From Gammaproteobacteria bacterium (GTDB lineage Bacteria > Pseudomonadota > Gammaproteobacteria > HK1): a stretch of DNA of 64,000 nt. Of the stretch, positions 1 through 64,000 are shown piece after piece. Under the pieces are notes generated by a model. It was given only the letters and a program-made list of their open reading frames with translations, searched no databases and had not been told where the DNA came from. A program made the position numbers and the translations under genes. Position 1 is the stretch's first letter. Every line of letters starts with the position of its first letter. The DNA lies in assembly GCA_021773635.1 (NCBI GenBank), contig JAJFJV010000023.1:1-64000 (forward strand). The letters run 5' to 3'.

Positions 1-1
1 C

Positions 2-904
2 TTATAGCAAGGAGGTGAACACCGGAGCGATCTGCTCCATCTCATTAATCAGCTGGGTAAGCTGGTTAGAATGAGGGATGAGTACCATGGGATAAGGCAC
101 TCGGGTACCGTTGTCCGCAGCTTCACGTAACCAACCACGGAACATCTTATCTTTCTCTTCCAGGCTGGTAGAAAACCAATCCACGGCCCGAATCTCACGC
201 CCATCAGAAGTCTCAAAATCCTTCCATGCGCTGGCTGGACGGGTGTTACCACACTCAGTCAGGCCTACGGAAATACCACCCGTGTTGTAGCCTTCCAGGA
301 AGTCGGTGGGATACACGTCACCCACCTTCATGGTACGGCGCACGTCGATGATTTCCAGTTCATCCATGAGCTTGAACATCATGAACGGCCACGGACGTGC
401 CTGGGAAACCTCGTCGGCACCGATATCGGCGTCGATCAGGTGGTTGTGGCCAAACTTGCCGAGGATGATGCGAACGGCCTTGGCATAGAAACCAGTATCG
501 ATACCAATCTTGATGTCCTTGGACTTGAGGTCCTTGAACATGTCGATGACGCCATCAAAAGGCTCGGAACGCTTCGGCATTTCGTCGATTTCAAGGATTT
601 CCTTGAAAGCGCTGTTAAAGCAGAACTCGGCATCGGCAAACACGGGCTCACGGCCGTGTTTTTCCTTGAACTCTGCAGCGATAGAAGGCGTCTGCAAGAT
701 CTTGAACAGATGGTCAAGTTTACGCGTTGCCATATGCGGCAGAATGACGTCGAAGGGAGGATCGATATCCCACACCCGCTTCAAGCTGAAGCGCAGCGCG
801 TTAATCGGACCAATGTTGGCAAGACCTGTCTCCTCATCAATACCGTCACAAACGGTACCGCCGAGGTCGAAGACCACCATATCTACTAGGCTTTTGCTAG
901 CCAT
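2..904 (-). CDS. Phosphonoacetaldehyde hydrolase-like HAD enzyme
   Basis: A 300-residue HAD-superfamily protein. Motif I reads DLGGT: the nucleophilic Asp is present, but the usual second Asp is Gly, matching phosphonoacetaldehyde hydrolase (PhnX), which has Ala there. A cap segment MATRKLDH lines up with PhnX MGLLKIDH and keeps the Lys that forms the Schiff base with the substrate aldehyde. ARPWPFMMFKLMDELEI and MKVGDVYPTDFLEG match the PhnX regions GRPYPWM and IKVGDTVSDMKEG. Known PhnX splits phosphonoacetaldehyde into acetaldehyde and phosphate. The protein is about 30 residues longer than typical PhnX, with an insertion between the last motif and the C-terminus, so the substrate may be a relative. 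It lies after a transketolase gene with a terminator hairpin between them; the ATG has AGGAG six bases upstream. The HAD/PhnX fold is secure; the exact substrate is inferred. Confidence 0.8.
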   Translation of the reverse strand: MASKSLVDMVVFDLGGTVCDGIDEETGLANIGPINALRFSLKRVWDIDPPFDVILPHMATRKLDHLFKILQTPSIAAEFKEKHGREPVFADAEFCFNSAFKEILEIDEMPKRSEPFDGVIDMFKDLKSKDIKIGIDTGFYAKAVRIILGKFGHNHLIDADIGADEVSQARPWPFMMFKLMDELEIIDVRRTMKVGDVYPTDFLEGYNTGGISVGLTECGNTRPASAWKDFETSDGREIRAVDWFSTSLEEKDKMFRGWLREAADNGTRVPYPMVLIPHSNQLTQLINEMEQIAPVFTSLL

Positions 905-917
905 AATCTTCTCCTAG

Positions 918-950
918 AAAAAGAAGGAGGGTGGCGAACCACCCTCCTTC
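918..950 (-). terminator. Intrinsic terminator or attenuator after transketolase
   Basis: On the minus strand a perfect 12-bp stem (GAAGGAGGGTGG and its complement, four-base loop) is followed by a T run, 20 bases after the transketolase stop. The PhnX-like gene begins only 14 bases further on, so read-through must supply it unless a promoter lies inside the transketolase gene. Confidence 0.8.
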
Positions 951-970
951 GATTACTGCTTGGCTACTGC

Positions 971-2917
971 TTAGGCACCGAGTAATTCGATGGCGCTTTC
1001 AGCAATGTGCTCGGCAGTGATGCCGTAGTGCTGTACCAGCTCATAAGGCTTGGCAGTCTGACCAAACTGGTCCTGCACGCCCATGCGCTTCATCTTCGGA
1101 CCTGGGCCCGCTTCCAGAATGGTACCGGCAACGATGTTACCCAGTGCTTCGTTGTGATCCTGGGAGATAGCAATCACGCCCTTGACACCATCAACAGCCT
1201 TAATCAGGCCAGCAGCATCCAGAGGCTTAACGGTGTGCATGTTGACCACGGTCACGTCCAGTCCCTTCTCCTCTTTGAGGATAACGGATGCACGCATTGC
1301 TTCAGACACCATGGAACCACAGGCAACGATAGCCAGATCGGCACTGCGCGACTTCCACTCGGTGGACAGCGCGGTATCGAAGGCATCGACGAAGTTAGCC
1401 TGACGACCGGTGAAGTTAATGACGTTAGCCACCCCATACTGATAAGGGGTATCGGCCTTGGTCACCACTGGCTTCGGAGCACGTTCCTGCAGGGTGATGA
1501 TCGGACCCTTCACCTCAGAAATAGCGGCTTTGGTGGCACGCTTGGCTTCGTTGTTGTCACACGGCCACTGGATGCGCATGTTGGGCATGTAGTAGCCCAG
1601 GGTGATACCTTCCATGCACTCGTGCATACCGCCGTCGCCGCCTAGCAGCGCTTCCGTCGGGAAGTACTTGGCGTTGAAGTCGGAGAAGGCGATGCTGGTA
1701 CGGATGTGGTCATAACCACGGCCAACCGCAAAACCAGTGTAGCCCTGGGTCAGAGGAATGAAGCCCTCTTTTGCCAGACCGGCGGAGATCATAGCCATGT
1801 TCTGCTCGGCACAACCGACGTCCACGAACTGATTGCTGGCCTTGTACTTGGCTTTGTCATCGTCATTCATGCCGATGAGCTTATGGGAGTCGTCGGTGCA
1901 AACGATGACGTTCTTGTCAGCGTCCAGACACTCACGGAAGCCCTCGGTGATGCCAATGCCGGTCCAAACCTGCTCGACCTTCATGTCATCGCCAGCATTC
2001 CAGCCATAGGCCTTGCTGAACTTCGGATCTGCATCGTTAAGCTCGCCAGTGACCTTTTCCTGATACTCGTCGGCCAGCTTGCAGAACTCTTCGTGCGGGA
2101 ACTCAACACCCAGCTCTTCGAAAGCACCAGCCAACTGATCGCGACCCGGAGCCTTGGAGTGATAGGCCACCACGTCGTGCATGAAGGAAACGCCCTTACC
2201 GATTTTGGTGGTACCAATGACGACCGTCGGCTTACCTTTACCCGGCACCATGGCCTTGTCATAGGCATCGCAAACAGACTGCATGTCGTTGCCATCGGCA
2301 AGCTCAATCACTTCCCAGTTAAAGGCGCGGAATTTGTCAGCCAGGGGCTCCAGCTCATTACAGTCTTCGATGCGGCTGTAGTTCTGGATGCGGTTGAAAT
2401 CGATAAAGGTAACCAGATTGTCGAGGCCATGGGCACCGGCAAACATGATGGCTTCCCACATGCTGCCTTCCTGCAGCTCACCGTCGCTGTTCTGGGTAAC
2501 GATCCAATGATTCTTGCCCTGCAGCTTGGCGGCCAACGCGGAGCCAACGGCTACGCCAAGGGCCTGACCCAGGGAACCGGAGGACATTTCCCAGCCATAC
2601 AGCTTGGTGCGATCCGGGTGACCCTGGAAAGGGCTGCCATAACGACGGTAGCCTACGGTGTCCTGCCACTTGTAGTAGCCCTTGTGGACCAGCAGTGAAT
2701 AGATACCGGGGGTGATGTGGCCCTGGCCAACAAAATAACGATCACGGGAATCAGATTCCGGATCGATGTTCATTTTGTCAAACCAGCCAGCAATCATCCA
2801 CTCGGCACCAGACATGGCACCACCCACATGACCACCGCCTACGGCGGAACTCATGGTCATGCCAAGGGCTTTAAAGCTCTTGACGATTTCTTCAAGTTCT
2901 GCAACAGATTTACCCAT
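971..2917 (-). CDS. Divergent transketolase (phn-cluster copy)
   Basis: 648 residues with all three transketolase domains. Visible landmarks are GGHVGGA (first active-site His), QGHITPG, GHPD, the ThDP-binding segment SDGELQEG, the catalytic Glu in CAEQNM, and GGDGGMH in the pyrimidine domain. Two departures stand out. The ThDP motif begins with S instead of G (NSDG for GDG). Residues that bind the donor phosphate in E. coli TktA are not all kept: the segment around TktA Arg358 reads WTGIGITEGF, and the His461 position falls on a Pro in KYFPTEALLGG, while the Arg in LQER may stand in for Arg520. So the enzyme probably transfers or cleaves a C2 ketol, but not necessarily from ordinary sugar phosphates. 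A paralogue with the same departures is at 15485-17455. AGGAG precedes the ATG by six bases, and a promoter and a terminator bracket the gene. Confidence 0.85.
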   Translation of the reverse strand: MGKSVAELEEIVKSFKALGMTMSSAVGGGHVGGAMSGAEWMIAGWFDKMNIDPESDSRDRYFVGQGHITPGIYSLLVHKGYYKWQDTVGYRRYGSPFQGHPDRTKLYGWEMSSGSLGQALGVAVGSALAAKLQGKNHWIVTQNSDGELQEGSMWEAIMFAGAHGLDNLVTFIDFNRIQNYSRIEDCNELEPLADKFRAFNWEVIELADGNDMQSVCDAYDKAMVPGKGKPTVVIGTTKIGKGVSFMHDVVAYHSKAPGRDQLAGAFEELGVEFPHEEFCKLADEYQEKVTGELNDADPKFSKAYGWNAGDDMKVEQVWTGIGITEGFRECLDADKNVIVCTDDSHKLIGMNDDDKAKYKASNQFVDVGCAEQNMAMISAGLAKEGFIPLTQGYTGFAVGRGYDHIRTSIAFSDFNAKYFPTEALLGGDGGMHECMEGITLGYYMPNMRIQWPCDNNEAKRATKAAISEVKGPIITLQERAPKPVVTKADTPYQYGVANVINFTGRQANFVDAFDTALSTEWKSRSADLAIVACGSMVSEAMRASVILKEEKGLDVTVVNMHTVKPLDAAGLIKAVDGVKGVIAISQDHNEALGNIVAGTILEAGPGPKMKRMGVQDQFGQTAKPYELVQHYGITAEHIAESAIELLGA

Positions 2918-2942
2918 GTTAACTCCTGCTATTACGTTAGCT

Positions 2943-2970
2943 TATGTATAAATGAACCCCAAAATGACAA
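2943..2970 (-). promoter_or_regulatory. Putative sigma-70 promoter for the transketolase gene
   Basis: Read on the minus strand, TTGTCA is followed after 16 bases by TACATA, 26 bases upstream of the transketolase ATG. It lies just past the terminator of the upstream dehydrogenase gene, which makes an independent promoter here reasonable. Found by eye only. Confidence 0.45.
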
Positions 2971-3057
2971 GCCGGTATCCAGAGCGGATGGGTTGACACT
3001 TGGAAGGGTCAAACAGAGGGAGTACGGAGACCCCCAAAACTTCCGGCCTAAAAGCCG

Positions 3058-3092
3058 AAAAAACTTGCCCCGGCAACAAGACCGGGGCAAGT
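3058..3092 (-). terminator. Intrinsic terminator after the D-2-hydroxyacid dehydrogenase
   Basis: An 11-bp perfect stem (ACTTGCCCCGG with its complement, eight-base loop) is followed on the minus strand by six T residues, 23 bases past the dehydrogenase stop codon. It separates that gene from the transketolase gene. Confidence 0.85.
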
Positions 3093-3114
3093 CATAGCAC
3101 GGTGTTAACCGGTA

Positions 3115-4062
3115 CTAGCTAACCTGGTCCGCATTCACGGCCATGTTAGGTACTTCGCCGGCAACCAGCTTGGCAGCATTGTCAGCGAAGAACTGGTAAC
3201 GACCCTTGAGGGCCTCGTTGGAGCAGAAGGCGATGTGCGGGGTCAGAACGATGTTGTTCAGATCACGCAGCGGGCTCTTCGGATCCAGCGGCTCTTTCTC
3301 GAACACGTCGAGGCAGGCACCAGCAATCTTCTTGGCCTTGAGGGCCTCGACCAGAGCGGCCTCATCAACCACCGGACCACGACATGCATTAACCAGCATG
3401 GCGGTGTCTTTCATGGCTTCAAACTGCTCGGCACCGAACAGACCGGTGGTTTCCGGGGTCAGCAGCACGTGCAGGGTGATGAAGTCGGCGCTCTTGATGA
3501 GCTCATCCAGCGACACCAGGGCGGTGCCGTCGTTGGTCTCTTTGCAGTAGGGGTCGTGGGCAATAACGGTCATGCCATAGCCGCGGGCAATACGGGCCGC
3601 TTCACGACCGATGTTGCCATAACCGACGACACCAAAGGTCTTACCCTTGAACTCAGGAATACCGATGAAGTCAGTGCTCTTCCAGCCGCCGTCTTTGAGG
3701 ATGGCGTCGAATTCGGCGATGTGGTTTTTCAGGGAGCTCAAGGAACTCCAGACCAGCTCGGCAACGGAAGTCGCTGCGACGTTAGGAGTCACGCAAACAT
3801 AGCAGTTGTTCTTGTTGGCGGCTTCGAGGTCTACGTTGTTGTAGCCAGTGCCACAATGTACGAGACGCAGGTTCTTGGCGCGGTTCAGAAATTCGGCGTT
3901 GACATCAATATGGCCGGGGACGAGGAAATTAATTTCTTCAATCTGCGCTTCCATTTCTTCTGCAGTCAGCAACAACACTTCCGAATCCGCCGGGAAGATC
4001 CCGTCAGTGTAAGCAGCGGTATCTTCTTTTGCGTTGGTGACCAGGCATACCTTCATTGTCAT
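3115..4062 (-). CDS. D-2-hydroxyacid dehydrogenase (NAD-dependent)
   Basis: 315 residues of the D-isomer-specific 2-hydroxyacid dehydrogenase family. The Rossmann motif VGYGNIG is followed by HDPY, whose Asp at the end of the second strand favours NAD over NADP. The catalytic Arg (NACRGPVVDE), Glu (FEKEPLD) and His (TPHIAF) are all present. It sits between an Fsr-like transporter and a transketolase in a phosphonate-type cluster, which invites a comparison with phosphite dehydrogenase PtxD. However, the PtxD lysine in ALKGFDNFD is Thr here (CGTGYNNVD), as in ordinary hydroxyacid dehydrogenases. A 2-hydroxy or 2-oxo acid substrate, possibly a phosphono-acid such as phosphonolactate, is more likely than phosphite. 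The gene seems to have its own terminator. A second member of the family is at 14502-15485. Confidence 0.85.
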   Translation of the reverse strand: MTMKVCLVTNAKEDTAAYTDGIFPADSEVLLLTAEEMEAQIEEINFLVPGHIDVNAEFLNRAKNLRLVHCGTGYNNVDLEAANKNNCYVCVTPNVAATSVAELVWSSLSSLKNHIAEFDAILKDGGWKSTDFIGIPEFKGKTFGVVGYGNIGREAARIARGYGMTVIAHDPYCKETNDGTALVSLDELIKSADFITLHVLLTPETTGLFGAEQFEAMKDTAMLVNACRGPVVDEAALVEALKAKKIAGACLDVFEKEPLDPKSPLRDLNNIVLTPHIAFCSNEALKGRYQFFADNAAKLVAGEVPNMAVNADQVS

Positions 4063-4424
4063 TTCATCTATCCTCAGAGGTTACAGAAAATCACTGATAT
4101 CGTGGCCTAAACGCCACGCCATATAAGAGCATCGCAGAGACGACTGATTTTGCCCCCACAAATGCTGGCAACACGAAAACCACAGCCGTGCCGCCCCGGG
4201 GCTTGAAAAGGCGCCCAGAAAGCCGGTAAGCATTTGAATCTGGTGTAACTATTGGTTTTCTGCCTGGCTGAAGGCCAGGGCTGAATCCACAGTCCCCAAG
4301 GGGCTATATAGAAGTCCCTTAGAGAACGACGAGCCTATGCCGATTTCCAACATAGATCAAACGAAGTCTTTTCATTCCACTCATGAACAAACACTCATGG
4401 TTAACTCTCTTGCATGAGGAAAAA
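4063..4424. other. Intergenic region, no gene seen
   Basis: About 360 bases between the dehydrogenase start and the MFS stop. The part near 4062 should carry the promoter of the dehydrogenase gene, but I see no convincing -35/-10 pair. The hairpin-prone segment near 4261-4285 (GCCTGGCTGAAGGCCAGGGC) could end the MFS transcript. Short reading frames here have no ribosome-binding site or recognisable product. Confidence 0.5.
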
Positions 4425-5633
4425 CTACCGCACACGAGAGTCAGCTGCCGAAATCTCCCGCCTCATCGGGATCAGCAAAGGCAAGGTCAGCAATGCAAGC
4501 ACGCCGATAGCGGCAATACTAAATTCAAGACCAAAGCCATCATTAACCAGACCCAGGGCCGCAGGTGCCAGCGCGGAGGCGCCAAAAAGCAGGGTGTAAA
4601 AAAGCCCGTAACCCCGAGCCTGGCGTTCCTCTGAAACAAAATCTGCGACGCTGCCGTAGAGCACTGTCGAGGTTCCGTTCATGGCCACGCCAATAATAGG
4701 TAAAGTCCAGAATAACGGTTCCAGCGACAATACCAGTGCCAGCAATATACCCACTCCGGTGGCTACTTCTGTAACTAACACGGTACGGATAACCCCTAAA
4801 CGAGCAGCCAGTATGCCACACACATACTTACCAAAGGCACCGCCCACAAATACCAGGCCAAAGGCAAAACCAGTCCGCTCCACGCCCATTCCCTTTGCCA
4901 CCAGCAAAAATGGAATGAAGGTCAGAAAACCCATGCGGGCGGCAGAATCAAGCATTCCGATCAAGCTCAGCAGGGAGAAAGCACGCGGGCGCAAAATACC
5001 CCAGCCACTCACCTTTTCCGAACTATCCGAGCGCTTTAACCGAGCAGGATGCTCGCCCACTTCGAGGCGCCGCAGCATGAGGAATATAGCCATCCCCAAT
5101 GCTACGGTAACGCAACCAAATACCAGGGTCGTGCTACGCCAGCTTAGAACCAGCATCAAACCGGCGGCCAATACCGGATACGCAGCCTTGCCCACATCTC
5201 CGGCAAAGTTATACACACCGAGTGCTACACGGCGCCGCTCAGGGGTAAATGCCGAACTAATGATGCTGGAAGAAAGCGGATGCTGTACGCCAGAGCCAAG
5301 GCCCGCGAGTATCAGCAATACAACAAAACTCTCGTAAGCTTCCACCAACCCGATAGCAGCGAAGGCAATGGCCACCAGAATCATCCCCGCTATCAGAAGT
5401 ACCCTTTCACCTAGCCGCTCGGAGAGAAAACCTGCGGGGATTTGAAACAGTGCCATAGCGCCCACATAACAGCCCACCAATACCCCGACCTGGGTAGCAC
5501 TAAAGCCATAAGCCAAGGCCCACAAGGGCACCAGCGTATATAACAGATTGCTATAGCCGTCGTGCACCATGTGGCAACTTGATGCCGAAAACAGCACTCG
5601 GTTTGCGCGCCTAATGGTTGGATCTGGGGCCAT
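4425..5633 (-). CDS. MFS transporter, fosmidomycin-resistance (Fsr)-like
   Basis: 402 residues with about 12 hydrophobic segments and major-facilitator character. The N-terminal segment SSCHMVHDGYSNLLYTLVPL and the later GSGVQHPLSSS recall the Fsr branch, whose E. coli member exports the phosphonate antibiotic fosmidomycin. It lies between the PhnCDE-type importer, from which a strong terminator separates it, and the D-2-hydroxyacid dehydrogenase. In this context a role in moving a phosphonate, a phosphonate-derived intermediate or the carbon product is plausible. Direction and substrate cannot be read from the sequence, and other MFS drug or sugar families remain possible. Confidence 0.7.
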   Translation of the reverse strand: MAPDPTIRRANRVLFSASSCHMVHDGYSNLLYTLVPLWALAYGFSATQVGVLVGCYVGAMALFQIPAGFLSERLGERVLLIAGMILVAIAFAAIGLVEAYESFVVLLILAGLGSGVQHPLSSSIISSAFTPERRRVALGVYNFAGDVGKAAYPVLAAGLMLVLSWRSTTLVFGCVTVALGMAIFLMLRRLEVGEHPARLKRSDSSEKVSGWGILRPRAFSLLSLIGMLDSAARMGFLTFIPFLLVAKGMGVERTGFAFGLVFVGGAFGKYVCGILAARLGVIRTVLVTEVATGVGILLALVLSLEPLFWTLPIIGVAMNGTSTVLYGSVADFVSEERQARGYGLFYTLLFGASALAPAALGLVNDGFGLEFSIAAIGVLALLTLPLLIPMRREISAADSRVR

Positions 5634-5703
5634 GGACTTAACGATACTCCAAACAAGCGGAACGGCTGGGGACTAATAAAGGGGCTGTGGACATCTCTTG
5701 CAC

Positions 5704-5734
5704 AAAAAAAACCGCCCTCCAATGGAGGGCGGTT
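5704..5734 (-). terminator. Intrinsic terminator of the phnDCEE genes
   Basis: On the minus strand an 11-bp perfect stem (AACCGCCCTCC and its complement) with a three-base loop runs straight into seven or more T residues, about 45 bases after the last permease gene. It marks the end of the ABC-transporter transcript, so the MFS gene should have its own start. Confidence 0.9.
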
Positions 5735-5776
5735 ATGGCGTTACGCCACGAAACTAACGTGGCAGTAAAGCGATAC

Positions 5777-6580
5777 TTACTGAATTGCCTCGCGCAACTT
5801 GAGACAGAGACGGTCAATCACGGTGATCATGCAAACAATGATAATTACCACCGTAGTCGCCTGCTCAAACTCATACATACTCATGTTCCAGAGCAAGGTG
5901 ACACCCAAACCACCGGCACCCACGAACCCGAGCACCGTTGCCTGACGCGTGTTGTGATCCCAGTAATACAGCGTGTAACTGATATACAGTGGAAACACCT
6001 CTGGCATGGCGCCATAAAAGAACACCTTCCAGCGACTGGCGCCAGTAGCAGTCATCGCTTCCAACATACCAATATCCGAGGCCTCTACCGCTTCGGAAAG
6101 CAGCTTGGAAAGCATACCCACCGAGAAGATAGTCAGTGCAATCACGCCAGGCATCGGACCAAGACCTACGGCCACCACGAAGAACAGTGCCCAGATGATC
6201 TCAGATACTCCACGGAAGATATTCAGCACCATACGAACGGGATGATATATATACCAAGGCGACATGTTATGAGAAGCCAGGAAACCCACGGGAATCGAAA
6301 TAAGCGACCCCAGGAAGGTTGCCAGTATCCCGATGTAAAGGGTCTCCCAGAAAGGCACCCAAAGGTTTTTATACCCTTCAATGCTCGGCGGGAACATCAG
6401 TACCAGGGTTTCCCACACCTTCGGGAGGCCCTTGGCCAATTCGACTGGGCTGAATTCCGCCCCGACGATGGACCACCAGTAGATCCCGAGTAAAACCACC
6501 GCAATCGCCAGGCGGAACGGTGTGTAACGCGGGGGAAAGTGCGGCATGGGCACCGCATTTGCTGTCGTTTCATTTGTCAT
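5777..6580 (-). CDS. phnE: Phosphonate-type ABC transporter permease 2 (PhnE)
   Basis: 267 residues with about six membrane segments. The cytoplasmic coupling loop reads EAVEASDIGMLEAMTATGAS and is followed by FYGAMPEVFPLYISYTLYYW and the VLGFVGAGGLG ending, all standard for PhnE-type permeases of the PhnCDE family. The upstream permease gene ends two bases before this one starts, so the two probably form a heterodimeric channel. Known relatives import phosphonates, phosphite or phosphate esters; the sequence does not choose between them. Confidence 0.9.
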   Translation of the reverse strand: MTNETTANAVPMPHFPPRYTPFRLAIAVVLLGIYWWSIVGAEFSPVELAKGLPKVWETLVLMFPPSIEGYKNLWVPFWETLYIGILATFLGSLISIPVGFLASHNMSPWYIYHPVRMVLNIFRGVSEIIWALFFVVAVGLGPMPGVIALTIFSVGMLSKLLSEAVEASDIGMLEAMTATGASRWKVFFYGAMPEVFPLYISYTLYYWDHNTRQATVLGFVGAGGLGVTLLWNMSMYEFEQATTVVIIIVCMITVIDRLCLKLREAIQ

Positions 6581-6582
6581 GG

Positions 6583-7407
6583 CTAGATAATCCTGCTACG
6601 AGCGGCCGCACTGGTCCGGTCAATGATGGTCAGGATGATGACAATCACGCCCAGAACAGTAATGGCCTGCTGGTATTCAAATTCAGCGATGGCCGAGGTC
6701 AGCAGGAAGCCAATACCACCGGCTCCCACAAGTCCAAGAACCGTGGCCGAACGGTTGTTATAGTCCCAATACAGCAACACGACCGACATGATATTGGGCA
6801 AGATGGTAGGAATAATTCCAAAGAAGAATATCTGCAAACGATTGGCCCCGGTGGACTTCATCGCCTCAAGAATCCCTTCATCCACGGCCTCAATGGTCTC
6901 GTAGAAGAACTTACCCATACTGCCGGTGCTATGCAGGGTCAGTGCCAGCGTACCCGGGAAAGTACCCAAGCCCACCGCAGAGACCAGAATCATGGCCCAC
7001 AGCAGCTCGGGAACGGTACGCAGGGTATTTAACGCGACACGAACCAGATTACCCAACCAGTGAATCCGTCGCGTGCTGGTAGCCGCATAGAAGGCCAGAA
7101 ACATAGCGATGGGAATTGGCAGAGTTGTCCCAACCAGAGCCATTTGCAGGGTTTCCACCAGTGGCCCGGAGATTTCCGCTAGCGGCTCGAAGTTCGGTGG
7201 GAACATGCGGCCAAGCAGCTTCCATATATGGGGAGAACCACGCTCCAGTTCCACCAGGTTGAAGTTGGTGTAATAGGCAGCGTAGAAAACGACAGCCAGA
7301 ACAATCGCAACCAGGATGGCATAACCCGTGCGCACCTTTCGGCGCACATAGATGGCGAGTTCCAGGCCCTCAAGATCGATCTTACTTACGTCAAGTATTT
7401 TAGCCAT
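6583..7407 (-). CDS. phnE: Phosphonate-type ABC transporter permease 1 (PhnE)
   Basis: 274 residues. A long N-terminal cytoplasmic lead and one membrane span precede a canonical PhnE core with the coupling segment EAVDEGILEAMKSTGANRLQ and the ending VLGLVGAGGIGFLL. It overlaps the stop of the upstream ATPase gene by one base, so translation is coupled. It resembles the following permease in its second half, which indicates an old duplication. It works with PhnC and PhnD in the inner membrane. Confidence 0.9.
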   Translation of the reverse strand: MAKILDVSKIDLEGLELAIYVRRKVRTGYAILVAIVLAVVFYAAYYTNFNLVELERGSPHIWKLLGRMFPPNFEPLAEISGPLVETLQMALVGTTLPIPIAMFLAFYAATSTRRIHWLGNLVRVALNTLRTVPELLWAMILVSAVGLGTFPGTLALTLHSTGSMGKFFYETIEAVDEGILEAMKSTGANRLQIFFFGIIPTILPNIMSVVLLYWDYNNRSATVLGLVGAGGIGFLLTSAIAEFEYQQAITVLGVIVIILTIIDRTSAAARSRII

Positions 7408-8207
7408 TAGGTCGTACCTACGACTTTGCCATCTTCCATTTTGAATACACGGTTGATGGCGGCATCGTCCAGGCTTTCTCCCGGACCATCGAAGGCGACC
7501 TTGCCCTCGGACAGACCGATAATACGACTGGCGTATTTCTTGGCGAGATCCAGGTGATGGAGGGTCATGACGATGGTGATGTTGTCACGACGGGCAATCT
7601 CACCAATTAACTCGAGGATCATGTGCTGGTTTTTCACGTCGAGTGCCGCGATGGGCTCATCGGCGAGAATAATTTCCGGCTCCTGAATCAGCATGCGGGC
7701 AATAGCCACACGCTGTTTCTGGCCACCGGACAGGGTGTCGGCGCGACGGAAATAGAGCTCTTCCTCATGCAGACCGGCGCGACGCAGACAATCAATCGCA
7801 CGCTCGTGGTCGTCACGGGTAAAGCTGAAGGTCAGGGAGCGCCAGGTATTGAGATAGTGCAGGCGACCACACATAACATTCATGATGACCGACATACGGT
7901 TCACCAGGTTGAACTCCTGGAAAATCATGCCGATTTTGGAACGCTGCTTCAGCAGTTCCTTGGTCTTCATATCGCCGAGGCGTTTGCCATCGATGACGAT
8001 GTCGCCCTTGGTGGGCTTAATAAGGTAATTGATATGGCGCATCAGGGTCGACTTACCGACACCACTGGGGCCAAAGAGAATGCAGTATTCTCCCTTGTCT
8101 ATACTTAGATTGATGTCGTCCACAGCAATGATATTGCCGTCATAAGACTTGGTCAGGTGGTCGACTACGATTTTAGGCTTACGCGAACCCGCGTTCTGCT
8201 CGGACAC
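7407..8207 (-). CDS. phnC: Phosphonate-type ABC transporter ATPase (PhnC)
   Basis: An ABC ATPase of about 266 residues. Walker A is GPSGVGKST, the signature is LSGGQKQRVAIARML, Walker B is IILADEP followed by the D-loop ALDVKN, and the switch His is in TLHHLD. Overall it matches PhnC of phosphonate/phosphite importers. I prefer the GTG at 8207 because GGGGGA lies six bases upstream; the frame stays open to 8258, but the extra residues look unlike the family. A strong terminator precedes the gene, so it is probably made at a lower level than the binding protein. Confidence 0.9.
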   Translation of the reverse strand: MSEQNAGSRKPKIVVDHLTKSYDGNIIAVDDINLSIDKGEYCILFGPSGVGKSTLMRHINYLIKPTKGDIVIDGKRLGDMKTKELLKQRSKIGMIFQEFNLVNRMSVIMNVMCGRLHYLNTWRSLTFSFTRDDHERAIDCLRRAGLHEEELYFRRADTLSGGQKQRVAIARMLIQEPEIILADEPIAALDVKNQHMILELIGEIARRDNITIVMTLHHLDLAKKYASRIIGLSEGKVAFDGPGESLDDAAINRVFKMEDGKVVGTT

Positions 8208-8364
8208 TGCACATCCCCCAGCTACTTCAAAGGTAGAACTTCTGGCCCGGCAGGCCACGAAGCTCTCTCATCGGACAGAAAAAGGTGCCGGACACCAGAT
8301 GTCCCACACCCGACTTAATAGTTGGCTGGCCCTAGAATCGACCAGATGACAAACAAGACCCGCT

Positions 8365-8442
8365 AAAAAGCTACCGGCAGCCCGCTTTGGGCAGGCTGCC
8401 GGCAACCAAACTGCATCTATCGCCGCTTAGCAGGCGATAGAT
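8365..8442 (-). terminator. Tandem hairpins between phnD and phnC
   Basis: Two inverted repeats follow the phnD stop. The first (ATCTATCGCC/GGCGATAGAT, 8415-8442) has no T run and may protect the 3' end. The second (CCGGCAGCC/GGCTGCCGG, 8374-8402) is followed on the minus strand by five T residues and looks like an intrinsic terminator. Such an arrangement is common after genes for ABC binding proteins, which are needed in excess over the membrane parts. Confidence 0.75.
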
Positions 8443-8456
8443 ATCTTACAGTTTAA

Positions 8457-9368
8457 TTACTTCTTTTTCTTCATGGCTTTGGCCATCTTCTTCATCGCGG
8501 CCAGATCCACATAGTCCGCGTGCGAAGCACGGTTAAAGCCCTGAGTGGCACCGTAGTATTTCAGCTTCTCGGTGGCTTCCTTCGGCATATTGACGAAGGC
8601 GTCCTGCAGCTTCTTCAGGTTTTCTTTACCCAGCGCCTCACGGGCGATCATCGGGGTACCCGGCACCTTGATGCAGTCAATGATACGGAACTGACCGTTC
8701 ACCAGGACGTTGTTGGGCTCGTCATAGCGGTCGAACTTGACCATGCCACGATCCTTCCAACGCTGGAAGAAGATATCACCAACGGCACCAGACTCGACCT
8801 TGTTATTGATAACGGCCAGCATCACGGCGTCATGCGTACCTGCATACAGGAACTTCTTGAAATCCTTTTCAGGAGAGATGCCGTTCTTGCCGAGGAAGTA
8901 ACGCGGACCCACGCCACCGGAGGTGGAGTGTGTGGACACAAAGGCAAAGGTGTGGCCCTTCATATCTTTAATGGTCTTGATCGGGCTGTTCGGCTGGGTG
9001 ATCAGGCAAGACTTGTAATAGGTCCGGCCCTGCAGCACGGCGGTAACCAGCGGGACAATCTTGAGGCCCTTGGCACGTGCAGACACGTAGGCACCACCAC
9101 CAGTATAGGAGAGGTCAATACGACCCGCGTCCATGGCTTCGATCAGCGCGTTATAGCTCTGGGTGACCTGGATCTTGTAGGGCACGCCAAGTGCCTTAGA
9201 GAGATGCTTTGCAATATCGTCGAACTGCTTGATCATCTCCAGACCCTGCTCGGTCGGAAGCAGACCGATACGCAGAACTTCCAGCTTCTCCGCTTTGGCT
9301 GCCATGCTGCCAAACATCAGCATCGGCACTGCCAGAGCGAGGATCAGTTTCGCTTTTACTGTTTTCAT
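8457..9368 (-). CDS. phnD: Phosphonate-type periplasmic binding protein (PhnD)
   Basis: 303 residues. An N-terminal signal peptide with a hydrophobic core (LALAVPMLMFG) probably ends near AKA. The mature part starts LRIGLLPTEQ and contains YNALIEAMDAGRIDLSYTG and STHSTSGGVGPRYFL, the ligand-binding stretches of the PhnD/PtxB/HtxB family. The tail is very lysine-rich (KKMAKAMKKKK). It captures the substrate outside the inner membrane for PhnC and the two PhnE permeases. Family members bind 2-aminoethylphosphonate, phosphite, hypophosphite or other phosphonates, and the ligand here is unknown. The gene heads the cluster after a leader of about 135 bases with a good promoter. Confidence 0.92.
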   Translation of the reverse strand: MKTVKAKLILALAVPMLMFGSMAAKAEKLEVLRIGLLPTEQGLEMIKQFDDIAKHLSKALGVPYKIQVTQSYNALIEAMDAGRIDLSYTGGGAYVSARAKGLKIVPLVTAVLQGRTYYKSCLITQPNSPIKTIKDMKGHTFAFVSTHSTSGGVGPRYFLGKNGISPEKDFKKFLYAGTHDAVMLAVINNKVESGAVGDIFFQRWKDRGMVKFDRYDEPNNVLVNGQFRIIDCIKVPGTPMIAREALGKENLKKLQDAFVNMPKEATEKLKYYGATQGFNRASHADYVDLAAMKKMAKAMKKKK

Positions 9369-9492
9369 ACAAGCTAACTCCTCAATTGATTTTTAGTGCC
9401 GCGAACCATCTGCTAAGCACCAACCCCAAGGGCGCAGGGAGCCCCATGCCCTTCGTTACCTATACGTGAAATCGTTTATTCAGCCCGATTTG

Positions 9493-9549
9493 TACACGTG
9501 TAGCGGGCCGGATTCTTACCTTCGGGGTGCCTATTGTCAAGGCTTGACA
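9493..9549 (-). promoter_or_regulatory. phnD promoter with two palindromes
   Basis: On the minus strand a consensus -35 TTGACA (9540-9535) is followed by TAAGAAT (9518-9512) as -10 with 16-17 bases between. The -35 lies inside a perfect 7-bp inverted repeat, TGTCAAGGCTTGACA (9535-9549), and a second perfect palindrome TACACGTGTA (9493-9502) sits at or just after the expected start point. Both are placed like operators. The rest of the 387-base gap between phnD and ggt (9369-9755) contains no gene that I can support. Confidence 0.6.
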
Positions 9550-9755
9550 GCTCTTAAAACCGCCTTCCAAGAGTCAAAACAAGCGGATGGATATGGTTCG
9601 CAAATGGGAGAGTTTCACCTTTTCTTTTTGCAGCATACGGCAGTTGCCAACACCCAGATCCGTGAAAAACCCTACAGAATTTAAGTTATTGTCAATTCTT
9701 CACTTTTTTTACTAAGCCACGGAATAATGAGACATAGTTCTCATATTCAGCCTGT

Positions 9756-11489
9756 TTAGTAGCCTTTGGGCAATCCATCTCTACGGCGCAAGTCCGCCAC
9801 CCCTTGCAGGCCCATATCAGTCCACATCACCGAGTTGGCCACCCCCATTGGCGCCGTGCGAATTATCCGATGACCAATTTTTTTTAAACGTGCCACCGAA
9901 ATGGCACTCAGGCCCTCTTCCACCTGCAATTTATCTGGGCGCCACTGATGATGCACCCGGGGTGCGGCGGTGGCGGCAGCGATACTCATTCCGTGATCGA
10001 TGACATTCATCACAACCTGCAACACCGTCGTAATAATCCGGCTGCCGCCGGGGCTGCCGGTTGCGAGCACTGGCTGGCCGCGTCGCATGACGATCACCGG
10101 GGTCATGGAGCTCAAAGGACGCCTCCCGGCGGCAATAGCGTTGGCCTGGCCCCCCAACAGCCCGTAGGCATTGGGGACGCCTGCCCGGGCAGAGAAGTCA
10201 TCCATCTCATTGTTAAGCAATATCCCCGTTCCCGCTGCGACTATGCCGCTGCCAAAACGAAAATTAAGCGTATAGGTGTTGGTGACGATATTCCCGGCAC
10301 TGTCCACCACAGTAAAATGCGTGGTCTCGGCACTTTCATGGGGGACGGGATTTCCTGGCCCATCAACCGGGGTTACGCGCTCGCGGTGAATACCTTGTCG
10401 CAGCACATTGGCATAGGCACGGGATGTCAGCCCACGCACCGGCACAGGAAAATAGTCGGGGTCACCCAGATAACGGCTACGATCGCCGTAGGCACGTTTC
10501 ATGGCCTCAGCCATGAGATGCAGCGTGGACGCACTATTGTGCCCCAGCCGGGCAATAGGATAGCCCTCGAGTATATTGAGCATCTGAATCAGATGAACGC
10601 CGCCAGAACTCGGTGGCGGCATGGCAATAATCTCGTGGCCGCGATAGTGTCCACGTACCGGAACGCGCAGCACCGGGCGATATTGCTTGAGGTCATCCAG
10701 GGTAATCAGGCCGCCATGACGCGCCATATCCGTAACGATACGATGCCCTACCGCTCCGCCATAGAAGGCCTTCGGGCCCTGCGCCGCAACTTGCCCGAGC
10801 GACCAGGCAAGATCCGGCTGCAGCAGACGTTCGCCCGCCTTATAAGGTGTGCCATCCCCGCGCATGAAAATCTGACGGCTAGCGGGCGAACGCCGGAGGT
10901 GCGCCGCATCCTTGTGCAGCAGTTCCGCCAGTGCGGCACTTACTGGGTAACCTTCCTCCGCCAACCGAATGGCCGGCACCATCACCTCTTCAAGTGACAG
11001 ACTGCCGTAATGTTCGAGGGCATAAGACAGCCCGGCCACGGTACCCGGCACCCCCGCAGACAGATGACTGAAGCGTGCCCGGTCGGTATCTACGGCGCCA
11101 CTGCTGTTAACAAACATATGCTCACTGGCTGCCGCCGGGGCCGTTTCACGATAGTCCAGAGCGACGCTCTCACCGCTGCCAGCAAGATGCAGCAGCATAA
11201 AGCCCCCTCCCCCCAAATTACCGGCATCCGGAAGCGTCACCGCCAGCGCAAAACCCACCGCCACTGCTGCATCAATGGCATTGCCACCACGCTTGAGAAT
11301 CTCCACCCCAATACGGGTCGCCAGGGCCTCGCCGCTGACCACCATCCCATGGCGTGCAACCGCGAGCGGTTGTACGGGATCGGCCCGCACCCGGAGGCCC
11401 GGAACAATAAGTACACATATCAGCGCGGCAGCGAGCAGGCACCGTAAAACCGCCTTCATCCACCCACTAATATCCCCGGCTATCATCAT
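9756..11489 (-). CDS. ggt: Gamma-glutamyltransferase
   Basis: 577 residues, the size of a gamma-glutamyltransferase precursor. A signal peptide (ALICVLIVPGLRVRA) precedes the conserved opening VVSGEALATRIGVEILKRGG. The autoprocessing and nucleophilic Thr lies in SAETTHFTVVD, and the later SSMTPVIV and GSPGGSRI segments shape the gamma-glutamyl pocket. The periplasmic enzyme cleaves glutathione and gamma-glutamyl compounds. AAGGG lies just before the first ATG; a second ATG ten residues in is also possible. It is divergent from the phosphopantetheinyl transferase gene, with no obvious link to the phosphonate cluster. Confidence 0.93.
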   Translation of the reverse strand: MMIAGDISGWMKAVLRCLLAAALICVLIVPGLRVRADPVQPLAVARHGMVVSGEALATRIGVEILKRGGNAIDAAVAVGFALAVTLPDAGNLGGGGFMLLHLAGSGESVALDYRETAPAAASEHMFVNSSGAVDTDRARFSHLSAGVPGTVAGLSYALEHYGSLSLEEVMVPAIRLAEEGYPVSAALAELLHKDAAHLRRSPASRQIFMRGDGTPYKAGERLLQPDLAWSLGQVAAQGPKAFYGGAVGHRIVTDMARHGGLITLDDLKQYRPVLRVPVRGHYRGHEIIAMPPPSSGGVHLIQMLNILEGYPIARLGHNSASTLHLMAEAMKRAYGDRSRYLGDPDYFPVPVRGLTSRAYANVLRQGIHRERVTPVDGPGNPVPHESAETTHFTVVDSAGNIVTNTYTLNFRFGSGIVAAGTGILLNNEMDDFSARAGVPNAYGLLGGQANAIAAGRRPLSSMTPVIVMRRGQPVLATGSPGGSRIITTVLQVVMNVIDHGMSIAAATAAPRVHHQWRPDKLQVEEGLSAISVARLKKIGHRIIRTAPMGVANSVMWTDMGLQGVADLRRRDGLPKGY

Positions 11490-11532
11490 GCACCCTTCCC
11501 TTATCAGTAGCTGGCGCTAGACTAGCATCCCC

Positions 11533-12321
11533 GTGGATCCTTCCGAGCAAACATTCAACCCGCACCACCAATCCGGCTCTGAACCGTGGCCAGCCTTGCC
11601 GTGGGAACAACTCCGCCTCGAACCCGGCTGCGTAGAGATCTGTTGCACGACGATATCCACGGATCCCTCACAACTGGAGGCCCTAACCGCACTTCTGTCC
11701 GCAGAGGAACAACAGCGACTGGCCAGAGTTGGCTCCGCCCACAAGCGACGCGAGAGTATCTGCAGTCGGGGAATGTTGCGACGACTGCTGGGCTCCCTGT
11801 TGAGCCAGCCACCCCAATCGCTTGAGCTGGTGAACGACATCAAGAGAAAACCCGTCCTTGCCCGGCGCTGGCAAGGCCATCAAATCGAGTTCAACCTTTC
11901 TCACTCGGGAGGGTTATTGCTCATCGCCGTGGCCCTCGATCTCCCGATCGGCATCGACGTGGAACAGATTCGTCCGAACCGACCCTGGCAACGTATCGCC
12001 CGGCGTTTTTTCAGCGCCGGGGAATATGCTGCCATCGAGATGCTCCCCGCAGCACAACGCGAACGGGCCTTCTACACTTGTTGGTGCCGTAAGGAGGCCT
12101 ACCTCAAGGCCTTGGGGGGCGGCCTGTCGCTGGGGCTCGGAAACTTCCAGGTCTCGGTGGAACCTGACCGGCCACCCCGCCTGATTGCCAGCTCACTGGA
12201 ACCCGGATCACCCGAGCGCTGGTCGCTGAAGGACCTTCGGCCAGAGACCGGCTATCAAGCCGCCCTGGCAGTGGCGGGTGAGGAGATATACCTGCGGGAG
12301 TGGAGACTGGATCCAACCTGA
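11533..12321 (+). CDS. Sfp-type 4'-phosphopantetheinyl transferase
   Basis: 262 residues of the Sfp/AcpT type. It moves the phosphopantetheine arm from CoA to a carrier-protein Ser. The Mg-binding motif GIDVEQI and the downstream FYTCWCRKEAYLKALGGG carry the expected Asp, Glu, Trp and Lys; FNLSHSGG precedes them. The start is a GTG at 11533. It converges on the E2 gene and is divergent from ggt. No carrier-protein or NRPS/PKS gene is in the window, so the target is unknown. Confidence 0.9.
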   Translation: MDPSEQTFNPHHQSGSEPWPALPWEQLRLEPGCVEICCTTISTDPSQLEALTALLSAEEQQRLARVGSAHKRRESICSRGMLRRLLGSLLSQPPQSLELVNDIKRKPVLARRWQGHQIEFNLSHSGGLLLIAVALDLPIGIDVEQIRPNRPWQRIARRFFSAGEYAAIEMLPAAQRERAFYTCWCRKEAYLKALGGGLSLGLGNFQVSVEPDRPPRLIASSLEPGSPERWSLKDLRPETGYQAALAVAGEEIYLREWRLDPT

Positions 12322-12348
12322 ACACCCGCCCCTCTCTCGCCTCGGGGA

Positions 12349-13548
12349 CTACAGTAACATCGTGCAGGGTTCTTCAAGATAGCGGCGGAAGGTGGCAAGA
12401 AAGCGCGCTGCTTCCGCACCATCCACGGATCGGTGGTCCACTGAAAGAGTAACGCTGATCACCGAAGCAATCTCCAGCACATCCCCCCGCACGACCGGAC
12501 GACGCTCCACCGCGCCCGCCGCAAGAATACCAATCTGGGGTGGGTTGATGATGGGCGAAAAACTGCGCACGCCGTACATACCCAGGTTGGAAAGGGTAAA
12601 GCCGCCGCCACTGTACTCCTCCGGCCTGGGCTTCCCTTCCCGCGCCCGCGTGGCAAGCTCGCGCATCTCCCGGCTAATGGTGCCTAATCCCTTGGCCTCC
12701 GCATTTCTAAGCACCGGGGTCAGCAGACCATCAGGAGTCGCTACTGCAACCGCAAGGTCCACCTTGTCAAAGCGCCGGACGCCTGCCTCTTCCCAGGACG
12801 CATTGAGTGCCGGCACGTCCCGCAAGGCCAGTGCCAAGGCACGTATGACGAAATCATTAAGCGACAGCTGCTCTTCCGGTTTCCTCCCGGCTTCACCATT
12901 AAAATCGCTGCGGAATTCCACCAGCGCGTCTACTTCACAATCCATATTCAGGTAGAAATGGGGGATGTGCTGTTTGGAGTCCTGCAGGCGGGTGGCAATA
13001 TAACGCCGCGTAGGCGTATGGGGGGTCAGGGTCGAGCCCGGCACATCGATAACGCTGGTAGCGGCTACCATTTTGGCGCCTTCGGCGAGGACCCGTTTTA
13101 CATCCCGCTCCAGTATCCGCCCTTGGGGCCCCGTTCCCGTCAGGGCTGCCGGCGCCAGCCCTTCCTCACGTGCCAGCTTGCGCGCACGCGGACTGATACG
13201 CAGCCCCAAAGTTGCTAGTCCCGTATTTCCTCCGGGTACGTTTCCGGCAAATGCTTGTGGAGTGGCCTTGGAGACAGCACCTTCCACGGCCTCCAACTTC
13301 ACGGCCACCCCATCGGCACCCACCAGCCGCGCAATCACCGCGCCGACAGCCACTTCTTCTCCGACGCTTGCCAGCAGCGAATCCAGCACACCGGACACGG
13401 GAGACTCCATCTCCAGCACCGTCTTCGCGGTTTCGATGTCCACCAGCGGCTCTCCAGCCTCCACGGTGTCGCCGGCCCGCTTGTGCCAATGGGCCACCGT
13501 GCCGTCGGTCATGGATGGCGATAATGCCGGCAATCTGATGTCACTCAC
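12349..13548 (-). CDS. 2-oxoacid dehydrogenase complex E2 (lipoyl acyltransferase)
   Basis: About 399 residues. The order is: one lipoyl domain with the modified Lys in ETAKTVLEM; an E3/E1-binding domain (ISPRARKLAREEGL...GRILERDV); and a catalytic CAT domain ending with DHRSVDGAEAARF, which supplies the active-site His and Asp. The GTG at 13548 fits best: it overlaps the stop of the upstream gene by eight bases and gives the usual N-terminus (SDIRLPALSPSMTDG); residues before it are unlike the family. It would take acyl groups from one or both E1 pairs encoded upstream and pass them to CoA. No E3 gene is in the cluster, so E3 must come from elsewhere in the genome. Confidence 0.92.
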   Translation of the reverse strand: MSDIRLPALSPSMTDGTVAHWHKRAGDTVEAGEPLVDIETAKTVLEMESPVSGVLDSLLASVGEEVAVGAVIARLVGADGVAVKLEAVEGAVSKATPQAFAGNVPGGNTGLATLGLRISPRARKLAREEGLAPAALTGTGPQGRILERDVKRVLAEGAKMVAATSVIDVPGSTLTPHTPTRRYIATRLQDSKQHIPHFYLNMDCEVDALVEFRSDFNGEAGRKPEEQLSLNDFVIRALALALRDVPALNASWEEAGVRRFDKVDLAVAVATPDGLLTPVLRNAEAKGLGTISREMRELATRAREGKPRPEEYSGGGFTLSNLGMYGVRSFSPIINPPQIGILAAGAVERRPVVRGDVLEIASVISVTLSVDHRSVDGAEAARFLATFRRYLEEPCTMLL

Positions 13549-14491
13549 CGTCTTCCGCCTCCGCTTGCTCACTACGGGCACGCAGCACGGCGAGTTCCGC
13601 AAGCTTGCGGTCACGCCAGGCCTGTCGGTCGGGAATCTCCTCTACGGGCAGACGGGTACGCATGGTCTCTTCCACCGCCTTGATAGACGACTCACTCCAG
13701 CGCCGGGGTTCACCACGGTCCTTCATGGCCTGATGAAACATCTCGCCGAAGATCTCCACGTAATGGCTGACCCCCCGCGCGGCGTTCAAATCAATGGTGT
13801 CAAAAGGTCCCACCACGGACCAGCGCAGGCCCAGACCATGAGTCATGGCCTTGTCCAGTTCATCCGCATCGATGCAATCATCATCTATCAGGCGAAAGGC
13901 CTCGTTGAGCACCGCAATCTGTAAGCGATTGACGATGAAGCCGGGCACCTCCTTTTTCATCACCACCGGCATCTGGCCAATGGCAGTAAGCAGTCCCCGC
14001 GTGCGTTCAACCACCTCTGGAGCCGTCCACGGCGTAGGCACCACCTCCACCACCGGCACCAGGTGCGGCGGATTCAGCGGATGAGCGAGCAGGCATCGCC
14101 CCCGCCCTGCGAGGGTCTCACTCAACTCCGAGGTGGGAATTGTGGAGGATGAACTGGCGAGCACGGTATCCGCATCAGCGAGCTGATCAAGCTCGGCAAA
14201 TACTGCCTGCTTGATTTCCAGCCGCTCACTCACCGCCTCCTGGACATGCACCGCTCCGGCCAGGGCCTCTGCCAAATCAGTACCCGTAGAGATACGCTCC
14301 CGCACCGCCGTGGCGTCATCCAGCAAGCCCAGCGAGATCAGTTCAGCGATGCTGGTATCAATGAATGCCGGCGCACGGCCCAGCACCTCAGTATCGCGGT
14401 CATGCAGGCTCACACTATAGCCGGCCCGGGCAAACAGGATGGACCAGCTGCGACCGATAAAACCAGCGCCAACAACGGCAATTTTTTTCAC
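13541..14491 (-). CDS. 3-hydroxyacyl-CoA dehydrogenase-family protein (lambda-crystallin type)
   Basis: 316 residues. The N-terminal Rossmann motif VGAGFIGRSW, the SSSSTIPTSEL stretch and HPLNPPHLVPVVEVVP place it in the short 3-hydroxyacyl-CoA dehydrogenase family that includes lambda-crystallin/L-gulonate 3-dehydrogenase and carnitine dehydrogenase. EVPGFIVNRLQ is the domain junction. These enzymes oxidise a 3-hydroxy acid, often not CoA-bound. It lies between the hydroxyacid dehydrogenase and E2 in one operon, so a 3-hydroxyacid intermediate in the same pathway is likely. The substrate is not known. Confidence 0.85.
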   Translation of the reverse strand: MKKIAVVGAGFIGRSWSILFARAGYSVSLHDRDTEVLGRAPAFIDTSIAELISLGLLDDATAVRERISTGTDLAEALAGAVHVQEAVSERLEIKQAVFAELDQLADADTVLASSSSTIPTSELSETLAGRGRCLLAHPLNPPHLVPVVEVVPTPWTAPEVVERTRGLLTAIGQMPVVMKKEVPGFIVNRLQIAVLNEAFRLIDDDCIDADELDKAMTHGLGLRWSVVGPFDTIDLNAARGVSHYVEIFGEMFHQAMKDRGEPRRWSESSIKAVEETMRTRLPVEEIPDRQAWRDRKLAELAVLRARSEQAEAEDGE

Positions 14492-14501
14492 GTTTATTCT
14501 C

Positions 14502-15485
14502 CTAGACGATCTGGTTGCGCAAGGTGCCCTGCTGCAAATAAAGGCGGATACTTTCTGCCGCCTTGAAACGCATATCGTAGAGCGCCGACTCCGAGTAGTA
14601 GGCGGTATGCGGGGTGATCACCATGCGGTCGCGCAACCAGGGCTCGGAATCACGCCAGGCACGAATGAGGGCGTGGTCTGACGGGGGTTCCGTGGGCAGG
14701 ACATCGGTACCGAGTCCGCCCAGCTGACCGCTTTTGAGCGCTGCCTCGAGCACGTCCAGATCCTTGAACAAACCACCGCGCGCGGTATTCACCAGCACGG
14801 CGCCCGGCTTCATGGCCCCCAGAAAGGGCGCATCGACCATCCCGCGTGTTTCCTCGGTAAGCACACTGTGCAGGCTGATGGCGTCCGCCTGGCCCAGCAG
14901 TTCCTCCAGGCTATCCACACGCTCATAACCCACCTCCCGCTCGTGTCCCGGGGGCTGATATTTGTCGTAACCGATGATGCGGCAACCGAAGGGCTTCATG
15001 TATTGGATCAATGTGGCGCCCATACGGCCCACACCCACAATGCCGAGAGTCGCTTCCGATATGCGCGTGATGGGCCGTTGGATATTTTGCGCCCAGCCCT
15101 GATCATAGTTGCGGCAGGCACGATCATAGGCGGAGATCCTGCGCCACAGGTTGAGCAGGTGAGCGGCCGCGGTGGCGGCGATTTCCTCAATCCCGTAATC
15201 GGGCGTGTTGCAAAGAGGGATGCCACTTTCTTTCAAGGCCGCAAGGTCCATGTTATCGACACCGACACCATAGCGAACGATGATTTTGCAGTTTTCCAGT
15301 CTCGCCAATGTCTTTGCGGTAATACGGGCGTGAAACACCAGCAGTGCATCCAGTCGCCGCAGGGCGTCCGGGTCAAAGTCATTCTCATCGCGAGAATTGA
15401 AGTCTACGAACTCCACCGCTTCGCCGAGGGCTTTCGCCTCGATATCGAAGGGCGGTCGATAGTGATCAGTGACCCCCACGATCAT
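14502..15485 (-). CDS. D-2-hydroxyacid dehydrogenase (operon copy)
   Basis: 327 residues with the family marks VRYGVGVDNMD, the NAD motif VGVGRMG, catalytic Arg in VNTARGGLF, Glu in PTEPP and His in ITPHTAYY. It is closer to the CtBP-like branch than to the copy at 3115-4062. Its ATG shares one base with the transketolase stop (TGATG), so the two are translated together. It would interconvert a 2-hydroxy and a 2-oxo acid, and the 2-oxo acid could feed the E1/E2 enzymes of the same operon. Confidence 0.88.
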   Translation of the reverse strand: MIVGVTDHYRPPFDIEAKALGEAVEFVDFNSRDENDFDPDALRRLDALLVFHARITAKTLARLENCKIIVRYGVGVDNMDLAALKESGIPLCNTPDYGIEEIAATAAAHLLNLWRRISAYDRACRNYDQGWAQNIQRPITRISEATLGIVGVGRMGATLIQYMKPFGCRIIGYDKYQPPGHEREVGYERVDSLEELLGQADAISLHSVLTEETRGMVDAPFLGAMKPGAVLVNTARGGLFKDLDVLEAALKSGQLGGLGTDVLPTEPPSDHALIRAWRDSEPWLRDRMVITPHTAYYSESALYDMRFKAAESIRLYLQQGTLRNQIV

Positions 15486-17455
15486 CAGTGTTGCTCCCCG
15501 GATGCCAGTATCTCCCGTGCTACCACAGCAATATGCTCTGCGCCAAGGCCAAAATGTTGCACCAGTTCAGCAGGACGTCCGGTGCGCCCGTATTCGTCGT
15601 CGATACCCAACATCTTGAGCCGATCCAGACGCGGTGCATGTTTTGCCCCCGCCTCCAGAATCACCCCGGCAACGATATTGCCGAGAATGCCCTTTTGCTG
15701 CTGAGCCACGGTGATCACCCCTTTGCAGCCCTGGATGGCCTTGAGGATACCGACCTTGTCCAAGGGCTTCTGGGTATGGAGATTCACCACCACCGCATCA
15801 ACGTCGTCCTCTTCCTTGAGGATCCAGGCAGCACGGGCCGCTTCGGCCACCTCTGAGCCAATCGCGACGATAGCCACATCTGCATCACCACCTGCCCACT
15901 CCGTAGAGAGACAGGTTTCAAAGGCATCCACGAAGCGTGGCTGCTCCCCTATATAGTGAATAAGGTTGGCGATGCCGTATTGGTAGGGGGTCTCCTTGCG
16001 GCTAATCAGTGGTTTTGGCGCACGCTCCTGCAGCGTGATGATCGGGCCCTCGACCTCTTCGATAGCCGCCCGTGCCGCCTTGCCGGCCTCGATGCTGTCG
16101 CAAGGCCATTGCACTGCCATGTGAGGCATATAGTAGCCCAAGGCCACGCTCTCCAGCGCCTCGTGCACCAACCCATCGCCCCCGAGCAGACCCTCGGTGG
16201 GGAAATACTTCACGTTGTAGCGAGCGTGGGCGACGCTGACACGAAGCTGGTCGTAGGCGCGCCCCACTGCGAAGGCTGCATAGCCGTTGGTCAGCGGTAC
16301 AAATCCCTCCTTGGCGAGTCCCGTGGCCACCACCGCCATATTCTGCTCAGCAATACCCAAATCCAGAAACTGCTGGCTCTCACGATATTTCTCGCGATCG
16401 GCTTCGGTCAGGCCAATAAGCTGGTAGGAATCCTGGGTGACCGCGATAATTTTTGGGTTCGCATCCATGCAGGCGCGAAATGCCGCGGAAGTTCCAATCC
16501 CGCTCCATTCCTCATCGACGCGCATGTGCTCGCCCTTGTTCCAGCCGTAATCCCGGCTGAAGGCAGGTAGTGCTGCATCCAGTTCCTGCGTTATCCGGGC
16601 CTGATACTCGTCGGCCAGCTTGAAGAACTCCGCATGGGGGAAGTCAGTACCAATCTCCGCCAGCGCAGCCGGCAGAGTGTCCCGCGCCGGAGCTTTATTG
16701 TGCGAGGACACCCGGTCGGCCAGAAAGCCAACGCCTTTGCCTATGACGGTATGACCGATGATGGCGGTAGGCTGGCTATTTCCGAATCCCTTGGCCTCAT
16801 CATAGGCATCGAGCACCTGTTGCAGATCGTTGCCGTTGATCTCAACGACGTTCCAACCAAAGGCACGCAGCTTGTCCGCCAACGGCTCTATCTCGCTGCA
16901 TTCCTCAATACGGTTGTAGCTCTGGATGCGATTAACATCGAAGTAGGTAATCAGATTATCCAGGCCATGGGTGCCCGCATACAAAATGGCCTCCCACATA
17001 CTGCCTTCCTGGAGTTCACCATCACTATTATGGGTGACTATCCAGTGCGTCTTACCTTCAATTTTTGCGGCAATGGCACAACCTACCGCAACACCAAGGG
17101 CCTGCCCGAGAGAGCCACCAGTTAACTCCCACCCTTTGATTGCAGGGGCGTTAGGATGACCCTCGAAGGGACTGCCGAAGCGTCGATAACCAACAGTCTC
17201 ACGCCATTGGTGAAAACCTTTTTTTACCAGCAGCGAGTAGATTCCCGGGGTAAAGTGCATGGGCCCGAGAAAAAAGCGGTCCCGATTTTCATCGTCCGTA
17301 TCGATGTTAAATTTATCGAACCAAACGGCGATCAGGGATTCTGCCCCGGAGAGCGCTCCACCCACATGACCGGCTCCGGCAGCGGCACTCATCGTCAGCG
17401 TCAGCGCCTTGAATTCTCCGGTTATTTTCTCCAGTTCCCGCAATGATTTCGACAT
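15485..17455 (-). CDS. Divergent transketolase (operon copy)
   Basis: About 656 residues and clearly paralogous to the protein at 971-2917: both have NSDGELQEGSMWEAI where most transketolases have a GDG motif, plus AEQNMA, YFPTE, GGDG and ITLQERAPKP. The catalytic Glu and the His in GDGLVHE are kept, while the phosphate-contacting positions differ from E. coli TktA in the same way as in the first copy. The ATG at 17455 follows AAGGGGA by six bases. It sits between the second E1beta and the hydroxyacid dehydrogenase, so it works in a dedicated catabolic route rather than in the pentose phosphate pathway. Confidence 0.87.
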   Translation of the reverse strand: MSKSLRELEKITGEFKALTLTMSAAAGAGHVGGALSGAESLIAVWFDKFNIDTDDENRDRFFLGPMHFTPGIYSLLVKKGFHQWRETVGYRRFGSPFEGHPNAPAIKGWELTGGSLGQALGVAVGCAIAAKIEGKTHWIVTHNSDGELQEGSMWEAILYAGTHGLDNLITYFDVNRIQSYNRIEECSEIEPLADKLRAFGWNVVEINGNDLQQVLDAYDEAKGFGNSQPTAIIGHTVIGKGVGFLADRVSSHNKAPARDTLPAALAEIGTDFPHAEFFKLADEYQARITQELDAALPAFSRDYGWNKGEHMRVDEEWSGIGTSAAFRACMDANPKIIAVTQDSYQLIGLTEADREKYRESQQFLDLGIAEQNMAVVATGLAKEGFVPLTNGYAAFAVGRAYDQLRVSVAHARYNVKYFPTEGLLGGDGLVHEALESVALGYYMPHMAVQWPCDSIEAGKAARAAIEEVEGPIITLQERAPKPLISRKETPYQYGIANLIHYIGEQPRFVDAFETCLSTEWAGGDADVAIVAIGSEVAEAARAAWILKEEDDVDAVVVNLHTQKPLDKVGILKAIQGCKGVITVAQQQKGILGNIVAGVILEAGAKHAPRLDRLKMLGIDDEYGRTGRPAELVQHFGLGAEHIAVVAREILASGEQH

Positions 17456-17535
17456 CACTGGTCCCCTTGCTTAATATGGAACGGCGCGGCCCACCGCGAC
17501 CATCACTTCAGTACTATTAAGGCCAGCAACGCCTG

Positions 17536-18510
<975 letters not shown>

Positions 18511-18520
18511 CCTCTCCACC

Positions 18521-19480
18521 TCAAAGATAAACGTTTTCCAGGGCCACTTCCGGTGCTGCATAGGGGGCGGCCTCGGCAAATTCCACACCGGCCGCCACCT
18601 CATGCCGGATTTCTACATCCACAGCATCCAGCTCTTCCGCGCTGGCATGACCTGCCTCTATAAGTTGCTGGCGCAAACGCAGAATCGGGCACTTGGCCTT
18701 CCAAGCCTCTAACTCTTCATCGGTACGGGCAAACTCCCGATCGCCAGCAGTGGAATGGGGGGTCCAGCGATAGGTCAGGCACTCTATGAGGGTCGGCCCC
18801 TCGCCGGCGCGGGCACGTGCTACTGCACGCTGGGTGGCCTCATACACCGCCACCACATCGTTACCATCCACCACCTCGCCAGGCAGCCCGTAACCCTGGG
18901 CACGACTGATGATGCTGCCACCGGCAGTAGAGGCCTCAAGCGGCATGGACTTGGCGTAAAAGTTGTTCTCGCAGAAATACACGATAGGGAGCTTGCGTAC
19001 CGCTCCCAGATTGATGCCCTCGTGGAAATCCCCGCGATTCACCGAGCCATCGCCAAAGAAGGAGATGGTGACATCCGACGTGCCCTGGATGCGGGCGGCC
19101 AGTGCGGCACCCGTCGCCAGTGGAATCACCGATCCCACCATGGTGGTGCCTGCCAGAATGCCGAGATCTGGTGCGGCCATGTGAAAGATCGGATGGCGGC
19201 CACGAGTGGGACACGACGCCTTGGCATAAAGACCGGCAAAGATTTCCCCCACCGGCACGCCACGGGTCAGAAGCACACCCAGCCCACGATGGGTAATCAT
19301 GGTGTTATCAGTCGGCTTCAGGCCGTAGCAAACCCCCGCCGGTATCGCCTCCTGCCCCATGCCGCCATGGTAATTGGCAAACTTTCCAGCCACAGCAAGG
19401 CGAAAGGCCTCTTCCTCAAAACGCCGAATAAGGAGCAGCCGCCGGAACAACTGTTTCAAATCCCGTGGGCTCAAACTCAT
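18521..19480 (-). CDS. 2-oxoacid dehydrogenase E1 alpha, second pair
   Basis: 319 residues of the E1alpha family. The ThDP motif FFGDGSVNRGDFHEGINLG ends in CENN. It differs from the first pair around the active site: HGGMGQEAIPAG instead of LGVGEEAVAVG, and GRHPIFHMAAPDLGI instead of GGKAGSMHLADLDIG. This suggests a different 2-oxo substrate for the second pair. It is followed by its own E1beta gene. Confidence 0.87.
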   Translation of the reverse strand: MSLSPRDLKQLFRRLLLIRRFEEEAFRLAVAGKFANYHGGMGQEAIPAGVCYGLKPTDNTMITHRGLGVLLTRGVPVGEIFAGLYAKASCPTRGRHPIFHMAAPDLGILAGTTMVGSVIPLATGAALAARIQGTSDVTISFFGDGSVNRGDFHEGINLGAVRKLPIVYFCENNFYAKSMPLEASTAGGSIISRAQGYGLPGEVVDGNDVVAVYEATQRAVARARAGEGPTLIECLTYRWTPHSTAGDREFARTDEELEAWKAKCPILRLRQQLIEAGHASAEELDAVDVEIRHEVAAGVEFAEAAPYAAPEVALENVYL

Positions 19481-19539
19481 ATTTCTTCCCCTTTAATCCA
19501 CAAACTTTAAAAAGTTACTGATCGACAAGTGTTGTCACA

Positions 19540-20517
19540 TCAAGACACAATCCCGCGCACCGCTTCCAGCAGCCGCTCCCGCGTACCCAGATAGACCGCT
19601 TCCAGGGCCAGACTGTTGGGGACCGGAATATCCGGTGCGGCCACCCGCAGGGGTTCGCTGTCCAGGAAATCAAATGCGCGGGCCACCACACGGGCCACCA
19701 CCTCAGCCCCGAACCCACCCGTGGTACAGGCCTCATGGCAGACGATGAGACGGCCGGTTTTCTCTACCGAGGCCACGATGGCGTCCTCATCCAGTGGCAC
19801 CAGGCTGCGTAAATCCAGCACCTCGCATTCAATACCCTCCGCTGCCGCTTGCTCCGCCGCCTTCAGCGCCCAGGGAACCGCGCCGGACCAGCTAACAATG
19901 GTGACATCGCCACCCTCACGCGCCACCCGGGCCTTGCCAAGAGGGACGGTATAACGGCCATCGGGCACTTCGTCCTTCACCTCATAGAGGAATTTGTGTT
20001 CGAGGAAGACCACCGGGTTGGGATCGTCGATGGCGGCCAGCATCAGGCCCTTGGCATCTGCTGGTGTCGCCGGCATCACCACCTTCAAACCGGGCACATG
20101 GGTAAACCATGCCTCCAGGCTCTGGGAATGGTGGACGCCGTAACCCAGCCCGGCGCCACAAGCCATGCGAATCACCAGCGGCACCGAGGCGCGCCCATCG
20201 GTCATATAGCTGAATTTTGCCGCCTGGTTGAATACCTGATCCCAGCAGGTACCGACAAAATCCACGAAGCCGATCTCAAGGATAGGACGACTGCCTACCA
20301 GCGCCGCCCCCACAGCAGCGCCGGTAATAGCAATCTCGGAGATTGGGGTATCTAGTACCCTTTGCTCACCAAATTCCGCCTGCAGCCCCTTTGTGACCCG
20401 ATAAATCCCCCCGTACTCACCGATATCCTCACCCAGGGTGAATACTCGTGAGTCGTCACGCATGGCAATGCAATGCGCCTCATTCAGGGCCTCGGCATAG
20501 CTCATCCTGGCCATCAC
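19540..20517 (-). CDS. 2-oxoacid dehydrogenase E1 beta, first pair
   Basis: 325 residues of the AcoB/PdhB type: TLGEDIGEYGGIYRVTKGL, DTPISEIAITGAAVGAAL, HSQSLEAWFTHVPGLKVV and LDLRSLVPLD. It overlaps the E1alpha stop by four bases. The E1alpha/E1beta heterotetramer decarboxylates a 2-oxo acid (or acetoin-like ketol) and passes the acyl group to the E2 lipoyl arm. An ATG five codons in (MSYAEALNEA) is an alternative start. Confidence 0.9.
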   Translation of the reverse strand: MMARMSYAEALNEAHCIAMRDDSRVFTLGEDIGEYGGIYRVTKGLQAEFGEQRVLDTPISEIAITGAAVGAALVGSRPILEIGFVDFVGTCWDQVFNQAAKFSYMTDGRASVPLVIRMACGAGLGYGVHHSQSLEAWFTHVPGLKVVMPATPADAKGLMLAAIDDPNPVVFLEHKFLYEVKDEVPDGRYTVPLGKARVAREGGDVTIVSWSGAVPWALKAAEQAAAEGIECEVLDLRSLVPLDEDAIVASVEKTGRLIVCHEACTTGGFGAEVVARVVARAFDFLDSEPLRVAAPDIPVPNSLALEAVYLGTRERLLEAVRGIVS

Positions 20518-21509
20518 ACACCCCCTTCGCAGTAAACATGGGTGAGCGCTGCGGCAGGATCAAGCGCCGGGCTGTGCACAGCAAAGTCTGTGGCCTCCTC
20601 CACCAGAGCGGTTATACGTTCCTCGATCTCGGATTTCAGGGCCTTACTCAATAATTTTTTTCGCCGCAGAACCTTCTCAAATTTCACGATTGGATCCTTG
20701 GTCTGCCACTCGGCAACCTCTTCTTCAGAACGATAGCTCTCGGAATCACCCACATAATGGCCGGTGGTGCGGTAGGTCTTGGCCTCGATCAGCGTTGGGC
20801 CACCACCCGCCCGGGCCTTGTCCACCGCGCGGCGCACCGTCTCATAGACCTCCAGTACATCATTGCCATCGATGATCTCCGCGGGGATGCCATAGCTCGG
20901 AGCGCGATCCGCGACATTCGCCACCCGTTGTTGCTTGTGAATGCTCTGGGAAATTCCGTATCCGTTGTTCTCGCACAGGAACACCACCGGCAGATCCCAT
21001 ACCGCCGCCAGGTTGAGGGACTCATGAAAGGCGCCGTTGTTATTGGCGCCATCACCGAAGAAACACAGCGTTACCCAATCACTTCCTAATATGCGCTGAC
21101 CCAACGCGGCCCCCACCGCCAGCGGCAGGCCACCACCCACCACGCCGTTGGCCGCGAGGAAACCGATATCGAGGTCGGCCAGATGCATCGATCCCGCCTT
21201 CCCGCCGCAACAGCCGGTGGCCTTGCCGTACAGTTCCGCCATGAAGGCCTTCGGATCGGCACCACGGGCGAGAAAATGGCTATGAGCCCGGTGGGTGCTC
21301 ACCATCTTGTCCTGGGGCTGGAGGGCGGCACTCACCCCCACCGCGACCGCCTCTTCACCCACACCGAGATGGATAAGCCCTGGAATCTCCCCGCGTATGC
21401 AGCGCTCACTGATCTTTTCATCAAAGGCGCGCAGCATCGACATATCCTCATAAAGCTGGAGTAATTGTTCGTTGGAAAGTGCTAAAGAAGTTCTTTTCCG
21501 GGCAGGCAT
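20514..21509 (-). CDS. 2-oxoacid dehydrogenase E1 alpha, first pair (AcoA-like)
   Basis: 331 residues. The ThDP-binding segment FFGDGANNNGAFHESLNLA followed by CENNGYGIS, and GSMHLADLDIGFLAANGVVG, resemble acetoin dehydrogenase AcoA and the PDH E1alpha subunit. It is the first gene of an eight-gene minus-strand cluster whose junctions overlap or are short. Its start faces the DeoR-family gene across about 125 bases, so it is the likely target of that regulator. Confidence 0.9.
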   Translation of the reverse strand: MPARKRTSLALSNEQLLQLYEDMSMLRAFDEKISERCIRGEIPGLIHLGVGEEAVAVGVSAALQPQDKMVSTHRAHSHFLARGADPKAFMAELYGKATGCCGGKAGSMHLADLDIGFLAANGVVGGGLPLAVGAALGQRILGSDWVTLCFFGDGANNNGAFHESLNLAAVWDLPVVFLCENNGYGISQSIHKQQRVANVADRAPSYGIPAEIIDGNDVLEVYETVRRAVDKARAGGGPTLIEAKTYRTTGHYVGDSESYRSEEEVAEWQTKDPIVKFEKVLRRKKLLSKALKSEIEERITALVEEATDFAVHSPALDPAAALTHVYCEGGV

Positions 21510-21595
21510 GGCTTAGGATCCTCGGCTTAAGCGAGATATGACACGGATTATGTGGTGTACCCTAGCAAAGCAATCACACATTATCAATCATTAAC

Positions 21596-21619
21596 GAACA
21601 TTACTGAACATGCCTGTTC
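21596..21619. promoter_or_regulatory. Putative operator between deoR-type gene and E1 operon
   Basis: GAACAT occurs twice, exactly ten bases apart (21596 and 21606), and the second copy is half of the palindrome GAACATGCCTGTTC (21606-21619). It lies 16 bases before the regulator ATG in the divergent intergenic region, the position expected for auto- and cross-regulation. I see no other copy in the window, so this is only a candidate. Confidence 0.45.
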
Positions 21620-21634
21620 TTTTTGGAAGAACTG

Positions 21635-22408
21635 ATGCAGAACCTGCGCCAACAAGAAATACTGAAATTACTCCAGCAAACCCAAGGGGTTACGGTTAGC
21701 GAGCTTGCCGCACGCTTCAACAAAACGCCGATTACCATCCGTCGTGACCTGGGTGCCATGGAAAAGCTTGGCTTGCTACGACGCACCCATGGCGGTGCCG
21801 TTCCTACCAATACGCCTAACTTTGATCTCTCACCCTACGAGGTCCGGGAGCGCGAGCATCCACGGGAAAAATCAGCCATCGCCGCCTGTGCCGTACAGTT
21901 TATTCACGAGGGTGACTGCATCCTCATGAATGCTGGCACCAGCCTGTATGCAGTGGCCCGGGAATTAAGGGGTTTTCAGGATCTGCAAGTGGTGACCAAT
22001 GGACTCACCGTGGCCGCAGAATTAAGCCGCAATCCTGGCATAGATGTGCTGCTGCTCGGCGGCACTGTTGATCCGAAAAAACTGGGAACGGTAGGCCCCG
22101 TGGCCGAGACAGCCGTAAAAGAACTCCATGTCAGCCACGCCTTTCTTGGGGTCAGTGGAATTTCTGTAGCGGATGGCATCGCCATGCACAATCAGGCCGA
22201 GGCCACCATCAATGCCGCCTTTCTAGCCACTGCCGATGAAGTCACCGTACTGGTAGATGCCAGTAAATTCAGTAACCATTCCCTTTACCGCATTGCCAGC
22301 CTTGATAGGGTAAACCGGGTCATTAGCGATGAGCGGCTCCCACAGAAAGTACGGCGAGCCCTGGGTGAGGCCAATATTGAGGTGCTCATCGCCAGCGATG
22401 AAGACTAA
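21635..22408 (+). CDS. DeoR-family transcriptional regulator
   Basis: About 257 residues. The N-terminal winged helix contains the DeoR signature ITIRRDLGAMEKLGLLRRTHGG. The C-terminal sensor shares the phosphosugar-isomerase-like fold of the family (NAGTSLYAVA, VVTNGLTVAAEL, GVSGISVADGI, LVDASKFS). DeoR proteins usually bind a sugar phosphate or a related phosphorylated intermediate. The ATG at 21635 has GGAAG upstream; a TTG four codons earlier is possible. It is divergent from the two-E1/transketolase operon and most likely controls it. Confidence 0.9.
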   Translation: MQNLRQQEILKLLQQTQGVTVSELAARFNKTPITIRRDLGAMEKLGLLRRTHGGAVPTNTPNFDLSPYEVREREHPREKSAIAACAVQFIHEGDCILMNAGTSLYAVARELRGFQDLQVVTNGLTVAAELSRNPGIDVLLLGGTVDPKKLGTVGPVAETAVKELHVSHAFLGVSGISVADGIAMHNQAEATINAAFLATADEVTVLVDASKFSNHSLYRIASLDRVNRVISDERLPQKVRRALGEANIEVLIASDED

Positions 22409-22433
22409 TACGCTGAAATCTACCCGTAACAAA

Positions 22434-25400
22434 ATGACCGAAAACAGCACTTTCTCACCTACCCTGCCAACAAGCCCAAAAGGCCACCTCTGCTGGACCG
22501 GCCTGCGCGGCAGTAGCCGCGGACTGGCGCTGGCCCGCGCGGCGGAGAGCGCCGATGGGCCGCTGGTGCTGCTGGTGCCTGATTCCCGTAGCGCCACGGT
22601 ACTGGAGGATGAGATCCGTTTTTTCCTCAGTGCCGACAGCCTGCCCGTATTGCACTTCCCGGATTGGGAAACCCTGCCCTACGATCTGTTTTCCCCCCAT
22701 CAGGACATCATCTCCGAGCGTCTGGCGAGCCTCTGCCGTTTGCCAAATCTAAAGCGCGGCATCCTGCTGGTCACCGTGGCCACCGCCATGCTGCGCCTCT
22801 GCCCGCGGAGTTATCTCGACGCCAATGCCTTTTTGCTCGGTGTTGGCGAGCGCCTGGACATTGACGCCTTTCGCCAGCGCCTGGAGGCCGTCGGGTATCG
22901 CTGTGTCAGTCAGGTGATGGAGCACGGTGAATTCGCGGTGCGCGGCTCGCTCATCGATCTCTACCCCATGGGGAGCGAAATCCCCTACCGCATCGATCTC
23001 TTTGATGATGAGGTAGACAGCATTCGCGGCTTTGACCCGGAAAACCAGCGTTCGAGCGAAAAGCTCGACAACCTGCAGCTCCTCCCCGCCCGCGAGTTTC
23101 CGCTCAACGAAGAGGGCATTGCCGGCTTTCGCAGCCGCTGGCGCGCCGGTTTTTCCGGGGATCCCATGGGCCACACGGTCTATCGTGAGGTGAGTGCAGG
23201 GGTGGCGCCAGCGGGCATCGAGTATTTCCTCCCCTTGTTCTTTGAGTGCAGCGAGAGCCTCTTCGACTATCTGCCTGCCAACAGCATCATGGTCAGCCTC
23301 GAGCACAGCGATGATGCCGCCAGATTATGCTGGCAGGAACTGGAGGAGCGCCATGAGCAGCGCGGACATGATAGCGAACGCCCCCTGCTGGCACCGGCCA
23401 GGCTGGCCCTTACGGTGGATGAATTCGAGACCTCCGTAAGCGGCTTTCGGCGACTCGATCTGCGTACCGCCGGCGCTAATCCAGAGATTGAGGAGCAGCA
23501 TTTCTCCAGCCGTGCCCCGGCCCGTCTACCGGTCGACGGACGTGCGGAAGAACCGCTGGCGCTGGTACACAAATTTATCGACGACTTTGCCGGCCGGATT
23601 CTGTTCGTGTCTGAATCACCGGGACGCCGGGAAATGCTGCTGGAAAGTTTCCTGCGTGCCCGCTTGCCGGTGCAACCCACGGATAACTGGCAGCACTTCC
23701 ACGAAGGAGACAGCCGGCTCGCCATCACCGTCGCGCCACTGGAAGACGGCACGGTACTGGAGGACCCTGCGCTCGCCATCATCACCGAGGCCCAGCTTTT
23801 CGGTGACCGCGCCGTTCAGCGCCGCCGGCGCCGCCGACGGGAGCGTGATGCTGAGGGCATGGTTCGCAATCTCGGCGAACTCCACATCAGTGATCCGGTG
23901 GTGCATGAAAGCCATGGTGTCGGGCGCTACCACGGGCTTTGCACCCTTGAAGCAGGTGGCTCTAAAGGCGAGTTTCTCAGCCTGGAATATGCCGGCGGCG
24001 ACCGTCTCTACGTACCCGTGCAATCGCTGCATCTCATCAGCCGTTATACGGGCTGCGATCCCGAGCACGCGCCGTTACACAAGCTCGGCAGCCCGCAGTG
24101 GGCACGAGCCCGCAAGAAGGCCGCGGAGCGGGTCTGTGATGTCGCCGCAGAACTGCTGGATATCTACGCCCGGCGCCTGGCTCGCAAGGGCCACCGTTAT
24201 CGGATAGAGACGCCCCTCTACGAAGCCTTTGCCAGCGAGTTTCCCTTTGAGGAGACCCCGGACCAACAGGCCGCCATCGATGCCGTATTTGCCGACATGG
24301 AGGGCGAACGCCCCATGGATCGGGTCGCCTGTGGTGATGTGGGCTTCGGCAAAACCGAGGTTGCACTGCGCGCCACCTTCATCGCCGTTCAGGACTCCCG
24401 TCAGGTGGCCATATTGGTGCCCACCACCCTGCTCGCGCAGCAGCACTACCAGAATTTTTGTGACCGCTTCGCCGACTGGCCGGTACGGGTAGAACTGCTG
24501 TCACGCTTTCGTTCAAAGAAACAGCAGGATGCGGCATTTGAGGGGTTGACAGATGGCACCGTCGATATCGTTATCGGGACCCATAAACTGTTGCAAAAAG
24601 GCATAGAATTCAAGAACCTTGGCCTGGTGGTCATCGATGAGGAACATCGCTTCGGGGTACGCCAGAAAGAACGCCTGAAGGCATTGCGTACCGAGGTGGA
24701 TGTACTGACGCTGACCGCGACTCCCATTCCCCGCACCCTCAACCTGGCGCTCTCGGGCTTGCGGGATCTGTCGCTCATCGCCACCGCGCCAGAACATCGT
24801 CTCTCCATCAAGACCTTCGTGCGACCGTGGGACGATGCCCTCATTCGGGAGGCCTGCCTGCGCGAAATCCATCGCGGCGGACAGATCTACTTCGTCCACA
24901 ATCGAGTAGAGGATATCGAACGCATCGCCAAACAATTGACGGAGCTAGTGCCCGAGGCCAGCCTGCGCATCGGCCACGGCCAGATGCCGGAAAAGGAACT
25001 GGAATCGGTGATGCTGGATTTCTATCACCAGCGCTTCAATCTGCTTCTCTGCACCACCATCGTCGAGAGTGGCATCGATATTCCAACCGCCAACACCATT
25101 ATCATCAACCGTGCGGATCGCTTTGGCCTCGCCCAGTTGCACCAGCTACGCGGGCGGGTGGGACGCTCCCACCATCGCGCCTATGCCTTCCTGCTGGCAC
25201 CGGATCGACGGGCCCTGAATGCCGATGCAGTCAAGCGCCTTGACGCTATAGAATCCATGGAAGATCTGGGCATGGGCTTCACCCTGGCGAGCCATGACCT
25301 CGAAATACGCGGCGCGGGCGAACTGCTGGGGGGCGAACAGAGCGGCCAGATTCAGGAGATCGGCTACAGCATGTACACGGAGCTGCTGGAACGTGCGGTG

Positions 25401-25898
25401 GCGGCGCTCAAGGACGGCCGCCACCCCGAACTCGAGCAGCCCCTGCATCACGGACCCGAGGTAGATTTGGGTACACCAGCGCTGATTCCCGAAGATTATC
25501 TCCCGGATGTCCACACTCGCCTGGTGCTCTACAAAAGAATTGCAGGCGCTGACAATATGGAGACCTTGCGTGACCTGCAGATCGAGATGATCGACCGCTT
25601 TGGTTTGTTACCAAATGCCACGCGCGTGCTGTTCCGGGTCACTGCGCTCAAGCTGAAGTCCATGTCACTGGGGATCCGTAAAATGGAATTGGCCGATCAG
25701 GGGGGGTATATCCAGTTTGCGGAGAATGCAATGGTGGATCCGGGAAAAATTGTCGAACTCATCACTCGGGAACCCGAAAAATACCGCTTTTCCGGTAGCC
25801 ACCGCCTGCGCCTGGAAATTGAGCACCCGGAATGGGAGGCGCGTGCCGAGGCCCTGGAAACACTCCTTGATAGTCTGAACCTTCGAGAGGCGGCATGA
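22434..25898 (+). CDS. mfd: Transcription-repair coupling factor
   Basis: About 1154 residues from the ATG at 22434, close to the 1148 of E. coli Mfd; the frame opens earlier, but that part would overlap the DeoR gene. In order: a UvrB-homology region (GPLVLLVPD, FPDWETLPYD), the RNA-polymerase-interaction domain (DPVVHESHGVGRY), helicase motifs GDVGFGKTEVALRA (Walker A) and DEEHRFGV, then TATPIPRTLNLA, GRVGRS and a TRCF C-terminal domain. It moves stalled RNA polymerase and recruits UvrA. Confidence 0.95.
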   Translation: MTENSTFSPTLPTSPKGHLCWTGLRGSSRGLALARAAESADGPLVLLVPDSRSATVLEDEIRFFLSADSLPVLHFPDWETLPYDLFSPHQDIISERLASLCRLPNLKRGILLVTVATAMLRLCPRSYLDANAFLLGVGERLDIDAFRQRLEAVGYRCVSQVMEHGEFAVRGSLIDLYPMGSEIPYRIDLFDDEVDSIRGFDPENQRSSEKLDNLQLLPAREFPLNEEGIAGFRSRWRAGFSGDPMGHTVYREVSAGVAPAGIEYFLPLFFECSESLFDYLPANSIMVSLEHSDDAARLCWQELEERHEQRGHDSERPLLAPARLALTVDEFETSVSGFRRLDLRTAGANPEIEEQHFSSRAPARLPVDGRAEEPLALVHKFIDDFAGRILFVSESPGRREMLLESFLRARLPVQPTDNWQHFHEGDSRLAITVAPLEDGTVLEDPALAIITEAQLFGDRAVQRRRRRRRERDAEGMVRNLGELHISDPVVHESHGVGRYHGLCTLEAGGSKGEFLSLEYAGGDRLYVPVQSLHLISRYTGCDPEHAPLHKLGSPQWARARKKAAERVCDVAAELLDIYARRLARKGHRYRIETPLYEAFASEFPFEETPDQQAAIDAVFADMEGERPMDRVACGDVGFGKTEVALRATFIAVQDSRQVAILVPTTLLAQQHYQNFCDRFADWPVRVELLSRFRSKKQQDAAFEGLTDGTVDIVIGTHKLLQKGIEFKNLGLVVIDEEHRFGVRQKERLKALRTEVDVLTLTATPIPRTLNLALSGLRDLSLIATAPEHRLSIKTFVRPWDDALIREACLREIHRGGQIYFVHNRVEDIERIAKQLTELVPEASLRIGHGQMPEKELESVMLDFYHQRFNLLLCTTIVESGIDIPTANTIIINRADRFGLAQLHQLRGRVGRSHHRAYAFLLAPDRRALNADAVKRLDAIESMEDLGMGFTLASHDLEIRGAGELLGGEQSGQIQEIGYSMYTELLERAVAALKDGRHPELEQPLHHGPEVDLGTPALIPEDYLPDVHTRLVLYKRIAGADNMETLRDLQIEMIDRFGLLPNATRVLFRVTALKLKSMSLGIRKMELADQGGYIQFAENAMVDPGKIVELITREPEKYRFSGSHRLRLEIEHPEWEARAEALETLLDSLNLREAA

Positions 25899-26794
25899 TG
25901 AACTTACGCACTCTGATAGCCAGCCTGCTGGCGCTCCTGCCCATGCTCGCGAGCCATGCCGCGGACGAGGCCGAAGCACCGGAGTGGTACACCATTGAAC
26001 TGGTAGTCTTCACTCAGGGCGGCACAGCGGCCCTGGCATCAGAGCAATGGCCAAATGATCCTGGTGTGCCTGAATTACACGAGGTCGTGGAGCTCTTTGA
26101 AGAAAGCGATGACCCGATTACCAGGCCATCAGAGGTGCCCGCACAAAAAGCGATGCCAACGGCCTTTCGTCGCCTGGACGTCGATGAACTGGAACTCGGG
26201 GAGGTCGCAGGAAAACTGGAGCGTCATCGCAGCTATCGACGGCTACTGCATCTCGGTTGGCGCCAACCGGGGCTCCCGCGGAATCAATCACGAGCCGTGC
26301 ACCTGAACAGCCGACCTTTCTCGGCGGTGGCATCCGTCTCACCGGATACCCGACAGCCTGCCAGTTCATTCTTCTCGGCCATTCCCTTTCTAAAACCATC
26401 GGAACCTGCCGCAGAAACCGCGACGACCCCCGGGGTCGAAGGCACTATCCGCCTCTACCTGCGCCGCTATCTGCACCTGGAGGCCGACCTGCTGTATGAG
26501 AATGAAGAGCTGAGCGCCCAGATTGGAGTACCCCAAGCGGTGGTTGGAAATCCTGAAACCAGTCCATTTCCTGCCCGCGAGGTACCCGTCTCCCGCTTCC
26601 GCCTAAAGCAACAACGACGCCTGCGCAGTGGCGAAATTCATTATCTTGACCATCCCCTGTTCGGACTCATAGTCAAGGTAACCCCCTTTGAGTTACCGCC
26701 AGAGCCGGAACCCATACCGCAGGAAATAAATGACACCCCGGTAGCGCTGCCCGCCTCCGGCTCACCAGTGGAAAAGCCGGTAAAACAGCCCTGA
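25895..26794 (+). CDS. csiV: CsiV-family periplasmic protein
   Basis: 299 residues with a signal peptide (LIASLLALLPMLASHA). EWYTIELVVFTQ at the mature N-terminus and YRRLLHLGWRQPGL in the middle are typical of CsiV, a peptidoglycan-binding septal protein. It begins in the ATGATGA that also contains the mfd stop, so it is translationally coupled; csiV-like genes follow mfd in other gammaproteobacteria. The C-terminal 30 residues are proline-rich. Confidence 0.8.
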   Translation: MMNLRTLIASLLALLPMLASHAADEAEAPEWYTIELVVFTQGGTAALASEQWPNDPGVPELHEVVELFEESDDPITRPSEVPAQKAMPTAFRRLDVDELELGEVAGKLERHRSYRRLLHLGWRQPGLPRNQSRAVHLNSRPFSAVASVSPDTRQPASSFFSAIPFLKPSEPAAETATTPGVEGTIRLYLRRYLHLEADLLYENEELSAQIGVPQAVVGNPETSPFPAREVPVSRFRLKQQRRLRSGEIHYLDHPLFGLIVKVTPFELPPEPEPIPQEINDTPVALPASGSPVEKPVKQP

Positions 26795-26853
26795 TTAACG
26801 TAATTTCGCCATTAGCGATGCCTGACGAGAACTATCTCTTCCGTGTTTGTTCC

Positions 26854-26907
26854 CTGGATTACCCATCCCCGTATCAAGTACGGGGCAGGCCCCACGGGTA
26901 ATGACGG
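26854..26907. repeat. Interspersed palindromic repeat (CTGGATT...AATGACGG type)
   Basis: CTGGATTACCC at one end pairs with GGGTAATGAC at the other, with an inner stem CCCCGTA...TACGGGG. This is the form of the short dispersed repeats common in proteobacterial genomes. It lies between two convergent genes and could also stop transcription. A relative is at 55671-55756. Confidence 0.65.
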
Positions 26908-26914
26908 TGGTTAC

Positions 26915-27511
26915 TTAGAGCACTTTTTGCCAACACAGCAGCCGATTGTTCATTGGCATGGGGTAATCCTCCACCGCCTCCAGCCCGGCACTCTCGGCCA
27001 GCTCATTCAGAGATTCAAAATCCCGTATACCGCTCCCGGGATCGCGCTCCTTCAGCCATTTGTCAAAGCGGGCATTACTATCGCTGGTATAACTTCCGCC
27101 GTAGTTGAAAGGCCCATAGAGGGCAAACCGGCCCGCCGTAGACAGCGAGCGGCCGACACCGGCGAACAAGGCATTAACATCTTCCAGATGCATGATATGA
27201 ACGGTGTTGGCGGAGAAAACCGCATCCACGGGAGGTGCTGGCCAGTGCGTTTGACTGACATCAAGCAGCAAGGGCGACTCTACATTGGTGAGGCGGGATT
27301 CATCCAGCCATGCCTGTATACCCGCGTGATACTCGACCCGGTCACTGGTATACCAATGCAAATGAGGCATTTTTTTCGCGAAATAGACTGCATGCTGGCC
27401 GGTACCACTACCAATTTCCAACACCCTTCGGCAATCCTGAAATAACGGCTCGATAACGGCCAGGATAGGGTCCCGGTTCTCATCGCAGGCTTCGGCATAG
27501 GGCTTTGTCAT
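26915..27511 (-). CDS. DUF938-family SAM-dependent methyltransferase
   Basis: 198 residues. The SAM motif VLEIGSGTGQHAVYFA and the DUF938 hallmarks DAVFSANTVHIMHL and LYGPFNYGG are clear. Members are stand-alone class I methyltransferases of unknown substrate. It is convergent with csiV and followed upstream by another methyltransferase in the same direction, 37 bases away. Confidence 0.85.
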   Translation of the reverse strand: MTKPYAEACDENRDPILAVIEPLFQDCRRVLEIGSGTGQHAVYFAKKMPHLHWYTSDRVEYHAGIQAWLDESRLTNVESPLLLDVSQTHWPAPPVDAVFSANTVHIMHLEDVNALFAGVGRSLSTAGRFALYGPFNYGGSYTSDSNARFDKWLKERDPGSGIRDFESLNELAESAGLEAVEDYPMPMNNRLLCWQKVL

Positions 27512-27548
27512 GCGTATCCTGGCAGCGTAAGCCGGGTAGAACAGGCCT

Positions 27549-28265
27549 TCAGGCGACCGTCCCTTTTTTCAACAGGTTGGCCCGCATGGGCTGTTCAAAG
27601 ACCCAACCGTCAGCAACTTCCCGCCCTGCCGAGACAAAGGCAGCATGCATTTCGGCTTCATGTTCCGCAAGGTAGCGGGCCCTTCCGGCGTCAACATACA
27701 CTTTTGCCTCGCAAAAGGCTGCAAAATCCCGGTAAGCGATGGTGTGTTGGTAGGAAACTTCCAGAACCTGCTGCAAGGAGGAATTCTTGTAGCTCTCCTG
27801 AATGGCCACCAGGGCGCTGGCCCGCACCCGGGTTTCGTCATCGATCGCCTTGCCCGCCTCAAAGTTCGGGCCTTCGGCAAGTGGCTCGGCAAGGTAGATG
27901 AAGCCACCCGGACGCAATACTCGGGCGGCCTCCCGCAGCGCCTGGCCCTGTTGCGGCACGGCGACATGGTGCAGGGAATTAAAAAAAACGACGATATCCC
28001 GCGAGCTGTCATTGAAGGGCAGGCACTCCGCCACACCCTCCACATAATATTCTTCTCCCGCGGACTCCAAGGTCCGCGCCCTTGCCAACGGCAGGGCTCC
28101 GCATTCCACCCCGGTTACCCGGGCTCCCGCACGGGTCAGGGCGCGTACCAGCTGACCGTCCCCACAGCCCACATCCAGCAGCTCTTTCCCCCTGACCTCC
28201 AGGGTATCCAGGAGCTGCCGGGTGTTAGCGTCAACTATCGGTGGAGGAGGAAATCCGACCGTCAT
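27549..28265 (-). CDS. Class I SAM-dependent methyltransferase
   Basis: 238 residues. LLDVGCGDGQLVRALTRAGA is motif I of the UbiE/COQ5-like group, and VFFNSLHHV and LRPGGFIYLAEPL are motifs further on. The substrate is not predictable. The chosen start overlaps the end of the Na/Pi symporter gene by 35 bases, which suggests co-transcription. Confidence 0.8.
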   Translation of the reverse strand: MTVGFPPPPIVDANTRQLLDTLEVRGKELLDVGCGDGQLVRALTRAGARVTGVECGALPLARARTLESAGEEYYVEGVAECLPFNDSSRDIVVFFNSLHHVAVPQQGQALREAARVLRPGGFIYLAEPLAEGPNFEAGKAIDDETRVRASALVAIQESYKNSSLQQVLEVSYQHTIAYRDFAAFCEAKVYVDAGRARYLAEHEAEMHAAFVSAGREVADGWVFEQPMRANLLKKGTVA

Positions 28266-30129
28266 CCGACAGCTTTACATCAAACTCAGATCCGGGTTTC
28301 GGCTTCGAAGCGGAAGGCTCGGCGGGCTCGGCAGAGTCGTCCAGGTTATGCGGCAAGGCACGCGCGATACGACGGCAGATACGATAGATATCGTTCATGT
28401 GATCGATAATCTCACGTTCCAGCGTATAGGTCCGCAGCCGGTTCGGCGCATCCGCGGTGAGGCGCTCGATCTCATGCTCCGCTGCGTCCATGCGTATCGC
28501 GACCATCTCCTTGCGCATGGCGTTGATTTCTGCACTGGCATCCATATCACCACTGACAATCAGTGCGGCGGTACGTTTCAAAGCCTGGGAGACCTGCCCA
28601 TGATAATTACCCAGGACTTTCTGGGTCTCCTCACTGACCACGATACCCTCATCCATGCGCTTTCTGCCCAGCGACGCCATGTTGTCCTCAATAATGTCGC
28701 CTATGTTTTCGAAGCGGTTCACGGTCTGCAACAGGTATACCAGCTCGGCTGCCTGTTCCTCGGGGAGATTGGTCATGCTGAGCTTGCCGAGATAGACGAC
28801 CACCTGTCCGTGTACCGCGTCCACCTCATCGTCCATGGCGATGATTTCTTCCAGGTCCTGCTCGTTGCCATCCATGAACGCAGGGACTGCGCGATCAAAC
28901 ATCGCCGCAACCTGGGTGCCGACGCGGCCAATCTCATGGCGAGCCATACCCAGTGCCAGCACCGGTGTCTCAATCAGCACATCATTGAGGAACTGCGGCT
29001 TGTATTCATCCGGCACTTCAGCCTCAGTCTCAGGCTTGTCCGGCACCACCCACTCGCAGAAACGGGCGAACAGCGAAGACATGGGCAAAAACAGGAAAGC
29101 AATACCCACATTGAACATGGTGTGGGCATTGGCCACTTGGCGCGGGGTCTCCTTTGCCAACCTTTCCACCCCGCTTAGCTCGGGATACTGCGGCGACATC
29201 CACACCGCCAGCTCCGCAAGATAGGGGATAAAGAAAAAGATCAGGGCGACACCGACGATCTTGAAGGTCACGTGGGCCACCGCCACACGCACCGCCTCAC
29301 GCGGCTTGCCGATGGAAGCCAGACCCGCGGTAGCGCAGGTGCCGATGTTGGCGCCCAGCGCCAGCGCAATGCCACCATCGAGATTGATCAAACCCTGGGA
29401 CGCCAGCACGATAACCACACCCATGGTCGCCGAGGAGGACTGTACCAGAGCGGTAAAGGCGGTGGACAACAAGATGCCGATGACGGGATTGGAGACGTTC
29501 TGCATCAACTGGATGAAGGGCTCATAAGAGCGCAGCGGCTTCATCGCACCGCTCATCACGCCCATGCCGAAAAAGATCATGCCAAGCCCCATGATCAGGA
29601 TGCCGTACTGTTTGATGTGTTCCTTGCGGCCCACGAACAACATGCCGAAGCCGACGGTAATCAGCAGCAGGGCATATTTTTTTACCGGGAAGGCAACGAT
29701 CTGGGCGGTAATCGTGGTGCCGATATCAGCCCCAAGGATGACCCCGATAGCCTGCGACAGGGACATCAGGCCGGCGGTTACAAAACCCACCAGCATCACC
29801 GTGGTCACCGATGACGACTGAATGACCGCGGTTACGCCTGCACCCGTGACAAGCCCCGCCAACCGGTTGGTGGTGAGCTTGCCGAGAATATCCTTCATGC
29901 GGTTACCCGCTACCGCCTTCAGGGCATCGGACATCTGCTCCATACCGAACAGGAACAGCGACAAACCACCCAGCAGCTTCATGACCATGAAGCCCCAGGC
30001 GATTTCCTTACTGGCGGCGGTGGGCACCGCGGCATAGACCGGGCTGATGATCAGGCTGAAAAGCCCTCCAAACATGAGAAACAACACCACCCACTCGCTA
30101 CGCTTCAGCTTGCTGTAATCCATATTCAT
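28231..30129 (-). CDS. Na/Pi cotransporter with PhoU-like tail
   Basis: About 632 residues. The N-terminal two thirds contain duplicated PNaS repeats with QSSS signatures (AVIQSSSVTTVML and ALVQSSSATMGVV), typical of NptA/YjbB sodium-phosphate transporters. The C-terminal about 200 residues are helical and PhoU-like (MARHEIGRVGTQVAAMFDRA). The protein may export or import phosphate across the inner membrane. The ATG at 30129 is preferred because GGAGTGGGG precedes it; a GTG lies four codons upstream. It could relieve excess phosphate released by phosphonate breakdown, but that is conjecture. Confidence 0.88.
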   Translation of the reverse strand: MNMDYSKLKRSEWVVLFLMFGGLFSLIISPVYAAVPTAASKEIAWGFMVMKLLGGLSLFLFGMEQMSDALKAVAGNRMKDILGKLTTNRLAGLVTGAGVTAVIQSSSVTTVMLVGFVTAGLMSLSQAIGVILGADIGTTITAQIVAFPVKKYALLLITVGFGMLFVGRKEHIKQYGILIMGLGMIFFGMGVMSGAMKPLRSYEPFIQLMQNVSNPVIGILLSTAFTALVQSSSATMGVVIVLASQGLINLDGGIALALGANIGTCATAGLASIGKPREAVRVAVAHVTFKIVGVALIFFFIPYLAELAVWMSPQYPELSGVERLAKETPRQVANAHTMFNVGIAFLFLPMSSLFARFCEWVVPDKPETEAEVPDEYKPQFLNDVLIETPVLALGMARHEIGRVGTQVAAMFDRAVPAFMDGNEQDLEEIIAMDDEVDAVHGQVVVYLGKLSMTNLPEEQAAELVYLLQTVNRFENIGDIIEDNMASLGRKRMDEGIVVSEETQKVLGNYHGQVSQALKRTAALIVSGDMDASAEINAMRKEMVAIRMDAAEHEIERLTADAPNRLRTYTLEREIIDHMNDIYRICRRIARALPHNLDDSAEPAEPSASKPKPGSEFDVKLSDDGRISSSTDS

Positions 30130-30188
30130 CGATATCCCCACTCCGTTCTTGATTTTATGCCTGTGAAAAAACCCTATGCTGTGTCTGG

Positions 30189-30653
30189 TTAGCTCTTGAC
30201 CACTGTGACCGGGACCGTAGCCAAACGCACGATCTGTTCTGCCTTGGAGCCAACCAGCAGATGTTTAAGCCCGGTGCGCCCCTGACTGCCGGTCACAATA
30301 CAACTGGCCCCGCTGGCCTTCGCAGTCTTCAGCACTTGAGCCACGGGCAACCCGCTTTCCAGCACGGTGGTGATATTCTCCATGCCTTTGCGGTTCGGAA
30401 CGACATCGGCCATCTCAATCAAAAAATCATCCAGCATGCTAACCGCAAGTTCCTTCATGGTGCGCATCGCGCCACTGGTGTCATGCTTGTAATAGCCCGG
30501 CGCCTCGCCCGGATCGTGCACCACGTGCAACACCAACAGCGGCATGCCACAAGCAGATGCGTAGTTATAGGCCCAGAGAAATGCGGCCCGGGAGTCGTCG
30601 GAAAAATCTACCGCCACCAATACCGGGGATGCGCCTTGCTCTTCTTTGCTCAT
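30189..30653 (-). CDS. Universal stress protein
   Basis: 154 residues of the UspA family. It begins VLVAVDFSDDSRAAFLWA and has the ATP-binding G-2x-G-9x-G-[ST] type segment VTGSQGRTGLKHLLVGSKAE near the end. Cytoplasmic nucleotide-binding stress protein. The 198 bases upstream (30654-30851) hold no gene that I can support. Confidence 0.9.
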   Translation of the reverse strand: MSKEEQGASPVLVAVDFSDDSRAAFLWAYNYASACGMPLLVLHVVHDPGEAPGYYKHDTSGAMRTMKELAVSMLDDFLIEMADVVPNRKGMENITTVLESGLPVAQVLKTAKASGASCIVTGSQGRTGLKHLLVGSKAEQIVRLATVPVTVVKS

Positions 30654-30851
30654 GATTGATGCCTCTTTAAAAAACGCTGATTTTCACTGAACGAGTACAG
30701 AATCCAAGCCTGGGATAGGGCTGTTTTTGCGCCCGGCGGCCAACTTTCAAAAGTTGCCGAGTCTTCCAAAACAGGGCCTGAAAGTCAAGGCATATGGGTG
30801 TTATGGCAGGCTTCCCGGCAAGTTATGGGAAGCACTACCCCACCCCCTGAT

Positions 30852-32402
30852 TCAGGTTGTACTTGCAGGTCTGCGCAGAAAGAAAACCAGAGGCACACAG
30901 GCGAGAATAATAAAGGTGAGAAGCAGGAAATCATTGCTGTAGGCGAGCAACGCGGCCTGACGATTGACCTCCCCGTCCAGAAAAGCGAGTCCCTGTGGCG
31001 TGGTGATATCCCATAGCGCCGGCAACTGAAAATGCCGCAACCCCTCGTTAAAGGGACTGACATGGGGTACGAGATAGGCGTGTTGCGCCCGCGTCTGATG
31101 GGTGAGTACACCCACCAAAACCGCCACGCCCACGCTTTTGCCAAGATTACCTATGAGCCCGTAGAAGGCGGTGCCCACATCACGATACTGAATGGCCAGG
31201 GTGGAAAAAGCGGCAGCGGTGAGTGGCACAAAGAAAAACCCGAGCCCCACCCCCTGCACCACATTGGCTGCAATCACGTGCGTAGCGGTGAGATTCACCG
31301 CCAGACGCGAGAGCATCCAGGTGGAGAGCGCCATCAGCAACAAGCCAAGGGCCATGAGTAGCTGTGCAGAGACGCGCTTATGCAGCCAGCCGACCAATAC
31401 CACGGTCAGCATGATCGCAGCACCTCTGGGCGCCATCACCAGGCCTGTGGTCACAATGGGATAACCCCAAATGTTCTGCAAAAAAGGCGGCAATAAGGCG
31501 ATAATGCTGATCAGCACCACGCTGAACAGGGCCTTGAGCATAGAGCCGAGTACAAAATTCCGATCACCCAGCACATGACGATCAATAAAGGGATTTCGGG
31601 CAAACAGGATGTTGAGCACAAAGCCATAAAATCCAGCTCCGGCCAGGCAGGCAGCCATCACGATCTGGCTGGAATCAAACCAGTCCAGATGTTCGCCACG
31701 ATCCAGCAGGAATTGAAGCGAACCGGCGCACAGGGCAACGGAGAAAAAACCGGCGAACCCAAAGGGCCGGTTTCGCACCCCTTTCGCCTCCGGCACGAAT
31801 AGCCAGGTCACCGCAAAGGCCAAAATTCCCAGCGGAAGATTGAAAAAGAACACCCCGCGCCAGCTAAAGCCCTCGACGATGAACGACCCCAGCGTCGGAC
31901 CGATGATGGGCGCGGTCATGATACCCACCCCCCAAAGACCCAGCGCCATGCCATGCTCCTCACGCGGATGGGTATCCAGCAGGGCCGCGAGGGAAAGCGG
32001 CATTAACGCGGCCCCAAAGACCCCCTGTACGAAGCGAAAGGAAATCATCTCGGTAAGGGAGTTTGAGAGCCCGGAGAGAATGGAAAACAGGGCAAACCCG
32101 GTGTACGCAAGGAGCAATAAACGCTTGCGTCCAAACACCGTGGCCAGCACCCCGGACGCGGGCATCGCCACCGCTACCGAGATAAGAAAGGAGGTCAGGA
32201 TCCAGGTCACCTGATCCGGGCCGGCGGAGAGTGCCGCCTGCACGTGTGGCAAGGCGATACCCACTACCGAGGCATCGATCTCCTGCATCAGCGGCCCGAG
32301 GATGCAGGCGATGGTGATCATGATCCGGTGGCTGCCCGGAGCAACGGCTGTTCCCTGCCCCGGCGTCACTCCACCATCCAGAGAAAGATCCGGCGCAGCC
32401 AC
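30852..32402 (-). CDS. emrB: MFS multidrug transporter, DHA2/EmrB type
   Basis: 516 residues with about 14 membrane segments. EIDASVVGIALPHVQAAL is the DHA2 motif in the first helix, and LWGVGIMTAPIIGPTLGSF matches motif C of drug:proton antiporters. It overlaps the end of the adaptor gene by 37 bases. With an outer-membrane TolC-like protein the pair would form a tripartite exporter. Confidence 0.9.
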   Translation of the reverse strand: MAAPDLSLDGGVTPGQGTAVAPGSHRIMITIACILGPLMQEIDASVVGIALPHVQAALSAGPDQVTWILTSFLISVAVAMPASGVLATVFGRKRLLLLAYTGFALFSILSGLSNSLTEMISFRFVQGVFGAALMPLSLAALLDTHPREEHGMALGLWGVGIMTAPIIGPTLGSFIVEGFSWRGVFFFNLPLGILAFAVTWLFVPEAKGVRNRPFGFAGFFSVALCAGSLQFLLDRGEHLDWFDSSQIVMAACLAGAGFYGFVLNILFARNPFIDRHVLGDRNFVLGSMLKALFSVVLISIIALLPPFLQNIWGYPIVTTGLVMAPRGAAIMLTVVLVGWLHKRVSAQLLMALGLLLMALSTWMLSRLAVNLTATHVIAANVVQGVGLGFFFVPLTAAAFSTLAIQYRDVGTAFYGLIGNLGKSVGVAVLVGVLTHQTRAQHAYLVPHVSPFNEGLRHFQLPALWDITTPQGLAFLDGEVNRQAALLAYSNDFLLLTFIILACVPLVFFLRRPASTT

Positions 32403-33481
32403 TCCGGCGCGGCCGCCTCGTTACCAGTATCCACCCGTACCTGCACACTCATACCCGCTCTCAACGGTGGCGTTTGCTGTCCTTCATCAAGTTCCAGCCG
32501 CACCGGCAAACGCTGCACTACCTTGACCCAGTTACCCGAGGCATTTTGTGGCGGCAACAAGGCGAATTCTGCGCCGGTAGCCGGGCTGATACTCACCACC
32601 CGCGCCTTGAATACCCCGTCCGGATAGGCATCCAGCTCAATGGTAGCGGGCTGTCCCTCGCGCAAATGGGTTAGTTCAGTTTCCTTGAAATTGGCCTGAA
32701 ACCAACGCTGCTCGGTACCCACCAGACTAAAGGCAGGAGACCCCGCCTCAAAAAATTCCCCGACCTGCAGATCGAAATTACTCACCACCCCGGCGGCGGG
32801 CGCACGCACCGCGGTATAGCGCAGATCCAGAGCGGCCTGTTCAAGGGCAGCCTGGGCTTCACGTACCTGCGGGTGGAGAGCGGCATCGGCCTCGTCAGAG
32901 CCCCCCAAACGAGCAAGAATGCCTGAAAGATCGTGCTGAATCACCACACTCCGTTCCCGAGCCAGCTGCAGATTACGGCGGGTCTCGTCAAACTTTGCCG
33001 CCGAAATCAGACCCTTGCTCTTAAGCCCTTGCTGGCGGTCAAACTCCCGCTGGTAATAAGCCGCATCTTTTCCGGTAAGACGCCCCTCGGCACGCTTCTG
33101 ACGATAGAGCGCCCGCAATTCATCCACGTCTTGCCGGACCTTCGCAAGTCGCGCCCGGGCACGCTCGCGGATAATCCGAAAGGGCTCCGGATCGAGCTGA
33201 AACAGTAATTGCCCGATCTGGACCTGCTGGTTCTCCCCTACCGCAACCACCACCACGCGACCGGATACGTCGGCACTCACGGCGATCTTTTCCGATTTCA
33301 CGTAAGCATTTTCAGTGCCCACATAGCGAGCCGAGGTGAAGTAGTAATAGATACCGCCGAGTCCAAAGGCGAGCGGGGGGGCAAACACCACCAGCATGAT
33401 GAGGGTCCGCCGCAGCACGCGCTGTAGCAAAGCCCGGAGACTGCGAGCCGGCCGCCGGGCAGATTTTTTCTTGGAGCTCAT
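32366..33481 (-). CDS. emrA: EmrA-type membrane fusion protein
   Basis: 371 residues. One N-terminal membrane helix (TLIMLVVFAPPLAFGLGG) is followed by the biotinyl-lipoyl half motif (YVGTENAYVKSEKIAVSADV), a long helical hairpin, and YTAVRAPAAGVVSNFDLQVG, typical of EmrA. It starts 12 bases after the MTIP gene and overlaps emrB, so it ends the purine-salvage operon. Confidence 0.9.
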   Translation of the reverse strand: MSSKKKSARRPARSLRALLQRVLRRTLIMLVVFAPPLAFGLGGIYYYFTSARYVGTENAYVKSEKIAVSADVSGRVVVVAVGENQQVQIGQLLFQLDPEPFRIIRERARARLAKVRQDVDELRALYRQKRAEGRLTGKDAAYYQREFDRQQGLKSKGLISAAKFDETRRNLQLARERSVVIQHDLSGILARLGGSDEADAALHPQVREAQAALEQAALDLRYTAVRAPAAGVVSNFDLQVGEFFEAGSPAFSLVGTEQRWFQANFKETELTHLREGQPATIELDAYPDGVFKARVVSISPATGAEFALLPPQNASGNWVKVVQRLPVRLELDEGQQTPPLRAGMSVQVRVDTGNEAAAPEWLRRIFLWMVE

Positions 33482-33493
33482 CAGTTCATGTCC

Positions 33494-34237
33494 TCATAGC
33501 AGGCGGATAGCCTGCTCCAGCAAGGCACGCACTTCAGCCATACCCGACTCCAGGTTAGCCTCAATTTCCGCCATGGTGATTGCACCCACGCCGCGCCCCG
33601 CCGCCGCATTGGCCACCACCGCACAGGCTGCGTAGCAGAGCCCCAGTTCCCGTGCCAGAACCGCCTCCGGCATACCAGTCATTCCCACCATATCGCAGCC
33701 ATCGCGTGCCAGACGATTAATCTCCGCTGCAGTCTCTAGGCGAGGCCCCTGGGTTGCGCCATAGACCCCGTAAGTCATGGCTGAAACCTCTGCCTTTGCC
33801 GCGGCCTGGATCAATATTGTGCGTAATTCCTCGCAATAGGGGGTGGTGAAATCTACATGTACCACGTGGCTTAAATCATCTTCGAAAAAGGTATTGGCGC
33901 GGGCACCGGTATAATCGATGATCTGGTCAGGAATGGCGATTTTCCGCGACATCAATTCGGGATGAATACCGCCCACAGCCGCCACCGCCATGACCTTCTC
34001 CACACCAATATGATGCAGCGCCCAGATATTTGCCCGGTAATTGACCCGATGCGGCGGAATGGTGTGGCTGTGGCCGTGGCGCGGAAGAAATACAACCTCG
34101 CGACTACACAGCTGACCGTAGATCAATGGGCCCGAGGGTTCCCCATAGGGCGTGTTGACCACCTCCCGACGGGTGATTTCCAGTCCATTAAGCGTGGTCA
34201 GCCCGGTTCCACCGATAATTGCCAGCGTGGTTTTCAC
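33494..34237 (-). CDS. S-methyl-5'-thioinosine phosphorylase (MTIP)
   Basis: 247 residues of the MTAP/PNP family. GGTGL at the start binds phosphate; LPRHGHSHTIPPHRVNYRAN and GPRLETAAEI follow. The pocket stretch MTGMPEAVLARELG is like Pseudomonas MTIP, which splits methylthioinosine to hypoxanthine and methylthioribose-1-phosphate. The next gene upstream encodes the hypoxanthine phosphoribosyltransferase, which supports the MTIP reading. Ordinary MTAP activity is the main alternative. Confidence 0.85.
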   Translation of the reverse strand: MKTTLAIIGGTGLTTLNGLEITRREVVNTPYGEPSGPLIYGQLCSREVVFLPRHGHSHTIPPHRVNYRANIWALHHIGVEKVMAVAAVGGIHPELMSRKIAIPDQIIDYTGARANTFFEDDLSHVVHVDFTTPYCEELRTILIQAAAKAEVSAMTYGVYGATQGPRLETAAEINRLARDGCDMVGMTGMPEAVLARELGLCYAACAVVANAAAGRGVGAITMAEIEANLESGMAEVRALLEQAIRLL

Positions 34238-34800
34238 TCGCTCAAATCCCCTTCGGTTCGCAGCGCATAGATTCCGCGCAAATTACGATAGCGTCCGTGG
34301 TAATCCATGCCGCTACCGAAAACATAGCGATCATCCACTTCAAGACCACTGAAATCCGCACGCTCAAATTGGCGCTGTCGCGGATGTTTTTTATCCACGA
34401 GGACTGCGGTCAACACCTCTTTAACTCCTTCTCCGCGGCAATAATCTACGATTGCCGCCAGCGTTGCGCCCTCGTCCAGAATATCGTCAATTATCAGCAC
34501 CACCCGGCCAGCAAGGGAAATCTGCGGATAGGACCGCCACTTGAGTTCCCTGCCCTCGGTCCCACCGCGATAGCGGGTGGCGTGGATGTAATCCAGATCG
34601 AGCGGGAAATCTATCCGCCGCAGCAGTTCCCCGGCCGGAATCAGCCCCCCCATCATCACTGGCAAAACCAGCGGCTGGCGATCGTGCAAACGGGTGTGGA
34701 TGCCAGCAGCCATCCGATCAAAGGCGGCATCCACTTCCGCCGCGGTATGGATTTGCTCCATCTCTTCCGGCAGGTTCTTCGACAAAGCCACATCGCTCAC
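34234..34800 (-). CDS. hpt: Hypoxanthine-guanine phosphoribosyltransferase
   Basis: 188 residues. The PRPP-binding motif VVLIIDDILDEGATL and the YIHATRYRG segment are those of Hpt-type phosphoribosyltransferases. It would turn the hypoxanthine released by the neighbouring MTIP into IMP. Four-base overlaps on both sides indicate coupled translation. Confidence 0.87.
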   Translation of the reverse strand: MSDVALSKNLPEEMEQIHTAAEVDAAFDRMAAGIHTRLHDRQPLVLPVMMGGLIPAGELLRRIDFPLDLDYIHATRYRGGTEGRELKWRSYPQISLAGRVVLIIDDILDEGATLAAIVDYCRGEGVKEVLTAVLVDKKHPRQRQFERADFSGLEVDDRYVFGSGMDYHGRYRNLRGIYALRTEGDLSE

Positions 34801-35696
34801 ACAGGCACCTCGTTAACCGGCCCGGCGAGGGTGGCGCGCCCGGCATAATCCCGGGCGAACTGCCAGGCGGCCCGGCCACTGCGCGAGCCACGTAACAAAG
34901 CCCACTGCAACGCCTCCCGATGCACTCCATCGACTTCTGCTGGCGCTACGCCCAGCACTGCCAGCCAGTGGGAAACTATATCCAGATATTGTGCTTGCGA
35001 GAAGGGATGAAAGGCTAGCCACAGACCAAAACGCTCGGACAGGGAGATTTTCTCCTCCACCGCCTCGCCATGATGGATCTCGCCACCACGCAAACGCGCC
35101 TCGTTGTTCTCGGCCATATATTCCGGCAGCAGATGGCGACGGTTGGAGGTCGCGTAGACCAGTACATTTTCCGGTTGCGCCGTAAGCGCACCGTCAAGCA
35201 CCGCCTTCAGCGCCTTGTAGCCCGGATCATCCGCCTCGAAGGAAAGATCATCACTAAACAACACAAAGCGCTCGGGCCGTCCGTACAAATCCTCAACGAT
35301 ATCGCCAAGATCCATCAGCGCATGGCCCTCCACTTCGATAACCCGCAAGCCCTCAGCCCCATACTCATTGAGTAGCGCCTTTATGAGTGAAGACTTGCCG
35401 GTCCCGCGAGGCCCCCACAACAGGGCATTGTTGGCGGGCACACCACGAACAAACTGCAGGGTATTTTGCACCAGCCGACGCTTCTGCCTCTCGATTCCCT
35501 TGAGGTCATCCAGCGCAATGGCATGGGGCCGAATCACTTCCTGAAAGTAAGCCCGCCCCTGGCGCCGACGCCAGCGACAAGCACGTACAGCACGCCAGTC
35601 TGGCGCACCAGGCTGTGGTGGATACAGTGACTCGATCCGCTCAACCAGACTTTCAAGCCCGGCAAGCAATCGTGTCACGTCGTCGCGATGATTCAT
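34797..35696 (-). CDS. DUF815-family ATPase
   Basis: About 299 residues from the ATG at 35696; the frame extends upstream to 35804, but those residues look non-coding. Walker A is GPRGTGKSS, and Walker B-like FVLFSDDLSF and YATSNRRHLLPEY follow, all marks of DUF815 AAA-like ATPases. The function of the family is not established. It is the first gene of the five-gene hpt/MTIP/emrAB operon. Confidence 0.85.
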   Translation of the reverse strand: MNHRDDVTRLLAGLESLVERIESLYPPQPGAPDWRAVRACRWRRRQGRAYFQEVIRPHAIALDDLKGIERQKRRLVQNTLQFVRGVPANNALLWGPRGTGKSSLIKALLNEYGAEGLRVIEVEGHALMDLGDIVEDLYGRPERFVLFSDDLSFEADDPGYKALKAVLDGALTAQPENVLVYATSNRRHLLPEYMAENNEARLRGGEIHHGEAVEEKISLSERFGLWLAFHPFSQAQYLDIVSHWLAVLGVAPAEVDGVHREALQWALLRGSRSGRAAWQFARDYAGRATLAGPVNEVPV

Positions 35697-35902
35697 GGGC
35701 GAATTATATGCCAATATCCTGTTAACCTTTTCCCGTAGCGGGCAACTCATGCCGCGCCACCCCCCTTGCCTGCCGTGCCATGCAACAAGGCCTGGCCAAG
35801 TCATCAGGATTTGTTGAATTTAGGCCATACCGCCATGAACGCTCATCATCTGCTCATGAAATCCCATTCGGCGCCTATCACCGGCACCCGGAACTCGGCC
35901 GC

Positions 35903-37351
35903 ATGACTTCGATGCACGTAGCCGATGCCCCTGCACTCGATGCTCGTCCCGAGCAACTGCGCCGGTGGCTGGAAGATCTGCCGATGCTCAATCCAGAGCT
36001 TTCCATCGGCGCCTTACTCAAGGCGCTGACTGACTTCAGGCAGTGCTCGCGGCCAGGCAAAAGGCATTTACCGTTACTACACCTCTACCGGGGTCGGGTG
36101 AATAGCCTCTTCTATGCCTATGAAACCCCCTCGTTTCAGCACGGTATTCGAGCGCAAAACAGGGAGTTGGTAAGACGCCAACTGGGAGAACTCAGCGAGA
36201 TCCTGGAGCAGGCCTACGCCAACGCCCTGGATTCCCCGGAACCCGAAGCGTCGGAATACCTGGCTATCCTGTATTGCGCTCTGGAGCAAAGCGCACATAG
36301 CTTGCGCCATACCTTTCGCACTTACGGCCCCATTCCAGCGGACATACACCACCGCCTCAACGACTACTACCGGAGGGCAGAGGCGCGGGGCTTGCTGTAT
36401 ACGGCGGTGCAGATTGGTGTGCGGCCAGAACGTCACGAAAATATCTCGGCCTTGTACAAACAGCTGATGCTGCTCACGCTCGCCGATCCCTTTCACCTGC
36501 CTGAAGGCGAAGCCATGCAGGCCTTCACTTTCCTGGGTCGCTACGCCACTGCTTGCCGCATACAACGAGAATTTCCCACATCACCACAAAGCGGCATCTT
36601 CTTTCTCGACCTCGCAGCCAACACGCCACCCCTTCCAGCAAGCCGTATGGAGTCCAGCAAGCTGCCAACGGTACGAGCCTTTGATATCAATCCCATGGTC
36701 CGTGCAGCAACCCGGGATATCATCAATCGGGATGCGTCGCTTAAACACCGTATCCTGGCTGAACACGCCAAATGGTTGCTAAAACAGTTTGAGCCCCATC
36801 TCAGGGCGCAGCCTTTCAAGCGCGAAAAACGCCGCCAGAGCAAGCGCCAAACAGACCTGATCGTCGGCCTGGAGGCGGTACGAAACAGATTGGCATCCGG
36901 GGTCTCCCCGACAGTGGGACGGCCGTGGAACATCACGGAAGAATCAAACTCCGGCTACCGCCTGAGTTGCAGAGATACACCGGAAATTGCTGTGGCGGTG
37001 GGCGAACTCGTTGCCCTGATGGAAATCCCGGCATCCAGTGGCTATCAACTCGGGCTGGCCCGCTGGCAACGGAGAAATCCTGACGGTTCCATTAGCCTGG
37101 GGCTGGAAAAAATACCTGGAAAAGTACAGGCGGCAACCTGCCTGCTGATAACCCGCACCGAAGAATCCGTTCCCTGCCTCTACGCGCAAGCCGCAGACGA
37201 ACAGACTTGCCTGCTGGTCAGCCGGAGACGGCTAAAGAAAGGGTTGGAGGTGGAACTAAGGCTATCGGACCGCAAGCAAATCTTTCGGCTCGGGAAGCGG
37301 GGCACATGTTCTCCGCGTATCGACCGTTACGAGGTACCGCCGGCAGCGTAG
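35903..37351 (+). CDS. Uncharacterised protein with PilZ-like C-terminal region
   Basis: About 482 residues from the ATG at 35903; the frame is open from 35780, but that part looks unconserved. The first 350 residues are helical with no known domain. The last 130 or so (NITEESNSGYRL, YQLGLARWQRR, SISLGLEKI) have the pattern of a PilZ beta-barrel, though the c-di-GMP-binding RxxxR is not evident. Similar proteins are scattered in beta- and gammaproteobacteria; I know of no function. It is divergent from the DUF815 operon. Confidence 0.6.
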   Translation: MTSMHVADAPALDARPEQLRRWLEDLPMLNPELSIGALLKALTDFRQCSRPGKRHLPLLHLYRGRVNSLFYAYETPSFQHGIRAQNRELVRRQLGELSEILEQAYANALDSPEPEASEYLAILYCALEQSAHSLRHTFRTYGPIPADIHHRLNDYYRRAEARGLLYTAVQIGVRPERHENISALYKQLMLLTLADPFHLPEGEAMQAFTFLGRYATACRIQREFPTSPQSGIFFLDLAANTPPLPASRMESSKLPTVRAFDINPMVRAATRDIINRDASLKHRILAEHAKWLLKQFEPHLRAQPFKREKRRQSKRQTDLIVGLEAVRNRLASGVSPTVGRPWNITEESNSGYRLSCRDTPEIAVAVGELVALMEIPASSGYQLGLARWQRRNPDGSISLGLEKIPGKVQAATCLLITRTEESVPCLYAQAADEQTCLLVSRRRLKKGLEVELRLSDRKQIFRLGKRGTCSPRIDRYEVPPAA

Positions 37352-37382
37352 ACCGTCGGGTGTCCTCGAAGCAGGGCCGACG

Positions 37383-38120
37383 CTACTCGATACCCTTGGC
37401 AGACGCCTGCGCAAGATCATCAAAGGCGTCATCCGGTGGATTGCCATCGTAGATCAGGTGGATACGGCGCTGGCGATAGGCCTCACGGGTAAATACATAG
37501 CTATCCAGGGCCGACTTGTCGCGCAACCGAATGGCACTGGCCAATCGAGCCCGATCATCTATGAGCTTCAGTGCGGTCAAAGGCAAGCTAACTGAAGACT
37601 GGAACAGGTAGTAGAGCGGATTGGTATAGACACTTGATACCAGGTCCGGCGCGTCACGCACGGAATTAGGCCCGAGCACAGGCAGCTCCAGATAAGCCCC
37701 CTCCCCAGCGCCCCAGACACCAAAGGTCTGACCAAGGTCTTCGTCATGTCGCTCCAGGCCCACGCCGCTGGCAATATCGAAGGCACCACCGATACCAAAG
37801 GTACTGTTAACGATAAACCGTCCTGCATCCTCTACGCCCTGCTCAAATTTACCTTGGAGCAAATCGTTAAGGATGACGTTGAGGGTACCGAGGTTGCTAA
37901 AGAAGTTACCAATACTGGTGCGCAAAAGCTCCGGTGTCACCCACACGTAAAAGTCCGACACGGGCTCGAGTATGTGCTCGTCCAGGGTGTTATTGAAACT
38001 GTGAAATGCCCGGTTAGGTGACTCCAGCGGATCGCCTTCACCATTTTCAGCCACGGTCGCGCAACCGCCAAGCAGGGCAAAGCAAAGGAGCATCAGGCCG
38101 GTCCTTATTCCCTTTTTCAT
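37383..38120 (-). CDS. mlaA: Outer-membrane lipid asymmetry lipoprotein MlaA
   Basis: 245 residues. A lipoprotein signal ends in LLGGC. NRAFHSFNNTLDEHILEPV, FFSNLGTLNVILNDLLQG and ERHDEDLGQTFGVWG are the family's landmarks. MlaA removes misplaced phospholipids from the outer leaflet of the outer membrane and gives them to MlaC. The mlaC-like gene lies directly upstream, but mlaBDEF are not here. Confidence 0.93.
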   Translation of the reverse strand: MKKGIRTGLMLLCFALLGGCATVAENGEGDPLESPNRAFHSFNNTLDEHILEPVSDFYVWVTPELLRTSIGNFFSNLGTLNVILNDLLQGKFEQGVEDAGRFIVNSTFGIGGAFDIASGVGLERHDEDLGQTFGVWGAGEGAYLELPVLGPNSVRDAPDLVSSVYTNPLYYLFQSSVSLPLTALKLIDDRARLASAIRLRDKSALDSYVFTREAYRQRRIHLIYDGNPPDDAFDDLAQASAKGIE

Positions 38121-38192
38121 GCTGTTCTCCTTTGCCGAATCCGGGCGCCCCGATGAATTACTTCCAAAAACCTAAAACTAGACCACAACCCA

Positions 38193-38810
38193 TTATTCTT
38201 CACGTGCATAGACCACAATCTTGTTATTGAGTTGAGTGATGAGTGCGTCAAAGCCATCACGCTTGATGACCGCCGCATACTCTGCCCGCCGGAGAGACAG
38301 GTCGCTCACGCCCTCCGCCACCACGTTCACGATACGCCACTGACCCGCCACCTGATGCAGCACATAGTCCAGTTGTGTCGCCTTGCCGTCGGGCTTCACC
38401 AGTTCACAACGGACCAACATGCGCTGCCTTTTTAACGGCCGCTCCGCCGTAACCTTGAACTGCTCCCCGGCATAAGCATCAAAGCGATCCGCATAGGTCG
38501 CAAAGGTCAGGCGGCTGAAAACCGCCACCATCTTGGCGCGCTGGTTTTCGCTCCAGCCCTTCCAGTGGCGTCCGGACACCAGGCGGGTGATATAGGGCAG
38601 ATCAAAGCTCTGGCGCAAAATCGGCTCCAGACGGGCATAACGTCCCTGGTATCCCAGGGCATCGGCCTCACGCATAACTTCCAGCAAACGGCTGTCGAAG
38701 CGCTCCACCACAGCCCGTGCCGGCGACCCTGCCTGAGCCCATTGCAGCGGCAACAGCAATGCCACCAGAACGACCGCTACCCGTGCCGCGAACTGCTTTC
38801 CCTCAAGCAT
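38193..38810 (-). CDS. mlaC: MlaC/HpnM-type periplasmic lipid-binding protein
   Basis: About 205 residues with a signal peptide (VAVVLVALLLPLQWAQA). DLPYITRLVSGRHWKGWSE and WRIVNVVAEGVSDLSLRRAE define the Ttg2D/MlaC family. The ATG at 38810 has GGGGCGG upstream, unlike the ATG at 38825. It may carry phospholipid between MlaA and the inner-membrane Mla complex. The HpnM relatives of hopanoid clusters are close kin, and hpnA is about 9 kb away. Confidence 0.85.
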   Translation of the reverse strand: MLEGKQFAARVAVVLVALLLPLQWAQAGSPARAVVERFDSRLLEVMREADALGYQGRYARLEPILRQSFDLPYITRLVSGRHWKGWSENQRAKMVAVFSRLTFATYADRFDAYAGEQFKVTAERPLKRQRMLVRCELVKPDGKATQLDYVLHQVAGQWRIVNVVAEGVSDLSLRRAEYAAVIKRDGFDALITQLNNKIVVYAREE

Positions 38811-38825
38811 ATAATTCCGCCCCAT

Positions 38826-39134
38826 CGTGATGGGCGGCGACTATAACATAAGCACGCGATCCGGCTGCAAAGGCCTTGGGACGCATGCTCCACCGCACAC
38901 CTCATGGCAATTCCGACTCTTCCAGCACGCGGTCGTTCCCGAACAGGAATCCACCCCCGGGGCCTCTGTTCTCCCACTCGACTTTGTCTTCGTACATTTT
39001 CAGCACCGCCGATGAGTCCTCCTCCACATCACGGCCATAGTGCCCTGGCAATTTCGGAGCCATCGCACCCTCGGTGCTGGCTTCCCGGCGGGGAAGCCCT
39101 TAGACTTCTGCTTTAACGTTTAGCGGCCCACCTA
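38826..39134. other. Intergenic region between mlaC and dxs, no gene seen
   Basis: About 309 bases between divergent genes, which should carry promoters for both. I find no reading frame with a ribosome-binding site and no clear promoter boxes. A short inverted repeat (GGCTTCCCGGCGGGGAAGCC, 39080-39099) lies 36 bases before dxs. Confidence 0.5.
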
Positions 39135-41024
39135 ATGAGTGCAAAATCCTACCCACTTCTCGACCGGATCTCGACACCGGTCGAGCTGCGCGAACTCTCA
39201 AAAAAGCAACTGCCCGAGTTGGCCGAAGAACTCCGTGATTTTCTGGTCCAGTCGGTCTCCCGCTCCGGGGGGCATTTTGCCGCAGGCCTAGGTACCGTGG
39301 AACTCACCATCGCCCTCCACTATGTATTCAACACACCTGAGGATCGGCTGGTCTGGGACGTCGGCCACCAGAGCTATCCCCACAAGATCCTCACCGGGCG
39401 GCGCGATCAGATGTCCACCATCCGCCGCAAGGGTGGCCTTGCCCCTTTTCCAAAACGCAGTGAAAGTCCCTACGACCCCTTTGGCGTTGGCCATTCCGGG
39501 ACCTCCATCAGCGCTGCCTTGGGGATGGCAGCAGGCCTTGCCCACGCCGGCGACAGCAGTAAGGTGGTAGCAATTATCGGTGATGGAGCACTGACCTCGG
39601 GCATGGCCTTTGAGGCCCTGAACCACGCCGGTGATCTGAAAGCCGATCTGCTGGTGGTGCTAAATGACAACGATATGTCGATCTCGCCCAATGTCGGCGC
39701 GGTCTCGAATTACCTCGCCAGGGTACTCTCGGGCAGGCTCTACTCCACCATTCGCGAGGAAAGCAAAAAGGTACTGACCCATATGCCGCCGGTATGGGAA
39801 CTGGCACGGCGAGTAGAAACCGAGGCCCGCCATCTGATCGTTCCTGGCTCCCTGTTTGAGGAGTTTGGCTTCAACTATCTGGGTCCGGTTGATGGTCACG
39901 ACCTGCCGACCCTAGTCACCACATTGCATAATCTGCACGAGTTGAGCGGGCCCCGCCTGCTGCATGTGGTGACCCGCAAGGGCAAAGGCTACGCGCCGGC
40001 CGAGGCAGACCCAATCAAATACCATGGTATCGGCAAGCCTTTTGACCCGGTGACCGGCATCAAGCCCGCCAGCGGTAAAAAAACGCAGACTTACTCCGAC
40101 ATCTTCGGCGACTGGGCCTGCGATATGGCCCAACAGGATTCGCGCCTGGAGATGATTACCCCGGCTATGCGTGAGGGTTCGGGCCTGGTGCGTTATTCCG
40201 AGGAATATCCCGAGCGTTACCACGATGTCGCCATCGCCGAGCAACACGCCGTCACCTTTGCGGCCGGTCTCGCTTGTGAAGGCGTCAAACCGGTAGTGGC
40301 CATCTACTCAAGCTTTCTGCAACGCGGCTATGATCAGCTCATCCACGACGTTGCATTGCAAAATCTGCCGGTGCTGTTCGCCATCGACCGCGCCGGTTTG
40401 GTAGGCGAAGACGGCCCGACCCACGCCGGCAGCTTTGATCTCAGCTTCATGCGCTGCCTTCCCAATATGGTCATCATGGCCCCCGCCAATGAAAACGAAT
40501 GTCGCCAGATGCTCTACACCGGCTTCAGCCTGGAGCAACCGGCGGCGGTGCGCTACCCGCGTGGTAGCGGTACGGGGGAGGCGCCAGAGAAAAAGATGAC
40601 CGCCCTGCCCATCGGCAAGGCGGAGCGGGCGCGTGAAGGTCAACAGATTGCCATTCTGGCCTTTGGCTCCATGCTCTACCCCGCCCTGGAAGCCGCCGAA
40701 AAACTGAATGCCACGGTACTCAATATGCGCTTTATCAAGCCACTGGATGAGACATCCATTCTTGAGGCCGCGAGTACCCATGAGCTGCTGGTTACAGTGG
40801 AGGAAAATGCCGTGGCCGGTGGTGCTGGTAGCGGCGTCAACGAATGTCTCGCCGCCCATGGTGTGGCCATTTCACCGCTAAACCTTGGCCTCCCGGATCG
40901 CTATATCGAACACGCCTCACCAGAACAAATGCTGACCGAGGCCGGACTAACCGGCGACGGCATTCAGCAAGCTATCGAGGCACGCTGGCAAGCACACTTC
41001 AAACTTGGGAAAGCGGCCTCCTGA
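39135..41024 (+). CDS. dxs: 1-deoxy-D-xylulose-5-phosphate synthase
   Basis: 629 residues, the normal length. The ThDP motif [18 protein letters not shown] and [24 protein letters not shown] and [11 protein letters not shown] are all present. It makes DXP from pyruvate and glyceraldehyde-3-phosphate, the first step of the MEP isoprenoid pathway. It has the standard GDG, in contrast to the two divergent transketolases in this window. Confidence 0.96.
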
Positions 41025-41168
41025 CACCCTGAACCTGCCGGTTCAGACCAGGCCGTCAGGGCATACGGCGAACGAGCCTTTGTCCCTTTTCTTACAGATA
41101 TTGCGGAGAAGGCAGCAAGCGAATAATCTTGCTCCGTGTTTCATCGGATCACGCATGTGGGAGCTCCA

Positions 41169-41780
41169 ATGACTGTCATCCGGCTAACCGGCCTCGTCAT
41201 CATTTCCATTCTGGCGGTACCATGCCTCGCCCGACCCGGCGTCATTTCCGCTGATACCGAACTTCGCAAACGACCCTACCGTAGCGCCCCCGTCGTTACC
41301 GAACTGGCAAAAGATACGCGAGTAGATGTCGTACGCCGCCAGGGCTACTGGTTGAAAGTCAAACTTGGCAGCGACGCCGATCCCAGTGGCTGGATCAAGC
41401 TGTTCAATTTGCGCTATGAAGATACTCCGGCACCCGCCGCTACCACCAACTCCAAGCGCCCGGCTTCCGGTGGATTTTTTGCCGGTCTGGCGCGTGGTGC
41501 CACCAGCTTGTTCGGAAGCTCCTCGCGCTCATCCAGTGACTCCCATGGCACCAGCACCATCGGTATACGCGGCCTTGGAGCCGAGGATCTGGAGACCGCC
41601 GGACCCAATCCGGCGGAATTACGCCGCCTCATGCGCTTCACCGTGGAAGAGGAGGAAGCCGCCGACTTTGCCAATGAAGCCAGTCTGGCTGCCGCAGACA
41701 TGGATTATCTTGACCCATCGAAGGCCGCGGCTTCCCAAAGTGATACCGCTGCCGGCTCAGACGAGGAGGAGTTCCAGTGA
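41169..41780 (+). CDS. Secreted SH3-domain protein
   Basis: About 203 residues. A signal peptide (LTGLVIISILAVPCLA) is followed by a bacterial SH3-like domain (ELRKRPYRSAPVVTELAKDT ... WLKV ... GWIKLFNLRY). A Ser/Gly-rich linker and an acidic tail follow. GGGAG precedes the ATG at 41169. It overlaps the following M48 protease gene by four bases, so the two proteins probably act together in the periplasm. Confidence 0.78.
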   Translation: MTVIRLTGLVIISILAVPCLARPGVISADTELRKRPYRSAPVVTELAKDTRVDVVRRQGYWLKVKLGSDADPSGWIKLFNLRYEDTPAPAATTNSKRPASGGFFAGLARGATSLFGSSSRSSSDSHGTSTIGIRGLGAEDLETAGPNPAELRRLMRFTVEEEEAADFANEASLAAADMDYLDPSKAAASQSDTAAGSDEEEFQ

Positions 41781-42631
41781 AACGCCATCTCCATACTGCT
41801 GCCCTGCTGTTAGCCGCCGCACTGCCACTGGGGCAAGCCGCAGCCTTCGAACTCAATCTGAATAAACTCGGGGCGGCCCTGGGCAATATTAAAGATGCTA
41901 CTGGTGAAGTAGATGAGGAACGAGAACAAAAAATTGGTGAAAGGCTGTCCTCCAAGCTACTGGGCGCCGCGGCTCTGGTGGAAATCCGTGAAGTGCAGCT
42001 GTATGTGAACCGGGTGGGTCGATGGCTCGCATCACAAACGGAACGTGCGGATTTGGAGTGGCATTTTGGTGTGCTTGATGCCGACACTATCAATGCCTTC
42101 GCCACTCCCGGGGGATACGTTTTTATTACCCGCGGCCTGCTGCTGACCATGGACAGCGAAGCAGAGCTGGCCGGTGTGCTGGCCCATGAGATTAGCCACG
42201 TGCTCCGGCGCCATCACCTGGAAGCTATTAAAACCCGGGCTCAGCGAGAACTTACCCTCAACGTCATGTCGGCGCTATCGGATGATGACAATGGCGGGCT
42301 GATGGATAGCATGATCGACATGGGCATGGACCTTTATTCCAAGGGCCTTGATCGTGACGACGAATACGAGGCGGACCGCATGGGCGTGGTGATTGCGACA
42401 CGCGCAGGTTACGAACCTTATGGGCTGCCGGTATCTTTACTGGCGCTGGCCGAGGTCAATACCGAAGACGACAGCATTGCGCTCATGTCCAGCACCCATC
42501 CGCCGGTCAGCGATCGTCTGGCTAGACTCGATCAATTGATGGAAGGGAAATTTGAAGCCTATCGGGATCGGCCACTGGCCAGCGAGCGTTTCCGCGCGAT
42601 GCGGCAGCAGTTGGAGAAACCGGCGCGCTAA
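41777..42631 (+). CDS. Periplasmic M48-family metalloprotease
   Basis: 284 residues with a signal peptide (AALLLAAALPLGQAAA). The zinc site HEISH in GVLAHEISHVLRRHH and the third ligand Glu in DDEYEADRMG are present, plus the FATPGGYVFITRGLL strand. It resembles LoiP/BepA-type envelope quality-control proteases without the TPR domain. Confidence 0.88.
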   Translation: MKRHLHTAALLLAAALPLGQAAAFELNLNKLGAALGNIKDATGEVDEEREQKIGERLSSKLLGAAALVEIREVQLYVNRVGRWLASQTERADLEWHFGVLDADTINAFATPGGYVFITRGLLLTMDSEAELAGVLAHEISHVLRRHHLEAIKTRAQRELTLNVMSALSDDDNGGLMDSMIDMGMDLYSKGLDRDDEYEADRMGVVIATRAGYEPYGLPVSLLALAEVNTEDDSIALMSSTHPPVSDRLARLDQLMEGKFEAYRDRPLASERFRAMRQQLEKPAR

Positions 42632-42745
42632 TCTGGCACAGTCACAGTTCGGTATTTGACTTAATGGGAAAGTCGGGCACTGGCCCAACAACCTGCCATC
42701 CGGACGGAAGTTGCCCCTCCTTGCCCGTACCCTCGTTACCCACGG

Positions 42746-45700
42746 CTATCCCCCCGGAACTCCGGTCGCAGCGCCATCGGGAACTGCCTCACCGAAAATA
42801 CCGAAATCATTCAGGATGCAGTAGATCACCGGCACCAGAAACAGGGCTATCAGCGTCGCCGCCATCAACCCGAAGGCAAGACTTGCGGCCAGGGGAATCA
42901 GTATCTGGGCCTGTAGACTCTTCTCGACCAGCAATGGGCTCAACCCGGCGATAGTAGTAATCGAAGTCAGCAAGATAGGTCGAAAACGGGCGCACCCGGC
43001 CTGTTTGGCCGCAACCGGTATCGCAACACCACGGGCACTGGCCTCACGGATAAAAACCACCAGCAGGATTGAGTCATTTACGACGACTCCAAACAGGGAA
43101 GCCATGCCAACCATGCTGGGCATGGTGAGGTCCAAGCCGAGCAGCATATGCCCAAAAACCACGCCGATCAGGGCGGTGGGAATGACCGCCATGACGGTTA
43201 ATGGCAACAGATAGCCCCGAAACTGCAGCGCCAGCAGCATGTAAACCCCAATGAGTCCAAGCAGCACATTAGCTACGATGGATTGGCCGGTCTCAGCGGA
43301 CTCCTTGCTCGCACCCTGAATATCTATCTCGAGACCCGCATATTTTTTCTCCAGCAAGGGGAAAATTTCCCGGGTGGCCAGAGTGAGTAACTCCTGCGCA
43401 TTGGCAATCTCTCCCTGCACATCGCCCTGGACGGTAACCGCCCGCCGGCCATTTACTCGATTGATGCGCGCCCAGCCTCGCACCTCTTCAAGTTCAGCCA
43501 CCATTGCCAACGGGACGAGCGCCCCGCCCGGGCCAATGATAGTCAGGTTATCCAGAGCATCGGGCGTGGCGCGATCACTGGCGCTCAGCCGTACATCAAC
43601 TTCATAGGTTTCGGGGCCGAGTGGAAACTCATCGATTTTTATTCCCTGAAAGGCACTTCGCAGCTGCTCTGCCAGGTTGTTGGCATCCAGCCCGAGGACA
43701 CCGGCACCCTCTTTCAGATGAAAACGATATTCACGTTTACCCGGGCGTAAATCATCATTCAGATCGATAACACCCGCATGCGCGCCAAGCCATGCCTGAA
43801 GCTCTCCGGAGGCTGCCTTGAGTTGTCCAAGATCATCCCCCAGGAGGCGTAAATCAATGGCACGACCACCCGGACCCACGGCGGACTCAGTGAATTTGAT
43901 CGCAATCACATCGGCCAGAGTACCCACCTCCTCCCGCCATGCGTTACGAAACTCTTCGAGAGAGGCATCACGAACTTCCACACTCAGCAGGTCGGCGACC
44001 ACACGCGCCACGTGCGGGCCACGTTCAAATGCATCGGGATTCTGGCCAAAAATAACCGTGATGTTGCGTACCAGATCCTGACCATCAGGCTGGCGTGGTT
44101 TGAAGCGCAGATTGACCCGTTTTACTGCCTGCTCGATTTTCTGCACCACCGCTTCGGTACGCGCCAGTGGAGTCCCCTGGGGCAGGAGCACACGCGCCTC
44201 GACTATATCGCCGTCAATGTCCGGAAATCCGACAAACTTGAGCTTGCCACCCACCGGCATGGCAACCGCGATAAGCAGCAACATCAATACGATGCCCAGC
44301 GTGAGATAGCGGCTATCTATCGCCCGGCTCAGTACGACTGAAAAATATTTGTCCCGCAGGGAGGCAAAACCCACTTCAAACGCCACACGAAAACGGGAAG
44401 GCGAACGCTTTTCCATATGGGACAGAGAATGTGCCAGATGACTCGGCAACACTAAAAACGCCTCTAACACGCTTACCGTGAGCACAACAATTAGTACGAT
44501 GGGAACAACCCGCAGGATCTCGCCAATTTCACCGCTGATGAAAGCCAGCGAACCGAATATAAGTATGGTGGTAACAAATGATGATGCGATACCGGGAAGG
44601 ACCTGCTGCACCCCGTTAATGGCGGCCTGTACAGGCGAGTCACCCCGGGCCATGCGGGCGGCGATGTTCTCCGCAATAACAATGGCATCGTCCATCAACA
44701 GGCCTATGCCGATCAGAAGACCAACCATGGATATCATGTTGATGGTTACGCCCATGACGGGGAGCAGGAAGAAGGCGCCAAGGAACGAAACCGGAAGCCC
44801 CATGGTGACCCAGAAGCTGTAACGAATGCTGAAAAATAGCCATAGCACCAGGAAGACCAGCAGCAGGCCCTGCCCGCCGTTTCGTACGAGCATATTCAGG
44901 CGTTCCTGCACCACCGAGGAATGATCCTGGGTCAGACCAAGTTTGATCCCTTTGGGTGTGCGCTCGGCTTCTGCTGCAACAAAGGCCTTGACCGCGGCAA
45001 AGGTGGCCAGAAGATCCTGTGCCCGTGTCTTGGAAACATCGAGAATGGCCGCGCGTTGCCCGTTGAACAGTACCTTGTCCTCGTCACGGTCAAAACGATC
45101 CCTGATGGTGGCAATTTCACCTAGTCGAATGGACGCGCCCGTGCTGCCGGAAATGACGACCAGATTTTGAAAGTCTTCAATGCTCTTGTGCTGGTCATCG
45201 AAACGCAGCAACACATCCTCTCGCCCGCCTTCCAGACGCCCCGCGGGACTACCTACACTCTGGCGTTGAATGCTGGTGGCGATATCCATCATGGACAAGC
45301 CGTATTGGCGTAACCGTTCCGCCGGCACCTCGATGCGAAGCTGGTGGTTGGAGAAGCCGCCAATGTCCACACTGCTTACCTTATCCAGCGCCCTTAGCCG
45401 CGCCTTCACATCCTCTGCATAGGCCTTGAGGGCAACGGCATCCCGCGGACCCGTAATGGCGATAGAAACCACCGCATCAGTTCGTCCGAGTTCCTCTATA
45501 ACCGGAACCTCAATCTGCTCCGGAAAGTCATCAATGGCATTCACTTCGGAATTAATGTCGTCGAGAAAGCGCACCATATCGGCTCCCTCACGCATCACAG
45601 CGGTGGCAATACCCTGCCCTTCACTCGCCTCGCAGCGCACTTCGTCGAGGTCGGTAATTTCTTCAAGGGCATCTTCCAGGCGGCGGCAAATGGCGTCCTC

Positions 45701-45871
45701 CACCTCGTCAGCGGTTGCACCCTTGTAGATAACCCGAACCTCAACCTTGTCGTTTTCAACCCTGGGGAGCGTTTCCCGCTGCAGCTTGGGCAAGGCCGTC
45801 ACACCCAGCAATATCAGGGCGGCCATTAACAGATTGGAGGCCGTGGGATGCCGGGTGAACCACCTAATCAT
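42746..45871 (-). CDS. RND efflux transporter (HAE/CusA-like)
   Basis: 1041 residues with the twelve-segment RND plan: a short first helix, a large periplasmic loop starting LPRVENDKVEVRVIYKGATA, and the membrane segment with GLLIGIGLLMDDAIVIAENI, where the two adjacent Asp residues relay protons. Substrate class is uncertain; sequences of this type occur in drug and lipid-like exporters. Its ATG overlaps the stop of the adaptor gene. Confidence 0.9.
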   Translation of the reverse strand: MIRWFTRHPTASNLLMAALILLGVTALPKLQRETLPRVENDKVEVRVIYKGATADEVEDAICRRLEDALEEITDLDEVRCEASEGQGIATAVMREGADMVRFLDDINSEVNAIDDFPEQIEVPVIEELGRTDAVVSIAITGPRDAVALKAYAEDVKARLRALDKVSSVDIGGFSNHQLRIEVPAERLRQYGLSMMDIATSIQRQSVGSPAGRLEGGREDVLLRFDDQHKSIEDFQNLVVISGSTGASIRLGEIATIRDRFDRDEDKVLFNGQRAAILDVSKTRAQDLLATFAAVKAFVAAEAERTPKGIKLGLTQDHSSVVQERLNMLVRNGGQGLLLVFLVLWLFFSIRYSFWVTMGLPVSFLGAFFLLPVMGVTINMISMVGLLIGIGLLMDDAIVIAENIAARMARGDSPVQAAINGVQQVLPGIASSFVTTILIFGSLAFISGEIGEILRVVPIVLIVVLTVSVLEAFLVLPSHLAHSLSHMEKRSPSRFRVAFEVGFASLRDKYFSVVLSRAIDSRYLTLGIVLMLLLIAVAMPVGGKLKFVGFPDIDGDIVEARVLLPQGTPLARTEAVVQKIEQAVKRVNLRFKPRQPDGQDLVRNITVIFGQNPDAFERGPHVARVVADLLSVEVRDASLEEFRNAWREEVGTLADVIAIKFTESAVGPGGRAIDLRLLGDDLGQLKAASGELQAWLGAHAGVIDLNDDLRPGKREYRFHLKEGAGVLGLDANNLAEQLRSAFQGIKIDEFPLGPETYEVDVRLSASDRATPDALDNLTIIGPGGALVPLAMVAELEEVRGWARINRVNGRRAVTVQGDVQGEIANAQELLTLATREIFPLLEKKYAGLEIDIQGASKESAETGQSIVANVLLGLIGVYMLLALQFRGYLLPLTVMAVIPTALIGVVFGHMLLGLDLTMPSMVGMASLFGVVVNDSILLVVFIREASARGVAIPVAAKQAGCARFRPILLTSITTIAGLSPLLVEKSLQAQILIPLAASLAFGLMAATLIALFLVPVIYCILNDFGIFGEAVPDGAATGVPGG

Positions 45872-47190
45872 TGCGCAGCCTCTGGCACACCGCTCAGCAC
45901 CTGTTGCAGGCTCGCATCGACCTCGGGCTGAAGTAACATGCCCTCTATCGCGGGAACCAGATCAGATACAGCCACCCTCTGGCCAGCCGCGATACCGTTT
46001 TCTACGACACTGATCAGGCCCTGACTGAAGAGCACCCGAACGGCCTGTATACGCAGTCGGTTTTCCCCATCAACCAGATAAGCCTTGCCGCCACGTACGG
46101 CGGTGCGTGGTATCACGAGTCGCCTGGGCTGGGTATGGCCACGCAAGACCACCTCGACAAACATTCCCTTGGACAGCGGTGGACGATAGCCCGGCCTGAC
46201 TTTTTCCAGCGGCCTGTCGACCGCGACAACAACGCCCAGGGTTCGGGTTTTGGGGTCGACGTTATCGCTGAAGCGTACAAACTCCGCCTCCCATTCGGCG
46301 ATGTGATTACCAAGATCCATACGTATAAGTGGCCGGAAGCCAGTCAGTTCAGAAAGCGCCTCACTAAAGCGCCGGATATCGAGTCCCGCGTCAGCACGAC
46401 CGATAAATAAATTCCGCAATGACGACATCGCAACCTGCGCAATCACCTCCACACGCTCGATGGCATCTCCCTCGAACAAATCCTGTCCCTTGCTCACATA
46501 CTGATCTGCCTCGATAGCGAGACCGGCGACACGCATATTGAAGGGTGCGGTAACGGTAGCGTGGGAAATATCCCGTTCCGCCTGGGCTATCTGCACCTCC
46601 AGCAGCTTTCTCTGGGTGGGAATCAGGTCCAGGACATTGCCCATGTTCTGTGCTGCTGTACGGGTGCCCAGCACCGTTCGCTCGGAGCGGTCCACTTCGC
46701 TCTGGGAGGTGGTGCCTTTTTTCATCAATTTCTGGATGCGCTGGTACTCGCGCTGGGCAAGAGCGAGGTTACGCTGCTCAATGCTCAATAAAGCCCGGGT
46801 ATTCTTTTCCTCGACCTCAAGCTCAACCAGTTGGGCCCGGGCCTTTAGCAGATTGAGTTCATAGTCCACCGGATCGATGCGAAACAGCAGTGAGCCTGCC
46901 GGAATAATTTCTCCATTCCGCAGGTGAGGGTGCATCTCGATAATACGTCCGGAAACCTGCGCCACGGCCTTCCATACCTGCGCGGGTTGCACGGTTCCGT
47001 AGCCCTTGGCCCGGGGAACCAGATCGATCTCGGCAGCAGCGATGACGCGTACCGCCCGGGTCGGCTCAGTCCGGTCGACTTTGACTGGCGGTTGCTTCCC
47101 TGCCGCCATAAAAACCAGGACAACTATACCGACGGCAAGGGGGGGCAGAATCCAGAACATCGGTGGCCTGGAACGGGATTTGGAATTCAT
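45868..47190 (-). CDS. RND periplasmic adaptor (membrane fusion protein)
   Basis: About 440 residues from the ATG at 47190, which has GAGGG upstream; an ATG eight codons earlier lacks one. A membrane anchor (FWILPPLAVGIVVLVFMAAG) is followed by the lipoyl-like halves around ISHATVTAPFNMRVAG and a coiled hairpin. It partners the RND pump in the next gene. No TolC-type gene is adjacent. Confidence 0.88.
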   Translation of the reverse strand: MNSKSRSRPPMFWILPPLAVGIVVLVFMAAGKQPPVKVDRTEPTRAVRVIAAAEIDLVPRAKGYGTVQPAQVWKAVAQVSGRIIEMHPHLRNGEIIPAGSLLFRIDPVDYELNLLKARAQLVELEVEEKNTRALLSIEQRNLALAQREYQRIQKLMKKGTTSQSEVDRSERTVLGTRTAAQNMGNVLDLIPTQRKLLEVQIAQAERDISHATVTAPFNMRVAGLAIEADQYVSKGQDLFEGDAIERVEVIAQVAMSSLRNLFIGRADAGLDIRRFSEALSELTGFRPLIRMDLGNHIAEWEAEFVRFSDNVDPKTRTLGVVVAVDRPLEKVRPGYRPPLSKGMFVEVVLRGHTQPRRLVIPRTAVRGGKAYLVDGENRLRIQAVRVLFSQGLISVVENGIAAGQRVAVSDLVPAIEGMLLQPEVDASLQQVLSGVPEAAQ

Positions 47191-47289
47191 GGGGAGTTCA
47201 CCCTCTGTGTGCATGGATTGTCAGTACCGTGGATGCCCCGACCGGCGGGCAACTCGCGTCAAGCATTCGCCAGGATTCCCAAGTATGGT

Positions 47290-48285
47290 CTACGAACAAT
47301 AGCCATTCACCCGAAACCACTCGACCGCATCCCGCAAGGCTTCCTTTGCTGGCCTGAAGCTGTAACCCAGTTCCTGCTCGGCCCGGTGGGAGGAAAAATA
47401 CATCCGTTTACGTGACATCCTCAGGCCATCAACGGTCAGACGGGGTTCCCGGGTATGGCTACTCACCCTCGCCCAGGCCTGGGCAAGGAGCGCGAGGGGA
47501 TAGAGCGGGGCACGGGGCAGACGAATGCGAGGCGCCCGGGTACCGGTAATTTCCGCGATACAGGCCAGAATCTCCCGCAGCAACAGGTTTTCACCACCGA
47601 GAACATAGCGCCGCCCCACTTCACCGCGCTCAAAGGCCAATAGATGGCCGCGGGCAACATCGTCCACATGGACGATGCACAGGCCGGTATCCACATAGGC
47701 CGGCATATTGCCATTGGCAGCATCCAGCACCATGCGCCCGCTGGGCGTGGGTCTGATATCTCGCGGCCCTACCAGGGTCGCCGGGTTGACTATCGTAATC
47801 GGCAAACCCTTCTCCTCCACCAAGCGAAGGACGCCCTCTTCAGCGAGGAATTTGGAGCACCTGTAGTGGCCGATCATATTGTCGAAGGTGACCTCGGTGT
47901 CCTCATCCGCGGGGATACCATCGGCATGGAGGCCGAGGGCGACAACGCTGCTCGTGTAGACGATACGCCCAACACCCGCATCTACCGCCGCCAACATCAG
48001 GTTGCGGGAGCCATCGACATTGGTCTCGTAGAGCGCCCGGGGATGCCGCACCCACAGCCGATAGTCCGCCGCCACGTGAAAAAGCCCGTCACACCCTTTA
48101 ACCGCGGCAGCCAAAGATGAGGGATCCCGCAGATCCCCCTCCACCAGTTCCGCATCCAGGCCCGCGAGATTACGACGATCGCTGGTGCGGCGGACCAGCA
48201 GTCGCAAAGAATGGCCTGCGGCAAGCACCTGGCGCGCCACCGCGGAACCCAAAAAACCGGTCGCACCGGTCACCAGAATCGTCAT
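47290..48285 (-). CDS. hpnA: Hopanoid-associated sugar epimerase-type protein (HpnA)
   Basis: 331 residues of the extended short-chain dehydrogenase family. VTGATGFLGSAVARQVL is the NAD motif, and HVAADYRLW, IGHYRCSKFLAEE (YxxxK variant), VGPRDIRPTPSGRMV and YVDTGLCIVHVDD match HpnA closely. HpnA is linked to hopanoid side-chain modification. No squalene-hopene cyclase gene is in the window. Confidence 0.82.
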   Translation of the reverse strand: MTILVTGATGFLGSAVARQVLAAGHSLRLLVRRTSDRRNLAGLDAELVEGDLRDPSSLAAAVKGCDGLFHVAADYRLWVRHPRALYETNVDGSRNLMLAAVDAGVGRIVYTSSVVALGLHADGIPADEDTEVTFDNMIGHYRCSKFLAEEGVLRLVEEKGLPITIVNPATLVGPRDIRPTPSGRMVLDAANGNMPAYVDTGLCIVHVDDVARGHLLAFERGEVGRRYVLGGENLLLREILACIAEITGTRAPRIRLPRAPLYPLALLAQAWARVSSHTREPRLTVDGLRMSRKRMYFSSHRAEQELGYSFRPAKEALRDAVEWFRVNGYCS

Positions 48286-48464
48286 GCGACCTCTCCCCCC
48301 TTATTAGGGACAAGCAGCGCGGGCACCAGCGACAAGGTGCGGGCAAAATACCGCGAGCATGCCGGCCATCAAAATGCCGCTCCAACATCCGCGCGACCTC
48401 AATGACAATATCCTCACCACGGCCCTTACCTCAAGTGATTTGTTAAGTTTAGATACAAATCCTT

Positions 48465-48494
48465 TTAATACAGCATATTGCGATATATTCTCAA
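48465..48494 (-). promoter_or_regulatory. Possible promoter upstream of hpnA
   Basis: On the minus strand TTGAGA is followed after 18 bases by TATTAA in a noticeably AT-rich patch, about 180 bases before hpnA. The surrounding gap 48286-48572 holds no gene that I can support. Confidence 0.3.
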
Positions 48495-48572
48495 GAAATG
48501 ATCGGAAGCTTTTTCAGCAATCTGCCAAGGACAATCCGGTGCGACGAATGCCAGCGAAAGTGTCAGGCCTGC

Positions 48573-48899
48573 TCATGACAAATCGTGCAGCGTGTGGTCG
48601 GGCAGCTCCAGGATGATTTTTTCAATCTTGCGTCCCAGCAGCCGGATATCGCCACGGCGACGGATATCACCGTCATCGGCCAAAAATTCGAATTTGTAGC
48701 TGCGCTGGAGGCGCACCCGGCCGCCATCATCCCGGCGCAGGCGCAACCGCCTCAGGGCTACCGTCTGATCCAACAGTAGCAGCTCGTTACGCTGGCAAGC
48801 TTTACGAACCATCGTGACCGCCCTTTCCCTGACTGACATGCTGTCGAACCAGTATGCGACCAGTGCCACCAAAGCCATAATCAACAAAAGCTCATCCAC
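48573..48899 (-). CDS. DUF3301-family small membrane protein
   Basis: About 108 residues from a GTG at 48899 with AGGAG nine bases upstream. It has one N-terminal membrane helix (ELLLIMALVALVAYWF) and a basic cytoplasmic part with DQTVALRRLRLRRDDGGRV and YKFEF, as in DUF3301 proteins. Function unknown. Confidence 0.75.
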   Translation of the reverse strand: MDELLLIMALVALVAYWFDSMSVRERAVTMVRKACQRNELLLLDQTVALRRLRLRRDDGGRVRLQRSYKFEFLADDGDIRRRGDIRLLGRKIEKIILELPDHTLHDLS

Positions 48900-49128
48900 G
48901 ACGCCAAACTCCTGCGATCCGGGTCTGTGGCTGACACCTGCCACGCTCGGCTTTATTCATCTGTTTCACCATCCGGAAAACGTAACTGACTGTCTGGAGA
49001 CAGGGACCAGATCATACGTCAACGGGTTCCATACGGTCTCCCCAGACGCCTCACAAATACCCATCCAAGTACACTTGATTTGGCACCCCTGTAGTCCACA
49101 ATGAGGGTATCCGTAAGGGGAAATAATT

Positions 49129-50271
49129 GTGGAGACAGTACCAAAAGCCCCTGTAGTTATCGCTGAAAAAGCGCTCCACACATTGGTATGCGAGCTGCAG
49201 TCAGCGGGCTACCGCGTCATCGGGCCGACCCTGCGGGATCAGGCGATCATCTATGATGAGATCGACTCCGTGGCCGACCTGCCACAGGGCTGGACTGATG
49301 AGCAACAGCCGGGCAGCTATCGCGTGGCAAAACGTCCGGACATGGCCTTGTTTGGCTACACCGTAGGTCCCCATTCCTGGAAGAAGTTCCTGCACCCTCC
49401 CCGCCTGCGTCTGTGGCAGGCGAGTCGCACTGGCAATGAAGTGAGCTTTAGCCACGACGAAACGCCGTCCCAAAAGTATGCTTTCCTGGGGGTGCGTAGT
49501 TGTGAACTCCACGCCATAGCCATCCAGGACCAGGTCTTTCTACAGGCTGGGCACGAGGATGTCGGCTATCGCCAACGGCGCGACGACAGCTTCATCATTG
49601 CCCTTAACTGCAGCGAAGCCGGGGGCACCTGTTTCTGTGCCTCCATGAAGACCGGGCCGCAGGCCACCAATAGCTTTGATCTCGCCCTCACCGAGTTGCT
49701 GAGCGAGGATCGGCACGAATTTCTGGTGGAAATTGGCAGCCAGGCTGGTGCCGATCTGATGCACGGTATAGCAAGCCGCGAGGCCAGTGCCGGGGATCTG
49801 GAGACGGCCGAAAAGTTACTGGCACAAACCGCCGCAAACATGGGACGCCACCTCGATACCCAGGGCCTCAAGGAGCGTCTGCAGGAAAATCCGGAGCATC
49901 GACGCTGGGACGAAGTCGCTGCCCGCTGCCTCAGCTGCAGCAATTGCACCCTGGTCTGCCCCACCTGTTTTTGTACCAGCGTAGAGGACACCGCCGATCT
50001 CGCAGGTGACACGGCGGAGCGCTGGCGGCGCTGGGATTCCTGCTTCAATGGAGAATTTTCCTATATCCATGGCGGCAGTGTCCGCAGCTCAACCAAATCC
50101 CGTTACCGGCAGTGGCTCACCCACAAGCTCGCCCACTGGGTCGATCAATTCGGCAGCAGTGGCTGTGTGGGTTGCGGGCGCTGTATCAGCTGGTGCCCCA
50201 CCGGCATCGATATCACCGAGGAAGCGGCAGCTATCGGTAGTGCCGCATCACCTCCGGAGGACGCATCATGA
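49129..50271 (+). CDS. hydB: Group 3b-type hydrogenase beta subunit (iron-sulfur)
   Basis: 380 residues. The C-terminal third has two ferredoxin-like cysteine groups, [16 protein letters not shown] and [12 protein letters not shown], and an N-terminal region with cysteines near [15 protein letters not shown] and [10 protein letters not shown], as in sulfhydrogenase HydB and related 4Fe-4S electron-transfer subunits. It starts at a GTG with AAGGGG nine bases before. It carries electrons between the gamma and delta subunits of the cytoplasmic complex. Confidence 0.87.
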
Positions 50272-50723
50272 AAGACCTCACCGAACTTCTGCGCCAGCAC
50301 CCTTTCACCGCGGGATTGGATGACGAAATTATCAATCTAATCGCTGGCTGTGCCAGCAATGTAGTATTTCAGGCAAACGACTATATCTTTCGTGAGGGTG
50401 GCAACGCGGAACACTTTCACCTCATTCGCCACGGCACTGTGGCTCTGGAAATGAAGGCTCCCGGTCGTGAGGCCCTCAGTTTCCTCACCATCAAGGACGG
50501 CGATATGCTGGGCAGCAACTGGCTGGTTCCCCCCTATCGCTGGTCCTTCGATGCCCGCGCGGTGGAACTGACCCGGGCGGTGGCCTTTGAGGCAACCTGT
50601 CTGCGCACCAAGTGCGACGCAGACCATCATGTGGGTTACGAAATGATGAAACGTTTCGTGCCACCCCTGCTGGAACGCCTGCAAATAGCGCGCTTTCAGG
50701 GCGCTGACATCTATAGCGCCTGA
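50268..50723 (+). CDS. Cyclic-nucleotide-binding-domain protein in hydrogenase operon
   Basis: 151 residues forming one CRP-type sensor domain ([40 protein letters not shown]). There is no helix-turn-helix, so it does not look like a DNA-binding regulator. It overlaps the beta gene by four bases and is followed seven bases later by the gamma gene. Inference: a small sensor or regulatory subunit that reports a nucleotide or redox state to the enzyme. The usual Arg of the cAMP pocket is at [12 protein letters not shown], but I cannot tell the ligand. Confidence 0.75.
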
Positions 50724-50730
50724 GGCCGGA

Positions 50731-51567
50731 ATGAACACACCGCTCGACCCGATGATGCCCCGCTTCCTGCCGCTGCAGCGTCGCATTCGTGAGACCGCGG
50801 ATGTGCTGAGCCTGGTAGCAGAGCCCCTGGAAGGCGAAGAAATGCCGACCTTTCTGCCCGGCCAGTTCAACATGCTCTACGCCTTTGGTGTGGGCGAGGT
50901 GCCCATCAGCATCAGCGGTGATCCCCAGGAACGGGGACATCTTGTTCACACCATCCGCGACGTCGGTGCCGTCAGCCACGCCCTGCTCCAGCTTAAACGC
51001 AATGAGCCACTGGGTATCCGCGGCCCCTTCGGCAAGCCCTGGCCTCTGGATCAGGCCCGTGGCGCCGACATCCTGCTGATTGCCGGCGGCATTGGCCTCG
51101 CCCCCCTGCGGCCGGTTATCTACCACCTGCTGGCGCAGCGGGAATCCTATGGTCGCATCGCCCTGCTTTACGGAGCCCGCAACCCGGCCGATCTCCTCTA
51201 TCACAAGGAACTGGAGCGCTGGCGGCGAGTCCCGGACTTCCAGGTGCGAGTCACCGTGGACCACGCCGGCCGCGAGTGGCTGGGTGATGTGGGCGTGGTC
51301 ACTCGCCTGCTTCCCAAAATCCGCCTTGACCCGGCGGACACCGTGGTGATGCTCTGCGGACCGGAAATCATGATCCGTTTCAGCACCCTGGCGCTGCTGG
51401 ATATGGGGATGAGTACCAAGCAGCTTTATGTCTCCATGGAGCGCAACATGAAGTGCGCCATCGGCTCCTGTGGGCACTGCCAGTTCGGACCGCATTTCAT
51501 CTGCAAGGACGGCCCGGTGTTCCGCTATGACCGCGTGGAAGCCCTGCTGAAACAGGACGAGATCTGA
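50731..51567 (+). CDS. hydG: Hydrogenase gamma subunit (FAD/NAD(P) binding)
   Basis: 278 residues of the ferredoxin-NADP reductase-like family. A flavin domain ([20 protein letters not shown]) is followed by an NAD(P) domain ([20 protein letters not shown]) and a C-terminal 2Fe-2S cysteine set, [17 protein letters not shown]. It is the site where the hydrogenase exchanges electrons with NAD(P). Confidence 0.9.
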
Positions 51568-51568
51568 G

Positions 51569-52351
51569 ATGGCTACGCACTCCAAGCGACCGAAGCTAGC
51601 GGTGTGGAAGTTCGCCTCCTGCGACGGCTGTCAGCTCAGCCTGCTCGACTGTGAGGACGAATTGCTGGCAGTCAGCGAGGCAGTGGAGATTGCCTACTTT
51701 GCCGAGGCCTCACGGGCGATGCAGAAAGGGCCCTATGATATATCCTTGGTGGAGGGCTCCATCACCACGCCGCACGATGCCGAGCGCATCCACCAGATCC
51801 GGCGCAGCTCGCGGGTACTGATCACCATCGGCGCCTGCGCCACCGCCGGCGGCATACAGGCACTGCGCAACTTCAAGAACGTAAAAGAATTCACCCGCAC
51901 GGTCTATGCCCACCCGGAATATATCGACACCCTCAAAACCTCCACACCTATCTCCCATCACGTAAAGGTGGATTTCGAGCTGCGTGGCTGCCCAATAAAC
52001 AAGGCACAGCTACTGGAGGTCATCGAGGCTCTGCTCCATGGCCGCAAGCCCAATACACCGGCCCACAGCGTGTGCATGGAGTGCAAGTTGGCCGGTACCG
52101 TGTGCGTGATGGTCGCCCACGGCACCCCGTGCCTGGGCCCGGTTACCCATGCCGGCTGCGATGCCCTGTGCCCACGCTACAACCGTGGCTGCTTTGGCTG
52201 CTACGGCCCGAAGGAAAGCCCCAACACCCACGCCCTCGCCGCCGAGTGGCAACGGCTCGGCGCACAACTGAGAACCATCCGCCACGCCTTCCGCAACTTC
52301 AATGCCTGGGCCGAGGAATTCCGCAAAGAGAGCGAAAAGCATGAGCCGTAA
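51569..52351 (+). CDS. hydD: Hydrogenase delta (small) subunit
   Basis: 260 residues of the 20-kDa NADH dehydrogenase/hydrogenase small-subunit family. The proximal cluster ligands are in [23 protein letters not shown] and RGCPINKAQ; further cysteines ([14 protein letters not shown]) are near the C-terminus. It lacks a Tat signal, consistent with a soluble cytoplasmic hydrogenase. The stop overlaps the large-subunit start. Confidence 0.92.
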
Positions 52352-53630
52352 GACCATCAAGGTGGATTACCTCGCCCGGGTTGAGGGTGAGGGCGCCCTG
52401 CACGTGCATTTCAAGGGCGATCAGGTCAAAGACGTGCGGCTCAAGATCTTTGAGCCTCCGCGCTTCTTCGAGGCCTTTCTGCGCGGCCGGAATTTCGTCG
52501 AAGTGCCCGATATCGTCGCCCGCATCTGCGGTATCTGCCCGGTGGCCTACCAGATGAGTGCGGTGCATGCCCTGGAGGGGCTGCTGGGCGTGCAGGTTAA
52601 AGGCCCGCTTCGTGCGCTGCGGCGACTGCTCTATTGCGGCGAATGGATTGAAAGCCACGTGCTGCATATCTACATGCTGCATGCGCCGGATTTTCTTGGT
52701 TACGAAAGTGCCATCGCGGTAGCCAAAGACTATCCGGAAATCGTCGAGCGCGGCCTGCGGCTCAAGAAGGCGGGTAACGCCATCGTCCGCACCGTGGGCG
52801 GACGCGAGATTCATCCCATCAACATCCGTCCGGGTGGCTTTTACCGACAACCAACCAAGGCAGAACTAAAGGCCCTGGCGGAAGATCTGAAATGGGCACG
52901 CGACGCGGCCATCGAAACGGTCCGCTGGACCGCGGGCCTGGAGTTCCCGGACTTCGAGCGTGATTACGAATTCGTCGCCCTGCGCCATCCGGACGAGTAC
53001 CCGATGAATGAGGGCCGCATCGTCTCCAGCGCCGGGCTCGATATCGCCGTAGACGAGTACGAGAACTATTTCGAGGAGAGTCACGTCCCCCATTCCACCG
53101 CCCTGCACTCCACCCTCAAGGGGCGTGGCAGCTATCTGGTAGGCCCGCTGGCGCGCTTCAATCTCAACTATCACCAATTGGCCCCCATCGCCCGGGAACT
53201 GGCGACCGAGGTGGGCCTCGGCACACCCTGCAACAACCCATTCAAGAGCATCATCGTGCGCGCCATCGAGGTTCTGCACGCCTGTGACGAGGCCCTGCGC
53301 CTTGTCGAGAACTACGAAGTCCCGGAACGCGCCGCGATAGAACTTGAACCCGGGGCCGGCACCGGCCACGGCTGCACCGAGGCCCCGCGCGGCATCCTCT
53401 ACCACCGTTACCAGCTGGATGAGAAAGGTCTGGTGGTCGAAGCCCGCATCGTGCCGCCTACTTCACAGAATCAGGGCATGATTGAAGACGATCTGCGCGA
53501 CCTGGTGGCCCGCAACATGGCGCTCCCGGACGATGAACTGCAATGGAAATGCGAGCAGTCCATCCGCAATTACGACCCCTGTATCTCCTGCGCCACCCAC
53601 TTTCTCAAGCTCGATGTCGAACGCAGTTAG
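52341..53630 (+). CDS. hydA: [NiFe]-hydrogenase alpha (large) subunit, group 3b type
   Basis: About 429 residues. The N-terminal nickel motif RICGICP and the C-terminal DPCISCATH supply the four Cys ligands of the Ni-Fe centre. After the His lie nine residues (FLKLDVERS), the tail cut off by the maturation protease encoded next. RVEGEGAL and [10 protein letters not shown] are further family marks. The ATG at 52341 overlaps the delta stop. The set HydBGDA points to a bidirectional NAD(P)-linked enzyme of the group 3b (sulfhydrogenase-like) class. Confidence 0.94.
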
Positions 53631-54162
53631 GGCATCCAATCCGGACGGGAAAACCAGGGGAATTGCCATCATTGCCCTCGGCAACCGCTTTCGCGGCGAC
53701 GACGGTGTTGCCATCGAAATTGCCGAAGGGCTCGGTCCACTTCCACCCGGGTGCACGCTTAGCAAAAATCCGGGCGATGCCCTCGCACTCCTGGACACAT
53801 GGGAGGATGCTGCTCTCGCCATCGTATTGGATGCGGCCATGTCCGGCGCCCCCCCGGGTACCATCCACCACTTCGGAAGTGGTCGGGAAGCCATCCCCAA
53901 GAACCTGGGCCGCTGCTCCAGCCACGGCTTTGGCCTTGCCGAGGCCATCGCATTGGCCGAGGCCCTGGGGCGATTGCCATCGAGGCTTAGTATCTATGCC
54001 GTGGAAGCCGGACAATTCGAGCCCGGAGCCGGCCTTTCCGCGGAAATTTCCGCCGCGGCCGGCAAGGTGGTCCGGCAGGTCCGGGAAGAGCTCAGGCAGT
54101 ATGGCGCTGCTTGCAATAAAGCCGGATCAGCACGTGAGCTGCCCGCGAACGATCTGCGATGA
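53614..54162 (+). CDS. Hydrogenase maturation protease
   Basis: About 182 residues of the HycI/HyaD/HoxW family. [18 protein letters not shown] contains the Asp that binds nickel, and [12 protein letters not shown] and [11 protein letters not shown] follow. It trims the C-terminal tail of the large subunit after Ni insertion. The ATG at 53614 lies inside the end of the large-subunit gene; residues upstream in the open frame are shadow sequence. Confidence 0.86.
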
Positions 54163-54923
54163 ACCGATTGAGCGGTGCCTGGCGCAGGCTTAGCGACACA
54201 GCTTATGCCGCCTATGCGCAGTTCACCTTCTGGCTGCTGGCACCTGCCGTCTGGTTGCTGGTGGCCTTGCTGCCACCGGTCCGCTGGCGCTGGGCAGTGA
54301 TGCGCGGCGGTGCACGGCTGCTGTTTCGGCTAAGCTGCGCGCCGCTGCGGGTCGTGGGCCTGGAGCAGTTGCCCCGCGACCGGGCCTGCATCATGGTCGC
54401 CAATCACTCCAGCTACCTGGACGGCGTGGCGCTGGTGGCGGCCCTGCCCCTGGAGTTTTCCTTTGTCGCCAAGGCGGAGCTGGAACGCCAGCTCATTCCA
54501 CGCATCTTTTTAGGGCGCATCGAGACCCGATACGTGGACCGTAACGACAAGCGGCGCCACCCGGCCGATGCCCGGGAACTGTTGCAAACGGCGTGCGCCG
54601 GGCGCTCCCTGCTGTTCTTCCCCGAGGGCACCTTAACGCGCATACCGGGTCTGCTGCCGTTTCATACGGGTGCTTTTGTGACCGCCGCCGAGGCCGGCTT
54701 GCCGGTGGTTCCCATCAGCATCCTCGGCACCCGTTCCATTCTGTGCGACCAATCCCGGTTTGCGCACCGGGCCGCAGTGCGTGTAGTGATTGGCAAGCCG
54801 CTTGCCCCCACGGGCAGTGACTGGGCCGCGGCAGTCGCGCTGCGCGACGCCGCCCGCGAGGCGATGCTCGACCACCTGGATGAACCCGACCTGGCGGGAA
54901 AGGCATCCCTGCCGGCGGTATAG
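54159..54923 (+). CDS. 1-acyl-glycerol-3-phosphate acyltransferase-like
   Basis: 254 residues of the PlsC family. ANHSSYLDG is the catalytic HX4D block and FFPEGTLTR is the second acyltransferase motif. One hydrophobic N-terminal segment (FWLLAPAVWLLVALLPP) anchors it. It overlaps the protease gene by four bases and thus closes the hydrogenase operon, although its lipid function has no evident tie to hydrogen metabolism. Confidence 0.87.
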   Translation: MNRLSGAWRRLSDTAYAAYAQFTFWLLAPAVWLLVALLPPVRWRWAVMRGGARLLFRLSCAPLRVVGLEQLPRDRACIMVANHSSYLDGVALVAALPLEFSFVAKAELERQLIPRIFLGRIETRYVDRNDKRRHPADARELLQTACAGRSLLFFPEGTLTRIPGLLPFHTGAFVTAAEAGLPVVPISILGTRSILCDQSRFAHRAAVRVVIGKPLAPTGSDWAAAVALRDAAREAMLDHLDEPDLAGKASLPAV

Positions 54924-54963
54924 ATTGGCGCGATGAACGGGATAGCCAGCCCGGAGAACCCGG

Positions 54964-55629
54964 TCAGAAATCCTGAAGCAAAAACCAGAGGGGAACCGGC
55001 GCGGTCGCCAGGGCCAGAAGCAGAAGATAGCCGTGGAACGGGATGAGTTTGCTCATTCCAACGACGAGCCCAATGCCGCCACCGCCACCAATCAATGCGT
55101 TACCGGGCAGATTCAGGACGGCCGCAATGGTCAAATAGCGGTGATGGAGAAGAAACGGCGCAATTTTCGAGGGTGCTTTTTCGTTTAGCAGTTCAAGCCG
55201 CCCAGATGGATTCAGAGGTTCAAGCTGACGTACGAGTGCGCTTGCCTTGTATAGATGGAGCCAGGTGAGCAAGCGATAGACGAGATGAGGAGAAATAGTC
55301 CGTCCAATGGTAAAACTTATCGACAGGGCAACCAGGGTGCACAGGTAAACAAGTAGCGCCCCCTCGCTTCCGAGCATCAGCATCAGGGCCAGGCCAATTT
55401 CTATACCGGGCATGAAAGGGGTAGCCATCAATACGATATAAAGCAACACGGCCCCCAGCAGGAAGGCATGCAGCATCGGTTCGTGACGGGGAAACAACTG
55501 GAACTCAAGCTGGTGTACCAGCCAGCCTCCGCCCATATTCAGCGCCACGATGATGGCCAGAAACAGCGTGATCTTCAGAACACGGAGTCGCCTATAGGAG
55601 CCCGTCTGCGCCCGACCCGAATCGGTCAA
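54964..55629 (-). CDS. Membrane protein, possibly VTT/SNARE-associated type
   Basis: 221 residues with about five hydrophobic segments. PFMPGIEIGLALMLMLG and LNLPGNALIGGGGGIGLVVG recall the paired G-rich elements of DedA/TVP38-type proteins, but the match is weak. It is convergent with the plsC-like gene. Function unknown. Confidence 0.55.
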   Translation of the reverse strand: MTDSGRAQTGSYRRLRVLKITLFLAIIVALNMGGGWLVHQLEFQLFPRHEPMLHAFLLGAVLLYIVLMATPFMPGIEIGLALMLMLGSEGALLVYLCTLVALSISFTIGRTISPHLVYRLLTWLHLYKASALVRQLEPLNPSGRLELLNEKAPSKIAPFLLHHRYLTIAAVLNLPGNALIGGGGGIGLVVGMSKLIPFHGYLLLLALATAPVPLWFLLQDF

Positions 55630-55644
55630 ACCTGTGCCTCCAGA

Positions 55645-55676
55645 TCACTGCTGTCCCGTTAACTAAAATCCGTCAT
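55645..55676 (-). repeat. Dispersed repeat R1, inverted copy
   Basis: The reverse complement of this stretch is nearly identical over about 32 bases to 63328-63359, with the core AGTTAACGGGACAGCAGTGA. The differences are an extra G after ATGACG and a missing A before the core. A further partial copy is at 55842-55857 in the opposite orientation, so the pair brackets about 200 bases. Confidence 0.7.
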
Positions 55677-55756
55677 ACCGGGCTTGACCCGGTATCCAGT
55701 TAGCGGTTGAAAAAACTGGATTCCGGCTCAGCAAAAAAACGCTGTCCGGAATGACG
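55671..55756. repeat. Interspersed palindromic repeat element
   Basis: Two units are joined: a CGTCATACCGGG...CCCGGTATCCAG palindrome and CTGGATTCCGG...CCGGAATGACG. The outer ends (CGTCAT and ATGACG) are also complementary. This resembles small dispersed elements of the NEMIS/REP kind. The same CTGGATT/AATGACG ends occur at 26854-26907. Confidence 0.65.
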
Positions 55757-55841
55757 AGGCTCTTTTTTGATGTTCATGTCTCTCAGGCAACTATGCATCC
55801 ATCTGGCCTTTTCCAACAAGGCATATGCCCGAATTCACCCA

Positions 55842-55857
55842 AAGTTAACGGGACAGC
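55842..55857 (+). repeat. Dispersed repeat R1, partial copy
   Basis: AAGTTAACGGGACAGC matches the core of the copies at 55645-55676 (inverted) and 63328-63359. The short frame upstream, 55767-55841, has no clear ribosome-binding site. Confidence 0.6.
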
Positions 55858-55913
55858 TGTACTTCCAGATAGCAAATAATGTGCAGAACAATGCCCTTCG
55901 TGGTGATGCCAGC

Positions 55914-56336
55914 TCAGTTCCTGAGGGCACCCCTGAACCAGTATTCCCTGTGAATATTCCAGTACCAGCGTTCCTTGGTCCAGACAAACGTCACCTCAGC
56001 CGTATCGCCATCCACGATTCCTTGCCAGGCAATCTTTCCGTGGGTCGGACTTTCCGTTAGTGCTTTGAAATGAATAGTTTTTCCCACAACTTCCGCCAAA
56101 TACTCTCCGCTGCCGAAATTATAGGGCTCACAGGATACCGACCTGAACCGGCCATTCTGAAAGATGATCTCCTCATCCTCGAAAGGATCCAGTTCACGGC
56201 CCTTTTCACCATTTTTGCCGACAAAGGTTTTTCCATCAAGAAGGTGGGAGACCTCTCCGGAAAGTGCCGGGTTTGCCACACAGATGCACAACACCGCAAT
56301 GAGCAGAATACATTGCCGTAACCGGTTCATAATCAT
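55914..56336 (-). CDS. Small secreted protein of unknown function
   Basis: About 140 residues. A signal peptide (ILLIAVLCICVANPALS) precedes a predicted small beta-rich domain (LDGKTFVGKNGEKGRELDPF, EEIIFQNGRFRS, VTFVWTKERWYWNIHREYWF). I do not recognise the family. It is isolated and lies between a repeat cluster and the hyp genes. The 171 bases before hypA (56337-56507) hold no gene that I can support. Confidence 0.55.
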   Translation of the reverse strand: MIMNRLRQCILLIAVLCICVANPALSGEVSHLLDGKTFVGKNGEKGRELDPFEDEEIIFQNGRFRSVSCEPYNFGSGEYLAEVVGKTIHFKALTESPTHGKIAWQGIVDGDTAEVTFVWTKERWYWNIHREYWFRGALRN

Positions 56337-56507
56337 GGATCACCTCGCGGTTCGCCGATCCGGGCCGCGACAGGACATCCAGTGATACCGAATGGGGTCA
56401 GCCTGTGCGGAATTCGGCACGAAATAACCAAACTCTAGCAGATACCTTGCCGTCCGGTTGCTTCGGGAGCCGTCTTCGGGCTGCCGCTGACGGTGTAGAA
56501 TGGCACC

Positions 56508-56777
56508 ATGCACGAAGCCTCACTGATGAAAGATCTGATGGGCAAAATCGAGACCCTGGGCGAGGCGGAAAATGCCCGACGGGTGATCATGGTGCGGGTC
56601 TGGCTGGGCGCACTCAGCCACATGTCTCCCGAGCACTTTCGTGAGCATTTCGCCCATTCCTCGAGTGGAACTCTGGCCGAGGGGGCAGCCCTGGAGTTTG
56701 AGGTATCCGGCGATATCAGCGACCCCAATGCCCAGGCCCTGATTCTGCAAAGCATTGAGGTGGAAGGCAGCGATTGA
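56508..56777 (+). CDS. hypA: HypA-like protein without zinc-finger domain
   Basis: 89 residues against about 113 for typical HypA. The N-terminal MHE nickel-binding triad is intact (MHEASLMKDLM), and the end (QALILQSIEVEGSD) matches the C-terminal strand of HypA. The segment between, which normally has two CxxC pairs for Zn, is missing; the protein contains no Cys at all. It overlaps hypF. HypA normally delivers Ni together with the GTPase HypB, which is not in this cluster. Confidence 0.78.
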   Translation: MHEASLMKDLMGKIETLGEAENARRVIMVRVWLGALSHMSPEHFREHFAHSSSGTLAEGAALEFEVSGDISDPNAQALILQSIEVEGSD

Positions 56778-59125
56778 GCGCTCGCGATCCAGCCATTGCC
56801 CCCGTCTCCCCGGAAAACGGGGAAGAGCGACGGTATTTTTCGGTTGAAGGCGTGGTGCAGGGTGTCGGTTTTCGCCCCCATGTCTATCGTCTCGCCCGAA
56901 CCTGTGGTCTGAATGGCTGGGTAAGTAATTCAGCAGCAGGCGTGGAGATTGAGGTGGAGGGGCCACGGGTGGCCATCAACACCTTCCGCCATCGCCTCGA
57001 AAATGAACTGCCCCCGCTTGCCAGCCTGAGCCGGGTGCATGAGTCCACAGCACGCGAGCTCCACGGGTACTCCAGCTTTGAGATCCATGACAGCGAGTCC
57101 TCCGGTCCTGCGACGGCACGGATGCTGCCGGACATCGCCACCTGCGATGAATGTCTTGCAGAGATCCTCGACCCGGACAATCGACGGTATCGCTATCCCT
57201 TCACCAACTGCACCCATTGCGGCCCCCGCTTCAGCATCCTCAAGGCCCTGCCCTACGATCGCCATAACACCACTATGGCCAAATTCCGCATGTGCTCCAC
57301 CTGCCAGGCGGAGTATGAGGACCCAGGTGATCGGCGCTTCCACGCCCAGCCCAATGCCTGCCCCGAGTGTGGTCCACAACTAGCATTGAGCGATGCCCGT
57401 GGCGAGATCCTGGCGCACCGTGACCAAGCCCTGCTTACCGCAGCCACGGCCATCCGGGCAGGGAAAATCGTGGCCCTCAAGGGCCTGGGTGGCTTCCAGT
57501 TGCTGGTGGATGCGCGCAACGCCAAAGCCATCGCACGACTGCGACAACGGAAAAACCGCCCGCATAAGGCCTTCGCGGTCATGTTCCCGTCGCTTTCCAC
57601 GCTGCAAATGCACTGCGAGACCTCAAGCAAAGAATGTGCCTTGCTCAGTTCGCCACAGGCACCTATCGTGCTGCTGCGTCGACATGCCCGCTCATCACCA
57701 GGCACACCACTGGCTATAGAACTTGCGCCGGATAATCCCCTGCTCGGCGCCATGCTGCCCTATACCCCGCTACATCATCTGCTGCTGCGGGAACTGGGCT
57801 TTGCCGTCGTGGCCACCAGCGGCAACCTGGCCGAAGAACCCATGGTGATCGATGAGCAGGAAGCACGGCAACGGCTGGCCGGAATTGCCGATGTATTTCT
57901 CATCCATGACCGTCCCATTGCCCGTGCCGTAGATGACTCCGTGGCCCGAATCATGGCGGATGACATCACCCTGCTTAGGCGTGCGCGGGGTTATGCGCCC
58001 GGTAGCATAGAACTAGCGGTGCCGGGGCCCCCGGTACTCGCCCTCGGTGGCCATCTCAAGGCGGTGGTCGCACTCAGCCACGATGACCAGGTGGTGGTCG
58101 GGCCGCATATCGGTGATCTTGATAGCACATCGGCACGAAAGGCCTTCACTCGCGCCGCAGATGATCTGCTGGACATCCATGGCCAGCCACCCATCGCCAT
58201 TGCCTGCGATTTACACCCCGATTATTACAGCACCCAACTTGCGAAACGCTATGGCCCACGGGTCATCCCGGTGCAGCATCACCTCGCCCATATCCTTTCC
58301 TGCATGGCCGAGCACGGGCTTGACGGGCCGGTGCTGGGGATCGCCTGGGATGGTAGCGGTTACGGTGAGGACGGTAAGCTTTGGGGGGGTGAATTTATCC
58401 TCGTAGATGGCACCTCCATACAGCGGTTGGCCCATCTCCGTCCCTTCCGCCTGCCGGGTGGTGAACACGCCATCCGCGAGCCCCGGCGTAGCGCCCTGGG
58501 GCTACTGTATGAACTGTACGGCGAAGCCTGGCCGGCACAGCCTGAACTAACATCCCTTAACAGCTTCAGCGACCGCGAATGCACCCTGATGCGCACCATG
58601 CTCGCCCGGAACATCAACAGCCCGGAGACCACCAGCGTCGGGCGCTTGTTCGACGGGGTAGCCGCACTGCTGGATCTTGGACAAACCACCAGTTTCGAAG
58701 GGCAGGCGGCAATGGCACTGGAGTTTGCCCTGGGCTCCGATGCGCCGTCTGTAGCAGGCTATGCACTGCCCGTGGTAGAGCCTGAAAACCCCACCCATGA
58801 ACCCCTGATGCTGGATTGGCGCCCCATGCTGCGCGCCCTGCTCAAAGACATAGACCACGATACCCCGACGGCACTGTTGGCGGCCCGCTTTCACAATGGC
58901 CTGGTGGCGGCAATCGTTGCACTCGCCCGTCACGCCAATATCCCCCGGGTGGTATTGAGTGGCGGTTGCTTTCAGAATGCCTATCTCACAAGCCAATGCG
59001 TGGCGCAGTTGCGGGAGGCGGGTTTTACTCTCTTCAGGCAACGCCGGATCCCGCCCAACGACGGTGGCCTTGCCCTGGGCCAAGCGGCCTGGGCCACACG
59101 ATTACTCGCCGAGGAACACCGCTAA
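56774..59125 (+). CDS. hypF: Carbamoyltransferase HypF
   Basis: 783 residues. In order: an acylphosphatase domain (GVVQGVGFRPHVYRLA), a pair of zinc fingers (TCDECL, CTHCGPRFS, CSTCQAEY, CPECGP), a YrdC-like domain and a Kae1-like carbamoyltransferase domain (HHLAHILSCMAEHG, GSGYGEDGKLWGGEF, LSGGCFQN). It makes the carbamoyl group that becomes the CN ligands of the Ni-Fe site. The start is a TTG overlapping the hypA stop, with GGAAGG upstream. Confidence 0.93.
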   Translation: MSARDPAIAPVSPENGEERRYFSVEGVVQGVGFRPHVYRLARTCGLNGWVSNSAAGVEIEVEGPRVAINTFRHRLENELPPLASLSRVHESTARELHGYSSFEIHDSESSGPATARMLPDIATCDECLAEILDPDNRRYRYPFTNCTHCGPRFSILKALPYDRHNTTMAKFRMCSTCQAEYEDPGDRRFHAQPNACPECGPQLALSDARGEILAHRDQALLTAATAIRAGKIVALKGLGGFQLLVDARNAKAIARLRQRKNRPHKAFAVMFPSLSTLQMHCETSSKECALLSSPQAPIVLLRRHARSSPGTPLAIELAPDNPLLGAMLPYTPLHHLLLRELGFAVVATSGNLAEEPMVIDEQEARQRLAGIADVFLIHDRPIARAVDDSVARIMADDITLLRRARGYAPGSIELAVPGPPVLALGGHLKAVVALSHDDQVVVGPHIGDLDSTSARKAFTRAADDLLDIHGQPPIAIACDLHPDYYSTQLAKRYGPRVIPVQHHLAHILSCMAEHGLDGPVLGIAWDGSGYGEDGKLWGGEFILVDGTSIQRLAHLRPFRLPGGEHAIREPRRSALGLLYELYGEAWPAQPELTSLNSFSDRECTLMRTMLARNINSPETTSVGRLFDGVAALLDLGQTTSFEGQAAMALEFALGSDAPSVAGYALPVVEPENPTHEPLMLDWRPMLRALLKDIDHDTPTALLAARFHNGLVAAIVALARHANIPRVVLSGGCFQNAYLTSQCVAQLREAGFTLFRQRRIPPNDGGLALGQAAWATRLLAEEHR

Positions 59126-59376
59126 TGTGTCTGGCTGTACCGGGAGAACTGATTGCCGTTGACGGTGATGCGCCACTGACCCGCAGCGGCAAAGTCGCCT
59201 TTGCCGGCATCATCAAGGAGGCCAACCTCGCCTTCGTACCCGAGGCGCTGGTGGGCGACTATGTGCTCGTGCACGCGGGCATCGCCATTGCCGTCCTCGA
59301 TCCTGAAGCAGCTCAACGCTCCCTGTCAGATTTGGAAAGTCTCACCGAGGAAGACCTTAGTGAGGAGATACATTGA
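59125..59376 (+). CDS. hypC: Hydrogenase assembly chaperone HypC
   Basis: 83 residues. The N-terminal MCLAVPGE supplies the essential Cys2 that carries the Fe(CN)2CO fragment, and [13 protein letters not shown] is the OB-fold part. The ATG shares a base with the hypF stop (TAATG). Confidence 0.93.
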
Positions 59377-60500
59377 AATACGTGGACGAATACCGTGATG
59401 GCGACGCCAGCCAACAATGTGCCGAGACCATCAGACAGCTGGTCACCCGGCCCTGGCTCATCATGGAGATCTGTGGTGGTCAGACCCACGCCATCGTGCG
59501 CTACGGTATCGATCAGTTGCTGCCAGCTGAAGTGGAACTGCTCCACGGGCCCGGCTGCCCGGTCTGCGTCACGCCATCGGGCAGTATCGACAAGGCCATC
59601 GAGATCGCCGCCCGCCCCGAGGTCATCTTCACCTCTTTCGGCGACATGCTGCGCGTGCCCGGCTCCAGCACCAATCTGATGAACGCCCGCGCCCAGGGTG
59701 GCGATGTGCGTATCGTCTATTCCCCCCTGGATGCCCTGCAAATCGCGCGTGAGAATCCCGAGCGTACTGTGGTGTTCTTCGCCGTCGGTTTTGAAACCAC
59801 CGCCCCAGCCACTGCCATGGCGGTCTATCAGGCCCGGCAACTAGGAATTGAGAATTTCCTATTGTTGGTCTCCCACGTCCTGGTGCCACCGGCCATGGAG
59901 GCCATCCTGTCCTCGCCAGACACCCGGGTGCAGGGATTTCTCGCCGCTGGCCACGTCTGCACGGTCATGGGCTATGACGAATATCCGCCCATCGCAGCGA
60001 AATATCAGATACCCATCGTCGTCACCGGCTTCGAACCCCTGGATATTCTGCAAGGGTTGCTGATGTGCCTGCGACAACTGGAGGAAGGACGTGCCGAGGT
60101 GGAAAATCAATATGCTCGCTCGGTGCGTGCCCAAGGGAACCAAAGCGCCCGCAAGATGCTCCGCGAGGTGTTTGAGGTGGTGCCACGCCACTGGCGGGGT
60201 ATCGGTGAAATTCCACAAAGTGGCCTCGGCCTCGCCCCGGCCTTCGCCGACTTCGATGCCGAGGGTCGTTTTGGCCTCGCCAATCACTCCGGCGGCGACA
60301 GCACCGAATGCATCAGCGGCCTGATCCTGCAGGGCCGTGCCAAACCCGCCGCCTGTCCGGCCTTTGGCAAACGCTGTACCCCAGAACATCCCTTGGGCGC
60401 GCCGATGGTCTCCTCCGAAGGTGCCTGCGCCGCCTATTACCGCCACCGGGCCCATGCCTCTCCCGAGCCTGTCGCCAGCGAATCGGAAGCACCGGCATGA
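59373..60500 (+). CDS. hypD: Hydrogenase iron-centre assembly protein HypD
   Basis: 375 residues. [31 protein letters not shown] and the late cysteine segment with [20 protein letters not shown] belong to HypD, which holds iron and a 4Fe-4S cluster while CN and CO are added. The start is a TTG overlapping the hypC stop. Confidence 0.93.
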
Positions 60501-61552
60501 GTAGCAAAGACGATTTCACGCTCAACTGCCCGACACCGCTGGCAGCCGATGCCGAGATATCCCTGGCCCATGGCAGTGGCGGCGCACTCACCCACCGGCT
60601 CCTCGAACAGCTTTTTCTGCCGGCCTTTCACAACCCAATGCTGGATGCCCGCCACGATGGCGCCATGCTGGAGTTGGGTGATACGCGACTCGCCTTCAGC
60701 ACCGATTCCTACGTGGTCCAGCCACTGTTTTTCCCCGGCGGTAATATCGGCGACCTTGCCATCAACGGCACCGTCAGCGACCTCGCCATGTGCGGCGCGC
60801 GACCCCACTATCTCAGTGCCGGCCTGATCCTGGAAGAAGGCTTCCCCATGGAGCAGCTCGAAGGCATCGTCAGCTCGATGCAGTGCGCAGCACGGCGGGC
60901 AGACGTACAGCTGGTGACCGGCGATACCAAAGTGGTGGAAAAGGGCTGTGGCGACGGCATCTTCATCAACACCAGTGGCATCGGCGTCATCGAGGGCAAC
61001 ACCTCCGTCGCGCCAGCACGGGTAGAAAATGGTGATCTCATCATCCTCAGCGGCGATCTGGGACGCCACGGAATTGCAGTGATGGCGGCACGCGAAGGCC
61101 TGGATTTCGGAGTCACCATTGCCAGCGATACCGCGCCCTTAAGCCTGCCAGTGCTCTCCCTGCTCGCAGCGGGCATCGATCTCCATTGCCTCAGAGATCT
61201 GACCCGTGGCGGCCTCGCCACCGCCCTGGTGGAAGTCGCGGAAACCGCACAGGCTGATTTCAGTATCAAGGAACGTGCCATCCCCGTTTCCGAACCGGTA
61301 CGCGGCGCCTGCGAGATCCTCGGCCTGGATCCGCTCTACGTCGCCAACGAAGGCCGCTTCGTGGCTTGGGTTGCGGCCGCAGAAGCCGAACATGCGCTAG
61401 AAATTATGCACGGCCATCCGCTAGGCACTGGCGCCTGCATTATTGGCCGGGTAACCGAAGGAGACCATGGCGCAGTAACCATGGAAACTCACATCGGTGG
61501 CAAGCGCGCCATCGATATGCTCAGCGGCGAGCAGCTACCAAGAATCTGCTAG
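60497..61552 (+). CDS. hypE: Hydrogenase maturation protein HypE
   Basis: 351 residues. [17 protein letters not shown] opens the protein, [18 protein letters not shown] is the ATP-binding region, and the protein ends in PRIC, where the C-terminal Cys is carbamoylated by HypF and dehydrated to a thiocyanate. The ATG overlaps the hypD stop. It ends the hypAFCDE series. The 174 bases after it (61553-61726) have no gene or clear terminator. Confidence 0.93.
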
Positions 61553-61726
61553 GAGTATTCCGTTGGTGTAGGTCCTACCTCTAGCGACCGTTATAGCGTA
61601 ATGGTCAGGGGCTGCTTGAGGCGGCAGGCGAATTGCGGTAGCAATTTCGACTGACGGGTCATGCGGTCCCCCTCGACCTGCTTGTTCAGCTCATTCCCAT
61701 CAGGCTTCTCCGTCCTTGTAAACTGA

Positions 61727-62440
61727 TCATCTTGCCGAGTGCCTCATCTGCGAAAACAGTCCTGGCATGGATCCTCCTAGGTACAGAACCTTCGGTAAGA
61801 CCTGAAGCAGCTGCGCCGCTCCATCGTAGAACTGAATGGCTACGTCCAACACCTTCTCCTCACGAAGATCGCGGATAAGTCGGTATTGCAGTAGCGCATC
61901 CGCATCTCTGTGAGCCAATGTCGCGTTTCGCAGCTCGGTGAACGACTTACGTGCGTCTGTGTGAGCTTTTCTCACAGAGCGTAGTGCTGCAGTGACCTCA
62001 CTACGAACGTCATCAGGAATCGACATAGATTCCAAGTATCCGCGCACTCTTCGCTCGCCCGCCACCTTCGATATATTGAATTCATAAATTGTCATCGCCA
62101 TGAGGCGCAGATTCAGATTCCGCACGGCTGGATCTGGATGTGTCAATGCGTCGCGCTTGATGAGTAGCAGGTCACGGTCCGCCAACAAAACAAAGAGCGC
62201 TAAGTTGTAAAAGTGTTTGCTTGCTTCAAAGTCAACAGGGGAACTCTGCAACCTTAACAAGTGTTGCTTTACCATCCTCACTGTCGCGTTCATCTGCCGC
62301 AGGTGCGCTTTGTCCGAAAAGCTGAGTCGCACCCGCGCAATCCGACGACCCAGAGCCTTGCTCCATCGTAAATTTCTCCGCACCCCCCAGCGCCATAGCG
62401 CTGGTTCAGATGCTCGTGCGAGTCGCCCAAGGGTTCCCAC
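61727..62440 (-). CDS. HEPN-like protein, possible integron cassette gene
   Basis: 237 residues, all-helical in character. FTELRNATLAHRDAD has the R-N-x4-H-R-D pattern of HEPN ribonucleases and their relatives such as AbiU2, near residue 185. It starts at a GTG 16 bases after an attC-like site (62456-62539), as cassette genes do. No signal peptide or membrane span. A role in phage defence or toxin-antitoxin is inferred from the motif and the neighbours; I do not recognise the exact family. Confidence 0.55.
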   Translation of the reverse strand: MGTLGRLARASEPALWRWGVRRNLRWSKALGRRIARVRLSFSDKAHLRQMNATVRMVKQHLLRLQSSPVDFEASKHFYNLALFVLLADRDLLLIKRDALTHPDPAVRNLNLRLMAMTIYEFNISKVAGERRVRGYLESMSIPDDVRSEVTAALRSVRKAHTDARKSFTELRNATLAHRDADALLQYRLIRDLREEKVLDVAIQFYDGAAQLLQVLPKVLYLGGSMPGLFSQMRHSAR

Positions 62441-62455
62441 GCTGGCTACGGTGTC

Positions 62456-62539
62456 GCCGAACGCCGTAGTTTGCTGAAGGCAACTGATTGGCGTTTTTTG
62501 GCTAAGCAGTTGCCTTTCGGTAACATTGCCTTATTAGGC
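62456..62539 (-). other. Degenerate attC-like site
   Basis: On the minus strand it begins GCCTAATAAGGC and ends GGCGTTCGGC, with a central inverted repeat AGGCAACTG/CAGTTGCCT. The ends are imperfect (5 of 7 matching). It lies directly after one HEPN-like gene and 16 bases before the next, the spacing seen at the better attC at 63218-63283. Confidence 0.45.
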
Positions 62540-62545
62540 CGTGCA

Positions 62546-63202
62546 TTATCCATTTGGAAAAACCCTTGCTTTCATAAGCCTCACTAACCTATCAAGATAC
62601 GAAAAATAGCCTGGAGCCTCTTGCTCAGCTTTCATTGCCTGGGCAATGCTGTGAACTACTGGGTTTTTTGCAATTACAGCCTGGATAGGAACACTGGGAA
62701 CGATGCCTTCAGGATTAATCTTGGCACTTTGCACAGAAACCGCTGTATTTCCAAAAGTTTTTTCCTTATCTGCATGGGAATATGCGTTTCTGAATTGATC
62801 TCGGAATTTATTTAGTACTTTCTTTTCTTCTTCTTCAATTAGCCCACAAGCGTACGCCGCCTTGATGGACTGGCTCAGAGTTATATGCCCATATTTATTT
62901 ATCCCTTCTTCTGTATATGCCTCCATCACTTTTACAAGATCGGCTCCCGTTTCGAAAGCTTGTTCATTATTAATTGAATGGTGATAAATAAGTGAGTATT
63001 TAAGGAGGCTCTCCATCATATGATTGCACAATGTTATTGCAGATTGGCTTAAGCCAAATGCTATACATAAACATGCTTCATGGCGAAGCGTGTCCATCTC
63101 CGGCCACCCATACTCATTTTCAAGCGCTTCCGCGACAATTGGATAGTTCTTTTCGAACACATCTTGATGCTTGAGAAATTCCTGTTTGAATTCAGCTGCC
63201 AA
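62546..63202 (-). CDS. HEPN-like protein in AT-rich cassette
   Basis: 218 residues. FRDQFRNAYSHADKEK contains R-N-x3-H, the HEPN ribonuclease signature, near residue 140; the rest is helical. Base composition is clearly more AT-rich than in the flanking hyp genes. It starts at a TTG with GAGGA upstream, 15 bases after the attC site. I infer a cassette-borne defence or toxin function; the family is otherwise unrecognised. Confidence 0.6.
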   Translation of the reverse strand: MAAEFKQEFLKHQDVFEKNYPIVAEALENEYGWPEMDTLRHEACLCIAFGLSQSAITLCNHMMESLLKYSLIYHHSINNEQAFETGADLVKVMEAYTEEGINKYGHITLSQSIKAAYACGLIEEEEKKVLNKFRDQFRNAYSHADKEKTFGNTAVSVQSAKINPEGIVPSVPIQAVIAKNPVVHSIAQAMKAEQEAPGYFSYLDRLVRLMKARVFPNG

Positions 63203-63217
63203 TACGTTTCCTCTTGG

Positions 63218-63283
63218 GCCTAACGGCCGCCTTGAGGTGCGTGGAGATTCCCGCCGAATCGACTCTCCAAGGCGTTGTTAGGC
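63218..63283 (-). other. attC site of an integron cassette
   Basis: Read on the minus strand, 66 bases start with GCCTAACAACGCCTTGGAG and end with CTCAAGGCGGCCGTTAGGC: both core sites (RYYYAAC and GTTRRRY), the following AA, and inner L boxes that can pair (CGCCTTG with CAAGGCG). The middle carries a further partial palindrome (GGAGAGTCG...CTCCAC). Length and arrangement fit canonical attC sites. No integrase gene is in the window. Confidence 0.78.
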
Positions 63284-63327
63284 GCTTTGTCATCTATATG
63301 TATCAGTCAACGCTACGCTCGCCTGGT

Positions 63328-63359
63328 ATGACGATTTTAAGTTAACGGGACAGCAGTGA
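63328..63359 (+). repeat. Dispersed repeat R1, forward copy
   Basis: ATGACGATTTTAAGTTAACG followed by GGACAGCAGTGA, nearly the same as the reverse complement of 55645-55676. It lies between the attC site and the ArfA-like gene. The gap 63284-63446 has no gene. Confidence 0.7.
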
Positions 63360-63446
63360 AGTGAACCAATTAACCATCATACTCATTGAACTCGATATAA
63401 ATGGGCGAGTTGATTAACCTTTAGCCCACCTGAAAGGAGAACCATC

Positions 63447-63614
63447 ATGAGCAAAAAATCACACAAACCATCACGCCGAAATCCCATTGCCCAATATGCA
63501 GCACGATTCCAGCGGGCACCCACATTTCGTGACCGCACCAAATACCAGCGGCACAATAAGCACAAGGGCGTGAATCCTGGCCAGTGGGCACTATACTCAG
63601 TGCACAGTGGCTAG
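63447..63614 (+). CDS. Small basic protein, ArfA-like ribosome-rescue candidate
   Basis: 55 residues, too short for most ORF listings, with AAAGGAGA seven bases before the ATG. The protein is very basic (MSKKSHKPSRRNPIAQYAAR, then FRDRTKYQRHNKHKG). The RNP...F..R..K pattern resembles ArfA, which rescues stalled ribosomes with release factor 2. Its last 15 codons and the stop lie inside a large hairpin (63566-63625), as in arfA, where cutting or termination at a 3' hairpin makes a nonstop message. A different small conserved basic family with the same NPxA...F.DRTKY look is an alternative. Confidence 0.5.
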   Translation: MSKKSHKPSRRNPIAQYAARFQRAPTFRDRTKYQRHNKHKGVNPGQWALYSVHSG

Positions 63615-63625
63615 GATTCACGCCC
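63566..63625. terminator. Long hairpin inside the 3' end of the small gene
   Basis: A 13-bp perfect stem (GGGCGTGAATCCT, 63566-63578, with 63613-63625) continues inward with GCCA/TGGC and GCAC/GTGC pairs, giving nearly continuous pairing to an eight-base loop. There is no T run on the plus strand, so cleavage by RNase III is as likely as termination. It also lies 17 bases beyond the stop of the convergent metallopeptidase gene. Confidence 0.75.
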
Positions 63626-63641
63626 CTATCCGACATACATA

Positions 63642-63953
63642 TTAAGCATGCTTGGCTAACTCCGCTTCCATCACCTCATAGTTGCCCAGGTGTGCCCGCA
63701 TCAGGCTTTTCCAAAGCCGACCATGATTCTGCACAAAGAAATGCAGCAGTTCATGGACAATCACGTAGTCCCAGAGTGTTTCCTCAATGCCAAGCAGCTC
63801 GGCATTGAAATTCAGGTGACCGTTGGTGGAACAGGAGGCCCACTTGTTGCGCATTGGTCGGACGCCCAGCCAATTCACCTTCACATCCAGCTTGTTGGCC
63901 CAGTGATATACCCGCGCCTTGAAGGCGTGCTTCTGTGCATCGTGCGGGCTCAT
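63642..63953 (-). CDS. YgjP-type zinc metallopeptidase, short form
   Basis: 103 residues. VIVHELLHFFVQNHGRLWKS carries the HExxH-type zinc site (HELLH) and the NHG...W third-ligand region of the YgjP/DUF45 family. It is less than half of the usual length and represents only the catalytic part. The ATG overlaps the stop of the upstream gene (TAATG). Short YgjP-like genes next to hsdR are common in type I restriction loci. Confidence 0.75.
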   Translation of the reverse strand: MSPHDAQKHAFKARVYHWANKLDVKVNWLGVRPMRNKWASCSTNGHLNFNAELLGIEETLWDYVIVHELLHFFVQNHGRLWKSLMRAHLGNYEVMEAELAKHA

Positions 63954-64000
63954 TAGATGCTGTTCGCCTTCTCCAGTAACGCAAATAATTCATCGACCAG
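63953..64000 (-). CDS. C-terminal end of an upstream gene, probably hsdR (partial)
   Basis: Only the last 15 codons are in the window (LVDELFALLEKANSI, then TAA). The residues fit the C-terminus of type I restriction subunit R, and the overlap with a YgjP-type gene supports that. The rest of the gene lies beyond the window edge, so the call is tentative. Confidence 0.45.
   Translation of the reverse strand: MVDELFALLEKANSI

Follow-up and report, generated by a model that had tools for sequence, protein, structure and literature searches.

Organization of the group 3b hydrogenase operon

The window, by which we mean the whole stretch of 64,000 nucleotides analyzed here from a gammaproteobacterial contig (JAJFJV010000023.1), carries on its forward strand a [NiFe] hydrogenase operon in which the structural genes are followed by a maturation protease gene and a set of hyp genes:

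49129..50271, + strand: hydrogenase beta subunit, group 3b (Fe-S; HydB/ShyB/AsrA-like), by profile match
50268..50723, + strand: cyclic-nucleotide-binding-domain protein (PF00027), with synteny conserved within the operon
50731..51567, + strand: hydrogenase gamma subunit (FAD/NAD(P), AsrB-like), by profile match
51569..52351, + strand: hydrogenase small (delta) subunit, by profile match
52344..53630, + strand: [NiFe] large (alpha) subunit with the nickel-ligand motifs RICGIC and DPCISC and the tail FLKLDVERS; start codon (52344) inferred from aligned N-termini
53627..54162, start uncertain, + strand: HyaD/HupD-type hydrogenase maturation protease (TIGR00072, 97 bits)
56508..56777, + strand: short HypA, 89 aa, with MHE, a deleted zinc ribbon, the motif HFREHF (H43, H47), H38 and W32
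56774..59125, + strand: hypF, carbamoyltransferase (TIGR00143, 810 bits), overlapping hypA by 4 bp
59122..59376, + strand: hypC, starting MCLAVPG (PF01455, 77 bits)
59373..60500, + strand: hypD (TIGR00075, 505 bits)
60491..61552, + strand: hypE, ending ...PRIC with a C-terminal Cys (TIGR02124, 447 bits)

The hypA-F-C-D-E order with overlapping genes and without hypB, as described in the original prediction, was confirmed by the open reading frames and profile matches. The enzyme belongs to group 3b, as it comprises alpha, beta, gamma and delta subunits of the sulfhydrogenase type and the nearest solved relatives of its large subunit are Sulfhydrogenase 1 alpha and HyhL of T. kodakarensis. Since the RICGIC and DPCISC motifs, which were also seen in homologues, are intact in the large subunit, nickel insertion is still needed.

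Three genes assigned by eye occupy the gap between the protease gene and hypA (54159-56336), namely those for a PlsC-like acyltransferase, a TVP38-like membrane protein and a small protein that looks secreted; they are missing in one of the two operon copies of a same-genus genome (L033). Almost every locus with space for it, those of actinobacteria included, has the gene for the small cyclic-nucleotide-binding-domain protein within its group 3b operon, where the product may act as an extra subunit or a sensor.

Sequence, fold and spread of the short HypA

The protein encoded by the ORF at 56508-56777 (MHEASLMKDLMGKIETLGEAENARRVIMVRVWLGALSHMSPEHFREHFAHSSSGTLAEGAALEFEVSGDISDPNAQALILQSIEVEGSD) starts with MHE and has no cysteine among its 89 residues, and thus no four-cysteine zinc ribbon (CxxC..CxxC); its homologues have zero to two cysteines and lack any CxxC pair. 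Residues 1-66 match the Pfam HypA profile (PF01155) with 42.2 bits, above the gathering cut-off of 28.9, while the NCBIfam HypA equivalog TIGR00100, which has a cut-off of 88.1 bits, scores only 35.7, as the alignment breaks off at position 66 of the profile and leaves the zinc ribbon unmatched. The protein is therefore HypA at the level of fold and Pfam family, not at that of the canonical equivalog. The AF2 model, built on a 35-sequence alignment (pLDDT 90.6), consists of helices at residues 2-20 and 41-52 and strands at 26-33, 61-66 and 78-85. In VIA-align all 89 residues were placed on the HypA structure 3a43_B (Z 13.2, rmsd 2.2), and the next-best folds after the HypA structures were RidA-like, with Z scores of 7.5 and lower. 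The last strand aligns with the end of the HypA structures, which indicates that the ribbon was excised as a unit between the strands at 61-66 and 78-85. Translation, profile matches and model thus bear out the earlier description of a HypA that keeps the MHE triad and the C-terminal strand (residues 78-85) but has neither cysteines nor the Zn-binding insertion.

A scan of species genomes identified 38 loci encoding the same short HypA (52-82% identity, 86-95 aa) in Gamma-, Alpha- and Betaproteobacteria, Verrucomicrobia, Gemmatimonadetes, Chlamydiae, 'Deltaproteobacteria', Bdellovibrionales and Hydrogenedentota, so that the proposed survey of other group 3b clusters did recover the protein. 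Between the window copy and its nearest relatives dN was 0.11-0.14 and dS 0.8-1.1; together with the recurrence of the architecture at 38 loci these values exclude chance as well as a sequencing error, which the original prediction had named as a possible refutation, and a frameshift was rejected as the cause of the short HypA on the basis of the same homologues. In nearly all of these loci the short hypA has the group 3b hydrogenase and protease genes on one side and hypF, hypC, hypD and hypE on the other. The 11-gene order HydB-cNMP-HydG-HydD-HydA-protease-hypA-hypF-C-D-E is kept in most loci where the contigs allow it to be followed, a few loci have hypD/hypE upstream or lack some hyp genes, and no recurrent extra accessory gene was found in the short-HypA operons. 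Azospirillum matches were rejected as short HypA, being full-length HypA accompanied by HypB, and a partial match in genome G117 was set aside where a contig end cuts the gene. The survey of the phylum of genome G064 comprised seven genomes only.

The number of operon copies varies within the genus of the window genome: G002 has the group 3b and hyp operon twice, on separate contigs (L096, L097), and G001 has none. Genes for subunits resembling 2-oxoacid:ferredoxin oxidoreductase recur near the short-HypA operon (L041, L049, L065, L069), suggesting a fermentative context.

All 42 short sequences analyzed form a single clade (support 0.67; FastTree, 66 columns). His2 and Glu3 are invariant among them, as are W32, H43, H47, S67, D69 and A75, which are not typical of full-length HypA; none of the 27 full-length sequences has a histidine at position 43 or 47. 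H38 is present in 39/42 short as opposed to 2/27 full-length sequences; the exceptions, with G or P at this position, belong to the plasmid-borne branch of the Burkholderiaceae, whose Pandoraea/Burkholderia members retain H43 and H47. Residue 40 is E or D in 22/27 full-length proteins and S or T in every short one, and with a turn of 100 degrees per helical residue, positions 43 and 47 are no more than about 60 degrees away from it around the helix axis. The reading of the system as simplified held for the loss of the zinc site and of HypB, but it overlooked the new histidines, Trp32 and the altered residue 40, features suggesting that the protein was rewired and not just reduced.

HypB in the window genome and across genomes

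The window genome is a draft assembly of 2.55 Mb in 46 contigs, estimated to be 99.62% complete, and encodes one [NiFe] hydrogenase. Profile searches of the whole assembly detected no second HypA, leaving the short protein as the sole copy, and no HypB, the best match to the HypB model reaching 22 bits where the cut-off requires 121; nor was there a match to the CobW/HypB/UreG family of G3E GTPases (PF02492) at E<=1e-5. The other finding that would have spoken against the original prediction, a separate locus with canonical hypA and hypB, was thus not encountered, and a missed hypB or second hypA was rejected for this assembly.

The same pattern was observed beyond the window genome. HypB above the cut-off is absent in 34 of the 37 genomes with a short HypA, and the three that have it (G066, G074, G082), and no others, encode a full-length HypA in addition to the short one; in all three a large [NiFe] subunit covers the whole PF00374 profile and is group 1-like. 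Within an even sample of the window's phylum (n=397), 91 of the 93 genomes with HypA also have HypB, the two HypA-only genomes being the window's own and G324. Comparison of the genomes having the short form only with the 91 HypB genomes yielded a Fisher p of ~6e-32 with genomes treated as independent, although owing to shared ancestry the true number of events is below the genome counts. The zinc domain and HypB are systematically absent together. The HypA of G324, a genome without HypB, is canonical apart from an internal stop, apparently a case of a decaying hydrogenase system.

One of the 91 HypB genomes, that of the alphaproteobacterium G401, encodes a 79-aa ribbon-less HypA beside an intact HypB (L093, ~6483-6722; G401:C33:215482), while the HypA of its genus mate G491 is full-length. 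This protein resembles the short HypA in its in-frame deletion of the zinc ribbon and differs from it in having HypB next door, in lacking the HFxEH motif and in falling outside the short clade of the tree. Loss of the ribbon alone therefore does not require loss of HypB, and the G401 deletion was an independent event.

Proposed nickel delivery and comparison with known systems

The nickel ligands proposed for H. pylori HypA include the N-terminal amine, His2, Glu3 and Asp40 (PMC7055735). In T. kodakarensis, HypA is remodeled in complex with ATP-bound HypB, which brings His98 to the N-terminus and creates a nickel site of nanomolar affinity (PMC7055735). The short HypA has neither the His98-bearing insertion nor the zinc ribbon nor an acidic residue 40. 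Three histidines are found near position 40 and beyond it, in the loop and the helix. We consider it likely that these proteins constitute a HypB-independent, zinc-free HypA subfamily, made up of the Ni domain alone and dedicated to group 3b hydrogenases, each member supplying nickel to the large subunit encoded in its own operon. The binding and delivery of nickel, like the part played by the histidines, are inferred here.

The Fe(CN)2CO half of the cofactor would be built by HypC, HypD, HypE and HypF as usual, while nickel would be held at the N-terminal Met-His-Glu of the short HypA, which would dock on the large subunit and insert the metal before the co-encoded protease cleaves the large-subunit tail. 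The invariant His43 and His47 in the helix that starts at the old ligand position 40, along with His38 in most members, are likely replacements that may provide a pre-formed nickel or docking site, and such a standing histidine site would make HypB unnecessary. Possible, though somewhat less likely than not, is an extension of this to a self-sufficient, NTPase-free metallochaperone in which a permanent site (MHE plus His43/His47) replaces the HypB-induced one, so that in many bacterial phyla a single protein of 9-10 kDa would do the work of HypA, its ribbon and HypB.

Alternatively, another NTPase (UreG, or one of the CobW or Mrp/MinD type) could replace HypB as partner of the short HypA. UreG was proposed in an earlier paper (PMC7285500) for the same operon type, as seen in Nitrosococcus oceani AFC132, many short-HypA genomes contain matches of 60-80 bits to the HypB model, a level expected of UreG, and an ATP-specific HypB has been described in some archaea (PMC12134894). 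A PF02492 match is absent, however, not only from the window genome, for which UreG or CobW was rejected as a general substitute on this ground, but also from 10 of 20 other HypB-less short-HypA genomes, with the control positive in 11 of 14 genomes, and no conserved NTPase gene was found in the short-HypA operons. The archaeal HypB belongs to the Mrp/MinD-type ATPases; the GTPase screen used here covered PF02492. On balance we regard a substitute NTPase as unlikely.

Somewhat less probable still is a supply of nickel to the large subunit from the free pool, with the short HypA as a remnant that serves docking or regulation. Such a reading could draw on the partial rescue of hypB mutants by high nickel (PMC12134894, PMC7285500), but it is at odds with the invariance of H2 and E3 in 42/42 sequences, with the strong purifying selection on the protein and with the retention of the short hypA in every operon, even in genomes that also have canonical HypAB. 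That a hypB gene was simply missed in gaps of the 46-contig draft is very hard to credit given a completeness of 99.6% and the equal absence of HypB from 34/37 genomes, as well as from the same-genus genome with two operon copies. We favor the zinc-free, HypB-independent HypA as the agent of nickel delivery. The simplified nickel-insertion route of the original prediction is supported by the joint absence of zinc domain and HypB, with the route itself inferred from genomes, and the distribution of the short HypA suggests that a simpler, one-protein route of nickel delivery is widespread.

As a natural exception without zinc site or HypB, the system makes the roles of both parts directly testable. 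It would also define a minimal nickel-insertion set for heterologous hydrogenase production, consisting of the short HypA, HypC, D, E and F and the protease, and annotation schemes that demand hypB misjudge such hydrogenases as lacking maturation.

With regard to origin, hypA-F-C-D-E corresponds to the hypA-B-F-C-D-E order of Kitasatospora/Streptomyces clusters minus hypB, and the HypD of these actinobacterial clusters is 62-65% identical to that of the window. Actinobacterial group 3b enzymes with a large subunit 55% identical to the window's are without adjacent hyp genes. One Streptomyces plasmid carries such an enzyme together with a canonical hypAB cluster, a pairing that implies that canonical HypAB can probably serve this enzyme type; the group 3b enzyme itself may thus have no need of a short HypA.

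In a literature search that left subscription papers mostly uncovered, we found no report of a zinc-less HypA and nothing relevant on HypB-independent maturation. A 2020 paper (PMC7285500) pointed out that AFC132-type hypAFCDE group 3b clusters lack hypB and suggested UreG in its place. The clusters described there for Nitrosococcus oceani AFC132, Nitrospina gracilis and Luminiphilus syltensis have the same gene order, a group 3b enzyme and no hypB, and L. syltensis NOR5-1B is one of the 38 loci analyzed here (L050). The passages of that paper on these clusters deal with the missing HypB and leave the shortened HypA unmentioned, and the UreG they propose is absent from the window genome.

With canonical HypA (3a43 and 5aun of T. 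kodakarensis, 6g81 and 2kdx of H. pylori) the short protein has the Ni-domain fold in common (Z 11-13) and shares the N-terminal MHE, G34, the C-terminal strand and its place in the hyp operon. It differs from the canonical form in lacking the CxxC..CxxC ribbon, the His98-bearing insertion and a HypB partner, and in having S or T for E/D40 along with the newly acquired W32, H43 and H47.
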